From positions 48,000 to 111,999 of the forward strand of contig JAFDZI010000039.1 in assembly GCA_018266955.1 (NCBI GenBank): a DNA stretch of 64,000 nt, read 5' to 3'. Below, one piece after another: positions 1 through 64,000 of this stretch. The notes under the pieces were generated by a model, which worked only from the letters and a program-made list of their open reading frames with translations, had not been told where the DNA came from and did no database searches. Source of the DNA: Bacteroidota bacterium. Lineage in GTDB: Bacteria; Bacteroidota; Bacteroidia; Flavobacteriales; Weeksellaceae. The position numbers were made by a program, and so were the translations under genes. Every line of letters starts with the position of its first letter. The stretch's first letter is position 1.

Positions 1-576
1 GAATTTCATGGCAATCATCTTAATAGGAGCGATAAGCAACCAAGAGCTAAGAAAAGTTATAAGCACTAGGAGTACAGACGAAATATTAACATGGGTAAGT
101 ACATCTTCGGATAACTTTATGTCGGGTTGTATCCAGTACAAACCAAAAATCATAATGGTATTGCTAGGAGTATTCAATCCTTTGAAATAATATTTTTGTT
201 CTTCATCTAAATTAAAAATAGCCAGTCGAAGGCACGAAAAAAGAGTAATAAAAAGCCCTAGATACTTAATTTCGAAAGGAAGTTCAATACCGTAGAGTAA
301 ATTACCATAGGGTTCTAGCATTTTGTACATGGCCAGTCCGGGTAAAAAACCGAAACTTACCATATCTGCCAAAGAGTCCAGTTGAACGCCTAAATTGGAG
401 TTGGCTTTTAAAGCACGAGCAATAAAGCCGTCGAAGAAATCCAAAACCAAAGAAATGACAATACACCAAGCAGTAATTTGGTAATTTCCATAGATTAGTT
501 GTATTGCACCGATGGAACCCGAGAACAGATTGCCTAGGGTAAAGGCATTGGCTAAATTATTTTTAATGAAATTCAT
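1..576 (-). CDS. pssA: CDP-diacylglycerol--serine O-phosphatidyltransferase, 3' end cut by window edge
   Basis: The reverse strand encodes 192 codons from an ATG at 576, running off the left edge. The CDP-alcohol phosphotransferase signature is complete: D46, D49-G50, A53-R54, G63, D67 and D71 (pattern D..DG..AR, eight residues, G...D...D). The surrounding segments are hydrophobic, as expected for an integral inner-membrane enzyme. It would make phosphatidylserine from CDP-diacylglycerol and serine, the first committed step to phosphatidylethanolamine. Bacteroidota PssA is usually about 235 residues, so roughly the last 40 lie outside the window. Phosphatidylglycerophosphate synthase shares the motif, but the N-terminal sequence looks more like PssA. 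It has the same orientation as murA and the DUF4290 gene. Confidence 0.85.
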   Translation of the reverse strand, partial: MNFIKNNLANAFTLGNLFSGSIGAIQLIYGNYQITAWCIVISLVLDFFDGFIARALKANSNLGVQLDSLADMVSFGFLPGLAMYKMLEPYGNLLYGIELPFEIKYLGLFITLFSCLRLAIFNLDEEQKYYFKGLNTPSNTIMIFGLYWIQPDIKLSEDVLTHVNISSVLLVLITFLSSWLLIAPIKMIAMKF

Positions 577-620
577 ACAAATAGGTTAGGAGTAATTAGT
601 GGGATGCAGAAAAAGAAGTG

Positions 621-1928
621 TTAGATTCTTTCGATATCAGCACCCAAAGCTTTCAATCGACCATCAATGTTTTCGTATCCACGGTCAATTTGTTCAATAT
701 TGTGGATGATGGATTTTCCTTCGGCAGAAAGAGCAGCAATAAGCAAAGCGTTACCGGCACGAATATCGGGAGAAGTCATGGTGGTTCCTCTTAGCGGAAA
801 TTCGTGATTGAGTCCTACCACGGTTGCTCTGTGTGGGTCGCATAAGATAATCTGCGCTCCCATATCGATGAGTTTGTCCACGAAGAATAAACGAGATTCG
901 AACATTTTTTGGTGGATGAGTACTGTTCCTTTGGCTTGGGTGGCCACTACTAGGACAATGGATAACAAATCCGGGGTAAAGCCAGGCCAAGGAGCATCGG
1001 ATACGGTAAGGATAGAGCCATCGATAAATTTTTGAATTTTGTAATTTTCTTGCGCCGGGATAAAGATATCGTCATTGCTTTGCTCCAATTGTATTCCAAG
1101 CTTTCTGAAAGTATTGGGGATGACTCCCAGTTGGTTCCAATTTACATTTTTAATGGTTATTTCGGATTTTGTCATGGCAGCTAGGCCAATCCAAGAACCT
1201 ATTTCTACCATATCCGGAAGCATGGTGTGCTCGGTGCCATGTAGGTGTGTAACGCCCTCGATGGTTAATAGATTAGATCCTATACCAGAGATATTGGCGC
1301 CCATTCTATTGAGCATTTTACATAATTGTTGCAAATAGGGTTCGCAGGCAGCATTGTATATTCTGGTTTTACCTTTTGCCAAAACAGCTGCCATGAGTAC
1401 ATTGGCGGTTCCAGTAACAGAAGCTTCTTCTAAAAGGATGAATTTTCCTCTGAGTTCATTGGCTTTCAAGCTGTAGAAGGCTTCATCTTCATCATAAGAA
1501 AATTCAGCTCCCAATTCTACGAAGCCTTGGAAATGGGTGTCCAGTCGGCGTCTTCCGATTTTGTCGCCCCCAGGAGTTGGCATATAAGCTTCACCAAATC
1601 TGGCCAACATAGGTCCTAAAAGCATAATGGAACCTCTTAGTTTGGCACCATCTTTTTTAAATTCTTTGGATCGTATGTAGTCGAAGTTTACTTTGTCGGC
1701 TTTAAAGGTGTAATCGCCATGAGAATTTTTGGTTGTTTTAACACCAAAATCACCCAATATTTCAATAAGTCTGTTTACATCGTGTATGTCGGGGATATTT
1801 TTTATTCTTATCTCTTCATCGGTCAACAATACAGCGCAAAGAATTTGTAAAGCTTCATTTTTTGCACCTTGTGGGGTTATTTCACCATGCAATTGTTTGC
1901 CCCCTCTTATTTGGAATGCCCCAGTCAT
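621..1928 (-). CDS. murA: UDP-N-acetylglucosamine 1-carboxyvinyltransferase with Asp in place of the fosfomycin-target Cys
   Basis: The 435-residue protein is full length for MurA, which transfers enolpyruvate from PEP to UDP-GlcNAc in the cytoplasm as the first committed step of peptidoglycan synthesis. The EPSP-synthase-type fold is recognisable: N-terminal K-N at about 23-24, the conserved active-site loop at about 118-131, and a C-terminal IDRGYE segment. In the loop the residue equivalent to E. coli Cys115 is Asp122 (GGDKIGRRR where E. coli has GGCTIGARP); the codon at 1563-1565 reads GAC on the coding strand. The start overlaps the stop of the upstream DUF4290 gene by one base (TAATG), implying translational coupling. 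Confidence 0.97.
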   Translation of the reverse strand: MTGAFQIRGGKQLHGEITPQGAKNEALQILCAVLLTDEEIRIKNIPDIHDVNRLIEILGDFGVKTTKNSHGDYTFKADKVNFDYIRSKEFKKDGAKLRGSIMLLGPMLARFGEAYMPTPGGDKIGRRRLDTHFQGFVELGAEFSYDEDEAFYSLKANELRGKFILLEEASVTGTANVLMAAVLAKGKTRIYNAACEPYLQQLCKMLNRMGANISGIGSNLLTIEGVTHLHGTEHTMLPDMVEIGSWIGLAAMTKSEITIKNVNWNQLGVIPNTFRKLGIQLEQSNDDIFIPAQENYKIQKFIDGSILTVSDAPWPGFTPDLLSIVLVVATQAKGTVLIHQKMFESRLFFVDKLIDMGAQIILCDPHRATVVGLNHEFPLRGTTMTSPDIRAGNALLIAALSAEGKSIIHNIEQIDRGYENIDGRLKALGADIERI

Positions 1929-2557
1929 TAGCGTTTATTTTTTTGGTTAAAATGTCTTTTCTTGTTGTTGTTGCCTTTGTGGTTATTGTTTTTGTTGGAT
2001 TTGTTGGTGTAGTAGATTTTACTTTTTTCCAAGGAGTCGATGCCCGTTAAATCCAATCGGTTTTCGGATAAGTCTTTCAGATGTCTAAAGATGACATCAT
2101 CAGAAACATGTTCTTTGTTGTACACATTATAAGATTTTTTCATGTTATTGGCAATAACGCCAATCAATGCATCCTTTTCGTCCCCGTTGGGTAGTTCAAT
2201 TGCTTTTTCAATTAACTGAAGAATACTTTTACCATAAAATTTATAGTCGCCTTGGAGTTTAGGATACGACATTTTTTCTGGTTTTTGTGACAATTGCTCA
2301 AGAGTTGGAAAAGGGTAGGGAGCATCTACATCCAAATCATAATTGGATAAAATAAAAAGATGATCCCAAAGTTTGTGTTTATAGTTTTCCTCATCGCGAA
2401 GTTGAGGATTTCTTTGTCCCATAAAATCGACTATTGCGGCACTCATCTCATTTCGTTCTTCTTTAGTAGGGAGCTCTTTACATCGGTCCACCAGTTGTTG
2501 AATGATTCTGCCATACTCCGGCATTTGGAGTTGTCTTTTTTGTGTATTGTATTCCAT
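1928..2557 (-). CDS. DUF4290 family protein
   Basis: This 209-residue protein matches the DUF4290 family of Bacteroidota. Its recognisable features are the N-terminal MEYNTQK segment, the PEYGRIIQQLVD region at about 14-25, and the KLWDHLFILSNYDLDVD stretch near 84-100. The last 25 residues are very rich in Asn and Lys, suggesting a disordered, basic tail that could bind nucleic acid; this is inference. There is no signal peptide or membrane segment. It sits directly upstream of murA with a one-base overlap, a conserved pairing in this phylum. Its function is unknown. Confidence 0.85.
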   Translation of the reverse strand: MEYNTQKRQLQMPEYGRIIQQLVDRCKELPTKEERNEMSAAIVDFMGQRNPQLRDEENYKHKLWDHLFILSNYDLDVDAPYPFPTLEQLSQKPEKMSYPKLQGDYKFYGKSILQLIEKAIELPNGDEKDALIGVIANNMKKSYNVYNKEHVSDDVIFRHLKDLSENRLDLTGIDSLEKSKIYYTNKSNKNNNHKGNNNKKRHFNQKNKR

Positions 2558-2747
2558 AAATGCAAATATAGAAAAATAAGAAATACGGTTTTTATTTTAT
2601 AGAGTATTACCTATTTCATTTAGAATCATCTTTGGGGTGTGATTAGCTTTAATAATGATAAATATGTCATTTTGTCACATAGTTAGAGTTGGTATAAAAT
2701 TGGAGAAAAACCAAACATCAATAATTAAAAATAACAATAACAATATT

Positions 2748-4631
2748 ATGAGTAAAATAATCGGAATTGACTTAGGTACAACCAACTCTTGTGTATCTGT
2801 AATGGAAGGGAAAGACCCAGTGGTAATCCCTAATGCTGAAGGTAAAAGAACCACTCCGTCTATTGTTGGATTTACCCAAGATGGAGAAAGAAAAGTGGGA
2901 GATCCTGCGAAAAGACAAGCGGTAACCAATCCGAAAAATACGGTATATTCTATTAAAAGATTTATCGGGACGCACTTTAAAGATGATGGAAAAGAAGTTT
3001 CTAGAGTTCCTTACGAAGTGGTTTCTGGCCCAAATGATACCGTTAAAGTAAAGATTGACGGGAGAGAATATACCCCACAAGAAATCTCTGCAATGATTCT
3101 TCAAAAAATGAAGAAAACGGCTGAAGATTATCTTGGACAAGAAGTAACCAGAGCAGTGATTACTGTGCCTGCTTACTTTAACGATGCCCAAAGACAAGCC
3201 ACTAAAGAAGCTGGGGAAATCGCTGGATTAAAAGTAGAAAGAATCATCAACGAACCTACAGCGGCAGCTTTGGCGTATGGTATGGATAAAAATCATAAAG
3301 ATCAAAAAATTGCCGTTTACGACTTAGGTGGTGGTACTTTTGATATCTCTATCCTTGATTTGGGTGATGGTGTTTTCGAAGTTCTTTCAACCAATGGAGA
3401 TACGCACCTTGGTGGGGATGACTTTGATGATGTAATCATCAACTGGATGGCAGATGAATTTAAAGCGGAAGAAGGTGTAGATTTAAAATCTGACGCAATT
3501 GCCTTGCAAAGATTGAAAGAAGCCGCTGAAAAAGCGAAAATCGAATTGTCGTCTTCTGCACAAACAGAAATTAACTTACCATACATCACAGCTACCGCAA
3601 CAGGACCGAAACACTTGGTGAAAACTTTAACCAAAGCGAAATTCGAACAATTGTCAGCGGATTTGGTAAGAAGATCCATGGAGCCTTGCAAAAAAGCATT
3701 ACAAGATGCAGGCTTGTCAACTTCTGATATTGATGAGGTAATCTTAGTGGGAGGTTCTACCCGTATCCCAATCATCCAAGAAGAAGTAGAAAAATTCTTC
3801 GGTAAAAAACCTTCCAAAGGAGTGAATCCGGATGAAGTTGTGGCTATAGGTGCTGCCATCCAAGGAGGTGTATTAACCGGTGATGTGAAAGATGTATTGC
3901 TATTAGATGTAACGCCACTTTCTTTAGGGATCGAAACTATGGGATCTGTCTTCACTAAATTGATTGATGCCAACACCACTATTCCTACAAGAAAATCTGA
4001 AGTTTTCTCTACGGCATCCGACAACCAACCCGCAGTAAGCATCCGCGTTGGGCAAGGAGAAAGACCAATGTTTAACGATAACAAAGAAATTGGTAAATTC
4101 GACCTTACCGATATCCCACCAGCACCAAGAGGCGTTCCTCAAATTGAAGTAACTTTCGATATTGATGCCAATGGTATCCTAAGCGTTTCTGCGAAAGATA
4201 AAGGAACCGGTAAAGAGCAATCCATCAAAATCCAAGCTTCTTCCGGACTTTCAGATGCAGAAATCGAAAGAATGAAGAAAGAAGCACAAGAAAATGCGGC
4301 AGCCGATGAGAAAAGAAAAGAAGAAGCAGATTTGTTGAATAAAGCAGATGGACTGATCTTCCAAACTGAAAAGCAATTGAAAGAATTTGGTGATAAACTT
4401 TCTGCTGATAAAAAATCGACAATCGAAACGGCTGTTGCTGAATTGAAAACCGTTTTCGAAGCAAAAGATTTAGAAGGAATTAAAACCAAGACTGAAGCTC
4501 TAGATGCTGCTTGGATGGCTGCTTCTGAAGAAATGTATGCACAAGGACAACAAGCACAGCCTGGAGCCGAACAAGCCCACGCGAATGCTGGTGATAATGT
4601 TCAAGATGCTGACTTCGAAGAAGTCAAGTAA
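2748..4631 (+). CDS. dnaK: Molecular chaperone DnaK (Hsp70)
   Basis: The ATG at 2748 begins [14 protein letters not shown], the canonical Hsp70 start, giving 627 residues; an in-frame extension to 2655 exists but its extra residues do not belong to the family. The ATPase domain shows the phosphate-1 loop (GIDLGTTNS), the [11 protein letters not shown] segment and DLGGGTFD. The substrate-binding domain contains [14 protein letters not shown], and the tail ends in DADFEEVK, typical of bacterial DnaK. It binds hydrophobic peptides in an ATP-dependent cycle with DnaJ and GrpE. No dnaJ or grpE gene is adjacent. The transcript ends in a strong hairpin that is also the left boundary of the integrated element. 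Confidence 0.98.
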
Positions 4632-4663
4632 GGACTGATAAAAATCAATTAAAATTAATGAGT

Positions 4664-4698
4664 AAATCGCTGTAAATGTAATATTTACGGCGATTTTT
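4664..4698 (+). terminator. dnaK terminator and candidate attL
   Basis: A 35-bp dyad beginning AAATCGCTGTAA and ending GCGATTTTT forms a 10-bp stem (one G-U pair) followed by T5, 33 bp after the dnaK stop. An almost identical 35-mer (31/35) lies at 34525-34559 in the same orientation. The two bracket an integrase-bearing region, so this copy is a candidate left attachment site as well as the terminator. Confidence 0.75.
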
Positions 4699-4753
4699 AT
4701 TTTTAACAATTTTTGAAAAATGCTTGTTTTTAATCGTTTTTTGTCATATTTTC

Positions 4754-4769
4754 GTACCATATTTGTACC
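4754..4769 (+). repeat. Left copy of 16-bp end repeat GTACCATATTTGTACC
   Basis: This 16-mer differs by one base from GTACCTTATTTGTACC at 34428-34443. Each copy carries two GTACC blocks and lies just inside the respective 35-bp terminal hairpin. It could be an integrase arm/core site or the true crossover sequence. Confidence 0.6.
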
Positions 4770-4858
4770 GCGCGTTATTTGGATGTAATGTGCGCCTTAT
4801 GCGCTAAAATAATTAAAAAATACATAAAAAAGAGACAATGTACCCGATGTTATTTCAG

Positions 4859-5426
4859 GATGGGATTTAGTAAATTAAAAATACCTAGAGTTTGTGAGCA
4901 CTGCTCCAAACCTTTTGAAGCAAAGACAGTTACGACACGTTTTTGTGGTGTTTCTTGTGCGAATAAAGCAGGAAAGGAACGCACGAAATTAGAAAAGCAA
5001 CAAAAAGAAAAAGAAAATCTGTTACAAAAATATTCTAATAAAATTGCGGAAGTTCAAACTCGAGAATTTATTTCTGTTTCTGAAGCAACTGTAATGTTTG
5101 GAATTTCAAAAGATACCATTCATAGAATGATAAAAAAAGGATTGATTGGTGGTGCTAATCTTGGGATAAGATTAACTCGAGTAAAACGAGCAGATTTAGA
5201 GAACTTATTTTCTACAATAGAAATGCCTATTGAAAAGAAAAAAGAAGAAAAACCAAACTTTGAAATAGGCAATTGCTACACGATTTCAGAGATAAGTACA
5301 AAATTCCGTGCAGATCCAAGTACTATTTATCTTGTAATTAAGAAAAACAAAATACCAACTAAAAAAGTAGGTAGTTTTGTGTATGCACCAAAAAATCTTA
5401 TTGACAAAATCTTCGCAGGACAATGA
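4859..5426 (+). CDS. Zinc-finger / helix-turn-helix protein upstream of integrase
   Basis: From the ATG at 4859 the protein has 188 residues. The N-terminus carries a zinc-knuckle-like C-E-H-C ... F-C-G-V-S-C cluster at about residues 12-37. A coiled Lys/Glu segment follows, then two excisionase-like HTH modules: ISVSEATVMFGISKDTIHRMI and YTISEISTKFRADPSTIYLVI. Such proteins commonly precede integrases in Bacteroidota elements and may act as recombination directionality factor or regulator; this is inference. An in-frame ATG at 4788 would add a second CxxC...CxxC pair (CALC, CTRC), so a longer form is possible. The stop overlaps the integrase start (ATGA). Confidence 0.65.
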
Positions 5427-6667
5427 AAGAACTTTTAAAAACTAAAGTCACCGTAAGGTTAAGAAAAGCAGAAAACCGAAAAGAATGGTACATCTATTTG
5501 GAGAGCTATCCTATAATGATTTCGGGAAAGAAAACTCCTCAAAGAATTCGTGAGTATCTCAACCGAAGTGTAACAACTGTAGATTTTGATAAAAAAAGAC
5601 CAGCGAAAACTACAGAATATTCAATTTCATACAAGCCTAAAAGAGATGACAACGGAATTATTATTTGCAAAAGTGAAAACGATAGAGAAACAATGTTTTA
5701 TGCAGATTCGTTAAGAAAATTAAGACAAAGAGAATACGACAATATTGAGCTTTATAATGAGCTCGACCAAATTCAGGCAGAACAAAAAGAAAAATCACAG
5801 GAAAATTTTGTTAAATATTTCGAAGCATTAATCAAAAGACGACACAAAAATAATTCTGAATCAATTAAGATAAATTGGGAAAGAGCAATTGACTTTTTAA
5901 TCTCTTATGAAGGTTCTGAAATCCCTTTTTCTAAAATTGATATTAAATTTTGTGAGAATTTTAAAACCTTTCTTTTAAGTGCACCTCGTGGTGGAAATAA
6001 AAAAGGGAAATTATCTCAAAATAGTGCATCAACTTATTTTTCTGTTTTTAAAGCTGCGTTGAAACAAGCCTTCATTGATGGTTATTTTACGACAGATATT
6101 GCTGCCAAAATAAAATCAATTCCAAGTGAAGAATCAAGAAGAGAATATTTGACAATTGAAGAACTGAATACTTTGGTTGCAACTCCTTGTGAAAATGATG
6201 TATTGAAACGAGCGGCGCTTTTTTCGGCATTAACAGGTTTGCGACATTCTGATATTCAAAAACTGAAGTGGAATGAAATAAGTTTAGATAACAATCAACC
6301 AAGAATTAATTTCACTCAAAAAAAGACAAAAGGTGTAGAATATATGCCGATTTCTCAACAGGCTTTAGAAATTTGCGGAGAACCAAAATCGCCAAATGAT
6401 TTGGTTTTTGAAAATTTAACCAATCCTGCTTGGATTAATCGTCCGTTAAAAACTTGGGTTGCAAAAGCAGGAATCAATAAAAACATAACATTTCATTGTT
6501 TCAGACATACTTTTGCCACTTTGCAACTTTCGAGTGGCACTGATATTTATACAGTAAGCAAAATGCTTGGTCATACGAATGTGAAGACTACACAAGTTTA
6601 TGCAAAAGTGATTGATGAAAAGAAAAATAGAGCGGCGGAAGCGATAAAATTGAATTTTAAAAAGTAG
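5423..6667 (+). CDS. Tyrosine-type site-specific recombinase / integrase
   Basis: The 414-residue protein has an N-terminal Arm-like domain (about 1-105), a SAM-like core-binding domain (about 125-215) and a C-terminal catalytic domain. Catalytic residues are visible: Arg274 in ALTGLRHSD, His358 and Arg361 in HCFRHTFAT, a second His in LGHTNVKTT, and the nucleophilic Tyr in TQVYAKV near the C-terminus. It should catalyse integration and excision of the element. It begins by an ATGA overlap with the HTH gene and is followed 3 bp after its stop by a membrane-protein gene, so the left end is probably one operon. Confidence 0.93.
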   Translation: MKELLKTKVTVRLRKAENRKEWYIYLESYPIMISGKKTPQRIREYLNRSVTTVDFDKKRPAKTTEYSISYKPKRDDNGIIICKSENDRETMFYADSLRKLRQREYDNIELYNELDQIQAEQKEKSQENFVKYFEALIKRRHKNNSESIKINWERAIDFLISYEGSEIPFSKIDIKFCENFKTFLLSAPRGGNKKGKLSQNSASTYFSVFKAALKQAFIDGYFTTDIAAKIKSIPSEESRREYLTIEELNTLVATPCENDVLKRAALFSALTGLRHSDIQKLKWNEISLDNNQPRINFTQKKTKGVEYMPISQQALEICGEPKSPNDLVFENLTNPAWINRPLKTWVAKAGINKNITFHCFRHTFATLQLSSGTDIYTVSKMLGHTNVKTTQVYAKVIDEKKNRAAEAIKLNFKK

Positions 6668-6670
6668 AAA

Positions 6671-7357
6671 ATGAAAGTTAAGCATTATGAAAATATTGTA
6701 AAGTATCTTCCAGTTTTAATAGCTTGTCTTTTAATCGGGATTTTAGGAAGAATTTATTTCATCAATAAAGGTGCAGATGAATTTACAGTCAACGTTGTTT
6801 TTGTCATTTTCACTGGATTTGGTATTTCAATCTATGCTATTTTCGGCTTGTTTTTTAATGAACTGATTGAATTGGGTTTTAAAATTTTTCAAAAAAAGAA
6901 GACTTCTAAAATTTCCGAAAAACAAATTTCGCCGAATGAGAATTTAGAAAAAATAAGAGCAGAACAGGAAATTTTAAAGAATATCGAAAAGCAAAACAAA
7001 ATTAAAATTGCTATTGAATACACCCAAAAACAATTTGCTCTTTATATGTCCGATGAAGATTTAGAAGAGCTTTATGGCAATATTATAATATATGCACAAG
7101 CAGAAAATTTTCAAGATTTAAAACCAGTCGAAACTAATAATTTAGCGACACAGGATTTAGAACATTTTGGATGGAATATTTATAACCATTTCAATAATAG
7201 AATTCAAGATGAAGCAGCAGAATTTATAAAATTAGTTTTTTCTACCGATATGAAAGGAGTAGAAATCCCGAGTATAAAAAGTCATTTGAAAACTGCTCCC
7301 GAGAAAGGAAAAATTAAATTAGAACACAACCTTAGCAAATTCTGTGAAAATAACTAA
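6671..7357 (+). CDS. Membrane protein with cytoplasmic coiled-coil tail, unknown function
   Basis: The 228-residue protein has two predicted transmembrane helices near the N-terminus (about 12-30 and 38-62). A charged, partly coiled-coil region (about 75-125) and a soluble C-terminal domain without a motif I recognise follow. It starts 3 bp after the integrase stop, so it is likely co-transcribed with it. Similar small membrane proteins accompany integrases in flavobacterial elements, but I cannot assign a role. There is no signal-peptidase site. Confidence 0.6.
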   Translation: MKVKHYENIVKYLPVLIACLLIGILGRIYFINKGADEFTVNVVFVIFTGFGISIYAIFGLFFNELIELGFKIFQKKKTSKISEKQISPNENLEKIRAEQEILKNIEKQNKIKIAIEYTQKQFALYMSDEDLEELYGNIIIYAQAENFQDLKPVETNNLATQDLEHFGWNIYNHFNNRIQDEAAEFIKLVFSTDMKGVEIPSIKSHLKTAPEKGKIKLEHNLSKFCENN

Positions 7358-7368
7358 AATCAATAACC

Positions 7369-7413
7369 AACAATTGGTGATTTTGTAGTAATACCGTAAA
7401 AACACTACATCAC
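7369..7413. promoter_or_regulatory. Dyad-rich region before the excisionase-like gene
   Basis: Three nested dyads lie here: ACCAA-caa-TTGGT near 7369-7381; TGTAGT (7384-7389) with ACTACA (7404-7409); and GTGAT outside the latter pairing with ATCAC. They end about 50 bp before the start at 7463. An operator or a recombination-accessory site is plausible; nothing in the sequence decides between them. Confidence 0.4.
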
Positions 7414-7462
7414 AAAGAAATCACTTTTTTCCTTTGCACCATAACAATCAAAAACGATCATT

Positions 7463-7801
7463 ATGGACGTAAATGAAATTTCTTTTGAAAACCTGCCAAA
7501 AGCAGTTGCTCACTTAACGAACGAAATTGCCGAAATTAAATCTATGGTTCAGAATGCGAAAATTTCTGAACCGAAAGAAAAACGCATTCCTATTGGAATT
7601 GAAGATGTATGTAAAATCATAGGAAAAGCCAAACCTACAATTTATACTCTTGTAAGGCAAAGAAAAATTCCGTGTTACAAAAACGGTAAAAAACTCTATT
7701 TTTTTGAAGATGAACTTTTGGAATGGATTTCTAAAGGTAAAAAGAAAACCTTACTAGAAATAGAATCCGAAGCTCTGAAATATCATAACCGAAATAGATA
7801 A
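7463..7801 (+). CDS. Excisionase-type helix-turn-helix DNA-binding protein
   Basis: The 112-residue protein has a short N-terminal helix with a possible coiled coil (about 10-32) and then a MerR-like/HTH_17 excisionase domain. That domain reads IGIEDVCKIIGKAKPTIYTLV, then RQRKIPCYKNGKKLYFFEDELLEWI. This is the usual fold of recombination directionality factors and replication accessory proteins in NBU-like elements. It is followed 4 bp downstream by the VirE-type ATPase, suggesting an operon. It may act with the integrase or in initiating the replication module; this is inference. Confidence 0.8.
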   Translation: MDVNEISFENLPKAVAHLTNEIAEIKSMVQNAKISEPKEKRIPIGIEDVCKIIGKAKPTIYTLVRQRKIPCYKNGKKLYFFEDELLEWISKGKKKTLLEIESEALKYHNRNR

Positions 7802-7805
7802 GGTT

Positions 7806-8963
7806 ATGAATGAAGAAAAATTCTTGTATCAATCTGATACACCTTCCAAAACGATTTACGACCGAGCGATGAAATATTTGGACGAAAAATACAACATTCG
7901 TTTTAATACCATTGCTTTGGAGTTGGAAATTCAGTTGAAAGAGCAGACTGGAACTTGGACTGTTCTCAACATCAATTCTTTATTGATTGAGTTGGCGCAG
8001 TCTGGAATTGAAATTAATATGAATAAGTTGGAAATTTTGGTTAGAAGCCATATGATTCAGCAATACAATCCAATTCGTGAGTATTTTGAAAATTTAGAAA
8101 CTTGGGATGGTATAGATTACATCAAGAAACTCTCTCAATATCTTAAAACCAATGATGATGAAGCATTTTGTTATCATTTTGAAAAATGGCTAACAAGAGC
8201 GGTATTATGTTCATTAAATAGAGGTTATGTCAATAAACAGTCATTGGTTTTAGCATCACATCAAAATTCAGGGAAATCCTCATTTTTACGATTTTTAATT
8301 CCTCCAAAATTAGAGAATTATTACACCGAAAATATCTCCATCGACAAAGATGGCATTATTTCCATTTGTAAAAATTTGATTTGTAACCTTGATGAATTGG
8401 CGGTTTTATCTAAATCCGATGTTAATACTTTGAAATCTTTCATTTCAAAAAGCAGTGCCAATATTCGGTTGCCTTATGCGCGAAAAGCTGAATTTTTAGA
8501 GAGGATTTGCTCATTTGTAGGTTCTACCAATCGTACTGATTTTCTGACCGATGAAACAGGAAGTATTAGATGGTTGATTTTTGAGGTGTATTCTTTTGAT
8601 TTTGAATATTCCAAAGAAATTGATATGGATAAAGTCTGGGCTCAAGCATACCACAATGCTTTTGAAAGGAAAAATTACAATCCCGAATTAACCGCAACAG
8701 ATATCACCGAAAACGAAAAAAGAAACGAGAAATATGCACAAGTTTCTATGGAGCAAGAACTCATTTCTGCACATTTTGAAAAATCGGAAAAAATGGAAGA
8801 ATTTCTCACGGCAACCGATATTATGTTGGCGATGAACAACGCTTTAGGATTGCGATTGAATAATGTAAAAATCGGAAAAGCACTTACCAGTTTAAAATAT
8901 CAAAGGATAAAACATCCCAAACTTCAAGTGTACGGATATCTCATCAAAAGAAAAACAGAGTAA
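7806..8963 (+). CDS. VirE/VapE-family P-loop ATPase, putative replication helicase
   Basis: The 385-residue protein has an N-terminal VirE_N-like region and a superfamily-3-type ATPase core. Walker A reads SHQNSGKSSFL (about 150-160), Walker B reads LICNLDEL (about 191-198), and a sensor/arginine stretch GSTNRTDFLTDETGSIRW follows. Family members are encoded beside primases on mobile elements and islands, and probably help replicate the excised circle. It lies directly upstream of an intergenic cluster of short repeats and a Toprim protein, which fits a replication module. There is no transmembrane segment. Confidence 0.8.
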   Translation: MNEEKFLYQSDTPSKTIYDRAMKYLDEKYNIRFNTIALELEIQLKEQTGTWTVLNINSLLIELAQSGIEINMNKLEILVRSHMIQQYNPIREYFENLETWDGIDYIKKLSQYLKTNDDEAFCYHFEKWLTRAVLCSLNRGYVNKQSLVLASHQNSGKSSFLRFLIPPKLENYYTENISIDKDGIISICKNLICNLDELAVLSKSDVNTLKSFISKSSANIRLPYARKAEFLERICSFVGSTNRTDFLTDETGSIRWLIFEVYSFDFEYSKEIDMDKVWAQAYHNAFERKNYNPELTATDITENEKRNEKYAQVSMEQELISAHFEKSEKMEEFLTATDIMLAMNNALGLRLNNVKIGKALTSLKYQRIKHPKLQVYGYLIKRKTE

Positions 8964-8970
8964 AACCTAC

Positions 8971-9160
8971 TTACCAAAGTTACCAAGTTACCTTAAAGGA
9001 TTTTAACAATTATCAATCAATTATTTATTAAGGTAATTAAATTTTAAAAATAGTTACCTAAAGTTACCTTAATTAAAAATTTATGGTAAGTAGGTAAAAA
9101 CAGGTAATTGAAAAAAAATGCTTTAAGATATTGTTAATCAATGAAAAGGTAATTAGGTAA
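8971..9160. repeat. Iteron-like cluster: eleven TTACC/GGTAA copies, candidate replication origin
   Basis: TTACC occurs at 8971, 8980, 8988, 9054 and 9064. Its complement GGTAA occurs at 9032, 9085, 9093, 9103, 9148 and 9156. Many are extended to AGTTACC or AGGTAA and spaced 8-10 bp within clusters, with very AT-rich DNA between. The position between the ATPase and primase-like genes suits an origin or initiator-binding region. Confidence 0.6.
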
Positions 9161-9197
9161 GAGGAATTAAAAATAATATAGAAAACAAACAAAAAAA

Positions 9198-10145
9198 ATG
9201 AACTGCAAACAATTTAATACAATTCCGTTGGAAGAAGTCCTCCAAAATCTCGGACACCTTCCAACAAAACAAAATGAAAAAGAAGCTTGGTTTCTGAGTC
9301 CTTTTTCCACAGAAAACCACGCCTCTTTTAAACTCGATAAAAGAAATAATGTTTGGTATCTCCATTCCGAAGGAATTGGCGGAAACAATATTGATTTTAT
9401 GATGAAATACCTGAAAGCTTCCGTAAAAGAAGTTTTAGAATGGGCGGAAAAACAGAATTTTTCTTCTTTTCAATCGCAAAAAGATTATCATTCAAAAAGT
9501 TCTAGCCTAAATTACCACATCACAGAAATTAAAGAACTTCAAAACGAAAATCTTAAAAGCTATCTTCATCAAAGAGGACTTTCAAAAGTAGTATATCCGT
9601 TAGTTAAAGAAATTCATTTTACCATTGGAGAAAAGAAACTCTACGCTATAGGTTTTGAAAATTTTTCTGGAGGTTGGGAACTTAGAAATTCATTTTACAA
9701 AGGTTCATTACAGAAGAAAGATATATCTGTCGTTAATCTCAATAATAATCTGGAAAAAAATAAAAATGTTGTAGTTTTTGAAGGATTTATAGACGCCTTG
9801 TCTTTTGTGGAGATGAAACCATTTTTTAACGGAGATTTGTTAGTGATGAATTCCGTTTCATTGTTGAATAGAACCAATGAATATTTAAAAAATTATTCAG
9901 AAATCCATTTATTTTTAGACAATGACAAAGCAGGAGAATTTTGCAAAAATGAAATTCTGAAATTATATCCCGAAGCCAAAAATCATTCTGAAATTTATGC
10001 TCTTCATAAAGATTTAAATGAATACTTCGTTTTCAGAAACAATACAAAAATCGAAAAACAACAGCAGGTAGAACTAAACCCCAAACAAGAACAGGAGGAA
10101 AGCGAAATCAATCAAGCTCATCAAACTTTCAGAAGAAATCGCTGA
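9198..10145 (+). CDS. Toprim-domain primase-like protein with degenerate zinc site
   Basis: The 315-residue protein has an N-terminal CHC2-primase-like region (about 1-85) and a Toprim domain (about 150-255). The Toprim acidic residues are present: Glu in VVFEGFIDAL near 195 and D.D in LFLDNDKAG near 241-243. In the N-terminal part the fold is recognisable (SPFSTENHASFK ... GIGGNNIDF), but the Cys/His zinc ligands of CHC2 are replaced, for example SPFS where CPFH is usual. The C-terminal tail is rich in Gln and Glu. It probably primes replication of the excised element; the ligand loss is common in mobile-element versions. Confidence 0.78.
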   Translation: MNCKQFNTIPLEEVLQNLGHLPTKQNEKEAWFLSPFSTENHASFKLDKRNNVWYLHSEGIGGNNIDFMMKYLKASVKEVLEWAEKQNFSSFQSQKDYHSKSSSLNYHITEIKELQNENLKSYLHQRGLSKVVYPLVKEIHFTIGEKKLYAIGFENFSGGWELRNSFYKGSLQKKDISVVNLNNNLEKNKNVVVFEGFIDALSFVEMKPFFNGDLLVMNSVSLLNRTNEYLKNYSEIHLFLDNDKAGEFCKNEILKLYPEAKNHSEIYALHKDLNEYFVFRNNTKIEKQQQVELNPKQEQEESEINQAHQTFRRNR

Positions 10146-10255
10146 TTATGCGTGTGCATATTTTTATCAACTATATGCAAAAGTTAGGAGCTCATTCGCA
10201 ACTTTGAAGGTCGATGCTCTCCCAACAAAGTTTCTTCTTCGCTCTGCGAGGCTTT

Positions 10256-10378
10256 AACCTGTATAAAATAGTACAAGGTTCAACTTTCTTAACCTATAAA
10301 AAATAATGCAAGGTCATTGTACAACCTGTATAAAATAGATACAGGTTTTTAGGTAACCTGAGTAAAAAAGATACAGGT
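10256..10378. repeat. Four tandem palindromic repeats upstream of the relaxase gene (candidate oriT or operator)
   Basis: Imperfect copies of AACCTGTAT-7 bp-ATACAGGTT start at 10256, 10291, 10323 and 10355 (period 32-35 bp). Copy 3 is a perfect 9-bp-arm dyad. The array ends 25 bp before the relaxase start. Another dyad, AACTTTG (10200-10206) with CAAAGTT (10226-10232), lies just upstream. Confidence 0.7.
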
Positions 10379-10403
10379 AAAATAATCATTAAATTTAAGA
10401 AAA

Positions 10404-11546
10404 ATGAAGACATCAATCAATTTCAAAGTGGCAAAATCTGATTCCGAAATTCATAATTTCAGAAAGAAATCATTTGACTATATTCGTAAGGATTTAACTC
10501 ATAAAAATGAATATTGGATGGAGCAAAAAATTGCAGACCGACTGTTAAAAATAGAAGCCTACTGCAAAGAAAAATCGGGCAGGAAATTACAAAAAAATGC
10601 AATGCCAGTTCGGGAAGCTGTTGTGGTTATTAAAGAAAATACCACGATGCAAGATTTGCACAACCTATCAAAAAGATTGGAGGAAGAATTAAAAGTCCGA
10701 GTTTTTCAAATTGCCATTCATAAAGATGAAGGTCATTATGATAAGGATTCAAAAGAATGGAGACCCAACTATCACGCTCATTTGGTTGCAGATTGGCAAG
10801 ATTTGCAAACAGGAAAAACCTTAAAACACCAATCGTTTCATTATTCTAAAATGCAGGATTTGGCGGCGGAATGTTTGGGAATGGAACGAGGAATTTCAGG
10901 TTCATTAACAAGATTGGAAGCGGTAGAATTTAAAATCAAGAAAAAGGAAGAAGATTTGAAAATTTTGGAAGAACGATACAGCCAAATGCAACAAGAGTTG
11001 GAATCTAAAAAATCAGAAGAGTTGATTGTAAAAGAAACCGATTTTCTAGGTTTTCAGAAAATAAAAATGGGTAAAACCATTGAGAACTACAAAAAGGCAA
11101 TCAAAACGAATAACATTCAACTTCTCAAAAATAAAACAGAACTAGAATCCAAAGAGAAACAAATTGCAGAACTGAAAACCAAAATTGAAAGTCTAAAAAA
11201 AGAAGTTTTCTTTTTCAAAAGCAAAAACTCTGCTCTCTTAACCAATGAAGCTGTTTTTGCTGTTGAAAAGAAAAAGTATTTGGATTCAGTAGAGAATATA
11301 CTTAAAAAAGCGATTCTACAAGAAAGTATAAAAATCCCGAATCTGCGAAATCTAAACGATACTGAAAGAAAAGATAAAATACTTCAGATAATAGAAAAAA
11401 TTTCAAAGGAAAATAACATTCCAGTTTCGGCTTTTGAGGAGGTTTTTGGGGATAAAAAGAAGAAAAATCATTTTTTTAGAATTTTGGAAGGAAGTAATGT
11501 ATTGGCAGATGATAATCTGAAGTTTATTAAGAAACTTGGAAGATAA
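10404..11546 (+). CDS. MobV/Pre-family relaxase (mobilization protein)
   Basis: The 380-residue protein contains the MobV metal-binding and catalytic region: FQIAIHKDEGH (about 101-111) and, after a short insertion, NYHAHLVADW (about 121-130). Together these provide the His and Asp/Glu cluster of the family. The C-terminal 200 residues are mostly charged coiled coil, as in Bacteroidota BmpH/MobA-type proteins. It would nick oriT and pilot the strand during transfer by a helper conjugation system. The tandem palindromes directly upstream are the best candidate for its target. Confidence 0.88.
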   Translation: MKTSINFKVAKSDSEIHNFRKKSFDYIRKDLTHKNEYWMEQKIADRLLKIEAYCKEKSGRKLQKNAMPVREAVVVIKENTTMQDLHNLSKRLEEELKVRVFQIAIHKDEGHYDKDSKEWRPNYHAHLVADWQDLQTGKTLKHQSFHYSKMQDLAAECLGMERGISGSLTRLEAVEFKIKKKEEDLKILEERYSQMQQELESKKSEELIVKETDFLGFQKIKMGKTIENYKKAIKTNNIQLLKNKTELESKEKQIAELKTKIESLKKEVFFFKSKNSALLTNEAVFAVEKKKYLDSVENILKKAILQESIKIPNLRNLNDTERKDKILQIIEKISKENNIPVSAFEEVFGDKKKKNHFFRILEGSNVLADDNLKFIKKLGR

Positions 11547-11632
11547 AATAAAATCATAAAAACAAAAAATAAAACAAAATGAAATTATTTGAAAATATCT
11601 AAAATTTGATTTTGAAATTAATTAAAGAAAAT

Positions 11633-11670
11633 GTTGTATATTTATCAATTAATGTTAATTAAATAACAAC
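11633..11670. promoter_or_regulatory. Inverted repeat before the XRE gene, candidate operator
   Basis: GTTGTATATTTA is followed, after an AT-rich spacer, by TTAAATAACAAC; the outer GTTGT (11633-11637) and ACAAC (11666-11670) pair exactly. It ends 2 bp before the GTG start of the HTH repressor, the usual place for autoregulation of a restriction-like operon. Confidence 0.45.
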
Positions 11671-11672
11671 TA

Positions 11673-11870
11673 GTGAAAATCAATAGATTAAAAGTTATTC
11701 TTGCTGAAAAAGAAAAAACTAATAAATGGTTAGCTGAGAAACTTGGCAAAAGCGAAGTAACTGTTTCCAGATGGGTAAGGAACGAAAATCAGCCATCTAT
11801 GGAGACTTTATTAGTTATTTCCAAATTATTAGATATAGATATTAAAGAACTTTTGAATTCGAGTAAATAA
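11673..11870 (+). CDS. XRE-family helix-turn-helix regulator of the defence operon
   Basis: The 65-residue protein starts at GTG (no ATG is available) and is essentially one Cro/CI HTH domain: KVILAEKEKTNKWLAEKLGK, SEVTVSRWVRNENQPS, then METLLVISKLLDIDIKELL. Its stop is one base from the helicase start, so it is the first gene of the defence operon. Small XRE proteins in this position act as controller (C-protein-like) or repressor proteins, delaying nuclease expression until methylation is complete; the role here is inference. The upstream dyad would be its operator. Confidence 0.8.
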   Translation: MKINRLKVILAEKEKTNKWLAEKLGKSEVTVSRWVRNENQPSMETLLVISKLLDIDIKELLNSSK

Positions 11871-11871
11871 T

Positions 11872-14800
11872 ATGAGTACTAATTTTTTTACAAATCAAGG
11901 TACCAATACTTTATACAATAAATTTGTAGGTGTATTTAGCCATATGCAGAATATTGAATATTTCAAATCTGTTATAGGTTACTTTAGAGCGTCTGGTTAT
12001 TTTGCTATACGTAAGCATTTCCCAGAAGATATAAAGGTTAAAATTATAGCTGGTATAAATGTAGATCCATTTATTGCATTAGCACAGAAACAAGGTTTGC
12101 TTTTAAATGTAAATGCCAAACACGCAAGAGATGCCTTTGTAGAATCTATACAAGAAGATATTGCTAATTCAAAATACGGAAAAGATGTTGAAGAAGGTAT
12201 TCTTCAATTAATTAATGATATTTCTAGTAAAAAAATTGAGATTAGAGCACATAATTCAAAAAAGCTTCATTCTAAATTTTATATTTTCCTTTCGCCTAAT
12301 TTTAATGAACACAATCCTAATGGATTAGTCATAATGGGCTCGTCAAATCTTACTGCACAAGGATTAGGATTAGAAGCAGTGGAATATAATTATGAAATGA
12401 ATGTAGAATTAAGAGATTTTGATAATGTTAATTTTGCAGATGTAGAATTTGAAAAATTATGGAAAGATAGCTCGCCAATTCTACCTGTAGATGCACCAGA
12501 ACTCATTAAAAAAACTTATTTAGAAATAAATCCTACACCATTTGAATTATATGTAAAGTTCTTAATAGAATTTTTTGGAAAAAATATAGAGTACGATCCT
12601 GATAGTATTAGTGATATTCCACTAAAGAAATTTAAGAAATTAAGTTATCAAATTGATGCTGTAAATCAGGGGTATGAATTATTGTTGAAACACAATGGTT
12701 TCTTTTTAGCAGATGTGGTAGGAACAGGTAAGACAGTAATGGCGGCATTATTAGCAAAAAAGTTTATCATCAATAATGGTGCAAAGACTAAAATTCTAAT
12801 AGTATATCCACCAACATTAGAAAAAAACTGGAAGAGTACTTTCAAAGAATTTAGAATTGATGAGAAATGTGATTTTATTACCAACGGTAGTCTAGATAAA
12901 ATTATCAATGAAGATGATCCTTTAATTTACAAAGAAAAATATGATTTGGTTTTGGTAGATGAAGCGCATAAATTTAGAAATAATGCAAGTCGTCAATTTC
13001 AAAATCTACAAATCATTTGCAAATCAGGGAGAGAAAATATTGGTAATATAGAAGGATTTGAAAAAAAGGTGGTCTTAATTTCTGCTACTCCGCTAAATAA
13101 TAGACCAGAAGATATTTATAATTTATTGCAAACATTTCAAGATGTAAGAAACAGTAATCTTAATGAACCAAATCTTCAGAAATTCTTTTATCCACATATT
13201 ATAAGATACAAACAACTTATAGGACAAACGCCATTAGATTTAGAAGGCATACAAGAGATATTTAACGACATAAGGGATAAAGTTGTAAAAGATATCACCA
13301 TTAGAAGAACACGTACAGATTTGTTAAAAAATGAACGTTATGCTAAAGATTTAGCTTCTCAAGGAGTTATATTCCCAAATGTTGTAGATCCATTTGCTAA
13401 TGAATATGAATTAAATCCAGAATTGGCGGAACTTTTTTTAGACACAGCAAACAGCATTATTGATAAAGATAAAATTGATTTTTACAGATATCAAGCAATT
13501 GCCTATTTAACAGATGAAGCCAATGATGGTTTATATCAAAGTGCATTAACTATTTCTCGGTCGTTAGCATATATCATGCAAACACAATTAATAAAACGAT
13601 TGGAAAGTAGTTTTTATGCTTTTAAAAAATCATTAAATAAAATTACTACTTCTACTTTGCATATGATAGAAATGTATGAGAGAGATAGTGTTTTTATTGC
13701 ACCAGATTTAGATATTACAGACTTATTAAATAAAGGTTATAGTGACGAAGAAATAGAATTGGAGATTCTAAAAATTGATGATGAAAAACCTAAGAATAAA
13801 AAATTCAAACAATCTGATTTTAAACCAGGCTTTATTGAAGGATTAAGAAAAGATTATGAAAATCTATCGGCTTTAAATGAGCGTTGGAAAAATGTTGATG
13901 ATCAAAATGATCCAAAGTGGAATGTTTTCTTTGAAATGTTAAATTCTGAATATTTTAATAAAGAAAAAAATGAATTGGGCAAACTCGTTATTTTTACTGA
14001 ATCTGCGGATACTCTTGATTATTTGACTGAAAGATTGAATAATGAAACACTGCATAGAGTTTTAAGCATCACTTCTAACAACCGAAATAAAATGTTTGAT
14101 GCGATACGAGAAAATTTTGATGCCAATTTCGAAGGTGCTTTCAGAAATGATTATGATATTATTTTAACCACTGATGTTTTAGCAGAAGGTATAAATTTGC
14201 ATAGAGCCAATGTTATTGTGAATTATGATACGCCGTGGAATCCTACAAAACTTATTCAAAGACTTGGGCGTATTAATCGTATTGGAACCAAAGCACGTTT
14301 TATTTATAACTATAATTTTTATCCTTCAGAACATGGGGATAAGAGAATTAATCTACGTCAAAAGTCTTTGGCTAAACTTCAAAGTAGCCACAGTACATTT
14401 GGTGAGGATAATAAGATTTATACGATAGAAGAAATCATCGAACAGTTTAAAATGTTTGAAGAAAAAGATGAAGAAAAAGATTTAAGAACTCAATATCTGG
14501 AATGGATTAGAAATTTTAGAGAAAAACATCCTGATGATTTTAGTAGAATCAGAAGAATGCCTTTAAAAGTAAGATGCATCAGAAATTCCAAAGAAAATAA
14601 TTCTTACAGTATTGCTTTTGTGAAGAATGGGGAACATAAAAATATTTATTTGAATAAAGAAAATAAATCATATTCACTTCCATTTGAGCAAGCAGTAAAG
14701 ATTTTTGAAGCGTCAAAAGATGAAGTTGGGATAAAAGAAATCCCTGAATTTCATTACGAGCAAATTAATAAAATTCTGAATCAATTTGAGAGTGATATTA

Positions 14801-15138
14801 CCACTCCAGAAATGATAGGCGGCGCAGAAGATAAAAAAGATGTAAGAACCAATAAGGCTTTAAATGACTTAATAAACTGGCTTTCTCTTGGCTTTATCAA
14901 AACTACAGAAGCAGTAAAAGCAGGTGAAAATTTATTACCATTGATTAAAAATGGCACTTATTCTAATCTTACCAACGAAGTTTATAAATTAAGAAACGAA
15001 ACAGACCCTATAAAAATAGAAAACGAAATTGTAAGATTGGCCAATAAATATACTTCTAAAATTCAAAGACCAACAAAAAAAGAAGTAGAACCTATAGAAC
15101 CTAAAATAATTATTTCAGAAACATTTATTAATGAATAA
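11872..15138 (+). CDS. PLD-nuclease/SNF2-type helicase fusion, defence-associated
   Basis: The 1088-residue protein fuses an N-terminal phospholipase-D-like nuclease to a superfamily-2 helicase. The PLD HKD half-motif is LHSKFYIFL near 131-139, with GSSNLTAQGL near 156-165. Helicase motifs are Walker A DVVGTGKT (about 280-287), DEAH (363-366), SATP (404-407) and QRLGRINRIG (about 796-805). Such fusions occur in restriction-like anti-phage systems beside adenine methylases. They probably translocate on and cut unmodified DNA; this is inference from the domains. The stop overlaps the DUF1016 start by 8 bp. Codon use is AT-rich, like the rest of the cargo. Confidence 0.85.
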   Translation: MSTNFFTNQGTNTLYNKFVGVFSHMQNIEYFKSVIGYFRASGYFAIRKHFPEDIKVKIIAGINVDPFIALAQKQGLLLNVNAKHARDAFVESIQEDIANSKYGKDVEEGILQLINDISSKKIEIRAHNSKKLHSKFYIFLSPNFNEHNPNGLVIMGSSNLTAQGLGLEAVEYNYEMNVELRDFDNVNFADVEFEKLWKDSSPILPVDAPELIKKTYLEINPTPFELYVKFLIEFFGKNIEYDPDSISDIPLKKFKKLSYQIDAVNQGYELLLKHNGFFLADVVGTGKTVMAALLAKKFIINNGAKTKILIVYPPTLEKNWKSTFKEFRIDEKCDFITNGSLDKIINEDDPLIYKEKYDLVLVDEAHKFRNNASRQFQNLQIICKSGRENIGNIEGFEKKVVLISATPLNNRPEDIYNLLQTFQDVRNSNLNEPNLQKFFYPHIIRYKQLIGQTPLDLEGIQEIFNDIRDKVVKDITIRRTRTDLLKNERYAKDLASQGVIFPNVVDPFANEYELNPELAELFLDTANSIIDKDKIDFYRYQAIAYLTDEANDGLYQSALTISRSLAYIMQTQLIKRLESSFYAFKKSLNKITTSTLHMIEMYERDSVFIAPDLDITDLLNKGYSDEEIELEILKIDDEKPKNKKFKQSDFKPGFIEGLRKDYENLSALNERWKNVDDQNDPKWNVFFEMLNSEYFNKEKNELGKLVIFTESADTLDYLTERLNNETLHRVLSITSNNRNKMFDAIRENFDANFEGAFRNDYDIILTTDVLAEGINLHRANVIVNYDTPWNPTKLIQRLGRINRIGTKARFIYNYNFYPSEHGDKRINLRQKSLAKLQSSHSTFGEDNKIYTIEEIIEQFKMFEEKDEEKDLRTQYLEWIRNFREKHPDDFSRIRRMPLKVRCIRNSKENNSYSIAFVKNGEHKNIYLNKENKSYSLPFEQAVKIFEASKDEVGIKEIPEFHYEQINKILNQFESDITTPEMIGGAEDKKDVRTNKALNDLINWLSLGFIKTTEAVKAGENLLPLIKNGTYSNLTNEVYKLRNETDPIKIENEIVRLANKYTSKIQRPTKKEVEPIEPKIIISETFINE

Positions 15139-16189
15139 TCTCACCAATAATAACACAACTGATTTTCAGAACATTTTACATTTAATTCAAGATGCTAAAA
15201 ACCGTGTATTTGTAAAAGCAAATACAGAATTGGTTTTGTTGTATTACAAGGTGGGTAAAATTGTTTCAGAGAAAGTAAAACTAGGATTTTGGGGTGATAA
15301 AACCGTACAAGAATTAGCCAATTTCATTCAATTAGAAGAGCCTCATCTTACAGGTTTTAGTCGTAGAGGATTGTACAGAATGAAGCAATTTTACGAAGTT
15401 TATTCGGGAGAAGAAATCGTGTCATCAGTAATGACACTATTACAAAAGTCAGAAAATGAAGCGGTTAAATTTGTGTCATTACTGATGACACAAATTAGTT
15501 GGACACATCACCTTATGTTAATTTCTAAAACAAAAAGAGCAGAGGAAACACTCTTTTATTTACAAAAAACAATAACAGAAAAACTAACCGTAAAACAGTT
15601 AGAGCGAGAAATAAATAGCAGTAGTTTTGAAAGAACCATGTTAGGTAACGAAATGATATCTAATTTATCTGCTCCTATAAATATACCTCAAAATTTCTTG
15701 AAGGATCCTTATATTTTTGAGTTTTTGGATTTACCAGACGGACACTCCGAAAAAGATTTTGAAAAAGCCATCATACTTAATTTCAAAAATTTTATTCTCG
15801 AAATTGGTAAAGGTTTTACCTACATGGGAAATCAATATAAATTGCAAGTGGGCAATAGAGATTTTTATACAGATTTATTGTTTTACCATAGAGACTTGCA
15901 ATGTTTGGTATTATTTGAATTAAAGATACAAGACTTTGAACCCGAATTTCTAGGCAAATTAAATTTCTATTTAGAAGCTTTGGATAGAGATGTGAAACGC
16001 CCACACGAAAAACAAAGCATTGGTATTTTGCTTTGCAAAGGAAAAGATACAGAAGTGGTAGAATATGCATTGGCACGCAATACAAGTCCTGCATTAATAG
16101 CCGAATATGAAACCAAACTCATTGATAAAAAAATATTATCTCACAAACTCAATCAACTAGTTACCATTTTAAATAAAGAAGAAGAATAA
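15131..16189 (+). CDS. DUF1016 (YhcG-like) PD-(D/E)XK nuclease-domain protein
   Basis: The 352-residue protein has the DUF1016 N-terminal domain (about 10-145, including GFSRRGLYRMKQFYEVY) and a C-terminal PD-(D/E)XK nuclease-like domain. There GNRDFYTDLLFYH supplies the Asp and LVLFELK the E-x-K. It overlaps the helicase by 8 bp and the methylase by 1 bp (TAATG), so all three are translationally coupled. Compared with the second DUF1016 protein in this window (58737-59762), it has about 18 extra residues after EEIVSS. These are encoded by two 19-bp palindromes that are inverted copies of each other. Its biochemical role in restriction loci is not settled. Confidence 0.85.
   Translation: MNNLTNNNTTDFQNILHLIQDAKNRVFVKANTELVLLYYKVGKIVSEKVKLGFWGDKTVQELANFIQLEEPHLTGFSRRGLYRMKQFYEVYSGEEIVSSVMTLLQKSENEAVKFVSLLMTQISWTHHLMLISKTKRAEETLFYLQKTITEKLTVKQLEREINSSSFERTMLGNEMISNLSAPINIPQNFLKDPYIFEFLDLPDGHSEKDFEKAIILNFKNFILEIGKGFTYMGNQYKLQVGNRDFYTDLLFYHRDLQCLVLFELKIQDFEPEFLGKLNFYLEALDRDVKRPHEKQSIGILLCKGKDTEVVEYALARNTSPALIAEYETKLIDKKILSHKLNQLVTILNKEEE
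15419..15491. repeat. Two inverted 19-bp palindromes inside the DUF1016 coding region
   Basis: GTGTCATCAGTAATGACAC (15419-15437) and its exact reverse complement GTGTCATTACTGATGACAC (15473-15491) are separated by 35 bp. Each is also internally palindromic (GTGTCAT/ATGACAC). They keep the frame open and encode the short insertion between the N-terminal and TQISWTHH segments. Confidence 0.85.
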
Positions 16190-19100
16190 TGACTGTTACA
16201 GAAATTAGACAAATTTTAGAAAGTCCTTATGATAGAAGCATCTGGAAAAACTTTCTACAAACACAGTTTACCAATAATAAACTCAATGCAGAAGACCGTA
16301 AAATTTCTTTATCTGATAATCCCATTAGCAAAGAATGTGTTAGTTTAGGATTTTACGAAATTGACGATTATACTAAAATTGGAATTTTTGAAATAGAACT
16401 TTCCCCAAAAGTAAACCTTGCCAGAAATAGAGTACAATTAAGAAATCTACTAAAAGACATCACCAAGCAGATGGCAGGTGCTATGGTGGTTTTTGTACAA
16501 GGTGAACAATGGCGTTTCAGCTACATCAGCAAAAGAAAATTTCACAATAAAGAGACCAATACCATAGAAGACAAAGAAACCGCACCCAAACGTTATACTT
16601 ATCTTTTTGGTAAAGGTGAAAAAGCTTTAACTGCCGCTCAAAACTTTGACAAACTCATCCAAAAGCAAAAAGGAAACCTTTATGATTTACTTTCTTTGGA
16701 CGATTTTGAAGATGCTTTCTCTGTAGAAAAATTAGGAAAAGAATTTTTCAAAAACTACAAAGAAATTTATGAAGATTTTGTAGAATATATTACAGGTTAC
16801 CGCTATGTAAAGAAAGGTAGCAAGTGGACTAAAACCCAAGTTCACGAACCACATTTTGATTTTCACGACATCTTTAAAGGCGATTCTAAAGCCGTAAGAG
16901 ATTACTTTAAAAGAATGATGGGGCGTATCGTATTTCTATATTTTATCCAAAAGAAAGGTTGGATGGCAGTTCCCAAAAATGAAAATTGGGACAAAGGAAA
17001 TCCAGATTATCTGTATCAACTTTTTAAAAACGCTCAATACAAAGAACTTTTTTATAGTGATTATTTAGTACCCTTGTTTTTTGATACTTTGAGTAATGAA
17101 AAATCAGAAGATGAAAACAACGACCTTCGCTTTCCTTACCTTAATGGAGGATTGTTTGATAAATCACAAGATTTTCTGTATGATAAATTGGCTTTACCTT
17201 CTGCTATTTTCGACAAGCTTTTTGATACCTTCAATCGGTACAACTTTACCATTTACGAAGATGCTCCAGATGAACATACTGTAGCGGTAGATCCTGAAAT
17301 GTTGGGGCATATTTTTGAAAATTTGCTAGAAGATAACAAAGACAAAGGCGCTTTCTACACCCCAAAAGAAATTGTACATTATATGTGCAAAGAAAGTTTG
17401 AAAGCGTATCTTTTGGCAAAAGAAGATTTGGATGCCACAGAAAATAGCATTGCACAATCTGCTTTAGAAAATATTATTTTGCAACAAGAATTAAGCAAAG
17501 ACGAAATAAAGTATGCAGACAAATACGCCTACAAAATTATAGATGCTTTAGACCACGTCAAGATTTGTGACCCTGCCATTGGTTCTGGTGCATTTCCTAT
17601 GGGATTGCTGCAAGAGATTTTTAATGCACAAGTCTATTTACAAGAACTAAAAGGTTTTACCAAAGCCAAAAGCGATGCCGAAATCAAAAAACACATTATA
17701 GAAGAAAGTATTTATGGTGTAGATATAGACGAAGGTGCGGTAGATATTGCCCGTTTGCGTTTTTGGTTAAGCTTGGTGGTAGATGAACCCAAACCACAAC
17801 CTTTACCCAACCTTTCTTTTAAAATTGTCTGTGCTAATACCTTGATACCATTAGGAAAACCTAAAGGCGATTTAGGATTAACCAACGAAATTGCAGACCA
17901 AATAGAAGCCATAAGAGAAGACTATTTTACCGCCAACAAAGATGCCAAAAAACATCTGGAAATGCAGTTTAGAAATCTGCAAAATAAACTGTGGACTACC
18001 GCAAAAGAATGGGCAACAGCAGCAGATGTAGAAATTTATAAAAAAATAAGTGAGTTTAATCCCTTTGCAGACAAAAGCTGCTCTTGGTTTGATCCTTGGT
18101 GGATGTTTGGTGTAAAAGACGGCTTTGATATTGTGATTGGAAATCCGCCGTATGTTTTTGCTAGAGGAAATAGTTTTACAAAAGAAGAAAAAAAATTCTT
18201 TTATGAGAATTATAAATTAGCAAGTTATCAAATTAATATATATCCTATATTTATTGAAAAAGGCGATAAACTTTTAAAAGATAGAGGAGTATTATCTTAT
18301 ATTATACCTAATAATTGGCTTACATTAAACACTAACAAAGATTTAAGAGAATTAATATTATCTAAATCCAATATTAGTATTGTTAATTTTTATGCTAAAG
18401 TATTTGAAAATGCAAGTGTTGATAGTTCAATAGTGCTCTATTCTAAAAGTAAAACATCTAATCCAAAAATTAAATTATTTGAGTATGAAAAAGATTTTAT
18501 TTTAATAAAAGAAGAACAGACTAATTATTTTCTTAATAAGCCTGATTTTATTATCAATATTGAAAGTTTAAAAGACAATACATTTTGGGAAATTTTAGAG
18601 CAAATTGAAGATAAATCAAATCAATTGAAGGATTTTGTACTTATTAAAACAGGATTAAAGGCTTATCAAAAAGGAAAAGGAAATCCAAAACAATCTGATT
18701 TTGAAAAAGATAATAGAATTTTTCATAGCAAAGAAGCTTTAAATTCTGAATATTTAAAATATTTACAAGGAAAAGATGTAAAAAGATATTCAATTGAATG
18801 GAGTGGAGAATATTTGAAATATGGAAAACATTTAGCAGAGCCTAGAAATAATTTTGATTTATTTTCGGCGGAAAGAATTTTGGTAAGGCAAATTCCTTCT
18901 AAACCTCCTTATTGTATTAATGCGTGTTTTGTAGAAGAAACTTTATTGAATGATATAAATTCGATGAATATTATCAATTTCAACGCTAACCCAAAATATA
19001 TTTTATCTATTTTAAATTCTAAATTGATTTCGTTTTGGTTTGTGCATAAGTTTGGTAAAATGCAAAGAGGTATATTCCCTCAATTCAAAATTAATGAGCT

Positions 19101-19485
19101 AGAAATTTTTCCTATCAAAAATATAGCTCAAAAAAATCAAATAAAATTTTCAATCTTTTCAGATTTTTTAATGTACTTGTATCAACAAAATTCAAATAAT
19201 ATTCTTTCTCACACCGACAACACACGTATTGCTTCGCATATAGAAGATATTCTTAATATGATGGTGTACGAACTGTATTTTGAAGAACATATGAAAGAGG
19301 TAGATTTAGATGTATTACAGTTTGTAACTCCCGTACTTGAAAGCTTACAAAATTTACCGATAGAACAGCAGATAAAAGAACTGTATGAGTGGTACCAAAA
19401 ACCAGAAAATGCAGTTCGCCAAAGGATGATGCTTATAGATACACGCAGTCCTGATATTTTGGCGGTAATTCATAAAAGTGTGTAA
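16189..19485 (+). CDS. Eco57I-type adenine-specific DNA methyltransferase / Type IIG-like enzyme
   Basis: The 1098-residue protein contains an N6-adenine methyltransferase core. An upstream GAFYTPKEIVHYMC helix precedes motif I CDPAIGSGAF (about 461-470) and the catalytic motif IV GNPPY (about 651-655). The C-terminal 350 residues are the likely target-recognition region. The N-terminal 250 residues (with IGIFEIELSPKVNLARNR) resemble the leader of Eco57I/PglX-like enzymes, but I cannot identify an intact nuclease there. It probably methylates the host at the site policed by the PLD-helicase and DUF1016 nuclease. It overlaps the DUF1016 stop by one base. Confidence 0.88.
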   Translation: MTVTEIRQILESPYDRSIWKNFLQTQFTNNKLNAEDRKISLSDNPISKECVSLGFYEIDDYTKIGIFEIELSPKVNLARNRVQLRNLLKDITKQMAGAMVVFVQGEQWRFSYISKRKFHNKETNTIEDKETAPKRYTYLFGKGEKALTAAQNFDKLIQKQKGNLYDLLSLDDFEDAFSVEKLGKEFFKNYKEIYEDFVEYITGYRYVKKGSKWTKTQVHEPHFDFHDIFKGDSKAVRDYFKRMMGRIVFLYFIQKKGWMAVPKNENWDKGNPDYLYQLFKNAQYKELFYSDYLVPLFFDTLSNEKSEDENNDLRFPYLNGGLFDKSQDFLYDKLALPSAIFDKLFDTFNRYNFTIYEDAPDEHTVAVDPEMLGHIFENLLEDNKDKGAFYTPKEIVHYMCKESLKAYLLAKEDLDATENSIAQSALENIILQQELSKDEIKYADKYAYKIIDALDHVKICDPAIGSGAFPMGLLQEIFNAQVYLQELKGFTKAKSDAEIKKHIIEESIYGVDIDEGAVDIARLRFWLSLVVDEPKPQPLPNLSFKIVCANTLIPLGKPKGDLGLTNEIADQIEAIREDYFTANKDAKKHLEMQFRNLQNKLWTTAKEWATAADVEIYKKISEFNPFADKSCSWFDPWWMFGVKDGFDIVIGNPPYVFARGNSFTKEEKKFFYENYKLASYQINIYPIFIEKGDKLLKDRGVLSYIIPNNWLTLNTNKDLRELILSKSNISIVNFYAKVFENASVDSSIVLYSKSKTSNPKIKLFEYEKDFILIKEEQTNYFLNKPDFIINIESLKDNTFWEILEQIEDKSNQLKDFVLIKTGLKAYQKGKGNPKQSDFEKDNRIFHSKEALNSEYLKYLQGKDVKRYSIEWSGEYLKYGKHLAEPRNNFDLFSAERILVRQIPSKPPYCINACFVEETLLNDINSMNIINFNANPKYILSILNSKLISFWFVHKFGKMQRGIFPQFKINELEIFPIKNIAQKNQIKFSIFSDFLMYLYQQNSNNILSHTDNTRIASHIEDILNMMVYELYFEEHMKEVDLDVLQFVTPVLESLQNLPIEQQIKELYEWYQKPENAVRQRMMLIDTRSPDILAVIHKSV

Positions 19486-19553
19486 AAGTAAGTAAATGAA
19501 ACATCTCTTATCTTTATTCCTTTATCAAATAAAAAAAAATAATAACTAATAAA

Positions 19554-20777
19554 ATGGCAACACTTTTTAAAGATGTAAAATACAATCTCAATTCACTCAT
19601 TCAAAACATAGATTTAGGAACCATTGGTCTTCCTGATATTCAGAGACCTTTTGTATGGAAAGACACCAAAGTGCGAGACCTTTTTGATAGTTTATACAAA
19701 GGTTATCCTGTTGGTTATTTTCTTTTTTGGGAAAATGCCAATATTGATGGGGTAAAAGGAATTGGTACAGATGTAAAACAAAAATTTGCTAATTTATTAA
19801 TTGTAGATGGTCAGCAAAGATTAACATCATTGTATGCAGTGCTAAAAGGACAAGAAGTCATTCGAGAAAACTACGAAAAGACGAAAATTATAATTGCTTT
19901 CAATCCTTTAGAAAATAAATTTGAAGTTCCAGATGCCGCTATAAAAAGGAATCCTAGATATTATCAAAACATTTCAGATTTATGGCAACCCAACATTAAT
20001 ATTTTTAAAGTGATAATGGATTTTGTTTCAAATCTTAAAAATCATATTGTGGTTTCAGAAGAATTAGAGATGAAAATTCAAGAAGCATTCATGCGACTGA
20101 AGAATTTAGAAAATTATCCCTTTTCTGTTTTAGAACTTTCTCAAGAAATAGATGAAGAGCAAGTTGCAGATGTTTTTGTAAGAATCAATTCCGAAGGAAA
20201 GACCCTCAACCAAGCAGATTTCATTTTAACCTTAATGAGTGTATTTTGGGACGAAGGAAGAACCAATTTAGAAAACTTCTGTCGTGATGCTAGATTACCT
20301 TCTACTACTTACGCAAATCCATTTAATTACCTCATTGTGCCGAAACCAGAACAAATGTTAAGAGCAAGTGTTGGTTTGGCATTTAGAAGAGCGAGATTGC
20401 AATACATTTACAGTATCTTGAGAGGAAAAGATTTAGATACAGGTTTGTTTAGCGAAGAAAGAAGAGAGCAACAGTTTGAAAAATTGAAAATAGCTCAAGC
20501 TCACACTTTGGATATTCAGAATTGGCATGAGTTCATCAAAGCATTAAAACAAGCAGGTTATAATAACGAAAGTTTCATTTCTTCTAATAACAATATTCTA
20601 TACTCTTATGTCTTCTTTTTAATAGGCAGAATAGATTATAAAGTAGATTTATATGAATTAAAGAAATTAATTGCCAAATGGTTTTTTATGTGTTCTATTA
20701 CAGGACGGTACACTGGTTCACCAGAAACCGCTATGGAAATGGATTTAGCAAAATTCCGTTCTGTGGATAATGTGTAA
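19554..20777 (+). pseudogene. DUF262 protein, 3' half lost at an IS481 insertion
   Basis: The 407-residue product has a clear N-terminal DUF262 domain (GmrSD/ParB-like): LPDIQRPFVWK at about 26-36, YPVGYFLFWE, and the LIVDGQQRLTSLYA signature at about 82-95. Family members of this type are usually about 550-600 residues and end in a DUF1524-like HNH domain. Here the frame stops (DNV, stop) just 8 bp before the terminal inverted repeat of the IS element, and no continuation appears beyond the IS. The missing half would contain the nuclease. It starts 68 bp after the methylase and was probably the last gene of the defence operon, acting as a type-IV-like restriction factor. Confidence 0.8.
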
Positions 20778-20784
20778 TAGCTAC

Positions 20785-22106
20785 GACTTAATCTGACACA
20801 AGGCTGTTTTTATTTAAGATTGTGATGGGTTTTGTGAGACATAAATTCTTGGAATGATCTCTTGAAAATTTAGGGGAATATTTTCCCCCAGACCATTCCA
20901 GTCAGCCAGGTTATTTCTGACGAGTTGCTCCCCAGCATTGCTCGTTTCCTCTTCGCCTGACATTGGCAAAGATACAACATTTTGATAATGAGTATTGAGC
21001 ATTTTCTCTTTTGCAAGATGAAGGCTTTCTTTCCATGTTTGTGAAGGGGTTTTACCGTAACAATGCTTGCCTGTATGTGTTCTCTCGTTGTTGTAGTATT
21101 CCAACCAAATGTCTAAATCTTTTTGAAGTTCTTCAATGGAAGAGTAGATTTTTTTTCTGAACGCAACGGCATAAAACTCATCTTGCATAGTACGGTGGAA
21201 ACGTTCGCAGATACCGTTGGTTTGTGGGCTTTTAGCTTTGGTTTTGCTATGCTCAATGTCTTCTATTGCCAAATAAAGTTGGTATTCGTGATGTTCCCTT
21301 GCCCCACAATATTCGGTTCCTCTGTCGGTTAAAATTCTCAGTAATGGAATATTATCCAATTCATATAGTGGTAAAACCCTGTCATTGAGCATATCAGCTG
21401 CAACTATAGCCAGTTTTCTATCATATAATTTTGCGGTGGCTACTTTGCTGTAAGTGTCTATAAAGGTTTGCTGGTAAATTTTGCCAACCCCTTTGATGTA
21501 GCCTACATAATAGGTGTCTTGAGCCCCAAGATAGCCAGGGTGATGGGTTTCTATCTCTCCGTGGGCAGTCTTTTCTTCTTTTGCTTTTTCTAGTGCTACT
21601 ACCTGATGTTCTGTAAGGATAAATCCCTCTTGTGCAACTTTGGTTTCAAGGGCTTTCAGACGTTTTTGGAAAGTTTCTAGATCATGTCTCAGCCATACAC
21701 AGCGAACTCCGGCTGGAGATACAAAAATTCCTTCTTTTTTCAATTCATTAGAAGCTCTTGTTTGTCCAAAAGCAGGCTGTTCAATCGCAAAAGAAACCAC
21801 TCGTTTTTCGATATGCTCTTCAATTCTGTTCTTGATATTGGGCTTTTTCCTACTCAGTTCCCGAAGTCCTTCTTCGCCTCCTGATTCAAAAAGCTCTTTG
21901 TAGCGATAAAAGGTGTCTCTACTGTAGCCCATGTATTTGCAGGCTAATGATACATTTCCAAGTTCTTCTGCTAATCCAAGTAATCCTAACTTGTTTTTGA
22001 TTAATTTTGTTTCTAAATTCATTTTGACAGTAATTTAAAGGTTAAACTTATTTTTGTTTCGCAACACAAATGTATTACGTTTAGCCTTTTACTGTCAGAT
22101 TAAATC
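20785..22106 (-). mobile_element. IS481-family insertion sequence, about 1.32 kb
   Basis: The ends carry imperfect 14-bp inverted repeats: GACTTAATCTGACA (20785-20798) and, inverted, GATTTAATCTGACA (22093-22106), one mismatch. A single intact transposase gene lies between them on the reverse strand. I see no target duplication, and the neighbouring DUF262 gene has lost its 3' half, suggesting a deletion started from this end. Confidence 0.8.
20814..22022 (-). CDS. IS481-family DDE transposase
   Basis: The 402-residue transposase is encoded by one uninterrupted frame. An N-terminal HTH region (about 5-75, with [20 protein letters not shown]) precedes an rve-type DDE integrase core. The acidic triad is visible as [12 protein letters not shown] (Asp), [10 protein letters not shown] (Asp) and [16 protein letters not shown] (Glu). 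A single frame with this HTH and no frameshift fits IS481 rather than IS3. The protein seems full length and probably functional. Its own start lies 84 bp inside the right terminal repeat. Confidence 0.9.
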
Positions 22107-22133
22107 AAAACTTATTCATATAAGCTATTTGGA

Positions 22134-23141
22134 TTAAATCTCTTCTTTCAATGTCTGCTTGCTATTCTTTAGCTTCTCTAAATACTCACTAGGGGTTGAT
22201 CTTGTATGCTCTTTAAAAATTTTGTTAAAAGTGGATTGTTGCGAAAAACCAGCCTGTGTATATAAATATTGTATTGTATATTTACGTGTGTTATCGCTTT
22301 TCATCATATTTACAACATCGTTAATTCTATATTCGTTAATTAGCTGATTAAAGTTTTTATTACCATCAAGATTCATAGCTTTTGAGACGTAAGTAGTATT
22401 GGTATCTAATAGTTCAGCTAATTTGCGAATATTAAAATGCGGATCCTACAAATATATTTTGTCCTTTTTAAAAGCTTCGATTATAGCATCGTATCATTTT
22501 TGGTATTTATCCTTATTATCATCAGTTGGCTTCAGTTCATAATTGGTTAAAAAAACTCCATTCCTTTTATATTTCATTTCTATTTTTGCCTTTTCCATTT
22601 TGCTATAAAAATACATAAATAAAAAAGTAAAATATGCAGAAATTATTATCGAGAGAAATTGTTGAACGGATATTGCTTCACTAGTATAAAAATTTTTTGG
22701 TAAACCAATCCCAAAGTAAATTGATAAATCTTCTAAATAATTACAGAAAATAATTATAGCTACAGAGAATAATGCAGTAATTTTAATATTACTAAGTAAT
22801 AACACCATTGCGGTTATTGGAATATACAAGATAACAATAGTTGGGTTCATAATGTATAAAACCAAGCATATGTAGGTAATAAAGATGAAAAATAAAAAAA
22901 GAATAAACCTATATATTTTGAGAAAATCAAAAGTTGATTGATGAAGCAAAAATATTGTGTGTCCCGTAAGTGTAATCCCTATAATTATAAGGTATATAGG
23001 TAGCGCAAATAGTCCATTTGAAACATATTTAACATTTATATACAAATATAAGTAGAAAAATAAAACCACTAAAACCGAATAAGAAAACCATTTTCCAAAT
23101 TTTCGCCATTGAGTATCCAATAAATTTTCTGATTCCATCAT
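22134..23141 (-). pseudogene. Membrane-anchored AraC-family regulator with two in-frame nonsense codons
   Basis: One continuous frame of 336 codons encodes first an N-terminal integral-membrane region with about six hydrophobic helices (about 17-195). A short linker and an AraC/XylS HTH pair follow, with NIRKLAELLDTNTTYVSKAM and YTIQYLYTQAGFSQQSTFNK. The frame is broken by TGA at 22494-22496 (after KDKYQK) and TAG at 22446-22448 (after DKIYL), with no frameshift. Without the stops it is a typical Chryseobacterium-group membrane AraC regulator. It lies divergent from the secreted-protein cluster and may once have controlled it. The 215-residue membrane part could still be made; the DNA-binding half probably is not. 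Confidence 0.85.
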
Positions 23142-23193
23142 TATTAGTTAATTAGTTTTTCTTCTGCTCCTGGAAGTAATTATATTTATTCAC

Positions 23194-23355
23194 AAAAAAG
23201 CGTGGAGCAAACACTTTATTACACACGGAGGTTCTGGTAAACCAAGAGGAATAAATAAGTGTCGCCCACGCATATTGTAGGTGAACATTTATTCTATTCC
23301 TCTATATTAATGTACCAGATTACCGTGGATAGAATAAGCGTTTCTGCTTTTATAT
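23194..23355. repeat. Large imperfect inverted repeat in the 512-bp intergenic region
   Basis: Two arms of about 75 bp (23194-23268 and 23280-23355) are imperfect reverse complements. They share blocks such as CACGG, TCTGGTA, AGAGGAATA and AATAA in the same order. A smaller hairpin TTCTGA/TCAGAA follows at about 23368-23385. The rest of 23142-23653 is AT-rich without genes. It may be a structured leader RNA, a MITE-like remnant or a regulatory cruciform. Confidence 0.55.
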
Positions 23356-23653
23356 TTAAAATAATATTCTGAACAATGTCAGAAAGTGTGCAAATATAAT
23401 AATATGTTTTAAAAATTATATTTTATTTATTATCAAATAGTTATGTTGTTTTTATAAACGTTTTAATTGATATACTGAACTGATTTTTGTCTTTCGAATT
23501 TTTTTCTGTAAATTTGTATAATCAATTTTATAATAGCCTTCTTTCATATTTCTGATTTTGACAAAAATTTGATTCGAAAACACAAATGTTAAAATATATT
23601 GTCTTTGTTAGGTAATTGAAGGTTCTTTTAGTTGATTAATAAAACTATATAAT

Positions 23654-24277
23654 TTGAAGCAAAGTTTAACTTTTAGCTATAAACTGACTTTACAGTTTTA
23701 CAGAGAATTATTGAAAATCATTTTACTGATTTCTATAGTTTTATGCAGTAATTCTGAAAATTTGCGTGCACAATTATATGTCTCTGATGAACATGTTTAT
23801 TTAGATGTTTCTCAGGAATCTATTTCTCCCAAATGTGAAGCTATTGTATATATAAAGGGGGGAGCGGTACTTATCGGAAAGATTGAGAACAGTGAAGTAA
23901 TAGATTTTAGTGAAACTTCCGCACAGAAAAATAAATATCTAACCAACTTTGCAGTTCAGAAAATTCACAGAAAAAAGAAGGCTTTTTTTAAAGAAGTTTA
24001 TTCTGCAAAAGCACGCATTCCGAAAATCAATAACATATTCCATCTGGTTATAACAGATTATAAAAAACAAAAAATTTCTATTAATGAAAGTGTAGGTCAA
24101 TATGCACTTCTTTCGGGGAGTTCACAGCTAAAGTTTATCATAGAACAAAATCCAATAATTTCCTTTTCAGAAAAAAATCATTTCTTTCAACTTAGTTTTT
24201 TTAGTCGGGATATCTATGTGGATAACATGTGTTATACACATTTTAGCGTAAGGCCTCCTCCCATATTTTTTACATAA
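23654..24277 (+). CDS. Secreted protein of unknown function in the adhesin-like cluster
   Basis: The 207-residue protein starts at TTG; no ATG is available in a suitable place. A hydrophobic stretch (about 20-32, LLKIILLISIVLCS) followed by NLRAQ suggests a signal peptide cut near residue 40. The mature part is mixed beta/charged, with no domain I recognise. It precedes the giant secreted protein by about 130 bp in the same orientation, an arrangement typical of Chryseobacterium-group secreted clusters. A small hairpin (TCTGTC...GACAGA, 24306-24323) follows its stop. Confidence 0.6.
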   Translation: MKQSLTFSYKLTLQFYRELLKIILLISIVLCSNSENLRAQLYVSDEHVYLDVSQESISPKCEAIVYIKGGAVLIGKIENSEVIDFSETSAQKNKYLTNFAVQKIHRKKKAFFKEVYSAKARIPKINNIFHLVITDYKKQKISINESVGQYALLSGSSQLKFIIEQNPIISFSEKNHFFQLSFFSRDIYVDNMCYTHFSVRPPPIFFT

Positions 24278-24322
24278 ATCTTTACGCGATTAACATTGTT
24301 TTTTTTCTGTCTTTTCAGACAG

Positions 24323-24376
24323 AATAGGGATTTTTTCCAAAAATAATTCTTGATTTGGAAAATGTCTATCCCTATT
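24323..24376 (+). promoter_or_regulatory. Nested stem-loop in the leader of the giant secreted protein
   Basis: AATAGGGAT (24323-24331) pairs exactly with ATCCCTATT (24368-24376). Inside it TTTTCCAAA (24333-24341) pairs exactly with TTTGGAAAA (24354-24362). The structure ends 32 bp before the ATG at 24409. There is no T-run, so it looks like a 5'-UTR stability or translation-control element rather than a terminator. Confidence 0.55.
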
Positions 24377-24408
24377 GAAAATATTAATATTTGAATAACA
24401 AACATATA

Positions 24409-27400
24409 ATGAAAAAAAATAAAATTTACAAATTATGGTCAGGGGTTCTGCCGTTGATGTTTCTCCTTCTTAGTTTTGGAGCAAACGCACAGTCTTTCTT
24501 GATTGATTTTCCAGCTTTTTCTGCTGCTCCAACTCAGAACCCTAGGGAATTGACGGTTGCAGGAGCAGCTTCAGAATTGCAGGTTCAATTAGATGTAGTA
24601 GCAGCATCTTCTTCTGGTGCAGATGTAACGATTAAATTACCTACAGGGGTTGAATATGTTACTGGTTCGGTGACAAAAATTAGTGGAACAAGTAGCCTTA
24701 CCATTACTGAAAATGGAGGAACAGCAAACTCACCCGTATTTAAAATTGGACCAAATAGTCTAGCATTAGGCGATAGAATTATTTTTACTATTAAGAGAGT
24801 TGCAAATTGTGATGCCAGAACAGCCGCAATTGGGGGAATGACATTTACCGATAAGGTTACAGGTGCTATTGCTGGTGCAACTACTTCTAGCGCAACGTCT
24901 CCCACCTATAGTATGAAATATGCTGTATTCAGCTTTTCGCAACCTTCTCCACAAAGCAATGCAGTTTTGGGCACAAACTACACTCGCACATTTACTATAA
25001 GTAATGGGGGGAATGGTTGTGCAACCCAGGCTTATTTTTCTGTAAATTATCCTTCAAATGGTATTACACCTATAAAATTTGAAGTCATTTCTCAAAATGG
25101 GACAACGCTTTCTACTCCAATTACTTTAAACCAGACTTCTGCTTCTGGTACAACATATTATTATACAATACCAAGCACAGCTTTACCTGGAGGAGATTTA
25201 TGCCAAGCGGAAAATATTGTTATTAGAGAAACCTACAAAATTAATATTTGTAATACCACAACTACTTATAACGCAGGATGGGGTACAGCTTCTTCTCCTG
25301 CTAATTGGTGCCAAACCGTAACGGGTAGTGCTACGGTTTCTATGGCAACTGGTGTTGCCAACTTAACTGCGGCAACTGGGGCAAGAGTAGGATTTGTAAA
25401 TTCTTGCACCCCTTGGACGGGCCGATATACCTTTACCAACGGTGGCACAGGCAACGCAAGTGCTGCTGGCATGTATAATGTAAAATTTAGGTGGGGAGGT
25501 TCTAACAATGGAACAACTTTAACAGTTAGTGGTATTAATAGAAATTTTTTGCAATTTACAAGTGGAACGATTGGCTCTCAAACTGGATTAACTGTAGTGA
25601 ATGGTACGGTTAGTAACGCAATAGCATCAATTGATGTAAAAGATTTATTTACAAGTGATCCTGATGGGGTTGGAGTTGGTTTAGATGATTTAGATGGAGA
25701 TGGCTTTTATGATGATCTTCCAGCAGGTAAAACTGTTAATATTGATATTGCAACCAAAGTGAACTGCAATTCGTTTACTTGTCCGCAAAATTGGAGTAAT
25801 ACATATGATTCAGGTGTAGATATGCAGTATACTTCAATGTGTGATGCAAGCACAATGCTTACTTCATCTATGAAAACAGTAGCAACTAATTACACCCAAC
25901 AAACAATGGGTTTAGCAGAAAAATCTTATGCTCCTTCTAATATTTTTGGAGGGACACCTTTTAGAGCAAGATTTTCTGTTGGTTATTATGCTTTAGCAAA
26001 CCCTTTTGATACTACAAATACGAGATATTTATATGAAATTACACTTCCTGCGGGAGTTTCAGTCTCTGGTACAGGAAATATAAAGTGGAGAGCAGGGCAA
26101 TATCCTGATAATGCATCTTCTGCTGGAACTTCATTAACTTACACACAGAATGGAAATATACTTACAATTACTCCAACTAGTCAAAATATGGGCTGGATTG
26201 AAATAGACTTAGTGTACAATTGTGGAGTAAGTGGACCGGTAAACATTCCTTATACATTAAGACGAATAGATGATATTGTTAATAATTGTATATGCAATGA
26301 TAAAGTATTTTGTGGAAATCTTTCTATTGCTAATGCTATGTGTCCTGCACCTTGTTCTAATGGAGGACCATCTATTATTAATTTTAAAATAGAACGTGCA
26401 GATAACTCATTAGGTTGGACGGATAATACTTTAAGTACTAGACAATCTCGTTCAGCAATCTCATCTTACGATCTTTCAAAAGCATTATATTTAGATGAAA
26501 TTGATGTAACTGCTAGTGCAACTTATGGAAATATTACAGCGACTGATGGTTTATATTTATATTTTGGAATCAATAAATTAGTGGGAACAGATGATAAACT
26601 TACACCCAAAAGTATAGATGTGGTAGTAAAAAGAAACGGAACAGTTTATTATACTAAAAATATTACCACCTACCTTACTACGGGAACCACTACCACAAAA
26701 CAAGTAATTCGTTGGAATCTTTCTGATCTATTAACAAGCGGAATTCAGGAAGGTGATGTAATAGAAACAGTTTCACACTATACAGTAAGTAGCAATAATT
26801 TTCCAAATCATGATATCCAAACTGGGGAAAGGCTATATTTTTACAATACAACCTCTGGTACAGAAAATTCTTGTAATAGCCTAGTTCCTGAAATGTATTT
26901 GGTAACACCGCAGTGGATAGATGGACAAAATAATCCAACTTTTTCTAGTTGTTCACCTGGAAGTTTTGGCGGTGGGACACATTTTATTGGTTATCGTTTT
27001 GATGCTGCAGGTACAAAGTTTTTATATGAAACAAGACCTGGGCTTTTGGCTACTAAATTTACTTTCACAATACCGACTGGATATGATCTTACAAGTGTTA
27101 CGTGGGTAGGTTATGATGCTGCTTTTGCTAGCACATCATTAACTCCTGTATTAGTGAGTGGGAGTACCTATTCTGTAGATTTACCAGCCAAGACATCTAA
27201 TATTACAGTTACAAATAATTATGCTTTTACTATTTATGTTAATGTGGTTCCTAATTGTGCAGCGCCAGCAAGTACAACTTATACCGGAACAATTGCATAT
27301 ATTCCTTATTATTATCATTATAAAGAATTGCCTAATCCTCCAACAACTACTGCAACTAAAAATCTTAATGTAAGTTATGCTACAAATACTAAGCCTGCGA

Positions 27401-29370
27401 TTAGTATTACTAATTTATCAGGTAATATTCAGGCAATAAAACCTACGGAAAGTTTTACGGTTCGTTTGGCTTCTACTGGAACTTCAGCTGCACCATATGT
27501 ATGGTTGGCAATCCCCAATACTACTGGCGTGAATGTTAGTCAGGTTATAGATTTAGCTACTAATACAGTTTTAACACCTATTAGTTATTCAGGCGGACAG
27601 TGGTTTAAAATTTCTGCATCAGGATTGGCATCAGGAGCAACAAAAGATTATCGAATAGATTTTACTTATACATCTTGTACTGCAACTACTTTTCCTGTTT
27701 GGGCGGGTTGGAATTGTTCAGACTATCCTACAGATCCATCTACTTATACTTGTGGTAAGCAGATTGGTAACCTTACATTTAACCCACAGTTATCAACTAT
27801 TCAGCTAAGTAAAATTTCTGAGCCCGCTTCACCAGTTTCTGAATTATGTAATCCTTTGGATTATACCTATAGATTCATTTCAGCAGGGGCAGGAAATACA
27901 ATTCAGGATAAACTGAGTGTAAAACTACCTACAGGTATGAGCTTGGTTTCAAATTCAGTTTCTGTAGAATATCCACTAGCATCTGGGAATTGGTTCCCAG
28001 TCTCTACATCGGTTTCTGGAAATGTGGTGTTACTCGATTTAATGACACATCCTCAGTTCCCAACTGATGGTTTGCCTGGTACATTAACAGATGGAGGAAA
28101 TAGTGATAAAAGAATGATGGATATTAAATTCCAATTAAAAACAGATTGTAATTATGTTTCCGGATCTAATCTTTTGTTAACAATTTATGGTAAAAACACC
28201 TGTCAATCAGATTCTACAGGAAATGGCACTACTATTTCATCTTCCACATTGTCACTAGCAGGAGGAAATGCATCTTTTCTTGTAGCAGATTGGGCTATAG
28301 TTGCTACAACTGCAGATAATTGTACTTCTACAACAAAAATTTCTGTTACGGAGAAAATAGTAACATCAACCCAAACCAGTGCAAATGGACAAACAAGGAT
28401 AACATTGCCAATTGGTTTTAATTTTGCTAATACTTTAAATTTAGTTTCTAATCCAAATTATCCTGTTACTTTAATAGGATATGGTACAGATGCAGTAACA
28501 GGAGAGAAATATGCTGATTTTACCATTCCAGCAGGAATGACAACAGGCCAACAAATAGATTATAGTTTTGATATTGCTCAGTCAACTGTTTCTTGCGGAA
28601 ATTATACTATCAATTTATTAGCACGAGAAAAAATGGGTAATTATCCATGTGCTTCTGCCCCAGGAGGAACTTGTACGGATATTTATGCTCAAGTAGGCAA
28701 CAAGGATTTTACATTCAATGTTGAAAAGCCAACGTATAGTATTGATGTGCTTTCTGGCGGGCTTTCGGGAGGTACTTTTGCAGGTTCTGTTAAAATCAGT
28801 AATACTTCTGTGTACAACAGCACCAATCCTATCAGCATTACGTTCTATTGTGCAGATGCAGCAGGAAATCCTACCTCTACAGTATTTGGTACTGCCACCA
28901 TCGCTACTCCTGTAGCTGCCGGAGCAAATGCTACATACACCTATTCTTTCACACCTGCAGCTACCTGCAACAGCGGTAAAGTGTATGCGGTAATTAAAAC
29001 AACATCCAATTGTGTGTGTGCAGATTCTAATGGCTATGTTCTTCAGTTATTATGTTATAAACCTGCAGCCACAACAGGCGGAACCGCAATGGATGCCAAC
29101 CATGGTATCACGGCACTGGGAAGAGCCGGCACTAATAATGACAACTGGCCAATGGCACGAAAAGGAGCCTGGACAGTCCTGGAATCCAAAGAAAAAGGAT
29201 TTGTAGTCAACAGAGTACCTACTACCGCAGCCCTTGCCAACATTACCAATCCTGTAATCGGAATGACGGTGTATGATATTGAAGCAAAATGTCTGAAGAT
29301 TTACTCCGTAAAAGAAGGAGATACCAATCCAAACTGGCATTGTTTCAACACGCAGACGTGCCCGGACTAA
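24409..29370 (+). CDS. Giant secreted Cys- and Thr/Ser-rich repeat protein, adhesin-like
   Basis: The ATG at 24409 opens a signal peptide (MKKNKIYKLW..., cut after GANAQ at about residue 26). The 1653-residue protein continues as a run of beta-rich, DUF11-like segments full of Ser, Thr, Gly and Asn with scattered Cys. Acidic loops such as SDPDGVGVGLDDLDGDGFYDD near residue 425 look like calcium-binding, thrombospondin-type-3-like stretches. The C-terminus ends with a module (NPVIGMTVYDIEAKCLKIYS ... WHCFNTQTCPD) that I also associate with other flavobacterial surface proteins. No classic type IX CTD is obvious. From about 28.74 kb base composition becomes visibly more GC-rich. A surface or adhesin role is inference. 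Confidence 0.8.
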   Translation: MKKNKIYKLWSGVLPLMFLLLSFGANAQSFLIDFPAFSAAPTQNPRELTVAGAASELQVQLDVVAASSSGADVTIKLPTGVEYVTGSVTKISGTSSLTITENGGTANSPVFKIGPNSLALGDRIIFTIKRVANCDARTAAIGGMTFTDKVTGAIAGATTSSATSPTYSMKYAVFSFSQPSPQSNAVLGTNYTRTFTISNGGNGCATQAYFSVNYPSNGITPIKFEVISQNGTTLSTPITLNQTSASGTTYYYTIPSTALPGGDLCQAENIVIRETYKINICNTTTTYNAGWGTASSPANWCQTVTGSATVSMATGVANLTAATGARVGFVNSCTPWTGRYTFTNGGTGNASAAGMYNVKFRWGGSNNGTTLTVSGINRNFLQFTSGTIGSQTGLTVVNGTVSNAIASIDVKDLFTSDPDGVGVGLDDLDGDGFYDDLPAGKTVNIDIATKVNCNSFTCPQNWSNTYDSGVDMQYTSMCDASTMLTSSMKTVATNYTQQTMGLAEKSYAPSNIFGGTPFRARFSVGYYALANPFDTTNTRYLYEITLPAGVSVSGTGNIKWRAGQYPDNASSAGTSLTYTQNGNILTITPTSQNMGWIEIDLVYNCGVSGPVNIPYTLRRIDDIVNNCICNDKVFCGNLSIANAMCPAPCSNGGPSIINFKIERADNSLGWTDNTLSTRQSRSAISSYDLSKALYLDEIDVTASATYGNITATDGLYLYFGINKLVGTDDKLTPKSIDVVVKRNGTVYYTKNITTYLTTGTTTTKQVIRWNLSDLLTSGIQEGDVIETVSHYTVSSNNFPNHDIQTGERLYFYNTTSGTENSCNSLVPEMYLVTPQWIDGQNNPTFSSCSPGSFGGGTHFIGYRFDAAGTKFLYETRPGLLATKFTFTIPTGYDLTSVTWVGYDAAFASTSLTPVLVSGSTYSVDLPAKTSNITVTNNYAFTIYVNVVPNCAAPASTTYTGTIAYIPYYYHYKELPNPPTTTATKNLNVSYATNTKPAISITNLSGNIQAIKPTESFTVRLASTGTSAAPYVWLAIPNTTGVNVSQVIDLATNTVLTPISYSGGQWFKISASGLASGATKDYRIDFTYTSCTATTFPVWAGWNCSDYPTDPSTYTCGKQIGNLTFNPQLSTIQLSKISEPASPVSELCNPLDYTYRFISAGAGNTIQDKLSVKLPTGMSLVSNSVSVEYPLASGNWFPVSTSVSGNVVLLDLMTHPQFPTDGLPGTLTDGGNSDKRMMDIKFQLKTDCNYVSGSNLLLTIYGKNTCQSDSTGNGTTISSSTLSLAGGNASFLVADWAIVATTADNCTSTTKISVTEKIVTSTQTSANGQTRITLPIGFNFANTLNLVSNPNYPVTLIGYGTDAVTGEKYADFTIPAGMTTGQQIDYSFDIAQSTVSCGNYTINLLAREKMGNYPCASAPGGTCTDIYAQVGNKDFTFNVEKPTYSIDVLSGGLSGGTFAGSVKISNTSVYNSTNPISITFYCADAAGNPTSTVFGTATIATPVAAGANATYTYSFTPAATCNSGKVYAVIKTTSNCVCADSNGYVLQLLCYKPAATTGGTAMDANHGITALGRAGTNNDNWPMARKGAWTVLESKEKGFVVNRVPTTAALANITNPVIGMTVYDIEAKCLKIYSVKEGDTNPNWHCFNTQTCPD

Positions 29371-29410
29371 TGCTTTGATGAAGAGTATTTTTAAATAAAA
29401 TGTTAATAAA

Positions 29411-29440
29411 AACCTTCAGAGGTTTCCCACTCTGAAGGTT
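29411..29440 (+). terminator. Hairpin between the two secreted-protein genes
   Basis: AACCTTCAGAG (29411-29421) pairs perfectly with CTCTGAAGGTT (29430-29440) and is followed by TATAAAAAAAC. It lies 40 bp after the giant-protein stop and 20 bp before the next ATG. It could terminate or attenuate read-through into the partner gene. Confidence 0.65.
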
Positions 29441-29460
29441 TATAAAAAAACAAGACAGAA

Positions 29461-30126
29461 ATGAAAAACATAAAAAGTATAATTGCCATAGCCTCTTTAG
29501 GATTATCTTCCTTTGCGCAGGCTCAAGTGGCTATAGGAAAGAGCGAGCTGTCTAAAATACAGCCTGCCAATACCGTAACCAATCCCAGCATATCGTTGGA
29601 GTTTTATGACAACGCAGATAACAAAAAAGGAATAGTACTGCCATGGACTTCTACGGTAAACAACCAGCCTGTAAGCTATAATGCCTCTACAGGAGCGGGA
29701 TACCGTGGAATGCAGGGAACAATAGAAAACGGAACTATTATTTTTGATCTTTCCGATAAAAACGTAAAATACAGGAAAGACGGATCGTGGTTCAATCTTA
29801 CCAATGTTACCTACCCCGTGAGCGTAAAAAACCCTGATAATACAACGACAACGTTTACTGCAAACAATGCAGTGGACAGCTCTATACAGGACAATAAAAA
29901 AGAAAACGAAAATGCCAAAGCCGCTATCGGAGCCAATGGAAATACCGATACCACCAATGGGATTCTCGTTCTTACGGATACCAACCGTGCGATGGTTTTG
30001 CCAAAAGTTTCCAGCCCTCATCTTAATATCATCAATCCCGCTCCGGGTATGATGGTGTTTGATACCAACAAGCAGCAACTGGCGGTTTACAACGGTACAG
30101 TATGGAGTTTCTGGAAACCTGAGTAG
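29461..30126 (+). CDS. Secreted partner protein with C-terminal 'GMMVFD...W' module
   Basis: The 221-residue protein has a clear signal peptide (MKNIKSIIAIASLGLSSFAQAQ). The mature part includes GIVLPWTSTV, a charged linker (QDNKKENENAK), and a C-terminal NPAPGMMVFDTNKQQLAVYNGTVWSFWK segment. That end parallels the last 50 residues of the giant protein upstream (GMTVYD...KCLKIYS...W.CFN), suggesting a shared surface or sorting module; this is inference. Base composition is more GC-rich than most of the element. It probably works with the upstream protein, and two hairpins close the unit downstream. Confidence 0.75.
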   Translation: MKNIKSIIAIASLGLSSFAQAQVAIGKSELSKIQPANTVTNPSISLEFYDNADNKKGIVLPWTSTVNNQPVSYNASTGAGYRGMQGTIENGTIIFDLSDKNVKYRKDGSWFNLTNVTYPVSVKNPDNTTTTFTANNAVDSSIQDNKKENENAKAAIGANGNTDTTNGILVLTDTNRAMVLPKVSSPHLNIINPAPGMMVFDTNKQQLAVYNGTVWSFWKPE

Positions 30127-30240
30127 AGAAAATTAATCTTCTCTATACAAAAAGCAGGATTAATTCTGCTTTCATAGAGTCTCTCATTTTGTAATCAAGT
30201 AAATGCATAAAATTAATTGATCAAGAGAGGCTCTATTTTA
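30126..30240 (+). terminator. Multiple hairpins after the secreted-protein cluster
   Basis: Three dyads follow the stop: AGAGAA/TTCTCT at about 30126-30144; AAAGCAG/CTGCTTT (30151-30172); and ATAGAGTCTCTC (30174-30185) with GAGAGGCTCTAT (30225-30236), the last followed by TTTATTTT. They end 15 bp before the next gene. Confidence 0.6.
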
Positions 30241-30254
30241 TTTTAAAATATAGG

Positions 30255-30707
30255 ATGAAAATGAATAATCTCGCAAATGCAAAACTATCTTTTTTGTTGA
30301 TAAATATACTGATGTTTACGCTCATCTTTTTTTTATTTTTAAGTTATGTGACAAATTGGTTAATAATGTGGCAATCTAAATTGATACTGGTTATTATAGC
30401 TATAAGTTTATTTTTATTACTGATAAGAGGAACCAATGTTGTAGAATATGACAGTTCAGGAGAGGTATTAATTATTAAAAGTTTCTTTTTTTTTTATAAT
30501 ATTAAAAGTAAGGTAGATTGTTTCGAAATACCTAAAGATTTAATCTATTCATACAAATTAGAAAAAGGATTTTTAAGAAAATTTCTTATGATATATTTTG
30601 TAACAAGCTCTGGAAAAAAAATTATGAAATATTTTGATATTACACATTTTTCTAGTGAGGAAATTAATAAAATTGAAAAAGATTATTCATTCTTAGAACA
30701 AAAATAA
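30255..30707 (+). CDS. Small membrane protein with PH-like soluble tail
   Basis: The 150-residue protein has two predicted transmembrane helices (about 12-33 and 42-58). A soluble region (YDSSGEVLIIKSFFFFYNIKSKVDCFEIPKD, then a basic C-terminal half) has a pattern resembling bacterial PH-like membrane proteins. I recognise no specific family. It lies alone behind the secreted-protein cluster, separated by hairpins, with an AT-rich composition like the older cargo. Its function is unknown. Confidence 0.6.
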   Translation: MKMNNLANAKLSFLLINILMFTLIFFLFLSYVTNWLIMWQSKLILVIIAISLFLLLIRGTNVVEYDSSGEVLIIKSFFFFYNIKSKVDCFEIPKDLIYSYKLEKGFLRKFLMIYFVTSSGKKIMKYFDITHFSSEEINKIEKDYSFLEQK

Positions 30708-30971
30708 TTTTAGATAAATGGACAATTCAGATACTTAAATTCCGACAATAACTGAAATGAATTTTGATAAATCTAAAAGTTGTATTTGTGAGAAATGGGA
30801 AGTATCGCTTCTGTTTTCTGTTAATGGTATTTTATTATATTTTAGTTGCAGAAAATTGATTTTTTATGATGAGATTGTATAACGAAATTATTAAAGATGT
30901 TAGCATATCCTAGTGTTTTATGGATTCTACTATGAGAGCCGAATGGTAAAAAATATTTTTGGTTTAATATG
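30708..30971. other. Gene-free AT-rich stretch
   Basis: I see no coding region, RNA gene or repeat here. It ends in the terminator described at 30972-30992. Confidence 0.5.
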
Positions 30972-30992
30972 AGGAGGCTAGCTAAGCCTCCT
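30972..30992 (+). terminator. Rho-independent terminator-like hairpin
   Basis: AGGAGGC (30972-30978) pairs exactly with GCCTCCT (30986-30992) around a 7-base loop and is followed by T5. No gene ends just before it, so it either closes the 30255-30707 transcript late or marks a lost gene. Confidence 0.65.
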
Positions 30993-31010
30993 TTTTTAAT
31001 TAAATAATAA

Positions 31011-31493
31011 ATGATAAATCGAACTTATACATTACTGAATAATCTTAATGAGCAACTCCATTTTATAGATTTGGAGACTGATAATTTGGTTCATAAAAGC
31101 GAAAAAGCTCTTGAGATATGTATAGAATCCATAAATAAACTTAAAAAACTGATTTCTAAATATAATTTCAAATCACAACAGGAAGAAATTCTATTTTTCA
31201 AAGAAATAAAACCACAATTCAATTCCAAAAGAATTTACTACAATTCCCTGAGCTTGTCGAAGGGTGAAGCCACTTGCGACTTATCCGTTAAAAACCCAAA
31301 TAAACCAGAAGAACCTCACTCCACGCTACACCACAGACCTCCACCAAATCATCAAAGTCAAAGCAAAATAACACAATATCAGTTCCCCTCTTCTAGAGAA
31401 CTGGCATTCCAACTGTTCCAAAAAACGCAATATATAAAGTTCCCTTCTTTTAGAGGGGTAGCATTCCAACTGCTCCAAAAACGCAATACTTAA
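31011..31493 (+). pseudogene. RteC-like regulator, N-terminal remnant cut by palindromic repeats
   Basis: The first 80 or so residues match the start of RteC, the regulator of excision of CTnDOT-type elements: ETDNLVHKSEKALEICIES, then EILFFKEIKPQFNSKRIYYNSL. RteC normally runs to about 270-290 residues. Here the frame passes at about 31245 into repeat DNA (CCTGAGCTTGTCGAAGGG, a REP sequence widespread in bacteria). It continues through translated hairpin repeats (FPSSRELAFQLF, FPSFRGVAFQLL) and stops at 31493. The C-terminal HTH region is missing, so the excision control it implies is probably dead. Confidence 0.75.
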
Positions 31494-31582
31494 AGTTCCC
31501 CACTTTTAGAGGACTGGCATTCTAACTGTTCCAAAAAACGCAATATAAAAAGTTCCCCTCTTTTAGAGGGGTGGCATTCCGA
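31381..31582. repeat. Tandem array of about 57-bp units built on a REP-like hairpin
   Basis: Units begin AGTTCCCCTC at 31381, 31438, 31494 and 31551 (periods 57, 56, 57; the last is partial). Each contains a CCCCTC-TTTTA-GAGGGG-type hairpin (perfect at 31555-31571) and a CATTCCAACTG block. The array ends in a second dyad, CATTCCGAGAATCGGAATG, near 31575-31593. The core resembles the hairpins inside the restriction gene at 60.4-61.3 kb. Confidence 0.8.
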
Positions 31583-31599
31583 GAATCGGAATGACGGGG

Positions 31600-31931
31600 T
31601 GTCTACTTCAAAAACTCAATGATTTTCATCAATTTCCATCAAAATTCCGACTTCCCATATTTTTTATTCATTCATTTTGTATAAATTTGTTAAAAGCTAA
31701 TAAACGGAAAATATAAATTCAAACTCATTCAAATGCTTACAATTTTCTAAAACTAATTTTTAATTAATTATAGAGATTCTACAATTATTTCTCACTATAA
31801 AAACTACGTAGAACAAATGAACAGAAAAATAATCTTTACAGAAAAATCAAATAAAAATACAACATTTATCAAAACACATATATAGTTTTACTATATCTAC
31901 ATTTGAACTAACCTCAAAAATTAATGATTTA
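31600..31931. other. AT-rich gene-free stretch ending in a possible promoter
   Basis: There is no coding signal. TACATTTG at 31898-31905 fits the Bacteroidota -7 consensus TAnnTTTG and lies 27 bp before the cold-shock gene, but I see no matching -33 TTG. Confidence 0.35.
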
Positions 31932-32243
31932 ATGTTAATTGGACTTGTAAAATGGTTTGACGCTGACAAAGGGTTGGGTATTATTGGAAAACCGGGTGGA
32001 GAAGAATATTTTCTTCACAAAAATAGTTTTATAACAAAACCAGAAAAAATATTAAAGGGAACGCCTATCGCTTTTTCCCCTAAATCAGACAAAGCGAAAA
32101 ATAGAAATTCAGCTGACAACAGTCGTTTAGTTGGAATTTCCGAAGATTGGATAGTAATCCTTAGTTATTTAGGAAAGTCCGACAGCGTTAGAATAGAAGT
32201 AGAAGTAACAGGACGAGGAAAACGAGGTAATCCATATCGCTAA
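31932..32243 (+). CDS. Cold-shock-domain protein, possibly 3'-truncated
   Basis: The 103-residue product begins with a cold-shock OB-fold: LIGLVKWFDADKGLGIIG, then EEYFLHKNSF (an RNP-like pattern with the usual KGFGFI changed to KGLGII). A basic C-terminal part follows (TGRGKRGNPYR). The stop codon overlaps the end of an IS982 remnant on the other strand, so the gene may be the N-terminal piece of a longer cold-shock-type protein cut by that IS. Single-stranded nucleic-acid binding is the expected activity. It is followed directly by the IS remnant and then the hipB operator region. Confidence 0.7.
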   Translation: MLIGLVKWFDADKGLGIIGKPGGEEYFLHKNSFITKPEKILKGTPIAFSPKSDKAKNRNSADNSRLVGISEDWIVILSYLGKSDSVRIEVEVTGRGKRGNPYR

Positions 32244-32675
32244 AAAAGTTTACAAACTTCTACAGGCATACTGTCAATAATGAAAAACTTCTCAAATTCA
32301 TTAAAACTTTTAGCAATTTTCATACGTAAATCATTGATTGAATTTGCCAATCTACGTTTACGACGATTATAAACACTTCGTTCTATCTTACATTTTATTG
32401 TTTTGGGAATTTGCCTAAAAAGATGGTTTTCACTATCAATACCCATAAATTCAGCTGTTAAAGCAAGACTTATTAGCTCCAAATCTTTTAATTTTGGCGT
32501 TCGTCTTTGATAAGACAATAAATTTTCATTTGATATTTTTCGTAATACTTCCAAAATTCTTTTGTAATTTGCGTCTAAGTTGTTCATTGTAAATGTTTTG
32601 TGGTTAATTCAATTTACTGATTTTCAATCAAATGAACAACTTTTATCTCACTTAATTCATAATGCACAACGGGTG
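32240..32675 (-). mobile_element. IS982-family remnant (5' end only)
   Basis: The reverse strand from 32587 encodes 115 residues of an IS982 transposase N-terminus (about 290 residues when intact): LELISLALTAEFMGIDSENH, CKIERSVYNRRKRRL and the first catalytic Asp in FFIIDSMPVEVC. The frame ends at the junction with the cold-shock gene. Upstream lies an IS982-like terminal sequence, ACCCGTTGTGCATTATG on the reverse strand (about 32658-32674). The 3' half and the other terminal repeat are gone. Confidence 0.8.
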
Positions 32676-32702
32676 TATTTAATACTAAATTTATATATCT
32701 AA

Positions 32703-32793
32703 TTGCATATAATTATTGCAAATTTAATTATTTTATACGTTTTTGCATATAATTTAATATATTTGCATAAAATAATTGCAAAAGCATATAATT
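32703..32793. promoter_or_regulatory. hipB-type operator array
   Basis: TTGCA-TATAATTA-TTGCAA (32703-32721) is a clear dyad. Further TTTGCATAT (about 32742), TTTGCATAA (about 32762) and ATTGCAAAAGCATAT (about 32775) blocks run up to the ATG at 32794. Repeated TTGCA/TGCAA half-sites directly before an XRE antitoxin are the expected arrangement for autorepression. Confidence 0.65.
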
Positions 32794-33006
32794 ATGTACG
32801 TTAACTTAGCCAATTTTATAAAGACAAAAAGGAAAGAAGCCAATCTTACCCAACAAGAATTTGCTGAAAGAGCAGGTGTTGCCCTTACAGTGGTACGGAA
32901 AATAGAACAGGGAAAAGAAAATCTCAGTTTGTCAAAAGTAAATCAGGTACTTCTGATGTTTGGGAGTAAACTTGTTCCTGCCAATTTAAAAGAAATTGAA
33001 AAATGA
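32794..33006 (+). CDS. HipB-like XRE antitoxin
   Basis: The 70-residue protein starts at ATG 32794 (a TTG at 32776 would add six residues). It is a single Cro/CI HTH domain: MYVNLANFIKTKRKEANLTQ, QEFAERAGVALTVVRKIEQG, then KENLSLSKVNQVLLMFGSKL. It overlaps the next gene by an ATGA. In HipBA/HipBST systems HipB represses the operon and binds the toxin. The repeat-rich sequence upstream is its likely operator. Confidence 0.85.
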   Translation: MYVNLANFIKTKRKEANLTQQEFAERAGVALTVVRKIEQGKENLSLSKVNQVLLMFGSKLVPANLKEIEK

Positions 33007-33338
33007 GACAGGGAAAAGTTTTTTATCAAAATCATTTTGCAGGAGTCGTTACGGAAACCAACGATGGAGATTACACCTTTGAATATGATAATGATTATAT
33101 TCAAAAATTTCCGTATCAGTTCATTACCTTTTCAATGCCTGTTTCCGAGAAATTATATAGAGAAAATAGGTTGTTCCCTTTTTTTGAAGGATTAATTCCA
33201 GAAGGTTGGCTTTTGGAAATTGCCTCCGAAAGTTGGAAAATCAACAAAAACGACAGAATGGGATTGCTTTTGGCGTGTTGCAAAAATTGCATTGGTGCAG
33301 TAAGTGTAGAACCTATAATTGTGAAAAGTGATGGGTAA
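33003..33338 (+). CDS. HipA N-terminal-subdomain protein (HipS-like)
   Basis: The 111-residue protein corresponds to the small N-terminal subdomain of HipA (Couple_hipA): VFYQNHFAGVVTETNDGDYTF, FITFSMPVSEK and LFPFFEGLIPEGWLLE. It is encoded separately between hipB and the kinase gene, as in the three-gene HipBST system, where HipS neutralises the HipT kinase. It overlaps hipB (ATGA) and the kinase gene (8 bp), so all three are translationally coupled. Antitoxin function is inference from gene order and size. The frame is intact, so the split looks natural rather than mutational. Confidence 0.8.
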   Translation: MRQGKVFYQNHFAGVVTETNDGDYTFEYDNDYIQKFPYQFITFSMPVSEKLYRENRLFPFFEGLIPEGWLLEIASESWKINKNDRMGLLLACCKNCIGAVSVEPIIVKSDG

Positions 33339-34272
33339 AAAATGTCTATATTGTTATCAAGAAGTAATGGTCGAAGAGGATTTTCATCCGCATTGCAGTC
33401 AGAAATTCTTTGGAACAACTAATCCTCCAATTTTAGATTATACGTTGCAGGAAATGGAAATGTTGGCAAAACAAGTCATTGAAACTTCCGTTGCAGTTCC
33501 AGGAGTTCAGCCAAAATTATCAATGGGCTTCATTAAAGATGTTCTAAAGGATGCAAACAGAGGTAGATTAACGGTTGTTGGTGCTTTGGGAGGAAACTAT
33601 ATTTTAAAACCGCAAAATTCCACTTTTTCGGAAATGCCCGAAAATGAACATCTGACGATGAAAATGGCTGAAATATGCGGTATTACTACCGTGATGTCCT
33701 CACTCATTCGTTTAAAATCTGGCGAATTATCCTACATTACAAAACGAATTGACAGAGACGATAAAGGAAACAAAATTCATATGCTGGATATGTTTCAAAT
33801 CTTAGAAGCATTTGATAAATATCGTGGTTCAGTAGAGAAGGTTGGAAAAGCGATTAAAGAACATTCTGCAAACACTTTATTAGATTTAATGAGGTTTTAT
33901 GAAATAGTAATTTTCTGTTACATTACAGGAAATAATGATATGCATCTCAAAAATTTTTCGCTCATATTAAATGGTGAAAATTGGGAAATATCTCCTGCTT
34001 ACGATTTGCTCAACGTTCAACTTCATTTACCTGAAGATGAAGAAGAATCTGCATTAACTATTGGTGGAAAAAAGAAAAAACTTTCCAAAAGCGATTTTAT
34101 TAATTTAGGATTAAAATTAGGATTAAACCAAAAACAAGTGGAGAATACCTTTAAACGTTTTCTAAAATCAGAGAAGAAAATATTATCACTCATTCATCAA
34201 TCCTATTTAAGTAAAGAACATCAAGAAAAATACATCAAACTGCTCCAAAATAGATTGCTAATCTTTCAATAA
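33331..34272 (+). CDS. HipA-type Ser/Thr kinase core (HipT-like toxin)
   Basis: From ATG 33331 the protein has 313 residues. It begins with a small zinc-binding-like cluster (CLYCYQ ... HPHCSQKF) and continues as the HipA C-terminal kinase. Visible motifs are the PGVQPKLSM glycine-loop region (about 56-64), the Lys in YILKPQN (about 89-95), the catalytic-loop TGNNDMHLKNFSLI (about 203-216), and the metal-binding SPAYDLL. It would phosphorylate a host target (aminoacyl-tRNA synthetases in known systems) and slow growth. It lacks the N-terminal subdomain, which is encoded by the preceding gene. Confidence 0.88.
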   Translation: MGKKCLYCYQEVMVEEDFHPHCSQKFFGTTNPPILDYTLQEMEMLAKQVIETSVAVPGVQPKLSMGFIKDVLKDANRGRLTVVGALGGNYILKPQNSTFSEMPENEHLTMKMAEICGITTVMSSLIRLKSGELSYITKRIDRDDKGNKIHMLDMFQILEAFDKYRGSVEKVGKAIKEHSANTLLDLMRFYEIVIFCYITGNNDMHLKNFSLILNGENWEISPAYDLLNVQLHLPEDEEESALTIGGKKKKLSKSDFINLGLKLGLNQKQVENTFKRFLKSEKKILSLIHQSYLSKEHQEKYIKLLQNRLLIFQ

Positions 34273-34524
34273 AAAATTATATTTTTTTTCACCGACAAAT
34301 TTAATGTATGAAATAATACGCGTTAATCTTTAATTTTGATATTTATGAATTATTTTTCATACATTAATAAATTAATGAAAACGGCAAAAAGAATAAAAAA
34401 GAAGACAATGTTCACGGTCTTTTATCTGTACCTTATTTGTACCATAAAATTATAACTATCTGATTTTCATATATCATTATTTTTGAGGAAGTGAAATAAT
34501 CACTGATTATCTTTAATTAAAAAA
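34273..34524. other. Right end of the element, gene-free, with end repeat
   Basis: This AT-rich stretch contains GTACCTTATTTGTACC (34428-34443), a one-mismatch copy of the repeat at 4754-4769. It then runs to the terminal hairpin. A 26-codon frame from 34376 overlaps the repeat but has no other support. Confidence 0.55.
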
Positions 34525-34559
34525 AAATCGCTGTAATCGTAATGTTTACAGCGATTTTT
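34525..34559. terminator. Candidate attR: second copy of the dnaK-terminator hairpin
   Basis: The 35-mer AAATCGCTGTAA...GCGATTTTT matches 4664-4698 at 31/35 positions (differences at positions 13, 14, 20 and 26). Its stem (CGCTGTAA/TTACAGCG) is flanked by A7 and T6, so it can also terminate the leftward gene beyond it. In an empty site one copy would serve dnaK and the convergent glucosaminidase gene. Confidence 0.7.
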
Positions 34560-34643
34560 TCAGGTTATATGCATTAAGCCAATATTTAGGATTTTAGCAA
34601 GGTAATCTAGATTATTTTCGGTTATTTATGGGTATATAAGAAT

Positions 34644-35684
34644 TTAACCTCTTGGTCTTTTGTGTTGAAGGTAAATTGTTTCTCCAGTTTTAGGTTCATC
34701 GCCATAGTTCATTCTGTTTTTGGCATACAATTTATCCAAGCGAATAGCAAATTTTTGGGAAATCGTGTACATGTCTTCTCCCGCTTCCGCAGTATAAGTT
34801 TCTACTATGCCTTCGGTGTTTTTAGGTTCTAAAAATATGATGCTGTTTTTCTTCACCTCTTGGTTGGAGGTTTCATTCCACTTCATTATTTTACCTTCTG
34901 GGATACCAAATTTATTCGCAATAAAACGAATGGTGGTGTTTTCCGGAACAATAACGAATTTTAAACCGCCATTAGGGTGATTTTTAATCAACATATCGTT
35001 CAGTGCATCTATTTTGGATTGGAATTTCTCTACAAACTGAGGTTTTTCCGTAGTAGATGCCATAGAACTCGGTAAATTTCTGCTTATTTTTTCTTTGTTT
35101 TTATCCAATTTAGCCATGAAAGAGCTGTCTCCATTCAATCCTGGATATAGTTTTAGTACGGTGTACAAAACATCTTTGGTGTTGGAATTGTCAAATTCGT
35201 AGAGTTTGTATTTTTCAATCTTGCTCAGGAGGATATAGGCATATCTCGGATTGGTGGCATAGCCGGCTTTTTTTAATCCATGCGCCCAGGCTCTATAATC
35301 TTTAGGATCCAATTCAAATAATTTAGCATAGTGCTTTCTTTCAACCAAAAATTTGGAGTGGTCTTCATAAGATTCTCTGGGACTATCATATACACGGAAG
35401 CATTCATTGGGTGCATCATCGGTGTGTTTCATGCTTTTGCCAGTCCAAGTTTCTTTACATTTTATCCCAAAATGGTTGTTTCCTTCTTGTGCCAAACGAC
35501 TTTGTCCGCCACCTGTTTCCAAAAGTCCTTGTGCAAGAGTAATGGATGCAGGAATGTGGTATTTTTCCATTTCTTCAACTGCAAATTGAGCGAAGTTTTG
35601 TATGTATTGATCTTCTGTTTTCCAAGTTTGTGCTTGGTGTTTAGATAGTATAAAAAAGCTTGTTATTGCTAAAAGTTTTTTCAT
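34644..35684 (-). CDS. Exported glucosaminidase with C-terminal LysM repeats
   Basis: The 346-residue protein has a signal peptide (MKKLLAITSFFILSKHQAQ) and a GH73-type glucosaminidase domain (about 25-160) with ITLAQGLLETGGGQSRLA and HFGIKCK. Two LysM-like modules follow: TIRFIANKFGIPEGKIMKWN and MYTISQKFAIRLDKLYAKN. It should cleave the glycan strands of peptidoglycan in the periplasm, for cell separation or remodelling. It is convergent with dnaK once the mobile element is ignored, and both probably shared the terminator that became the insertion site. Confidence 0.9.
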   Translation of the reverse strand: MKKLLAITSFFILSKHQAQTWKTEDQYIQNFAQFAVEEMEKYHIPASITLAQGLLETGGGQSRLAQEGNNHFGIKCKETWTGKSMKHTDDAPNECFRVYDSPRESYEDHSKFLVERKHYAKLFELDPKDYRAWAHGLKKAGYATNPRYAYILLSKIEKYKLYEFDNSNTKDVLYTVLKLYPGLNGDSSFMAKLDKNKEKISRNLPSSMASTTEKPQFVEKFQSKIDALNDMLIKNHPNGGLKFVIVPENTTIRFIANKFGIPEGKIMKWNETSNQEVKKNSIIFLEPKNTEGIVETYTAEAGEDMYTISQKFAIRLDKLYAKNRMNYGDEPKTGETIYLQHKRPRG

Positions 35685-35845
35685 GTGTAACTATTTATTA
35701 TTTATAAGTGCTTATATGTAATCCCCTCACTTTTTGATTTGGGAATTTATCGTTTGTAATTTGTTTTGTCTTTATCGTTTCTTAAGCGTCGATTTATTAC
35801 TTTTGAAGGTTTGTTGAAAACCAATATTTCTGTATATCGACTGCG

Positions 35846-36757
35846 TTATTGGTCTTCTAGGATTGGTTTATTTTTCTTTTTTAACATAGTGTTTGCTCCT
35901 TCAATTCCTTGGAGTCCACCTGTGTGAAATGCCAATATTTTGGAACCCTCAGGGAAATAATCTTCATCTATGAGTTCGAAGAGCTTTTTCATCATTTTGC
36001 CTGTATAAACTGGATCTAATGGAATGTGGTATTGCTCGTAAAACTCATTTATAAAACGAATGAGTTCTTCGTTTATTATACCATATCTTCCGTTATGTGC
36101 ATCCCAAAGTGAAAAATTATTTCTCCCGGAAAGCAGTCTTATTCGTTCTTGTAATGATGGGTCGTCCACCGCTTTGAAGCCGAGGACTTCTTGGTGTTCT
36201 TCACAATATTTTACCAATCCAGCGAGGGTACCTCCTGTGCCAACAGCGCTGCAAAGATAATTAAATTTTTTGGTATCGGAGTTTAGCATGTGTTGTACTC
36301 CTCTAACTGCCAGTGGGTTGGTACCGCCTTCTGGGATTACTAATGCATTTGGAAATTCTGTTTGCAACCATTGGGTAAGCTTTTCTTTTTCCCGATATTG
36401 CTGTCGGGTTACAAATCGGAAATTCATCCCTTTTTTATGGGCCAGTTGCAGGGTAGGGTTGTGTTGCCATTTATCGATGATTTCCTCTCCACGAATAATA
36501 CCTAAAGAGGGAATTTTTAATTCGTTGGCTAAAGCTGCTGTGGCCGCAATGTGGTTGGAAAATGCGCCACCAAAGGTGATGAGTAATGGATTGGATGGGT
36601 TTGCTTCCCAATACGAATTGATGTTGTAAAAGAGTTTCCAGAATTTATTCCCAGAAATTTCGGTGTGTATAAGGTCTTCTCTTTTGATAAAGAGACTTAT
36701 ATTTTTGCGCTTCACAGGAATTTCTGTGATGGGTATTTTGACCTTAGGAATTTCCAT
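35846..36757 (-). CDS. ACC deaminase / D-cysteine desulfhydrase family PLP enzyme
   Basis: The 303-residue protein belongs to the fold-type II PLP enzymes. The cofactor lysine lies in EISGNKFWKLFYN (about 34-46; compare GGNKxRKLE in ACC deaminase). A phosphate-binding glycine-rich loop is seen in SAVGTGGTLAGLVKY (about 169-183), and the C-terminus reads FHTGGLQG. Flavobacterial members are annotated as ACC deaminase or D-cysteine desulfhydrase; the sequence alone does not decide, and D-cysteine or another small amino acid is the more likely substrate. It is cytoplasmic and a single-gene unit. Confidence 0.8.
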   Translation of the reverse strand: MEIPKVKIPITEIPVKRKNISLFIKREDLIHTEISGNKFWKLFYNINSYWEANPSNPLLITFGGAFSNHIAATAALANELKIPSLGIIRGEEIIDKWQHNPTLQLAHKKGMNFRFVTRQQYREKEKLTQWLQTEFPNALVIPEGGTNPLAVRGVQHMLNSDTKKFNYLCSAVGTGGTLAGLVKYCEEHQEVLGFKAVDDPSLQERIRLLSGRNNFSLWDAHNGRYGIINEELIRFINEFYEQYHIPLDPVYTGKMMKKLFELIDEDYFPEGSKILAFHTGGLQGIEGANTMLKKKNKPILEDQ

Positions 36758-37116
36758 ACAAACAAAGTTAGTTTATTTTATTGAATCTGCCAATTCCTTG
36801 AAGATGAATAATAAAGCATGGTAATTTTTTCCTAAAAGTAAAGATGAGAATTGTTTTTATACCAATTACATGATGCAGTCGTGTGGCCGCGGTGGAAGAG
36901 CATCTAGCTTATGTCCTTTTAATTTTTAGCACAAGTGTGACGCTTGCGCCAATGATGAAGTATTGAAGATGAATAGGTTATCTATTTTCTCTGTTTTTGC
37001 GTGAGGGCGAAGGTGAATATCCCGCAGCGAACCATGGGATAAGCATTGGCGCGAGGAATAGAAACCGAAGACCGACCCTAGCGTTGGAAAAAGGAGGGGG
37101 TAGGGACACGCCCAAA
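36758..37116. other. Gene-free interval with a GC-rich patch
   Basis: There is no convincing gene. The part from about 37005 to 37112 is clearly richer in G and C than its surroundings, with GGGCGAAGG, CCGAAGACCGACCC and AGGGACACGCCC blocks. It resembles the dispersed intergenic repeats of Bacteroidota genomes rather than coding DNA. A 64-codon reverse frame across it has no protein-like character. Confidence 0.4.
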
Positions 37117-37449
37117 TCAAAATGCATTATATTTCCAGAATTCGAATAATTTTCTGTGTTGTAAATAGTCTAGGTCTTGTTCTTTAGCGAAGGCTTCGCG
37201 TTCGAAACTGATGTGTTTATAGGCAAGGAAAGAGTCGTTGAGTCGTAAGTACCAATAAAGGTATTCTGCCAAATACCACAGGTAAAAGAAGATAATCAAA
37301 AGTTCTATTTGTTGGCGAAGGTGTATTTTTTCATGATGAATCAGTACTTCGTCTTTTAGAAAATCTTTTTTTTTCAAAAAAATGAAGGGGAAAAGGGTAA
37401 TGCCGTTAATTTTTGTATTTTTGAGTAGTCTTTGGCACACAATTATCAT
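37117..37449 (-). CDS. Small membrane protein with HExxH metallopeptidase-like motif
   Basis: The 110-residue protein carries HHEKIHLRQQIELL (about 38-51), an HExxH zinc motif. A hydrophobic helix (about 50-68) and FEREAFAKEQD, which could supply a third ligand, follow. The arrangement resembles a minimal M56/M48-like membrane metallopeptidase. It may be complete, because similar short proteins are common in flavobacteria, or a shortened relative of M56. It is divergent from the DUF5522 gene downstream. Activity is inference. Confidence 0.6.
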   Translation of the reverse strand: MIIVCQRLLKNTKINGITLFPFIFLKKKDFLKDEVLIHHEKIHLRQQIELLIIFFYLWYLAEYLYWYLRLNDSFLAYKHISFEREAFAKEQDLDYLQHRKLFEFWKYNAF

Positions 37450-37487
37450 AAGACAAAGGTAGAAATAATTTGGATAGAATTTAACTC

Positions 37488-37667
37488 ATGGCAAAAAATG
37501 ACATCATAGAAGGAGAAGATTTTTATTACAACGAACAAGGATATAAGGTATTTACAGAAAAATTCCACTTGAAAAGAGGATATTGTTGCAAAAGTGGCTG
37601 TAAGCATTGTCCTTATGGGTATGATAAAAAAACCGATTCTTTTAAAAAAGAACTGAAGAAAAATTAA
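37488..37667 (+). CDS. DUF5522-like small Cys-rich protein
   Basis: The frame encodes 59 residues: MAKNDIIEGEDFYYNEQGY at the start, then GYCCKSGCKHCPYGYDKK. The CC..GC.HCPYG signature and length fit the DUF5522 family, tiny proteins probably binding metal through the four cysteines. It is divergent from the HExxH protein gene, with 38 bp between the two starts. Its function is unknown. Confidence 0.75.
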   Translation: MAKNDIIEGEDFYYNEQGYKVFTEKFHLKRGYCCKSGCKHCPYGYDKKTDSFKKELKKN

Positions 37668-37773
37668 ATAAACGAAAATTTTGTAATCGATAGGTTAAAT
37701 TATTGTATTGAATACCAAATAATTGAATATGTACGATTGCAATTGACGATTACCAAAAACCATTTAGATATGA

Positions 37774-37891
37774 AATTACCATTAACAAATCTTTTTGCAA
37801 ATAAACTCTGATGAAGATTGCCGATTGACTTCGTGGAACTACTTCGTTAAATTTACTTATGACCAATAAAAAACAATAAAATCTACATTAT
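37774..37891 (+). repeat. Leader repeat, copy A (matches 61635-61797)
   Basis: The block reading TTACCATTAACAAATC..., then CGATTGACTTCGT, ACTTCGTTA and finally AACAATAAAATCTAC-nn-ATG recurs with gaps before the NIF3-like gene. Its last 22 bp also recur before miaA. It forms the 5' leader of the DUF4136 lipoprotein gene. Confidence 0.6.
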
Positions 37892-38420
37892 GAAAAAATA
37901 TTTAATCGCCCTTGTGGCAATGGTAAGTTTGGGACTAACCTCGTGTACGCCGTTTAATGTAAAAACGGATTATGCAAGTACCGCCAATTTTTCACAATAC
38001 AAATCGTATAAATTAAGAATTAACGATTTGCAATTGAATGATATTGATAAAGACAGAGTACTGAATGAATTGTCCAAGCAATTACAATCCAAAGGATTGG
38101 TGGTCGCAGATCATCCAGATTTGATTGTGAATGTAAAGGCCAATCATAAAAAAGTAAAAGATATTAATGTGGACAGACCTTATGGTATGTATGGTTGGGG
38201 TGGTCCTTTCGGTTGGGGAGTTGGCATGAGCCGTACCTGGACAAGCAACTATAATGAAGGCGCATTAATTATCGATTTGATTGATGCACAATCGCAAAAG
38301 TTGGTTTGGCAAGGTGTGGGAAGCGGGATTTCTGTAGATTCGCCAAAGTCTAAGCAGAAACAAATTCCTGAAATTATTAGCGAGATAATGAAAAATTATC
38401 CACCACAAAGAGAGAAATAA
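37890..38420 (+). CDS. DUF4136 family lipoprotein
   Basis: The 176-residue protein has a lipoprotein signal peptide, with lipobox LTSC and Cys19 as the acylated residue. A DUF4136 domain covers the rest: DYASTANFSQYKSYKL near the start, DLIVNVKANHKK in the middle, and EGALIIDLIDAQSQKLVWQG then a C-terminal NYPP motif. A Gly/Trp-rich patch (YGMYGWGGPFGWG) sits at about 103-115. It is anchored in the inner or outer membrane facing the periplasm; its function is unknown. A strong terminator follows. Confidence 0.88.
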   Translation: MKKYLIALVAMVSLGLTSCTPFNVKTDYASTANFSQYKSYKLRINDLQLNDIDKDRVLNELSKQLQSKGLVVADHPDLIVNVKANHKKVKDINVDRPYGMYGWGGPFGWGVGMSRTWTSNYNEGALIIDLIDAQSQKLVWQGVGSGISVDSPKSKQKQIPEIISEIMKNYPPQREK

Positions 38421-38447
38421 GTTAGAAGTTTAATAAATCATCAATGG

Positions 38448-38480
38448 CCACAGTTGTGTAATGCAATTGTGGTTTTTTTT
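38448..38480 (+). terminator. Terminator after the DUF4136 gene
   Basis: CCACAGTTG (38448-38456) pairs with CAATTGTGG (38464-38472) with one mismatch and is followed by T8, 27 bp after the stop. Confidence 0.8.
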
Positions 38481-38504
38481 GGAATGAATTCTAAATATTT
38501 TGAA

Positions 38505-38669
38505 TTACTTGATAAGAAAGTAATAAATAAAAGACCATAAAATGATAAAAAATACTCCTGGAAGAATGAAACTTTTTGCTTTGGCAAAGTCTTTTTTTAC
38601 AAAAACGAGATATAGTTCATACAAAATCAACGAAAGAATGACTAGGAAAGGGGTGAGCAAATATGCCAT
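38505..38669 (-). CDS. Small hydrophobic protein, 54 residues
   Basis: A reverse-strand frame starts MAYLLTPFLVILSLILYELY, continues with a basic hinge (VKKDFAKAK) and a second helix, and ends FIYYFLIK. It looks like a two-helix membrane miniprotein. It follows a second small membrane-protein gene by about 40 bp in the same direction, so the two may be co-transcribed. I recognise no family. Confidence 0.5.
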   Translation of the reverse strand: MAYLLTPFLVILSLILYELYLVFVKKDFAKAKSFILPGVFFIILWSFIYYFLIK

Positions 38670-38710
38670 AGCGTTTATGTTTAGGATGAATTGTTGACGC
38701 CAATAAAATT

Positions 38711-38872
38711 CTACGCATCATAACAACCTTTAATACTTTCGGCACCAAAGTAGAAAATAACCAGCCAAATGAGTCCTTTAATGGTGAAGAACGCCAGTCC
38801 CGCCCAACCTACACGCTTAAACCATTTTTTGAATTTTGAATTTTGATCGAGGTTATTGTCCCTATTGTTCAT
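38711..38872 (-). CDS. Small membrane protein, 53 residues
   Basis: The frame begins MNNRDNNLDQN and continues with a basic segment (FKKWFKRVGW) and one hydrophobic helix (AGLAFFTIKGLIWLVIFYF), ending GAESIKGCYDA. The pattern KW..RVGWAGL.FF..KGL.W.. is one I associate with short conserved flavobacterial membrane proteins. It lies divergent from amaB. Its function is unknown. Confidence 0.6.
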   Translation of the reverse strand: MNNRDNNLDQNSKFKKWFKRVGWAGLAFFTIKGLIWLVIFYFGAESIKGCYDA

Positions 38873-39014
38873 GATAATTGCACGATTTATAAAATTTCAA
38901 ATTTATTAAAAATATCCCATTATTTCAATAGTTTTATGGAATTGATATGATCAAAATAATTCTATTGTTATTTCCTGAATAATACTTATCTTTATCGACT
39001 TATGAATTAAAAAT

Positions 39015-40568
39015 ATGATGACAAATACAAGACAAGATTACGGAATTGAAGATGCGTTGAAAAACTTAGGAATTTCTAAGGAAAATTTAGGTGTATCCAC
39101 AGGAGGTGCATTTTTTGCCAATGGTGATACAATAGAGTCTTTCTCCCCAACCAATGGTGAGATTATAGCTAAAATACAGTGCGGATCGGTGGAAGATTAT
39201 CGTTTGCTTATTGAAAAAGCAAAAAATGCTTTCCAAGAATTCCGACTGATGCCGGCACCCAAAAGAGGTGAGTTAGTGCGACAATTTGGACAAAAATTGA
39301 GATTATATAAAGAAGATTTGGGAAAGTTGGTTTCTTATGAAATGGGCAAATCTTTACAAGAAGGCTATGGGGAGGTGCAAGAAATGATTGATATCTGCGA
39401 TTTTGCAGTGGGACTTTCTCGTCAGCTTCACGGTTATACCATGCATTCCGAAAGACCGGGACATAGGATGTACGAGCAATACCATCCAATGGGAATTGTC
39501 GGGATTATTTCTGCCTTTAATTTTCCGGTAGCCGTTTGGTCGTGGAATACTGCTTTGGCGTGGATTTGTGGTAATGTTACCGTATGGAAACCTTCGGAAA
39601 AAGTGGGTTTGTGTGCCATTGCTTGCCAAAACATCATCAACGAGGTGCTGAAAGAAAACAATATGCCCGAAGGAATTTCATCCATGATTGTTGGTGACCA
39701 TCAGATAGGTGAAATTTTGGTAGAAGATAAAAATATTCCTTTAGTCTCCTTCACCGGATCTACTCGTGTGGGAAGGTTGGTTTCTACAAAAGTGGCAGAA
39801 CGATTTGGAAAATCTATATTGGAATTGGGGGGGAATAATGCCATCATCATTTCCCAAAATGCCGATTTGGATATGTCCATTATTGGAGCTGTATTCGGAG
39901 CCGTAGGAACTGCAGGACAAAGATGTACCACTACCAGAAGATTAATCATTCACGAGTCGGTTTATGATGAAGTGAAAAATAGATTGGTAAAAGCCTATGG
40001 ACAACTAAAAATTGGTAATCCTTTGGATCAAAATAACCATGTGGGTCCTCTTATCGATCAATTGGCGGTTAATCAATATTTGGAATCCATAGAAAAGTGT
40101 AAAGCCGAGGGAGGAAAATTTATTGTAGAAGGAGGCGTACTTTCGGGAGAAGGATATGAGTCGGGATGTTATGTTAAACCTTGTATTGCCGAAGTTGAAA
40201 ATCATTTCTCTATTGTACAACACGAAACTTTCGCACCTATATTGTATCTCATGAAGTATTCGGATTTGGAACAAGCCATTGCAATGCAAAATGATGTTCC
40301 ACAAGGGTTAAGTTCTGCAATTATGACGCAAAATCTTCGTGAAGCAGAATTGTTTCTTTCTCATGCGGGATCAGACTGTGGTATAGCCAATGTAAATATA
40401 GGAACCTCTGGAGCCGAAATTGGAGGCGCTTTCGGAGGTGAAAAAGAAACTGGAGGTGGTAGAGAATCTGGGTCAGATGTATGGAAGTACTATATGCGCC
40501 GACAAACCAATACCATTAATTACACCACAAGTTTACCTTTGGCACAAGGGATTAAATTTGATTTGTAA
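39015..40568 (+). CDS. amaB: L-piperidine-6-carboxylate (2-aminoadipate semialdehyde) dehydrogenase
   Basis: The 517-residue protein is an aldehyde dehydrogenase of the ALDH7/AmaB group. The catalytic Cys304 lies in GTAGQRCTTTR, the general-base Glu in LELGGNN at about 267-273, and the cofactor-binding stretch in FTGSTRVGRLV. It oxidises 2-aminoadipate 6-semialdehyde (in equilibrium with P6C) to 2-aminoadipate. The gene directly downstream encodes L-lysine 6-aminotransferase, which makes that substrate; this context is what decides the substrate. The two are 41 bp apart and probably form an operon. Confidence 0.9.
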   Translation: MMTNTRQDYGIEDALKNLGISKENLGVSTGGAFFANGDTIESFSPTNGEIIAKIQCGSVEDYRLLIEKAKNAFQEFRLMPAPKRGELVRQFGQKLRLYKEDLGKLVSYEMGKSLQEGYGEVQEMIDICDFAVGLSRQLHGYTMHSERPGHRMYEQYHPMGIVGIISAFNFPVAVWSWNTALAWICGNVTVWKPSEKVGLCAIACQNIINEVLKENNMPEGISSMIVGDHQIGEILVEDKNIPLVSFTGSTRVGRLVSTKVAERFGKSILELGGNNAIIISQNADLDMSIIGAVFGAVGTAGQRCTTTRRLIIHESVYDEVKNRLVKAYGQLKIGNPLDQNNHVGPLIDQLAVNQYLESIEKCKAEGGKFIVEGGVLSGEGYESGCYVKPCIAEVENHFSIVQHETFAPILYLMKYSDLEQAIAMQNDVPQGLSSAIMTQNLREAELFLSHAGSDCGIANVNIGTSGAEIGGAFGGEKETGGGRESGSDVWKYYMRRQTNTINYTTSLPLAQGIKFDL

Positions 40569-40609
40569 AATATAAATATGAACATCAATCTTAAAAAAAA
40601 ATAGATAAT

Positions 40610-41944
40610 ATGAATAACGCAATAGCTGAAAAGCCTCAAGCAACCAATCCCGTAAAACAAATTCTTTCCAGGCATATTTTAGCAGATGGTTTTGATTTTG
40701 TAATGGATTTTGAAAAATCGCACGGATCATGGATTTATGATAAAATTACCAACAAAGACTATTTGGATATGTTTTCCATGTTTGCCTCTTCCTCCATCGG
40801 GTATAACCATCCTTATTTGGTGTCCAAAACCGAATGGTTAGGTAAAATGGCGATTAATAAACCAACGCTTGCCGATGTGTATTCCGATGAATATGCCCAT
40901 TTTATGGAAGTATTCGAGAGGGTTGCCATACCAAAGGAATTGCAATATGCATTCTTTATATCTGGCGGAACTTTGGCGGTAGAAAATGCCATGAAAGCTT
41001 GTTTTGATTGGAAAACCAGAAAAAATTTCGAAAAAGGGCTAAAGCAGGAAGGAGATGTTTGTATTCACTTCAAACAAGCTTTTCATGGTAGAAGTGGTTA
41101 TACCCTGAGTTTAACCAATACTTCTGACCCAAGAAAACATCAATATTTTCCAAAATTCAATTGGCCTAGAATTCTCAATCCAAAACTTCATTTTCCTATT
41201 ACCGAAGAAAATTTGGAGGAAACCATGAAACAAGAACGATTGGCATTGTTGCATATAGAAGAAGCCATCGTAACCCATCCAGATAGAGTAGCCTGCATTA
41301 TTATAGAGCCGATACAAGCCGAAGGTGGAGACAACCATTTCCGTGATGAATTTTTTGTGGAACTAAGAAAAATTTGTGATGACAACGAGGTCTTGCTTAT
41401 TTTTGATGAAGTACAAACAGGTATTGGAATGACTGGGAAAATGTGGGGTTTCCAGCATTTTTCAGTAATTCCGGATGTTATTTCTTTTGGTAAAAAGACC
41501 CAAGTTTGTGGGATTTTGGCCAATAAAGAAAAATTTGACCAAGTGGAACATCATGTTTTCGTGGAAAGTTCCAGAATTAACTCAACCTTTGGTGGTGATT
41601 TTATCGATTTTTGTCGTTTTCAACTCATTTTGGAAGTAATAGAAAAGGAAAATCTAGTAGAAAATTCCAAAGTTTTGGGTGACTATTTATTGGAAAAATT
41701 AGAACAATTGTGTATTCAATATCCTCAAATATTATCCCAAGCCAGAGGTAGAGGCCTAATGTGTGCCGTGGATTTGCCCAATGGAGAAACAAGAGATAAA
41801 TTAAGAGATATCTTGTATAACGACGGACTTATTATCCTAAGCTGTGGCGACCAATCCATTCGATTTAGACCTCACCTAAATGTGAAAAAAGAAGAGCTGG
41901 ATTTGGCTTTAGAGAAAATAGAAAAAGCAATTCAAAACTTGTAA
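40610..41944 (+). CDS. lat: L-lysine 6-transaminase
   Basis: The 444-residue class III PLP aminotransferase matches Lat: KQILSRHILADGFDFVMD near the start, FISGGTLAVENAMK, FDEVQTGIGMTGKMW, and the PLP-lysine region ISFGKKTQVCG (K295/K296). It transfers the epsilon-amino group of lysine to 2-oxoglutarate, giving 2-aminoadipate semialdehyde and glutamate. With amaB upstream it completes the first two steps of lysine catabolism. It is cytoplasmic. A strong terminator follows. Confidence 0.93.
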   Translation: MNNAIAEKPQATNPVKQILSRHILADGFDFVMDFEKSHGSWIYDKITNKDYLDMFSMFASSSIGYNHPYLVSKTEWLGKMAINKPTLADVYSDEYAHFMEVFERVAIPKELQYAFFISGGTLAVENAMKACFDWKTRKNFEKGLKQEGDVCIHFKQAFHGRSGYTLSLTNTSDPRKHQYFPKFNWPRILNPKLHFPITEENLEETMKQERLALLHIEEAIVTHPDRVACIIIEPIQAEGGDNHFRDEFFVELRKICDDNEVLLIFDEVQTGIGMTGKMWGFQHFSVIPDVISFGKKTQVCGILANKEKFDQVEHHVFVESSRINSTFGGDFIDFCRFQLILEVIEKENLVENSKVLGDYLLEKLEQLCIQYPQILSQARGRGLMCAVDLPNGETRDKLRDILYNDGLIILSCGDQSIRFRPHLNVKKEELDLALEKIEKAIQNL

Positions 41945-41961
41945 TCAAGTTCAATTCCTTT

Positions 41962-42002
41962 ACAACTCTGCATAGAATTTTTCTGGCAGAGTTGTTTTTT
42001 TT
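41962..42002 (+). terminator. Terminator after lat
   Basis: ACAACTCTGC (41962-41971) pairs exactly with GCAGAGTTGT (41986-41995), followed by an unbroken T-run to 42002, 18 bp after the stop. Confidence 0.9.
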
Positions 42003-42128
42003 ATCGTCTAAATCCAAATAAAAGTACCATAAAACGATCGTCTGTACACATAATGAATAATCATTAATTCCATTTAAAAAAGGGGATAAACATCAATAGA
42101 ACCATTCAATAAAAATATAAATCAACAA

Positions 42129-42422
42129 ATGAAAAATGAAAAAGAAATGACTAATAGGGTGTTGAAATTCAATGATTTGCTCACAGATATAAATCAGGAA
42201 ATGCAAGTTTTGGCTCAATATCAATCATTGCTCATAAAAACACAAAAGAAAGTGAAAGAACTTTCCAATTATTACTATAGCACAGATTGGATGTCGGATT
42301 TCCAAGAATTTGAATCGATAGAAAGTTGTGCTGTATTAGGCGAAGATAATGCCTACAACACATTAACCGAGTTTCGAGCTTTAGAAATAAAATTATTGAA
42401 AACTTTAGCGAAAAATTTATAA
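42129..42422 (+). CDS. DUF4298-like protein
   Basis: The 97-residue soluble protein has an N-terminal helical half (NDLLTDINQEMQVLAQYQSL). It is followed by LSNYYYSTDWMSDFQEFE and the pattern VLGEDNAYNTLTEF, matching DUF4298. It has no signal peptide or Cys pair. It is convergent with the K+ channel gene (stop-to-stop distance 6 bp). Its function is unknown. Confidence 0.7.
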   Translation: MKNEKEMTNRVLKFNDLLTDINQEMQVLAQYQSLLIKTQKKVKELSNYYYSTDWMSDFQEFESIESCAVLGEDNAYNTLTEFRALEIKLLKTLAKNL

Positions 42423-42428
42423 ATTCAA

Positions 42429-43250
42429 TTAGATTTTATTGCCACATTTTTTACAGAAAAGAGCATCGGAGTCATTTTCTTCTTGACAAGAATTACATGT
42501 TTTTTTGTTCATACTGTTTCTGAATTCCGAAGTCATAATCCCTGTAGGAACAGCAATGATGCTGTAACCTGCCAGCATGATGATGATGGAAAGGAATTTG
42601 CCTAATGGGGTAGATGGAGAAACATCGCCATAGCCAACTGTGGTAATGGTTACGGTAGCCCAATAGATGCTTTGTGGGATGCTTTCGAAGCCATTTTTAC
42701 CTCCTTCTACAATATACATAATGGAACCCATAATGATGATGAATATTACCATAAATAGGATGAATATATATATTTTCCTAGACGAATTTTTAAGAGCGGT
42801 TACAATAAACTTTCCATCGTCCATATAATCGGCGAGGTTGAAAATCCTGAAAATCCTGAGCAGTCTAAGCATTCTAATGATGACAAAGAAATGCATGAAT
42901 GGGAAAAATAAACTTAAATAAAAGGGGATAATCGCCAAAAAGTCAATAATACCAAAGGGTGAAAGTATATACTCCTCTTTGTCTTTGATGGTGAAAATTC
43001 TTAAGAAATATTCAATCGTAAAAAGTATGGTGATGATAAATTCAACAACATAAAACCACCAATGATACTTGATGTCTAATGCAGGTACCGTTTCCAACAT
43101 GACCAAGGCAGAACTAATGATGATGAGTGCCAAAAGACAAATGTCAAAAATCCTTCCTGCTTTGGTATTGGCAAAGTATATGGTACGGTAAATTTTTTTT
43201 AATGTTGGGTTTTTTACCGGTCTTAAATCATATTCAGGTTTAATGTGCAT
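42429..43250 (-). CDS. Voltage-gated-type potassium channel with C-terminal zinc ribbon
   Basis: The 273-residue protein has six membrane segments. S4 carries regularly spaced arginines (IRMLRLLRIFRIF at about 124-136). A pore loop follows with the selectivity filter TITTVGYGD (about 199-207), then S6. After S6 a CxxC ... CKKCG zinc-ribbon tail (about 250-271) extends into the cytoplasm. It belongs to the Kv-like ion transport family and should conduct K+ across the inner membrane. The zinc ribbon is a less usual addition, possibly for assembly or regulation. Confidence 0.9.
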   Translation of the reverse strand: MHIKPEYDLRPVKNPTLKKIYRTIYFANTKAGRIFDICLLALIIISSALVMLETVPALDIKYHWWFYVVEFIITILFTIEYFLRIFTIKDKEEYILSPFGIIDFLAIIPFYLSLFFPFMHFFVIIRMLRLLRIFRIFNLADYMDDGKFIVTALKNSSRKIYIFILFMVIFIIIMGSIMYIVEGGKNGFESIPQSIYWATVTITTVGYGDVSPSTPLGKFLSIIIMLAGYSIIAVPTGIMTSEFRNSMNKKTCNSCQEENDSDALFCKKCGNKI

Positions 43251-43292
43251 AGTACAACGATTAATTTGCTAAAATACTGAATATTATTGGTA

Positions 43293-44918
43293 TTAACGAA
43301 TGGTGTTTTCTTCCAATATTGCTTTTAGCTCTAGCTTTTCTTTTGGAGTGAGCGTGCGCCATATAAAACCCTCTTTATATTGCTTCCCCTTCAGTTGGGG
43401 GATGATGCCAACATCATAATCTTCCTTTAAAAGACTTGGTGAAATCGCAGGAATAGGTGTATCAAAATTAAATGGATAATCCTTGGAAATATGAAAATTC
43501 AAATTGCCAATACGATAAGTTCTGTATTTTTTATATTCGTAATTTTCAGGAATTAATAACTGTTTTGTTTGAATTCCGGACATGAAGTAACTCAATTTGA
43601 AACTGGGCAAACTTTTTTGTATCAATTTAGGAAAAGACAAAAATATTCCCAAAATAAGGCAAGCTCCATAGTAGATAATTTTCATTCTACCCAAGCTAGA
43701 CCAAGCTTGTAGTTGGATGTACCCAAAAACGATAAAGACTTCTATAAAAAATCGATATTGAGCAGAAAAGAAAATAACCAAAATAGATTTAACCAAAATA
43801 GAAAAAAATAGTAAATAGATAAGTTTGCCTTTTTTACGCCAAGTGTAATATCCAAATAGGATAAGTACAAAGATGAATAAAGTATGGATTATTGATTTTA
43901 CTCCATCCAAAAAGACCCAATTTTTCATAGCTTCCCATCTGCTGAATTTAATTATTTGGTCATAGGTAAATTGCATATCAAATGTCTTCTCTATGGCAGT
44001 TTGAGAAGATAGTTGCATAATTCCTGAGTTGGGTTGCCAAGGTAGATTCAAATTGATGATGGACATTGGGAAAATGGGGAATCCAAAGCAGTACATGTTT
44101 TTTAAAACATAAATTAACAAGATGAATAATCCCCAAAACATGGATTTCCATCGCACTTTTAAGATGAAAATGCCATAAAGAAAGCAAAAGAGGGGTAACC
44201 AAATAATGGTGGGTTTTATTGCAAAAACCCAAATAGAAATGGTGAAGAGTAAACCAAAATTTTTGTTCCCATTCATGATTTCATTTAACACTATCAACGA
44301 AAAAACTATGGCAGGTAAATCCGGACTGGGTGATGGTACAAACAAATATAAAAAAGGAACGAATAAAAGGTGTACCCACGATTTTTTCTCGAATATATAC
44401 CAACAATACGCGATAATAACAATAAGGTTGATTTTATAAAAAACATCTATTCCGTTGGAGAATCCCGCTTGTACAATATGCCAAAAAGACATTTGTCCTA
44501 ATAAAATATCCAAATTAGCGATGCCTTGTACCAATCCGTATTGCTGGAGCCATAAAATACTGGGGATGTAATACCCGAAATGATCTAGTATAAATGGTAA
44601 AAAGGAGGCAAAGAATACACTAAAACCAATGGTGAAATAAAAAAATGCCGATTGATGTTTAAGAAAATTAAGTGTACTTTGGTAAATTTTATAATAATAA
44701 AATAAAAATAAGCCGATAATGAGTGTTGGGATTTCTACCCAAAAGTTGAGTGGGAACAAAAATGCAACCCCTGCGAAAATGGAGGATACCAGCATGAGGC
44801 CCACCACTAAGTTGAAACTTACAGATGCTGTGTTTTTGTTGGTGAATCGCATAACCCAACCTCCAAAACCCGAAAGTACTGGAAGCATGAGAATGCTATA
44901 AATGAAAAGATAAACCAT
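43293..44918 (-). CDS. Polytopic membrane protein, LIC_10190-like
   Basis: The 541-residue protein has about a dozen hydrophobic segments over residues 1-420 and a soluble C-terminal 100 residues. The layout (short periplasmic loops, FPIFPMSIINLNLPW near 270-284, HLLFVPFLYLFVPSPSPDLP near 185-204) resembles GT-C-type glycosyltransferases and the LIC_10190 family. A role in surface-polysaccharide assembly is possible but not shown. It is a single gene, transcribed toward the channel gene 42 bp away. Confidence 0.65.
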   Translation of the reverse strand: MVYLFIYSILMLPVLSGFGGWVMRFTNKNTASVSFNLVVGLMLVSSIFAGVAFLFPLNFWVEIPTLIIGLFLFYYYKIYQSTLNFLKHQSAFFYFTIGFSVFFASFLPFILDHFGYYIPSILWLQQYGLVQGIANLDILLGQMSFWHIVQAGFSNGIDVFYKINLIVIIAYCWYIFEKKSWVHLLFVPFLYLFVPSPSPDLPAIVFSLIVLNEIMNGNKNFGLLFTISIWVFAIKPTIIWLPLFCFLYGIFILKVRWKSMFWGLFILLIYVLKNMYCFGFPIFPMSIINLNLPWQPNSGIMQLSSQTAIEKTFDMQFTYDQIIKFSRWEAMKNWVFLDGVKSIIHTLFIFVLILFGYYTWRKKGKLIYLLFFSILVKSILVIFFSAQYRFFIEVFIVFGYIQLQAWSSLGRMKIIYYGACLILGIFLSFPKLIQKSLPSFKLSYFMSGIQTKQLLIPENYEYKKYRTYRIGNLNFHISKDYPFNFDTPIPAISPSLLKEDYDVGIIPQLKGKQYKEGFIWRTLTPKEKLELKAILEENTIR

Positions 44919-44974
44919 AAAAAAAAGAATGTTTAAAAATAAACATTCTTTTCTAATTCTTTATAAATGCGGAT

Positions 44975-45496
44975 TTATTTTGTCTTATTCAAAATTTTTT
45001 GTGCTTCCTTTACCTCGCTTTTAAGGTCTTCAACTCTAGACTTTTGTTTTTCTATTCGTCTATTTTCTTTTTCAATATCAATGGGACTCAGTTTTCCCTT
45101 TTCTATGTTTTTGGTTAGTTTTTCTTGCATTTTTACAAGATTATCCGATTCTTTTTCTAATTTTCTTTTGTATTTTTCGAAATTGCTTTGTGCCTTTTCA
45201 ACTCTTTTGGCAGCTTTCTCTTTTGCTTTTTGTTGTTTTGCCAATTCTCGTTCTGCTTTCTTCTGGGCTTTCTCAGCTTTTTCAATTTTTCTTTTGGCTT
45301 CTTTTTCTGCTTTTTCAGCCATTTTTCTAGCTTCTTCGGCTTTCTTTTCTATTTCCAATTTTTTGGCTTGAATTTCTTGCTCACTGAGTGTTGCCGTTTT
45401 CAATGCGGTACTATCTACCAATGTTGGTTTTACTTCTTGTGCCAGAGCAGTGGAGCATGCGACAAATAATAATGTTGTTGCTACAATTTTTTTCAT
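44975..45496 (-). CDS. Exported coiled-coil protein
   Basis: From the ATG at 45496 the protein has 173 residues; the longer frame upstream would run through tRNA-Cys and is rejected. The signal peptide is MKKIVATTLLFVACSTALAQ. The mature protein is almost entirely a Lys/Glu/Ala-rich coiled coil (about 45-173). It is probably periplasmic, with an OmpH/Skp-like appearance but no recognisable family. Its function is unknown. Confidence 0.75.
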   Translation of the reverse strand: MKKIVATTLLFVACSTALAQEVKPTLVDSTALKTATLSEQEIQAKKLEIEKKAEEARKMAEKAEKEAKRKIEKAEKAQKKAERELAKQQKAKEKAAKRVEKAQSNFEKYKRKLEKESDNLVKMQEKLTKNIEKGKLSPIDIEKENRRIEKQKSRVEDLKSEVKEAQKILNKTK

Positions 45497-45552
45497 CTTA
45501 TTTCTATTTTTTTTTATAAATACAAAAAGCATTCCGAAGAATGCTTTTGTTG

Positions 45553-45623
45553 AGGTACCTAGCGGATTCGAACCGCTGTAGATGGTGTTGCAGACCACTG
45601 CCTAGCCGCTCGGCCAAAGTACC
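45553..45623 (-). tRNA. tRNA-Cys (anticodon GCA)
   Basis: The reverse strand folds as a tRNA of 71 nt. The acceptor stem is GGTACTT/AGGTACC, the D arm GGCCGAGCGGCTAGGC, and the anticodon loop CTGCAAC reads GCA. The T arm contains GGTTCGAATCC. The discriminator is U, usual for tRNA-Cys. CCA is not encoded. Confidence 0.95.
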
Positions 45624-45722
45624 CTGTTTGTTTCGGTTGCAAATATAGTAACTTTTCTATGATTTCAAAAAAAATATCGATCAAAAAATTATTTTTTCAA
45701 ACATTTTTAAAGTTATATGAAA

Positions 45723-47102
45723 TTAAAGTATTGTCTTATTGAGACTTATATTGAGTTGTGCCTCCGTATGAATAAATACAGTGATGTGCTCAGGATTCAA
45801 TTGAATAAGGTTGGGGGATAATTGATAGACTTTTGCACGGGAAGAAACACCCTTGTATAATTCTTTGTTAAACGAGTTTTCTATGTTTTTTCTTGCAGCC
45901 TCTTCTAGGTCGGTCATCGGAATTCCGTATTGTTCCTCAATGGTATTTATAATTTTCCTTTTAAACAATGCAACCCCCATTTTATGTAAAAAATTACTTG
46001 TTTTTAGTTTAAATTGAATATCGGTGAGCACAATTTTTCGTTTTTCTGTATTGTATTGTGGGATACCAGAAATAATTACTGTACCATCTATCGCATTTTC
46101 TAATGCTGCAGTTATGGTCATTCGCTCTTGGTTGGTTTGTAATAGGATATCTGTGATTTTTACTTTGGATTTTCCTTCTCTAAAATCGAATTCTTTGTTT
46201 AGAAATTGTTTTTTGGCGATGGCTTCGGCTTCTTTTACCGGAATTATTGCAGTGGTGGTTAGGTTAAATTTCCCTGGCGTTATATTACCTAGTTCAAAAT
46301 TTTGTATTGTTTTCTCTAGTTGATTGCTTTGTGGCTTTTCACCTACAAAGGTTTCGGTAATTAATGTGATGCCTATTGTACTCTGTATTTCGTCTTTATA
46401 AAATTGTAAAGGTGAAATTTTAATTTTCTGAGGGGTTATTTTTAGCCAAGTAGTATATTCTTGATTGATTAAATAGGGAGCATGAAAGGAATTCCAAATG
46501 TCCAAAGCATTTTTTTGAAAATTCATGGATTGGGCAATTTGTTCGTCTATGGTGGTGCATATTTTTTCCTGCTCTTTTTTCAAACTTTTCTCTACCAAAG
46601 GGGTGATGGGGATTTTTACCGCTCCAAAATCCAATACGGGCTTTTGTACCCATTTGTACCCATTGGCTAGGGTTTTGGCACTTAATATCCAATTGTTATT
46701 CAGGGTTATTTTTGAATTAAAATACATCACTGTTTCAAATGTAGTGTTTTGATAAGTGTACACACCCAAAGAGCCAATGCCTTTTTCAGCCCATATTTTG
46801 ATAGGGACTTCAACCAAAAAATTTTGTTGTGTACCCGATACCAAACGAATAGGGCGAGTTTTCCAAACTTTTATTTTGAATTGGTCATTGTTGTTGTCAC
46901 TAAAGGAATTGTCTTCATACAATAATTCGGGTGTAACCTTATTCACCATTGCATTTAGGTCTGCTAGAGGCAAACGAATGGGAATGTTGATGTTGGATTC
47001 TACTTTTGGTGTTAAAGCGCTTAATGCAGTGCCTTGTGCTAAAACAAAATTCCCCATCATGATAAAAAATAGACGGATGAACGAATAAATAGTGGTATGC
47101 AT
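45723..47102 (-). CDS. DUF4403 family exported protein
   Basis: The ATG at 47102 gives 459 residues with a signal peptide (MHTTIYSFIRLFFIMMGNFVLAQ); a start at 47141 would overlap folB and precede the signal. The sequence matches DUF4403: SNINIPIRLPLADLNAMVNK near residue 35, repeated amphipathic beta segments and KTLANGYKW. Such proteins resemble lipid- or lipoprotein-binding SMP/BPI-like folds in the cell envelope. The gene lies directly downstream of folB in the same direction. Confidence 0.75.
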   Translation of the reverse strand: MHTTIYSFIRLFFIMMGNFVLAQGTALSALTPKVESNINIPIRLPLADLNAMVNKVTPELLYEDNSFSDNNNDQFKIKVWKTRPIRLVSGTQQNFLVEVPIKIWAEKGIGSLGVYTYQNTTFETVMYFNSKITLNNNWILSAKTLANGYKWVQKPVLDFGAVKIPITPLVEKSLKKEQEKICTTIDEQIAQSMNFQKNALDIWNSFHAPYLINQEYTTWLKITPQKIKISPLQFYKDEIQSTIGITLITETFVGEKPQSNQLEKTIQNFELGNITPGKFNLTTTAIIPVKEAEAIAKKQFLNKEFDFREGKSKVKITDILLQTNQERMTITAALENAIDGTVIISGIPQYNTEKRKIVLTDIQFKLKTSNFLHKMGVALFKRKIINTIEEQYGIPMTDLEEAARKNIENSFNKELYKGVSSRAKVYQLSPNLIQLNPEHITVFIHTEAQLNISLNKTIL

Positions 47103-47124
47103 TGATATTAATTTTAAAAAAAAG

Positions 47125-47484
47125 TTACCAATTCTGCTCAAATGCTACAGAAACGCCTTTCATTTCGCCCTTCATGGGAGGGTTGGTTTTGGTAATTTTA
47201 ATTTTTAATGAACTAATACTAGGAAAATGCTGGTGGATTTTTTTGATGATTCTTCCAGCAACATGCTCCAATAATTCCGATGGAATAGTCATTTCTTGGT
47301 GTATGATATCATTAATTTCTGCATAATTTATCGTGTCGCTCAATTCATCGGTTTCACTGGCTTTCCACAGGTCTGCTTCGGCTTCTAGTTGAATTAAATA
47401 ATAGGTTCCCAGTGTTTTTTCTTCCTCCAAAACTCCGTGGTAGGCGAAAATTTTTATGTCTTCCAAAATAATTTTACTACGCAT
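47125..47484 (-). CDS. folB: Dihydroneopterin aldolase
   Basis: The 119-residue protein is full length for FolB. Conserved parts are FAYHGVLEEEKTLG (about 13-26), the substrate-contact motif PSELLEHVAGRI (about 68-79) and the C-terminal KTNPPMKGEMKGVSV. It converts 7,8-dihydroneopterin to 6-hydroxymethyl-dihydropterin in folate synthesis, usually as a cytoplasmic octamer. nadA lies 65 bp upstream in the same direction. Confidence 0.92.
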   Translation of the reverse strand: MRSKIILEDIKIFAYHGVLEEEKTLGTYYLIQLEAEADLWKASETDELSDTINYAEINDIIHQEMTIPSELLEHVAGRIIKKIHQHFPSISSLKIKITKTNPPMKGEMKGVSVAFEQNW

Positions 47485-47549
47485 AATTCTGATAATTAAA
47501 AAAAGCTGTTTCTAAGGCAAGAACACAGCTTTTATTCGAAATTGATTTT

Positions 47550-48566
47550 TTATTTTACATTTTTGCTTAAATCCATCATCAATTCTATTGGTTTCAAGGC
47601 TTTTAGTCTTAGCTCTTCCTCAATATTTATTTCTGGAAGTTCATATTTTAAACATAAATATAATTTCTCCAAAGTATTCCTTTTCATAAAGAAGCATTCG
47701 GAGCAGTTGCAACTTTCGTCGAAAACCAAGGCAGGAATAAGGGTTTTCTGTGGTGCTCTTTTTTGCATTTCGTGTAAGATGCCATCTTCTGTAGCGATAA
47801 TGAATTTTTGACAATCATCTTTTTCAACATAATTTAATAATGCAGAAGTAGATCCGATGAAATGTGCTAAATCCAATACTGGTGTTTCGCTTTCTGGGTG
47901 GGCAATTAGTTTAGCATCTGGATTTTCAGCCATTTGTTGTGCGATTCTTTCCATGGAAAAAGCCTCGTGTACAATGCAGCTTCCGTCCCAAAGGATCATT
48001 TCTCTTCCCGTCTTTTTCATTAAATATCGGCCCAAATTTTTATCAGGGGCAAATATTAATGGTCTGTCTGTAGGTAAAGCGTTGATGATGGTTTCGGCAT
48101 TGGAGCTGGTAACGATAACATCGCTTTCTGCCTTGGTTTCAGCATTACAGTTGATGTAGGTTGCCACTAAAGCATTAGGATGTTGTGCACGCATGGCACG
48201 CAAACCTTCACCACTGCAATTGTCGGCCAAGCTACAACCGGCCAATGTATCTGGAAGGACTACTTTCTTGCTTGGGTTGAGGATTTTCGCAGCTTCTGCC
48301 ATAAAGTGTACGCCACAAAACGCAATCATATCGGCATCAGTTTCCTTAGCTTGTCTTGCCAATTGCAAGGAATCTCCTAAGAAATCGGCAATATCTTGAA
48401 TTTCTGCTGGCTGGTAAAAGTGGGCAAGAATAACGGCATTTTTCTCCTTTTTAAGGTCTAAAATAGCTTTTTTAAGCTCCTCCCCTTGAGGAATTACTAG
48501 ATCTTTAATATCCAAAAAGCCTTTTACGGGCATGTTGGATTTGGCTATATTGATGGCTTCTTTCAT
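47550..48566 (-). CDS. nadA: Quinolinate synthase A
   Basis: The 338-residue protein has three similar NadA domains, with [20 protein letters not shown] near 44-63. The [4Fe-4S] ligands are Cys in FCGVHFMAE, Cys near 200 in [11 protein letters not shown], and Cys in the C-terminal [12 protein letters not shown] cluster. It condenses iminoaspartate with DHAP to quinolinate, the NAD precursor. nadB is not in the window. gmk lies 20 bp upstream in the same direction, so a gmk-nadA transcript is likely. Confidence 0.95.
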
Positions 48567-48586
48567 GATTATTCTCTAAAATTGAT

Positions 48587-49150
48587 TTAGTTAAAGATAA
48601 ATTTATTTATGATGTTTTCTATTTCTTTTTTTGCTATTTCCAACAGGTCGTTGGTTACAGTTACATCAAATTGCTTTTGATAGCTTAGTTCTTCTTCTGC
48701 TTTATTTACTCGAATTTTAATAGTTTCTGCATCATCTGTAGCTCTTAGTCGAAGTCTTTTTTCGAGCTCTTCAATGGAAGGAGGTTGTATAAAAATGGCG
48801 CAAGCTTTGTCCCCAAAATACTTTTTTAGTGCTATGCCTCCTTTTACATCAACATCAAAGATAACTGTTTTGTTTTGTTGCCAAATTCTTTCTACTTCGG
48901 ACTTTAAGGTTCCGTAATATTTATCGGTATATACTTCTTCGTATTCTACAAAAAGATTTTCAGCAATTTTTTCTCGGAATTCTTCCGGACTGATGAAATA
49001 ATAGTCTTTTCCGTTCACTTCTGTTCCTCTGGATGCTCTGGTGGTACAAGAAATGGAAAATTCCAATTCATTAAATGTTTCCAAGCAATGTTTTACCAAA
49101 GTTGTTTTGCCACTTCCGGAGGGGGCAGAAAAGATAATTACTTTACCCAT
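48587..49150 (-). CDS. gmk: Guanylate kinase
   Basis: The 187-residue protein has P-loop SAPSGSGKTTLVKH (about 8-21), the GMP-binding region SCTTRASRGTEVNGKDYYF (about 35-53) and FDVDVKGG. Length and motifs are standard. It phosphorylates GMP to GDP in the cytoplasm. YicC is encoded upstream in the same direction, a widely conserved yicC-gmk order, but here about 230 bp of low-complexity sequence separates them. Confidence 0.96.
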   Translation of the reverse strand: MGKVIIFSAPSGSGKTTLVKHCLETFNELEFSISCTTRASRGTEVNGKDYYFISPEEFREKIAENLFVEYEEVYTDKYYGTLKSEVERIWQQNKTVIFDVDVKGGIALKKYFGDKACAIFIQPPSIEELEKRLRLRATDDAETIKIRVNKAEEELSYQKQFDVTVTNDLLEIAKKEIENIINKFIFN

Positions 49151-49281
49151 ATTTTTAAAAATAAATTGTTGTTGGATGGTTGTTGGTTTTTAGTTTTTAG
49201 TTTTTGGTTTTTGGTTGAGAATTATTGTATTATAATTTAAAAATAAAAGATTAATGCTTTTAGTTAGCTTATAAAGTAGCA

Positions 49282-49364
49282 CTCTATTCTCTTTATTCTT
49301 TATTCTTTATTCTTTATTCTCTTTATTCTTTATTCTATTCTCTTTATTCTATTCTCTTTTCTCT
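49282..49364. repeat. Low-complexity CTTTATTCTTTATTC tract
   Basis: About a dozen near-tandem copies of a 6-8-bp unit (TTTATTC, TATTCTC) lie between yicC and gmk. They are preceded by TTTTTAGTTTTTGG-type repeats at about 49188-49215. The tract is suited to slippage and may affect spacing or expression in the yicC-gmk unit. Confidence 0.8.
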
Positions 49365-49377
49365 AAATTCTAAAAAT

Positions 49378-50235
49378 CTAAAGAATATTCAGTGTTTGTT
49401 CTTTTATTTTTTCCAAATCGTCTTTCATCATTACTACCATTTTTTGTATTTCGGCATGATTGGCTTTAGATCCCAAAGTATTGATTTCTCTACCTATTTC
49501 CTGTGCGATGAAACCTAATTTCTTACCACAAAAATCCTCAGTTTCCATCACTTCGGTGTAGTATTTTAAATGCTGAGCCAGACGAACTTTTTCCTCAGAA
49601 ATGTCTAATTTTTCTGTGTAATAAGCCAATTCCTGATAAAATCGTGTTTCATCTATATTTTCGAACTCACTCAAAGTTTTTTGGTACCTTTCCTTTACAT
49701 TGGTTAATCGAATTTCTTCAAAAGGAATAATTCTTTCTAAATTCATACCAATATTTTGAATGTTTTTAGCCAACTCATGATGAAGTGTTTCGCCCTCTGT
49801 TTTCCTGAAATCTGAAAAACGATTCAACGCATCTTCAATTTTATTTTTTAAAAAAATCCATTCTTCTTCATGCAACTCATCTGGTTTGGTGGAAAGAGCC
49901 TCTGGAAAACGAATCGCCATTTTTAGATATTCAAAATCTGGTCCGTCTGCTGTGATGCTCTTTAGTTCATTCATATAAGAAGTCACCAATTCTTTATTGA
50001 TTTTAACATCGTTATTATCCTCAATGGTTTCTACATTAATGTAGCAATCTACCTTGCCACGAAGGATTTTGTCGCCTAATATTTTTCTAATATCAAATTC
50101 TTTTTCCTTGTACCGTGCAGGAACTCTTAGGTTGAGATCCAAACTTTTACTGTTGAGTGATTTAAGCTCAACTACGATTTTTTTTCCTTCGTATGTATCT
50201 TCGCTTCTCCCGAAGCCAGTCATTGATAAGACCAT
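49378..50235 (-). CDS. yicC: YicC/YloC family endoribonuclease
   Basis: The 285-residue protein begins with the YicC signature MVLSMTGFGRSE. It contains ELKSLNSKSLDLNLRVP (about 27-43) and ends with DFCGKKLGFIAQEIGREINTLGSKA and LEKIKEQTLNIL, the conserved DUF1732 tail. Family members are metal-dependent endoribonucleases; E. coli YicC promotes decay of the sRNA RyhB. It is transcribed toward gmk and divergent from miaA. Confidence 0.93.
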   Translation of the reverse strand: MVLSMTGFGRSEDTYEGKKIVVELKSLNSKSLDLNLRVPARYKEKEFDIRKILGDKILRGKVDCYINVETIEDNNDVKINKELVTSYMNELKSITADGPDFEYLKMAIRFPEALSTKPDELHEEEWIFLKNKIEDALNRFSDFRKTEGETLHHELAKNIQNIGMNLERIIPFEEIRLTNVKERYQKTLSEFENIDETRFYQELAYYTEKLDISEEKVRLAQHLKYYTEVMETEDFCGKKLGFIAQEIGREINTLGSKANHAEIQKMVVMMKDDLEKIKEQTLNIL

Positions 50236-50461
50236 AAATTGTTTACTAAAAATTGATGCAAAGATAAGGAATTGAAAGATAATTTTGTCCTTTTTTATTT
50301 TGTTGGATGATGAATGCTTTTGTTAATTGATACAAAATATCCATTAATTTTTTCGAAATTTGCCACATTGGGCAGTGTTAAATTATTGGTTTGTCTTAAA
50401 CTTATAATTTTAGCTTTAAATAAAAAGATTTAGACCATTAAAAAACAATAAATATCTACTT

Positions 50462-51376
50462 ATGAAAACCCTCATTTCTATTGTTGGTACAACGGGAATT
50501 GGGAAAACCCAATTGGCCATCGATTTGGCTAAATTCCTAGAAACCGAAATTATTTCTTGCGACTCCAGACAGTTTTTTCGAGGGATGGAAATTGGCACAG
50601 CAGCACCCAATGAAAAGGAGTTACAGGAAGTTCCTCATCATTTTATTGGTCACTTACAAGTCACCGATGAATACTCCATTGGTAAATTTGAAATGGATGC
50701 CTTAGAGAAATTGTCCCAACTCTTTACACAACAGGATGTAGTAGTGATGGTGGGTGGAAGTATGATGTACGAAAAAGCGGTACTAGAGGGGTTAAATGAT
50801 TTGCCGGAAGCCAACGAAGAAAATAGAAACCAATTACTTGCCTTATTGGAAAATGAAGGAATAGGGAAATTGCAAGATTTATTACGAGACATGGATCCGG
50901 ATTATTACCACAAAGTAGATTTGGAAAATCCCAGAAGATTGGTGCGGGCAATTGATGTAATGTGGCAAACCGGTAAAAAATATTCTGAGTTGATTGATCA
51001 ACCAAAAGAAGTTCGAAATTTCAATGTGATAAGAATTGGGATAGATGCGCCTAGAGAAATTATTTATAATAGAATTAACCATAGAGTAGAGAAAATGCTA
51101 GAAAAAGGACTGGTGGATGAAGTGAAACGGTTAAAAGTATATAGAAATCTAGTCGCTCTGAAAACAGTTGGCTATACAGAATTGTTTCGTTATTTTGATG
51201 AAGAATGGAGCTTGGAATTTGCCGTAGAAGAAATTAAAAAGAACTCCAGACGCTTTGCAAAAAGACAACTGACTTGGTACAGAAATGAAAACAATATTCA
51301 TTGGGTAAATTTTCAAAATTCATTTCAAGAATCCTTATCTTTGCTCAACAATAAACAAATAATTACAAATCAATAG
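50462..51376 (+). CDS. miaA: tRNA dimethylallyltransferase
   Basis: The 304-residue protein has P-loop GTTGIGKTQLAIDLA (about 9-23), the SCDSRQFFRGMEIGTAAP substrate motif (about 34-51) and VMVGGSMMYEKAVLEGL. The C-terminal NSRRFAKRQLTWYRNE signature is present. It adds a dimethylallyl group to A37 of tRNAs reading UNN codons. Its leader ends AACAATAAATATCTAC-nn-ATG, shared with two other genes of the window. The thioredoxin-like gene follows 4 bp after the stop. Confidence 0.96.
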   Translation: MKTLISIVGTTGIGKTQLAIDLAKFLETEIISCDSRQFFRGMEIGTAAPNEKELQEVPHHFIGHLQVTDEYSIGKFEMDALEKLSQLFTQQDVVVMVGGSMMYEKAVLEGLNDLPEANEENRNQLLALLENEGIGKLQDLLRDMDPDYYHKVDLENPRRLVRAIDVMWQTGKKYSELIDQPKEVRNFNVIRIGIDAPREIIYNRINHRVEKMLEKGLVDEVKRLKVYRNLVALKTVGYTELFRYFDEEWSLEFAVEEIKKNSRRFAKRQLTWYRNENNIHWVNFQNSFQESLSLLNNKQIITNQ

Positions 51377-51380
51377 CATC

Positions 51381-51938
51381 ATGGCAAATACTCCTTCTAA
51401 TATGTTGGCTTTGGGTACCAAAGCACCTTTTTTCGAACTTCCGAATCCTTCACAAATGAGTGAAGTGCAATCGTTGGAAGATTTGAAAGGCGAAAAAGCA
51501 ACCTTGGTCATTTTTATGTGTAACCATTGTCCTTTTGTACTTCATGTAATAGATAAACTAACGGAATTGTATGAGGATTACAACGAAAGAGGTATAGAAT
51601 TTATCGCCATTAATGCCAATGATGTTGATAAATATCCAGACGATTCTCCTGAAAAAATGATTGAATTTCAAATTGAGAAAAAATTTGAATTCCCATATTT
51701 GTTTGATGAAAGCCAAGCCATAGCCAAAGCTTATGACGCTGCTTGTACTCCGGATTTTTATTTTTTCGATGATAAATTGGATCTTGTCTATCGTGGACAA
51801 ATGGACGATTCCAGACCAGGAAATAATAAAGAAGTAACTGGAGAAGACTTAATTATCGCCTTCGAAAATCTCCTAAGTGGAGAGCCTCAAGAAGAGTTTC
51901 AGAAACCGAGCATGGGCTGCAACATCAAATGGAAATAA
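51381..51938 (+). CDS. Thioredoxin-family (AhpC/TSA-like) protein
   Basis: The 185-residue soluble protein has a thioredoxin fold with a CxxC in IFMCNHCPFVLHV (Cys47, Cys50). ELPNPSQMSEVQSLEDLKG lies upstream and a cis-Pro region ACTPDFYFFDDK near 116-127. No signal peptide is visible. Members are cytoplasmic thiol oxidoreductases or peroxiredoxin-like proteins; the substrate is unknown. It is probably co-transcribed with miaA (4 bp apart). Confidence 0.85.
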   Translation: MANTPSNMLALGTKAPFFELPNPSQMSEVQSLEDLKGEKATLVIFMCNHCPFVLHVIDKLTELYEDYNERGIEFIAINANDVDKYPDDSPEKMIEFQIEKKFEFPYLFDESQAIAKAYDAACTPDFYFFDDKLDLVYRGQMDDSRPGNNKEVTGEDLIIAFENLLSGEPQEEFQKPSMGCNIKWK

Positions 51939-51956
51939 AGATATGTGCCAATAAAA

Positions 51957-51988
51957 AAAGTCATCAATTACAAAAATTGATGACTTTT
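51957..51988. terminator. Bidirectional terminator between thioredoxin-like and PorV-like genes
   Basis: AAAGTCATCAATT and AATTGATGACTTT form a perfect stem around ACAAA, flanked by A-run and T-run. It serves the convergent genes on both sides. Confidence 0.9.
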
Positions 51989-52009
51989 TTTTGACTTTAA
52001 AAATACTTT

Positions 52010-53095
52010 TTATTTAGACCTGAAAACACTCATGTCCAATTTTAATGAGAAGAAATTTGAAAAATAATTAGAAGCACCTATTCCACTGTTAGAAATGGCA
52101 TAGTCTAGCTGTAGCCCTTTGTATTTTATCCCAATTCCGGCGCTGGGTTGGAAGGAAATTTTTCTACTAAGATCCTCAATGTCGGTAATGCTTTGGAAAC
52201 GATTGACCCCCAAACGAACGAAAATCATTTTCTGATAGGCCAACTCGGCCCCTGCATAAGGTGTAATGCTGGCAAAACTCGTGGAAATAAGTGCGGCGGT
52301 CTTAGCAAAATCTATATTAATTCCTACTTCTGGTAAAAGTTCCAAATCTCTATTGAGCTCAAAGTTTTTACTGACTCCTGCATTTATTTTGGGCATGGTC
52401 AGTTCCATTTTGTCTTTTGGCGCAGGGTTAAATTCTTGCCCATTAACAATGGTGGACAATTCTTTTTGGTTGATGTTCCAAAAATTGACTGTAGTGAGTA
52501 CATCTTTTGCTGTAATCCCATAGTTCCATTCGTTATCGGTTTGGTATAAGGCTCCAATATCAAAACCAAAACCAAAGCCATTGGCAAATTTTCCTACATT
52601 TCTGTAGATTAATTTGGCATTTACCCCAACACTCAAATTTTGATTTCCTCCCGGACTAAAAGCATAAGAGAAAATACCGGCATAGTCGGCCTGAGAAAAT
52701 TTAGTGATTTTGTCATAGTCTATATTGCCTTCAGGATCAATCATTTGTGTGGTATTCAGGATGTTATCTACTCCCAATCGGATTACTGAAATCCCAATCA
52801 CTCCATTTCCGTTTTCTAAAGGCTTGGCAAATGCGAGATAGTCGTATTTGGCAATGCTTTCAAAATATTCAGCATGCATCGCTGCTCCTTGCCAGTCTTT
52901 TTCGATGAGATTTAACCCTGCTGGGTTCCACATGGGTGCATACACATCGTCTTGGTTAGAAATTACGGCTCCGCCCATGGCAATACCTCTTGCTCCGGCA
53001 CCTATATTTAAAAATTCGTTAGAATATTTCCTGACAATTTGTGCATTGACAAAAATTTGAGAAAAGACAAAAATTCCGGCGATAATTTTTTTCAT
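52010..53095 (-). CDS. PorV/PorQ family outer-membrane protein
   Basis: The 361-residue protein has a signal peptide (MKKIIAGIFVFSQIFVNAQ) and a beta-barrel-like sequence. The N-terminal signature is FLNIGAGARGIAMGGAVISN, then WNPAGLNLI, typical of PorV/PorQ (FadL-like) proteins. PorV acts as a shuttle in type IX secretion; PorQ-like relatives also exist. The sequence supports the family but not which member. No other secretion genes are adjacent. Confidence 0.82.
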   Translation of the reverse strand: MKKIIAGIFVFSQIFVNAQIVRKYSNEFLNIGAGARGIAMGGAVISNQDDVYAPMWNPAGLNLIEKDWQGAAMHAEYFESIAKYDYLAFAKPLENGNGVIGISVIRLGVDNILNTTQMIDPEGNIDYDKITKFSQADYAGIFSYAFSPGGNQNLSVGVNAKLIYRNVGKFANGFGFGFDIGALYQTDNEWNYGITAKDVLTTVNFWNINQKELSTIVNGQEFNPAPKDKMELTMPKINAGVSKNFELNRDLELLPEVGINIDFAKTAALISTSFASITPYAGAELAYQKMIFVRLGVNRFQSITDIEDLSRKISFQPSAGIGIKYKGLQLDYAISNSGIGASNYFSNFFSLKLDMSVFRSK

Positions 53096-53124
53096 ATTAG
53101 TCTTAAAAATACAAATATAAGAGA

Positions 53125-54006
53125 TTAGCTATTAACTTGTTTTTGTTTTTTTGCTTTTATTACTCCGTTCACTACTATCGCAAGAATCATTACTGCTGAA
53201 GCAATGTAAAATATTGGGCTCATCTGTTCGGATTGTCCAAAAATAAAGTACGCTAAGATAATTCCGTAGATAGGCTCTAGATTTACCGTTAGTATCAGTG
53301 TAAAGGGCGAAATGTACTTCATAAGCTGCACCGATTCTAACATAGGAAAGGCGGTGAAAACACCAGCTAGAAGAGTGATCAATCCTAAGTCTGTCCAAGA
53401 AACTTGATGGAAGTCCAATAACTGACCGGTCAATAAATAATAAATTGAAAGCAATGCCCAACCACTAAAAATCTCGTAGAAAATAATATTACCGGCACTT
53501 GTTTTTCCAAATATTTTACCATTAAGAACAGAAAAGACGGTTCCAAAAAAAGCACAAATAATACCGTAGATAATCCCTATTTTGTGCTGAAATTCTGTGT
53601 TGAAAATTAGTCCCATGCAAATGACAATTACTACTCCCATAATAACTTCAGAGAGATCTATTTTTCTTTTGAAAATTAAAGGTTCTATGATGGCAGCAAA
53701 GAGTGTAGAAAGCGAAAGGCAACTAAGGGCGATAGAAACATTGGATACTTTGATGGAAGTAAAAAAACAATACCAATGCAATGCCATAAATCCTCCAATT
53801 AAAGTAAGTTGTAAGAATAATTTTTTGGAGACTTTTAAGCTATCTTTTTTGATGAATCGAATGTATAAAAAAAGAAAAATTGCCGCAATCATCATTCTAT
53901 AGAAAACCAATGCAGATGCTTCGGCTTGAATGAGCTTTCCTAAAATAGCGGTAAAACCCCAAAGAAATACGATGAAATGCAATCTGAAAAGTGCTGTTTT
54001 GAGCAT
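53125..54006 (-). CDS. EamA/DMT-family transporter
   Basis: The 293-residue protein contains ten hydrophobic segments arranged as two EamA repeats (about 1-137 and 145-280), with the family's internal ALVFYRMMIA and TLILTVNLEPIYGIILAYF. It belongs to the drug/metabolite transporter superfamily of the inner membrane, probably exporting a small metabolite; the substrate cannot be read from the sequence. A terminator-like hairpin lies in its leader about 90 bp upstream. Confidence 0.88.
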   Translation of the reverse strand: MLKTALFRLHFIVFLWGFTAILGKLIQAEASALVFYRMMIAAIFLFLYIRFIKKDSLKVSKKLFLQLTLIGGFMALHWYCFFTSIKVSNVSIALSCLSLSTLFAAIIEPLIFKRKIDLSEVIMGVVIVICMGLIFNTEFQHKIGIIYGIICAFFGTVFSVLNGKIFGKTSAGNIIFYEIFSGWALLSIYYLLTGQLLDFHQVSWTDLGLITLLAGVFTAFPMLESVQLMKYISPFTLILTVNLEPIYGIILAYFIFGQSEQMSPIFYIASAVMILAIVVNGVIKAKKQKQVNS

Positions 54007-54357
54007 GATTTTTTTGCAAAACTACAAATCTGTTTTTCTAAAGACAATTTATTAGATCAAAATTATTCTTTTGGAATGAAAAGTTACATAAAAACCCCGA
54101 AAGTGAATCACTTCCGGGGCCTTCAAATAATAAACTATTAAAAATTAAACTAGGAAATCGAAAAAATAAGATTTATTATTTATCCTAAATCTCCAAGACA
54201 AAATTAGGGATTAATTCTCTTATTAAAAAGTTAACAACCGTTAAATAATTTATAAATATGTTTTTGATTTACAGTGATTTATTTTCAATCTATTTTCAAA
54301 ATAAAAGGTTTTTCAAAAAAATGTATCTTTAAGCGGTAAAAAAACGATAGAATAGAC
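54007..54357. other. Divergent intergenic region between EamA and acyl-CoA carboxylase genes
   Basis: This AT-rich region has no gene. Apart from the GC-rich hairpin at 54095-54119 it shows no repeat or RNA motif I recognise. Confidence 0.5.
54095..54119 (-). terminator. Orphan leftward terminator in the EamA leader
   Basis: Read leftward, CCCCGGAAGTGA/TTCACTTTCGGGG forms a long stem (one mismatch) followed by T5. It lies 89 bp upstream of the EamA start with no gene ending before it. It would either attenuate EamA transcription or end a short leftward RNA. Confidence 0.7.
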
Positions 54358-55986
54358 ATGGATATAGAATTCAACAAAAGAGAAGATCAAAATAAATTAA
54401 AATGGTCTGAAATCAATAGAATATTTAGCGAAATCAAAAAAGGCGGTGGCGAGAAAAGACTCCAGAAGCTAAGGGATGAAGGGAAAATGATCGCTAGAGA
54501 AAGAATAGAATATTTATTAGATAAAAATGCGGATTCTATAGAAATAGGAGGTTTTGCTGGCTACGAAATGTATCCTGAACATGGCGGTTGCCCTAGTGGA
54601 GGAGTAGTTGTGGTAATGGGATATGTGTCCGGAAAGCAATGTCTTGTGGTGGCCAATGATGCTTCGGTAAAAGCGGGAGCTTGGTACCCCATCACTGGGA
54701 AAAAGAATTTAAGAGCCCAAGAAATAGCCATGGAAAACCGTTTGCCTATTATTTATTTGGTGGATTCTGCCGGAGTTTATTTACCAATGCAAGACGAAAT
54801 TTTCCCAGATAAAGAACACTTTGGAAGAATCTTTAGAAACAATGCTAAAATGAGCTCTATGGGAATTGTTCAAATTTCTGCTGTTATGGGCTCTTGTGTT
54901 GCAGGGGGTGCTTATTTACCCATAATGAGCGACGAAGCCATGATTGTGGACAAAACTGGATCCATATTTTTGGCCGGAAGTTATCTTGTAAAAGCTGCAA
55001 TTGGCGAAAGTATCGATAACGAAACTTTGGGCGGTGCAACAACACATTGTTCCATTTCTGGAGTTACAGATTATAAAGCCAAAGACGATAAAGATGCTTT
55101 GGATAGGATAAAAAATATTATGAAATCCATCGGAAGTTACAACAAAGCTGGATTTGACAGGGTAGAACCAGCAATGCCTAAGGTAAAAGTGGATGATATT
55201 TTTGGTATTATGCCCGTTTCCCGAGCGGAACAATACGATACCTACGAAATTATAAAATGTCTGGTAGATCATTCTGAATTTGAAGAATATAAAGCCGATT
55301 ACGGAAAATCAATTATTTGCTGCACTGCTAGAATAGACGGTTGGTCTGTAGGAATTGTGGCCAATCAGAGGAAATTGGTGAAAAGTGGCAAAGGAGAAAT
55401 GCAATTTGGTGGTGTTATTTATTCGGACTCAGCGGATAAAGCCACACGATTTATTGCCAACTGTAACCAAAGAAAAATTCCATTGATCTTCTTGCAAGAT
55501 GTTACCGGATTTATGGTGGGCAGCAAATCCGAACACGGAGGAATCATTAAAGACGGTGCAAAAATGGTAAATGCCGTTTCAAACTCTGTGGTGCCTAAAT
55601 TTACAATTATTACCGGTAATTCTTACGGAGCAGGTAATTATGCCATGTGTGGTAAAGCGTACGATCCTCGACTGATTGTTGCTTGGCCTTGGGCAGATTT
55701 GGCCGTGATGGGCGGAGCGCAAGCAGCTAAAGTTTTGGCTCAAATCCAAGAGGCTACACTTAAAAAACAAGGAAAAAACATAACGGAAGAAGAGCATGAA
55801 GCCATACTGGAAAATATTACTAAGAAATACCAGAAGCAAACCGAAGCAACTTATGCTGCTGCAAGACTTTGGACAGATGCCATCATTAATCCTGTAGATA
55901 CCCGAAAATGGATTTCCATGGGAATAGAAGCTGCTGATCATTCACCAATTACAGAAAAATTTAATTTAGGCGTAATACAAGTGTAA
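54358..55986 (+). CDS. Acyl-CoA carboxylase carboxyltransferase subunit (methylcrotonyl-CoA-carboxylase-like)
   Basis: The 542-residue protein is a biotin-dependent carboxyltransferase. In the N-terminal half, GGCPSGGVVVVMGYVSG and MGSCVAGGAYLPIMSDEA form the acyl-CoA side. In the C-terminal half, FLQDVTGFMVGSKSEHGGIIKDGAKMV and NSYGAGNYAMCGKAYDPRL form the biotin side. The spacing and motif FPDKEHFGRIFRNNAKMSS resemble methylcrotonyl-CoA carboxylase beta more than propionyl-CoA carboxylase. No biotin-carrier subunit gene is nearby. A role in leucine or odd-chain acyl-CoA catabolism is the usual one. Confidence 0.85.
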   Translation: MDIEFNKREDQNKLKWSEINRIFSEIKKGGGEKRLQKLRDEGKMIARERIEYLLDKNADSIEIGGFAGYEMYPEHGGCPSGGVVVVMGYVSGKQCLVVANDASVKAGAWYPITGKKNLRAQEIAMENRLPIIYLVDSAGVYLPMQDEIFPDKEHFGRIFRNNAKMSSMGIVQISAVMGSCVAGGAYLPIMSDEAMIVDKTGSIFLAGSYLVKAAIGESIDNETLGGATTHCSISGVTDYKAKDDKDALDRIKNIMKSIGSYNKAGFDRVEPAMPKVKVDDIFGIMPVSRAEQYDTYEIIKCLVDHSEFEEYKADYGKSIICCTARIDGWSVGIVANQRKLVKSGKGEMQFGGVIYSDSADKATRFIANCNQRKIPLIFLQDVTGFMVGSKSEHGGIIKDGAKMVNAVSNSVVPKFTIITGNSYGAGNYAMCGKAYDPRLIVAWPWADLAVMGGAQAAKVLAQIQEATLKKQGKNITEEEHEAILENITKKYQKQTEATYAAARLWTDAIINPVDTRKWISMGIEAADHSPITEKFNLGVIQV

Positions 55987-56121
55987 TTTTTTTGATATTT
56001 TAATCCTACTTCTTTGCTTTTCAGGAAAATACCTGCAGTTCGTGTGGATAGATTTTGTTAAATTTGGTTTAATTTAGGTACAACGATATTAAATTGAATT
56101 AACCTCTAAAACACAAAGGAT

Positions 56122-56742
56122 ATGAAAAATGTAATCGTACTGGTATTGATGTGCATACTTCAAAGTACCCATGCGCAATGTTTTATCACTGGAAATTCTA
56201 CACTTTTTGTTGGTCAGGAGACCAATTATGTAGTGGATGAAATTGCACAATGTAAAGATTGCTATCAATGGACCATAGGAAATGGAGAAGAAGTTATTTT
56301 TACCTCCGTCAAGAATGTGAATAACATTCAACTGAAAGGGTTGAAAGTAGGGAGGGTTAATTTATCACTCTCTATGTTTACCCATCATGGTTTAGTGCAA
56401 TGCAGTAAAAGTATTGATGTGATTGATAAAAACACTCCATTAGGGACTTCCTCTACTTCAGCACCCATTAATTGTGATGTAGATGTTAGCGACTTTAAAG
56501 AATTAAGGTATTCGGATACGCAAATTATTTTCGTGCCGAATCTTTCACAAAAAAAATTCGCTTACCAATGGTTGGCAACCTACCAATCGGGTGCTGAGCA
56601 ACAGGTAGATGATAAGTCGCCTGTCTTGGAATGTACTTCTGCTGACCCCATTGTGGAAGTGAAACTAAGAATTAATTCTACCGTTTGCACCAGAAAATTC
56701 TCCAAAACCTATCCTGAAAGTTTTTGGAAAGCTTTGAAATAG
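56122..56742 (+). CDS. Secreted PKD-like protein of unknown function
   Basis: The 206-residue protein starts with a signal peptide (MKNVIVLVLMCILQSTHAQ). The mature part has two beta-rich segments with YQWTIGNGEE (about 48-57) and FAYQWLATYQSG. The Trp/Gly pattern recalls PKD/Ig-like domains of flavobacterial secreted proteins. Several cysteines could pair. There is no C-terminal sorting domain. It stands alone between the carboxylase and the restriction locus. Confidence 0.65.
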   Translation: MKNVIVLVLMCILQSTHAQCFITGNSTLFVGQETNYVVDEIAQCKDCYQWTIGNGEEVIFTSVKNVNNIQLKGLKVGRVNLSLSMFTHHGLVQCSKSIDVIDKNTPLGTSSTSAPINCDVDVSDFKELRYSDTQIIFVPNLSQKKFAYQWLATYQSGAEQQVDDKSPVLECTSADPIVEVKLRINSTVCTRKFSKTYPESFWKALK

Positions 56743-56811
56743 TGCGAAAGACAAAAAAAGCATAATAAATAAATACCCTATATTTTATATATTTGGGTAT
56801 TTATTTTTTTA

Positions 56812-58692
56812 ATGACAACACAACAATACCTTGCCAATATCAACCAACGCTACCTTTTGGGTAATGCAACCGAACATACTTTTCGTGGTGACTTACAAAA
56901 TTTGTTAGAAGCATTAATACCTGAAATCAGAGCGACCAACGAACCGAAAAGACAGAGTTGCGGTGCACCCGATTATATCCTAACCAAAAAAGACATTCCC
57001 GTTGGATTTATTGAAGCTAAAGACATTGGTGATAAAGATCTTGACGGAGCAAAGAAAACAGGAAACAAAGAACAATTTGACCGTTACAAAGCTTCGTTAA
57101 ACAATTTGATTTTTACAGATTATTTGAGTTTTCATCTGTATCGAGATGGAGAGTTGATTAGCAAAATTGCAATTGGTGAGGTTACAGAAAAAGGAATTAA
57201 ACCGTTACCCGAGAATTTTGTAACTTTTGAAAATCTCATCAAAGATTTCTGCACCCACATTGGACAAACCATAAAAAGTTCAAAAAAATTGGCCGAAATG
57301 ATGGCAGGTAAAGCTCGTTTGTTGTCTGATGTAATTGAAAAAGCGTTGACAAGTGATGAAGTAAACCAAGAAAATTCTACGCTGAAAGAGCAAATGAACG
57401 CTTTCAAGGAAATCTTAATTCACGACATCACACCAAAAGCATTTGCCGATGTGTATGCACAAACCATTGCTTACGGTATGTTTGCTGCTCGTTTGCACGA
57501 CCCTTCGTTGCCTACTTTTAGCAGACAGGAAGCAGCAGAATTGATTCCGAAATCAAACCCGTTTTTACGAAAATTGTTTGGCTACATTGCAGGACCCGAT
57601 ATTGACGACCGCATCAAATGGATTGTCGATAGTTTGGTAGATATTTTCTTAGCTTGTAATGTGGAAGAAATCTTGAAAAACTATGGGAAATCTACCAAAA
57701 TGGAAGACCCAATCATCCATTTTTACGAAACTTTCCTAAGCGAATACGATCCAAATTTGCGCAAAGCTCGTGGCGTTTGGTACACTCCGCAACCTGTGGT
57801 GAATTTCATTGTTCGAGCTGTCGATGAAATTCTTAAAACGGAATTTAATTTACCTCAAGGGTTGGCAGATACCAGTAAAACAAAAATCAAAGTGGATGTT
57901 CTAGGTAAAAAAGTGGAACAAGAAGTACACAAAGTGCAAATCCTCGACCCAGCCACCGGAACAGGAACTTTCTTGGCAGAGGTAGTCAAACACATTCATA
58001 AAAAATTTCAAGGACAGCAAGGCATTTGGAGCAATTATGTGGAAAATCATTTGATTCCTCGATTGAATGGTTTTGAATTGCTAATGGCAAGTTATGCCAT
58101 GGCGCACTTGAAATTGGATTTGTTGTTGAAAGAAACCGGCTATGCTTCGACAGGCTCAGCAGCCTCCAATAATCGCTTACGAGTATATCTAACCAACAGT
58201 TTAGAAGAACATCACCCAGATACCGGGACCTTATTTGCCAATTGGTTAAGCACCGAAGCCAACGAAGCCAACCATATCAAACGAGATACGCCCGTGATGT
58301 GCGTGATTGGAAATCCACCGTATAGCGTAAGTAGCTCTAACAAAGGAGAATGGATAGAAAGTTTAACTTCGGATTACAAAAAGGATTTAAAAGAACGAAA
58401 CATACAACCACTTTCGGATGATTACATTAAATTTATCCGTTTTGGGCAACATTTTATAGAGAAAAATGGGAGTGGAATTTTAGCCTATATTTCCAACAAC
58501 AGTTTCATTGATGGATTGATACACCGTAAAATGCGGGAAGAATTGATGAAAACTTTTGACAAAATTTATATTATAGATTTACACGGCAACGCCAAAAAGA
58601 AAGAAACCGCACCGGACGGAAGTGCAGACCAAAATGTATTTGACATCATGCAAGGAGTGAGTATCAATCTATTTGTGAAGAAGAAAAACTAA
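56812..58692 (+). CDS. Type ISP/IIG restriction-modification enzyme, N-terminal part (nuclease + methyltransferase)
   Basis: The 626-residue protein has an N-terminal PD-(D/E)XK nuclease (Asp54 in GAPDYIL, E68-A-K70 in GFIEAKDIG). A helical coupler (about 150-330) follows, then an adenine methyltransferase with motif I LDPATGTGTF (about 379-388) and motif IV GNPPYS (about 500-505). Single-chain relatives run to about 1000 residues and continue into a target-recognition domain. Here the chain stops after GVSINLFVKKKN, and the remainder is encoded 1.06 kb downstream, after a DUF1016 gene. The two parts may associate as subunits; this is inference. Confidence 0.88.
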   Translation: MTTQQYLANINQRYLLGNATEHTFRGDLQNLLEALIPEIRATNEPKRQSCGAPDYILTKKDIPVGFIEAKDIGDKDLDGAKKTGNKEQFDRYKASLNNLIFTDYLSFHLYRDGELISKIAIGEVTEKGIKPLPENFVTFENLIKDFCTHIGQTIKSSKKLAEMMAGKARLLSDVIEKALTSDEVNQENSTLKEQMNAFKEILIHDITPKAFADVYAQTIAYGMFAARLHDPSLPTFSRQEAAELIPKSNPFLRKLFGYIAGPDIDDRIKWIVDSLVDIFLACNVEEILKNYGKSTKMEDPIIHFYETFLSEYDPNLRKARGVWYTPQPVVNFIVRAVDEILKTEFNLPQGLADTSKTKIKVDVLGKKVEQEVHKVQILDPATGTGTFLAEVVKHIHKKFQGQQGIWSNYVENHLIPRLNGFELLMASYAMAHLKLDLLLKETGYASTGSAASNNRLRVYLTNSLEEHHPDTGTLFANWLSTEANEANHIKRDTPVMCVIGNPPYSVSSSNKGEWIESLTSDYKKDLKERNIQPLSDDYIKFIRFGQHFIEKNGSGILAYISNNSFIDGLIHRKMREELMKTFDKIYIIDLHGNAKKKETAPDGSADQNVFDIMQGVSINLFVKKKN

Positions 58693-58696
58693 AACA

Positions 58697-58712
58697 GGGT
58701 CGAATTCGACCC
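58697..58712. repeat. Perfect 16-bp palindrome at the split point
   Basis: GGGTCGAATTCGACCC lies 4 bp after the stop of the methyltransferase half and 24 bp before the DUF1016 start. It contains an EcoRI-type GAATTC core. It could be a hairpin attenuator or the mark of the DUF1016 insertion. Confidence 0.8.
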
Positions 58713-58736
58713 CTTTGAAATGAAAAAACTAAAACC

Positions 58737-59762
58737 ATGAACTACCTATTAGAAATAAAGCAAATTCTTGCCCAAGCTCGCCAAAAAGCGTACTCGGCTA
58801 TCAATTCAGCAATGGTGGAAGCCTACTGGAATATTGGCAAACGAATAGTTGAAGAAGAGCAAAACGGAGCAGACAGAGCAGAATACGGCAAACAAATTAT
58901 TCAAACCATTTCTGAAGAATTGTCACAGGAGTTTGGAAAAGGATTTGGGCCTAGAACGATTTGGAATATACGCCAGTTTTATTCTTATTTCCCAGAATAT
59001 GAGATTATGAAAACACTGTTTTCACAATTGTCATGGTCTCATTTTCAACGAGTTTTAAAAGTTTCTAATGAAAAAGCAAGAATGTATTACCTCAAAGAGG
59101 CAGCTGAGAATATGTGGTCTGTTAGAACTTTAGATCGCAATATTTCTACACTTTATTATGACCGTTTACTTGCTTCTTCGGATAAAGAAGTGGTACAAAA
59201 CGAAATGCTGGAAAAGACAGAAAAAACACAGCTAAATCCATTTGATTTTATAAAAAATCCAACGGTATTGGAATTTCTGAATTTGCCAACCAATAAATCT
59301 TACACCGAAGCCGAATTGGAAAAAGCGCTGATTGATAATTTACAAGCGTTTATTTTAGAATTAGGAAAAGGATTTGCGTTTGTAGCTCGACAAGAATATA
59401 TTCGCACAGAAACTTCCGACTTTTACATCGACTTGGTATTTTACAACTACATCTTAAAATGTTTTGTAATTGTGGAATTGAAGACCAATAAATTAACCCA
59501 CCAAGACATTGGACAATTGGATATGTATGTACGCATGTATGACGATTTGAAACGGCAAGCAGATGACAACCCTACGATTGGTTTGTTGCTGTGTACAGAA
59601 ACCGATGGTGTGGTTGCAAAATATTCGGTGTTGAATGAAAACAAACAACTTTTTGCAAGCAAATACATGAAATTCCTTCCTACCGAGGAAGAACTCATCC
59701 GAGAAATAGAACAACAAAAAATGTTTTTTGAAAACCAACATAAAAGCAACCAACATGGCTAA
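58737..59762 (+). CDS. DUF1016 (YhcG-like) PD-(D/E)XK protein inserted in the restriction enzyme gene
   Basis: The 341-residue protein has the DUF1016 N-terminal domain (about 5-130, with GKGFGPRTIWNIRQFY and LSWSHFQRVLKV). The C-terminal nuclease-like domain contains FYIDLVFYN (Asp) and FVIVELKTNK (E-x-K). It is the second DUF1016 gene of the window, related to 15131-16189 but without the palindromic insertion. It sits between the two halves of one restriction enzyme. Its stop overlaps the start of the second half by 8 bp (ATGGCTAA), so the halves remain one translationally coupled operon. Confidence 0.88.
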   Translation: MNYLLEIKQILAQARQKAYSAINSAMVEAYWNIGKRIVEEEQNGADRAEYGKQIIQTISEELSQEFGKGFGPRTIWNIRQFYSYFPEYEIMKTLFSQLSWSHFQRVLKVSNEKARMYYLKEAAENMWSVRTLDRNISTLYYDRLLASSDKEVVQNEMLEKTEKTQLNPFDFIKNPTVLEFLNLPTNKSYTEAELEKALIDNLQAFILELGKGFAFVARQEYIRTETSDFYIDLVFYNYILKCFVIVELKTNKLTHQDIGQLDMYVRMYDDLKRQADDNPTIGLLLCTETDGVVAKYSVLNENKQLFASKYMKFLPTEEELIREIEQQKMFFENQHKSNQHG

Positions 59763-61539
59763 AAAACCAGCACAAATATTCCACTTTGACCTTTACGGAA
59801 AACGAGAAGATAAATACAATTTCTTAGATGAAAACTCGATAACCTCCATTGATTGGATAGAGCTAAAACCCGAAGCTCCAAATTTTTTCTTTGTCAATAA
59901 AAATTTTGACGGACAAGAGGAATATGAGAAAGGGTTTAAAGTGGATGAGTTGTTTCCAATTAATACAAGTGGTATAAAAACACATGATGACAATAATTTA
60001 GTCTCTTTTAGTCCTTTTTCAGAGAAAAATCAAAAGTATGACTATCGTCCATTTGATAAGAGAAATATATTTTTTGATTTATCGAAGGTGGTTAGGCCAA
60101 GAATATCAGTAATGAAACATTTCCTAGAAAAAGAAAATTTAGGTTTAATTACTTGCAGACAACAAAGCGCTTTTGATTTTCAGCATGTTTTTATTACAAA
60201 AATTATTTCCGATATGTGTTCTGTCTCATCGCAAACGAAAGAAACAGGATATATCTTCCCCCTCTACCTCTATCCCGACAATTCGTCCACCTTATTAGAA
60301 GAAGAAAAAACAGAACGCGTTCCTAATTTTAATATGGAAATTGTAAAGCAAATTGAAGAAAATTTGGATTTACAATTTGTTCCGGAAAAATTCCCCTCCT
60401 CCGGAGGGGTGTCCGCTTGTGGCGGACGGGGTGGTTCCTTCCCCTCCTTTGGAGGGGTGGCTGAAAGCCGGGGTGGTTCTTTCCACTCCATTGGAGATAT
60501 GTCACAGAGCCGAAGTGGTAGAAACACCAGAAACTATATGTCCTTGCCCTACAACCCTGAGCTCAAAGATAGAGCAAAGGCGCTTCGAAAAGCTGGCAAT
60601 TTGGCTGAGGTCTTATTTTGGAATCAAGTAAAGAATAAACAATTCAAAGGGCTGGATTTTGACAGGCAAAAAATAATAGGAAACTATATTGTGGATTTTT
60701 ATTGTGCTAATTGCAATGTTGTGGTAGAAATAGATGGAAGCAGTCACGATAATAAACAAGAATATGATGCAGCAAGAGATGCCTTTTTGGAATCGTTAGG
60801 ACTAACCATCATACACATTCCAGTAACCGATGTGATGAAAAGAATGGGGGCGGTGATGGATATGCTGGAGCAGCATCCGGTATTTTTACCACTCTGCACC
60901 ACGGGGCAAGAGAATTTACCACCTGGAGTTTTACCACCCCGCCCGCTTGTGGCGGGCACCCCTCCAGAGGAGGGGAATTTACCAGCAGACACTGTTGGTT
61001 CTACTGCAAATGAGGGGAATTTTACACCGATAGATGTTTTAGACTACATCTATGCCGTCTTACATTCGCCAACTTATAGAGAAAAATACAAAGAGTTTCT
61101 AAAAATAGACTTTCCGAGAGTGCCCTATCCAAAATTGGGAACATTTATGAAATTAGTGGAATTGGGTCGTCAGCTTCGTGAAATTCATTTGTTGGAAAGT
61201 CCGGTAGTAGAAAACTACATCACCCAATATCCCGAAGATGGAAATAATGTTGTAACGAAGCCTCGCTTCATAAGTTCCCCTCCTCCGGAGGGGTGTCCGC
61301 CACAAGCGGACGGGGTGGTCGGAAATGTGTATATCAACGAAACCCAATATTTTGCAAATGTTCCCGAGGTAGCTTGGAATTTCTACATCGGTGGTTATCA
61401 ACCTGCCCAAAAATGGCTCAAAGACCGCAAAGACCGAACTTTGGAATTTGAGGACATTTTACATTATCAAAAAATTATTGTGGCTATTTCAGAAACCAAT
61501 CGGTTGATGAAGGCGATTGATGAAATTCAGTTAATTTAA
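59755..61539 (+). CDS. Type ISP/IIG enzyme, target-recognition part carrying an in-frame DUF559 endonuclease module and REP-like repeats
   Basis: From ATG 59755 the protein has 594 residues. Residues 1-180 (QIFHFDLYGKREDKYNFLDE at the start) continue the enzyme split upstream, and about 425-594 (DVLDYIYAVLHSPTYREKYK, FYIGGYQPAQKWLKDRK) are its C-terminal specificity region. Between them lie a Gly/Ser-rich stretch coded by hairpin repeats (about 213-255) and a complete DUF559 domain from an internal ATG at 60538 (about 262-380). Its nuclease residues are Asp in YIVDFYC and E-x-D in VVEIDGSSHD. Another hairpin-coded patch (SSPPPEGCPPQADGVV) interrupts the C-terminal part. Whether the chimera still recognises DNA is unknown. 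Confidence 0.82.
   Translation: MAKKPAQIFHFDLYGKREDKYNFLDENSITSIDWIELKPEAPNFFFVNKNFDGQEEYEKGFKVDELFPINTSGIKTHDDNNLVSFSPFSEKNQKYDYRPFDKRNIFFDLSKVVRPRISVMKHFLEKENLGLITCRQQSAFDFQHVFITKIISDMCSVSSQTKETGYIFPLYLYPDNSSTLLEEEKTERVPNFNMEIVKQIEENLDLQFVPEKFPSSGGVSACGGRGGSFPSFGGVAESRGGSFHSIGDMSQSRSGRNTRNYMSLPYNPELKDRAKALRKAGNLAEVLFWNQVKNKQFKGLDFDRQKIIGNYIVDFYCANCNVVVEIDGSSHDNKQEYDAARDAFLESLGLTIIHIPVTDVMKRMGAVMDMLEQHPVFLPLCTTGQENLPPGVLPPRPLVAGTPPEEGNLPADTVGSTANEGNFTPIDVLDYIYAVLHSPTYREKYKEFLKIDFPRVPYPKLGTFMKLVELGRQLREIHLLESPVVENYITQYPEDGNNVVTKPRFISSPPPEGCPPQADGVVGNVYINETQYFANVPEVAWNFYIGGYQPAQKWLKDRKDRTLEFEDILHYQKIIVAISETNRLMKAIDEIQLI
60391..60520 (+). repeat. Three tandem REP-like double hairpins (left flank of the DUF559 module)
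   Basis: Unit 1 has stems CCCCTCC/GGAGGGG (60393-60409) and GTCCGC/GCGGAC (60411-60427) and ends GGGGTGG. Unit 2 has CCCCTCC/GGAGGGG (60441-60457) and GGCT/AGCC (60459-60469). Unit 3 (60483 on) is degenerate. All are translated in frame. Confidence 0.88.
60933..60977 (-). repeat. Inverted REP-like double hairpin (right flank of the DUF559 module)
   Basis: Stems GCCCGC/GCGGGC (60941-60957) and CCCCTCC/GGAGGGG (60959-60975) are in the order opposite to the left units, so this copy is on the other strand. The frame stays open. Confidence 0.88.
61275..61319 (+). repeat. Fourth REP-like double hairpin inside the C-terminal region
   Basis: CCCCTCC/GGAGGGG (61277-61293) and GTCCGC/GCGGAC (61295-61311) are in the left-unit orientation. 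The copy matches unit 1 except that the inner loop is CACAA instead of TTGTG, i.e. the inner hairpin is inverted. It encodes SSPPPEGCPPQADGVV. Confidence 0.88.
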
Positions 61540-61634
61540 TAAAGAGCATTATGCTGTCCAATGATGTCGGAAAATCTCTATGTAACCAGTTTAGTCCTAT
61601 AAAAACATTGAAGAAAATAAATAACTACCTATTC

Positions 61635-61797
61635 CATTGCCATTAACTAATCTTATAGCAAACAATTAATAAACATCGACTCGAATAAAAAAAATAAAAA
61701 AATGGAGAAAATGACCAATGAAGATAGGCGATTGACTTCGTCGAACCACTTCGTTAGGTTTCCATTTGACAAATAAAAACAATAAATATCTACAAAT
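61635..61797 (+). repeat. Leader repeat, copy B (matches 37774-37891)
   Basis: Shared blocks in order are CCATTAAC, CGATTGACTTCGT, GAAC, ACTTCGTTA and AACAATAAATATCTAC before the ATG. The gap between blocks is longer than in copy A. It is the only content of the 256-bp interval before the NIF3-like gene. Confidence 0.6.
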
Positions 61798-62893
61798 GAA
61801 ACTAAAAGAAATAATTTCTACAATAGAGAAGCGACTTCCAAAGCAACAGGCGGAGGATTTTGATAATGTAGGCCTACTTTGTGGCAATCCTGAACGGGAA
61901 ATTACGGGAATGTTGGTCTGCCATGATGCGCTGGAAATAGTTGTGGATGAGGCAATCCACCAAAACTTAAATTTAATTGTTTGCTTTCATCCGATTATTT
62001 TTTCGGGTTTAAAATCGCTCACAGGGAAAAATTATGTAGAAAAAGCTGTATTAAAAGCAATTGAAAATAAAATTGCCATTTATGCCATTCATACCACTTG
62101 GGACAACGATTATTTGGGAGTCAATCATGGGATTTGTCAAGCTTTAGGCTTAAAAAATACCAAAATACTCATGCCCAAAACTTCATTTTTGGAACAAATG
62201 ATAGTATATGTACCTCAAGAATTTGCCCAAAAAGTTCAGGAATCGGTTTTTGCTGCAGGTGCTGGTAATATTGGTTTTTACGATGAGTGCAGCTTTTCGG
62301 TTAGTGGACAAGGAAGTTTCCGACCGATGGAAGGAAGTTCGCCCTTTAGTGGGGTGCACGGCAAGCGAACGGTTGCAGATGAGGTTGCCCTTTCGGTAAT
62401 CTATGAAAAATTTAAAAGAAATAGAATTTTGCATGCCGCAAAAACTGCCCATCCTTATGAGGAAGTAGCGTACCAGATCTATGCATTAGAAAACGAAAAT
62501 CAGTATTTAGGACTCGGTAGGTATGGGGAGTTTGTGGAAGCGATGGAAGAGGAGGATTTTTTGAATCTTTTGAAAAATTGTTTTCAACTAAAGGTAATTC
62601 GGCATTCCTCTCTTTTAAATAAAAAAATTAAAACCGTAGGTGTTTTGGGCGGTAGCGGAGCCAGTGGAATAAAAACAGCCTTGGCATTGCAGTGTGATGC
62701 CTATGTTACGGGTGATGTTAAATACCACGACTTTTTTTCGGCAGAAGAAAAGATGCTTATTTGCGACATTGGCCATTTTGAATCCGAACGATTTGTTGTA
62801 CAACAATTATTTGAAATTTTATCAGAAAAATTTCCTAACTTTGCAATCTTGAAAACAAAGGAAAATACCAATCCCGTAAATTATTTTTTATAA
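61796..62893 (+). CDS. NIF3-like dinuclear metal-centre protein (YbgI/YqfO family)
   Basis: The ATG at 61796 gives 365 residues. Conserved metal-binding parts are CFHPIIFSGLKSL (about 62-74), AIHTTWDNDYLGVNHGI (about 100-116) and the C-terminal GDVKYHDFFSAEEKMLICDIGHFESE (about 313-338). The YqfO-type middle domain (about 130-240) contains AAKTAHPYEEVAYQI. The family is widespread; GTP-cyclohydrolase-like and tRNA-related roles have been suggested, but none is settled. The coiled-coil protein gene follows 3 bp after the stop, a conserved pair. Confidence 0.92.
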   Translation: MKLKEIISTIEKRLPKQQAEDFDNVGLLCGNPEREITGMLVCHDALEIVVDEAIHQNLNLIVCFHPIIFSGLKSLTGKNYVEKAVLKAIENKIAIYAIHTTWDNDYLGVNHGICQALGLKNTKILMPKTSFLEQMIVYVPQEFAQKVQESVFAAGAGNIGFYDECSFSVSGQGSFRPMEGSSPFSGVHGKRTVADEVALSVIYEKFKRNRILHAAKTAHPYEEVAYQIYALENENQYLGLGRYGEFVEAMEEEDFLNLLKNCFQLKVIRHSSLLNKKIKTVGVLGGSGASGIKTALALQCDAYVTGDVKYHDFFSAEEKMLICDIGHFESERFVVQQLFEILSEKFPNFAILKTKENTNPVNYFL

Positions 62894-62896
62894 AAT

Positions 62897-63676
62897 ATGG
62901 CAAAAAAAACTTTAGAAATTTCTGTCGAAGAAAAATTAAGAGCATTATACGATCTTCAAATTATCGATTCAAGATTGGATGAAATCCGCAATACTAGAGG
63001 AGAATTGCCAATAGAAGTAGAGGATTTGGAAATAGAAATCGAAGGTCTTGAAAAAAGAACAGAAAAATTTCTGTCCGAAATAAAGCAACAAGATGATGAA
63101 ATTAAATCGAAGAATGAAATCATCAACCATGCGAAAGCTTTAATCGAAAAATATAAAGGCCAGCAAGATAATGTTAGAAATAACAAAGAATTTGAAGCTT
63201 TAGGAAAAGAAATTGAATACCAAGAACTGGAAATTCAATTGGCTGAAAAAAGAATTAAAGAGTACGGTGCTAAAATAGAGCATAAAAAAGAGGCATTAGA
63301 TGAACTTAATTCGAAAATTGAAGGTTTAAGAGAGCATTTAAACTTTAAGAAAAACGAATTGGATGGGCTAATTTCTGAAACCCAAAAAGAAGAAGAATTC
63401 TTGTTGGAAAAATCTAAAGAATTCAGTGCAAAAATTGACGAAAGATTATTCAATTCTTACACAAGAATCAGAACAAATTCATCCAATGGACTTGCTGTTG
63501 TAGGATTAGAAAGAGGAGCTCCAAAAGGGTCTTTCTTTACCTTGCCACCACAAAAACAAATGGAAATTGCCCAAAGAAAAAAAATCATCATAGATGAACA
63601 TTCTGGGAAAATCCTTGTTGATGATGAATTGGTAGTAGAGGAGGATCAAAAAATGCAAGAAATTATTAAGTTTTAA
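62897..63676 (+). CDS. Coiled-coil 'zinc ribbon' family protein that has lost its zinc ligands
   Basis: The 259-residue protein is a long antiparallel coiled coil (about 10-180), with ALYDLQIIDSRLDEIRN and NNKEFEALGKEIEYQELEIQ. It ends in the zf-RING_7-like domain. Related proteins have two CxxC pairs there (RGACGGCF ... VCEYCGRIL). Here the sequence reads RGAPKGSFFTLPPQ and IIDEHSGKILVDDEL, so all four Cys are replaced while the fold-defining residues remain. The family neighbours NIF3 genes throughout the Bacteroidota, suggesting shared function; the role is unknown. Confidence 0.88.
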   Translation: MAKKTLEISVEEKLRALYDLQIIDSRLDEIRNTRGELPIEVEDLEIEIEGLEKRTEKFLSEIKQQDDEIKSKNEIINHAKALIEKYKGQQDNVRNNKEFEALGKEIEYQELEIQLAEKRIKEYGAKIEHKKEALDELNSKIEGLREHLNFKKNELDGLISETQKEEEFLLEKSKEFSAKIDERLFNSYTRIRTNSSNGLAVVGLERGAPKGSFFTLPPQKQMEIAQRKKIIIDEHSGKILVDDELVVEEDQKMQEIIKF

Positions 63677-63859
63677 GTTGTTTTTAAGCCGTATTTAATT
63701 TGAACGGCGGATCAAACAATTTTTACAAAACTTAATTTTGATGCTCACTTCTTATTTTTGATTTATACCGTCGTATCTTCAATCAAGAATAGAGAATCAC
63801 AACTCAAAATAGCAAAATAATTATTTAGCAATAATATTTATTCGAACGCTTAAAAAGAA

Positions 63860-63882
63860 AATCCGGATTAATTCCGGATTTT
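63860..63882. terminator. Terminator after the coiled-coil gene, overlapping the end of a leftward gene
   Basis: AATCCGGATTAATTCCGGATT folds into a perfect stem, with AAA before it and T-run after. It lies about 185 bp after the stop at 63676; the interval between is gene-free. Confidence 0.75.
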
Positions 63883-64000
63883 TTTACCGTGTTTTTCATG
63901 GTTAAAAACAGTTATTTTCCCGTTTATTTTCTTTTTAGCAATTTCTACCTTTGGACTAGAATTTTTTTCAAAAAACGGTAGTGTTCTAAAAAGTGTGTAT
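63868..64000 (-). CDS. C-terminal end of an unidentified gene entering from the right edge
   Basis: A reverse-strand frame open from the window edge ends at TAA 63868-63870. It encodes 43 residues reading YTLFRTLPFFEKNSSP, then a Lys-rich stretch, KITVFNHEKHGKKIRN. Composition is protein-like and a bidirectional terminator overlaps the stop, but there is too little sequence to name it. Confidence 0.4.
   Translation of the reverse strand, partial: YTLFRTLPFFEKNSSPKVEIAKKKINGKITVFNHEKHGKKIRN

Follow-up and report, generated by a model that had tools for sequence, protein, structure and literature searches.

The window, the whole stretch of 64,000 nucleotides analysed here, contains an open reading frame (ORF) for the C-terminal half of a Type ISP restriction-modification enzyme that is interrupted, in frame, by a DUF559 gene lying between oppositely oriented REP-like double hairpins (Table 1). 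Both parts are recognised by Pfam in the same ORF, Type_ISP_C with an E-value of 5e-70 and DUF559 with 5.7e-29 (residues 279-380), and the DUF559 frame keeps the conserved E, D, ExD and H positions. The first-pass annotation of this DNA had described an intact DUF559 frame within the second half of the Type ISP gene, preceded by three double hairpins and followed by an inverted copy without a break in the frame, and all of this holds, two of the upstream hairpins being intact and the third decayed. It had also expected alignment with uninterrupted homologues to reveal the exact empty site; the alignment does so, and the segment missing from the uninterrupted proteins is the insertion listed in Table 1. 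A fourth intact copy had been overlooked: a solo hairpin about 290 nt past the inverted copy, in the loop, called site B, that holds a DUF559 cassette in other homologues, so that within one ORF of the window a cassette occupies site A and a solo hairpin occupies site B.

Table 1. Features of the interrupted Type ISP gene, in positions of the window
Feature	Position	Strand	Details
Host ORF, Type ISP restriction-modification C-terminal half	59728..61539	+	603 aa, stop-free
Insertion at site A	60391..61020	+	210 codons, ORF residues 222-431
REP-like double hairpin 1, intact	60388..60435	+	stems 60393-60409, 60411-60427
REP-like double hairpin 2, intact	60436..60476	+	stems 60441-60457, 60459-60469
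Third double hairpin, decayed	60477..60510	+	repeat match 60469-60510, 76% identical
Block shared with the HsdR-gene cassette of G029 (matched to Vaginella massiliensis)	60439..60984	+	71%
DUF559 frame with its own ATG at 60538	60538..60867	+	Pfam domain 60562-60867
Inverted double hairpin, intact	60933..60980	-	48-nt inverted repeat; stems 60941-60957, 60959-60975
Further inverted copy, decayed	61004..61022	-	84% identity
Solo double hairpin, site B	61271..61319	+	same ORF, intact

The first stems of the hairpins are 7 bp long with a 3-nt loop, the second stems 6 bp with a 5-nt loop in three copies and 4 bp with a 3-nt loop in one, and folded as single-stranded DNA they give z-scores of -3.95, -2.00, -3.91 and -3.21. 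With up to three mismatches, CCCCTCCNNNGGAGGGG occurs seven times in the window, where shuffled sequences lead one to expect 0.28; the exact sequence occurs four times, always within the Type ISP ORF, and the 2.45-Mb genome as a whole holds four exact hairpin copies, all in the Type ISP gene, and a single DUF559 match. A chance origin of the pattern is ruled out by the shuffles and by control windows (0/477). No known structured RNA was matched in Rfam between positions 56000 and 64000. The hairpins are encoded as peptides in both orientations, as SPPLEGC-GGVV before the cassette and as PPRP-GTPPKEGN after it.

Two further features of the window are recorded here in their own right. At 31383-31603, about four hairpins that follow the same grammar (TTCCCCTCTTTTAGAGGGGTGGCATTCC..GGAATGACGGGGTGT) form an array with no adjoining DUF559 match, which resembles the repeats of two DUF559 loci from other genomes (L029 and L031). 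A DUF1016/YhcG nuclease gene (58737-59762) splits the methylase part of Type ISP from its specificity part (region 58693-59762); the palindrome GGGTCGAATTCGACCC stands at the junction, and many homologues begin at the same point.

Among solved structures, a profile of the window's DUF559 domain finds 3hrl (119 bits) and the homing endonuclease I-Bth0305I (3r3p, E 2.6e-6). An AlphaFold model (pLDDT 85.7) searched with Foldseek retrieves 3hrl as the best match (E 3.1e-7), a Toxoplasma mitoribosome chain second and 3r3p third (E 2.4e-3, probability 1.00, TM 0.65), and the invariant positions of the family include E18, D47, E58, G61 and H64. By profile and modelled fold together, the domain is homologous to that of this EDxHD enzyme. 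I-Bth0305I is a mobile-intron homing endonuclease, and it shares with DUF559 the placement of a nuclease gene within another gene; in the DUF559 unit no intron was seen, the borders being hairpins (PMC3943268; PDB 3r3p). No Pfam match to an extra DNA-binding region of the NUMOD type was found in the window ORF. The Caulobacter protein VsrA is a DUF559 protein too, with DNA damage evidence in vivo: according to its report, the SOS response of cells lacking the cytosine methylase depends on VsrA, for which a role in mismatch repair is proposed (PMC12907096). VsrA is treated there as a mismatch-repair-like enzyme, while the window's DUF559 is hairpin-bounded.

Hairpins and DUF559 genes in other genomes

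Loci from four sets of genomes were compared. The relatives of the window genome comprised 59 genomes with 23 strong DUF559 hits, 22 of which gave a usable locus, and eight weak hits (below 30 bits) that were counted apart. A scan of the phylum found DUF559 in 170 of 296 genomes, and a selection from among its best-scoring hits (28 of 30 that came with a locus and 40 of those listed without one) gave 67 loci, with L050 and L054 (contig edges) and L078 (short flank) left aside. Scanning named genomes for the clade of the window nuclease yielded at least 80 loci in Bacteroidota, cyanobacteria, Proteobacteria, Calditrichota, a spirochaete and others, the phyla being those of the record titles, many of them metagenome bins; flanks were long enough for the flank-match test in 77 and for the hairpin rule in 67, and three near-identical pairs (L128/L129, L136/L138, L153/L154) were kept. 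Finally, 10 of 46 plasmid records were examined.

Inverted matches of at least 15 between the two flanks were found at 62 of the 89 DUF559 loci of the relatives and the phylum, at 4 of 378 control windows, in 35 of 528 mismatched flank pairs and at none of the eight weak hits, and direct matches of at least 20 at 42 of 89 loci against 1 of 378 control windows. At the named loci, with a threshold of 18, inverted matches numbered 48/77 against 0/291 control positions and direct matches 28/77 against 8/291. A strict hairpin rule, demanding a perfect stem of at least 6 with an all-pyrimidine (C/T) arm, identified hairpins on both sides in 20 of 22 relatives, 45 of 67 phylum loci, 42 of 67 loci of the named window-like clade and 4 of 10 plasmid loci. 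Among same-genome control windows it was satisfied on both sides in 0 of 477 and on one side in 6, at outer positions on both sides in 2 of 352 and on at least one side in 20, and at none of 20 loci of Y1_Tnp genes or eight weak, non-DUF559 hits. Loci with no hairpin under this rule amounted to 7 of 67 in the phylum, 2 of 67 in the named and 4 of 10 in the plasmid set. When the rule was framed, flank matches were already known for the relatives, for 28 phylum loci (the first ones compared) and for the named and plasmid loci, and a repeat had been viewed for 16 of the 40 later phylum loci before it was set; a recount of these later loci gave 24/39 with both sides, and the 23 loci whose flanks were unviewed before the rule gave 13 with both sides and 21 with at least one. 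The association predicted by the first-pass annotation thus recurs in the relatives and in the further phylum loci. Its picture of a REP/RAYT-like DUF559 cassette stands as far as a hairpin-to-hairpin unit lying in frame in many genes is concerned, but the confinement to Bacteroidota that it assumed does not, the unit also being found in cyanobacterial, proteobacterial, Deinococcus, spirochaete and other records.

Several lines of evidence support the view that DUF559 genes and hairpins behave as one unit, reaching from hairpin to hairpin. Hairpin similarity rises with DUF559 identity (Spearman 0.257 across 88 loci; the maximum of 300 permutations was 0.059); upstream hairpins were compared with reverse-complemented downstream ones, a pairing to which collinear homology of the hosts cannot contribute. 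Most of the named loci of the window clade have a AATTCCCCTCC-GGAGGGGTG-CGGGGTGGT unit beside them, and members of this clade, 63-85% identical to the query protein, have the same hairpins across different genes and phyla. Homology between cassettes ends at the hairpins: the window and the HsdR gene of V. massiliensis, which belongs to the same family and another genus, share 548 aligned bases at 71% identity with hairpins as borders at both ends (L001/L012), and two copies on different contigs of one genome (L071/L087) have a 490-bp block in common with the same kind of borders. The DUF559 genes yield dN/dS values of 0.00-0.23 in 8 of 11 pairs, dS being saturated in the other three. In viral contigs there were 19 pattern matches, none of them a relative of the window clade.

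DUF559 cassettes recur in unrelated host genes

According to Pfam, DUF559 lies in frame in leucyl-tRNA synthetase, MetH, HsdR, HsdM, HsdS, Type ISP and other methylases, UvrD-like helicases and methylmalonyl-CoA mutase, and DUF559 frames are also joined to GATase_5, HisA-like and N-formylglutamate amidohydrolase domains. Stop-to-stop frames exceed 300 aa at 35 of 90 loci, and at 48 of 77 named loci when the three near-identical pairs are included. An intein can be dismissed for the host ORFs scanned, in which no splicing domain was found.

Among Type ISP proteins, DUF559 is present in 82 and absent from 38 of the 120 homologues listed out of 7945, and the alignment of 37 of these 38 places the domain in two variable loops, site A at residues 847-868 and site B at residues 956-967 of the reference. 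Of the 82 listed DUF559-bearing proteins, 64 match a strict regular expression for the hairpin peptides on one side or more, 41 of them on both, and the two patterns match 6 and 3 of 293 control windows; the counts are rough, as the HMM call for DUF559 fell beyond the limits of the insert in several proteins. A resident domain, at the same place in most homologues and free of repeats, had been named in advance as what would speak against mobility; DUF559 does recur in most of the listed proteins, but it does so in two loops and mostly with hairpin peptides on at least one side. In some homologues (P0049, P0005) this loop holds hairpins of another type, a sign that insertions into it took place independently.

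The fused methylmalonyl-CoA mutase was followed within a single genus of 61 genomes, where the site could be compared in 30 loci, one per genome: 15 are filled, 12 empty, two hold hairpins only and one a hairpin with a remnant of the cassette (L232). The cassette ends here are typically GCCTCACCCCGGCCCTCTCC... and its reverse complement. On the host tree the state of the site changes nine times, at least seven of these changes being forced by starred branches; shuffled states averaged 10.3 changes, and 139 of 500 were as low as nine. In none of 105 pairs do the cassettes resemble each other more than their hosts do, cassette and host distances correlate with r 0.24 (69 of 1000 permutations as high) and the cassette tree is poorly resolved. 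Given the lack of closer pairs and the weak correlation, a single old insertion followed by repeated loss is tenable for this site and may be what these sequences record. The repeat CCTCACCCCNNCCCTCTCC occurs in 38 of the 61 genomes, with no control hits; filled genomes contain a mean of 5.7 copies against 2.4 in the others (P 6.6e-4), or P 0.05 when two copies are subtracted, and across the genus the number of DUF559 genes and the number of REPs are not significantly related (rho 0.15). As regards the traits of an insertion sequence, inverted ends are present, and no consistent short target duplication could be read at the mutase site.

Long direct repeats of up to about 400 bp surround the DUF559 gene at some loci. 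In L046 (870-2418), 285 bp of the 5' coding region of a hydrolase gene, which we take to be menH-like, are repeated at 97% identity on both sides of the cassette; the upstream copy is truncated, and the downstream copy runs into a frame of 278 aa. The arrangement suggests duplication of the target upon insertion.

Resemblance to REP/RAYT systems and rival explanations

In REP/RAYT systems, short palindromes flank a small gene in opposite orientation, and solo, paired and intragenic copies occur elsewhere in the genome, both of which are also seen with DUF559 and its hairpins (PMC3733652). The differences lie in the enzyme and in the repeat: RAYT is an HUH Y1 transposase, whereas the DUF559 unit encodes a predicted nuclease of the PD-(D/E)XK/Vsr-like kind, and the DUF559 hairpins, unlike REP/RAYT palindromes, have C/T arms. 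No HUH Y1 transposase was found by Pfam within the unit in the ORFs scanned, which contained DUF559 and host domains only; the two Y1_Tnp matches of the window genome are on other contigs, and the GTAG tag of REP/RAYT is absent beside the stems of the four intact window repeats. These comparisons support a resemblance of the unit to REP/RAYT in which a nuclease stands where those systems have the HUH transposase, and by analogy DUF559 would be a nuclease-based counterpart of that system. Another precedent is gene 60/mobE of phage T4, where a nuclease and a ribosomal bypass hairpin have been proposed to form one mobile in-gene cassette; the DUF559 unit, by comparison, has hairpins at either end and keeps an open frame along its whole length. 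REPs are common across bacteria, and some families lack a known enzyme, such as the CGTC-tagged REPs, which are described as having an unpaired CGTC, a stem of 8-9 bp, a loop of 4-5 nt and a CCA tail and for which no dedicated transposase is reported (PMC3733652). ACCACCCCGTC-like ends occur in some hairpin copies associated with DUF559. According to the same account, CGTC REPs and Rickettsia palindromic elements sit within the reading frames of functionally diverse proteins, and it is in this respect, not in sequence, that they are likened to the DUF559 hairpins (PMC3733652). No link between DUF559 and REPs was found among the matches listed in the open-licence PMC literature.

The reading we favour, with a probability of roughly 0.6, is that the hairpin-bounded predicted-nuclease gene in the window is a mobile cassette moved by nuclease-driven copying. 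The DUF559 nuclease would bind its own terminal hairpins and cut or nick DNA at or near such hairpins, and host break repair would then copy the cassette into the cut site in the fashion of a homing endonuclease. An inserted cassette would be tolerated where the frame stays open in a loop or linker, solo hairpins would represent non-autonomous copies or remnants, and the long direct repeats could be duplicated target arising from widely staggered nicks or from the integration of a circle. That the nuclease itself drives the movement is what we infer, and it is on this point that the first of the rival explanations bears. Another enzyme, for example a RAYT, or recombination hot spots might mobilise the hairpins and DUF559 might repeatedly be caught between them; hairpin families do persist in several genomes without DUF559, as in G352 (13 hits) and in G003, a 2-Mb genome with neither a DUF559 nor a Y1_Tnp match and with 26 CCCCT-AGGGG palindromes against one in the control, and Y1_Tnp genes are found in 30 of the 59 relatives. 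The loci of these genes, however, carry repeats of their own, of the GGCTTTAGCC and CCGTAGGAGCG types, strict-rule hairpins are lacking from all 20 of them, and a looser motif is present on one flank in 2 of 19, not above the controls (34/477). Across the 59 genomes the excess of hairpins follows DUF559 (P 2.2e-5) and not Y1_Tnp (P 0.064, and 0.79 among genomes without a strong DUF559 hit), hairpin type co-varies with DUF559 sequence, and V. massiliensis has a hairpin-flanked DUF559 gene and no Y1_Tnp match. RAYT as the mover finds no support in these counts, and we regard a passenger role for DUF559 as rather unlikely.

Nuclease-driven copying also has to be weighed against an explanation in which DUF559 serves its host as a beneficial nuclease of repair, restriction or defence, the hairpins being terminators or regulatory sites. 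The mismatch-repair role proposed for VsrA (PMC12907096), the many insertions in restriction-modification genes and the purifying selection on DUF559 all fit such a service. Leucyl-tRNA synthetase, MetH, methylmalonyl-CoA mutase, helicases and a HisA-like frame have no function in common, though, terminators are unexpected in frame within ORFs and the homology between cassettes ends at the hairpins, which together make this explanation improbable. We give equally little credence to the idea that the cassettes were once mobile and that most copies, the window's among them, are now inherited vertically and only being lost. It accounts for the mutase site with its cassettes no nearer to each other than their hosts, for remnants such as the one described there and for the decayed hairpins that flank the window copy; against it stand the spread of one clade with its hairpins over genes and phyla, the pair of copies from separate places of a single genome that have only the unit in common, and the low dN/dS wherever it could be measured. 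The link seen across phyla offers a likely partner both to DUF559, a family whose role is unsettled, and to a recognisable type of palindrome. It predicts a binding target for DUF559, opens the movement to direct test and explains puzzling segments that interrupt tRNA synthetases, MetH and restriction enzymes without breaking their frames.

Having inverted flanks does not by itself set DUF559 apart, as they also occur at other gene families. Inverted matches of at least 16, of another repeat type, flank 17 of 29 S23, 15 of 28 GxxExxY, 11 of 29 GIY-YIG and 10 of 19 Y1_Tnp genes, against 1 of 378 control windows with slightly longer flanks. C/T-armed hairpins, counted at the comparison genes before their flanks were read, occur at 0 of 29 S23, 0 of 28 GxxExxY and 0 of 29 GIY-YIG genes of the same genomes. 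The motif types hardly overlap between families, a descriptive statement since the motifs were taken from the same loci. It is tempting, if somewhat more doubtful than probable, to regard DUF559, short GIY-YIG, GxxExxY (PDDEXK_3) and S23/IVP, which are unrelated families that would each own a private inverted-flank repeat grammar, as a class of nuclease-driven REP systems that dispense with HUH enzymes; were this true, such systems would be the source of many 'orphan' palindromic repeats and would add new in-frame stretches to essential proteins. The short GIY-YIG (L325-L354), GxxExxY (L295-L324) and S23/IVP (L265-L294) genes often have inverted repeats at their flanks, of a type particular to each family. 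At one locus (L057, 175-3315) an HsdR gene contains both GIY-YIG and DUF559, between the HSDR_N and the SWI2/SNF2 domain.
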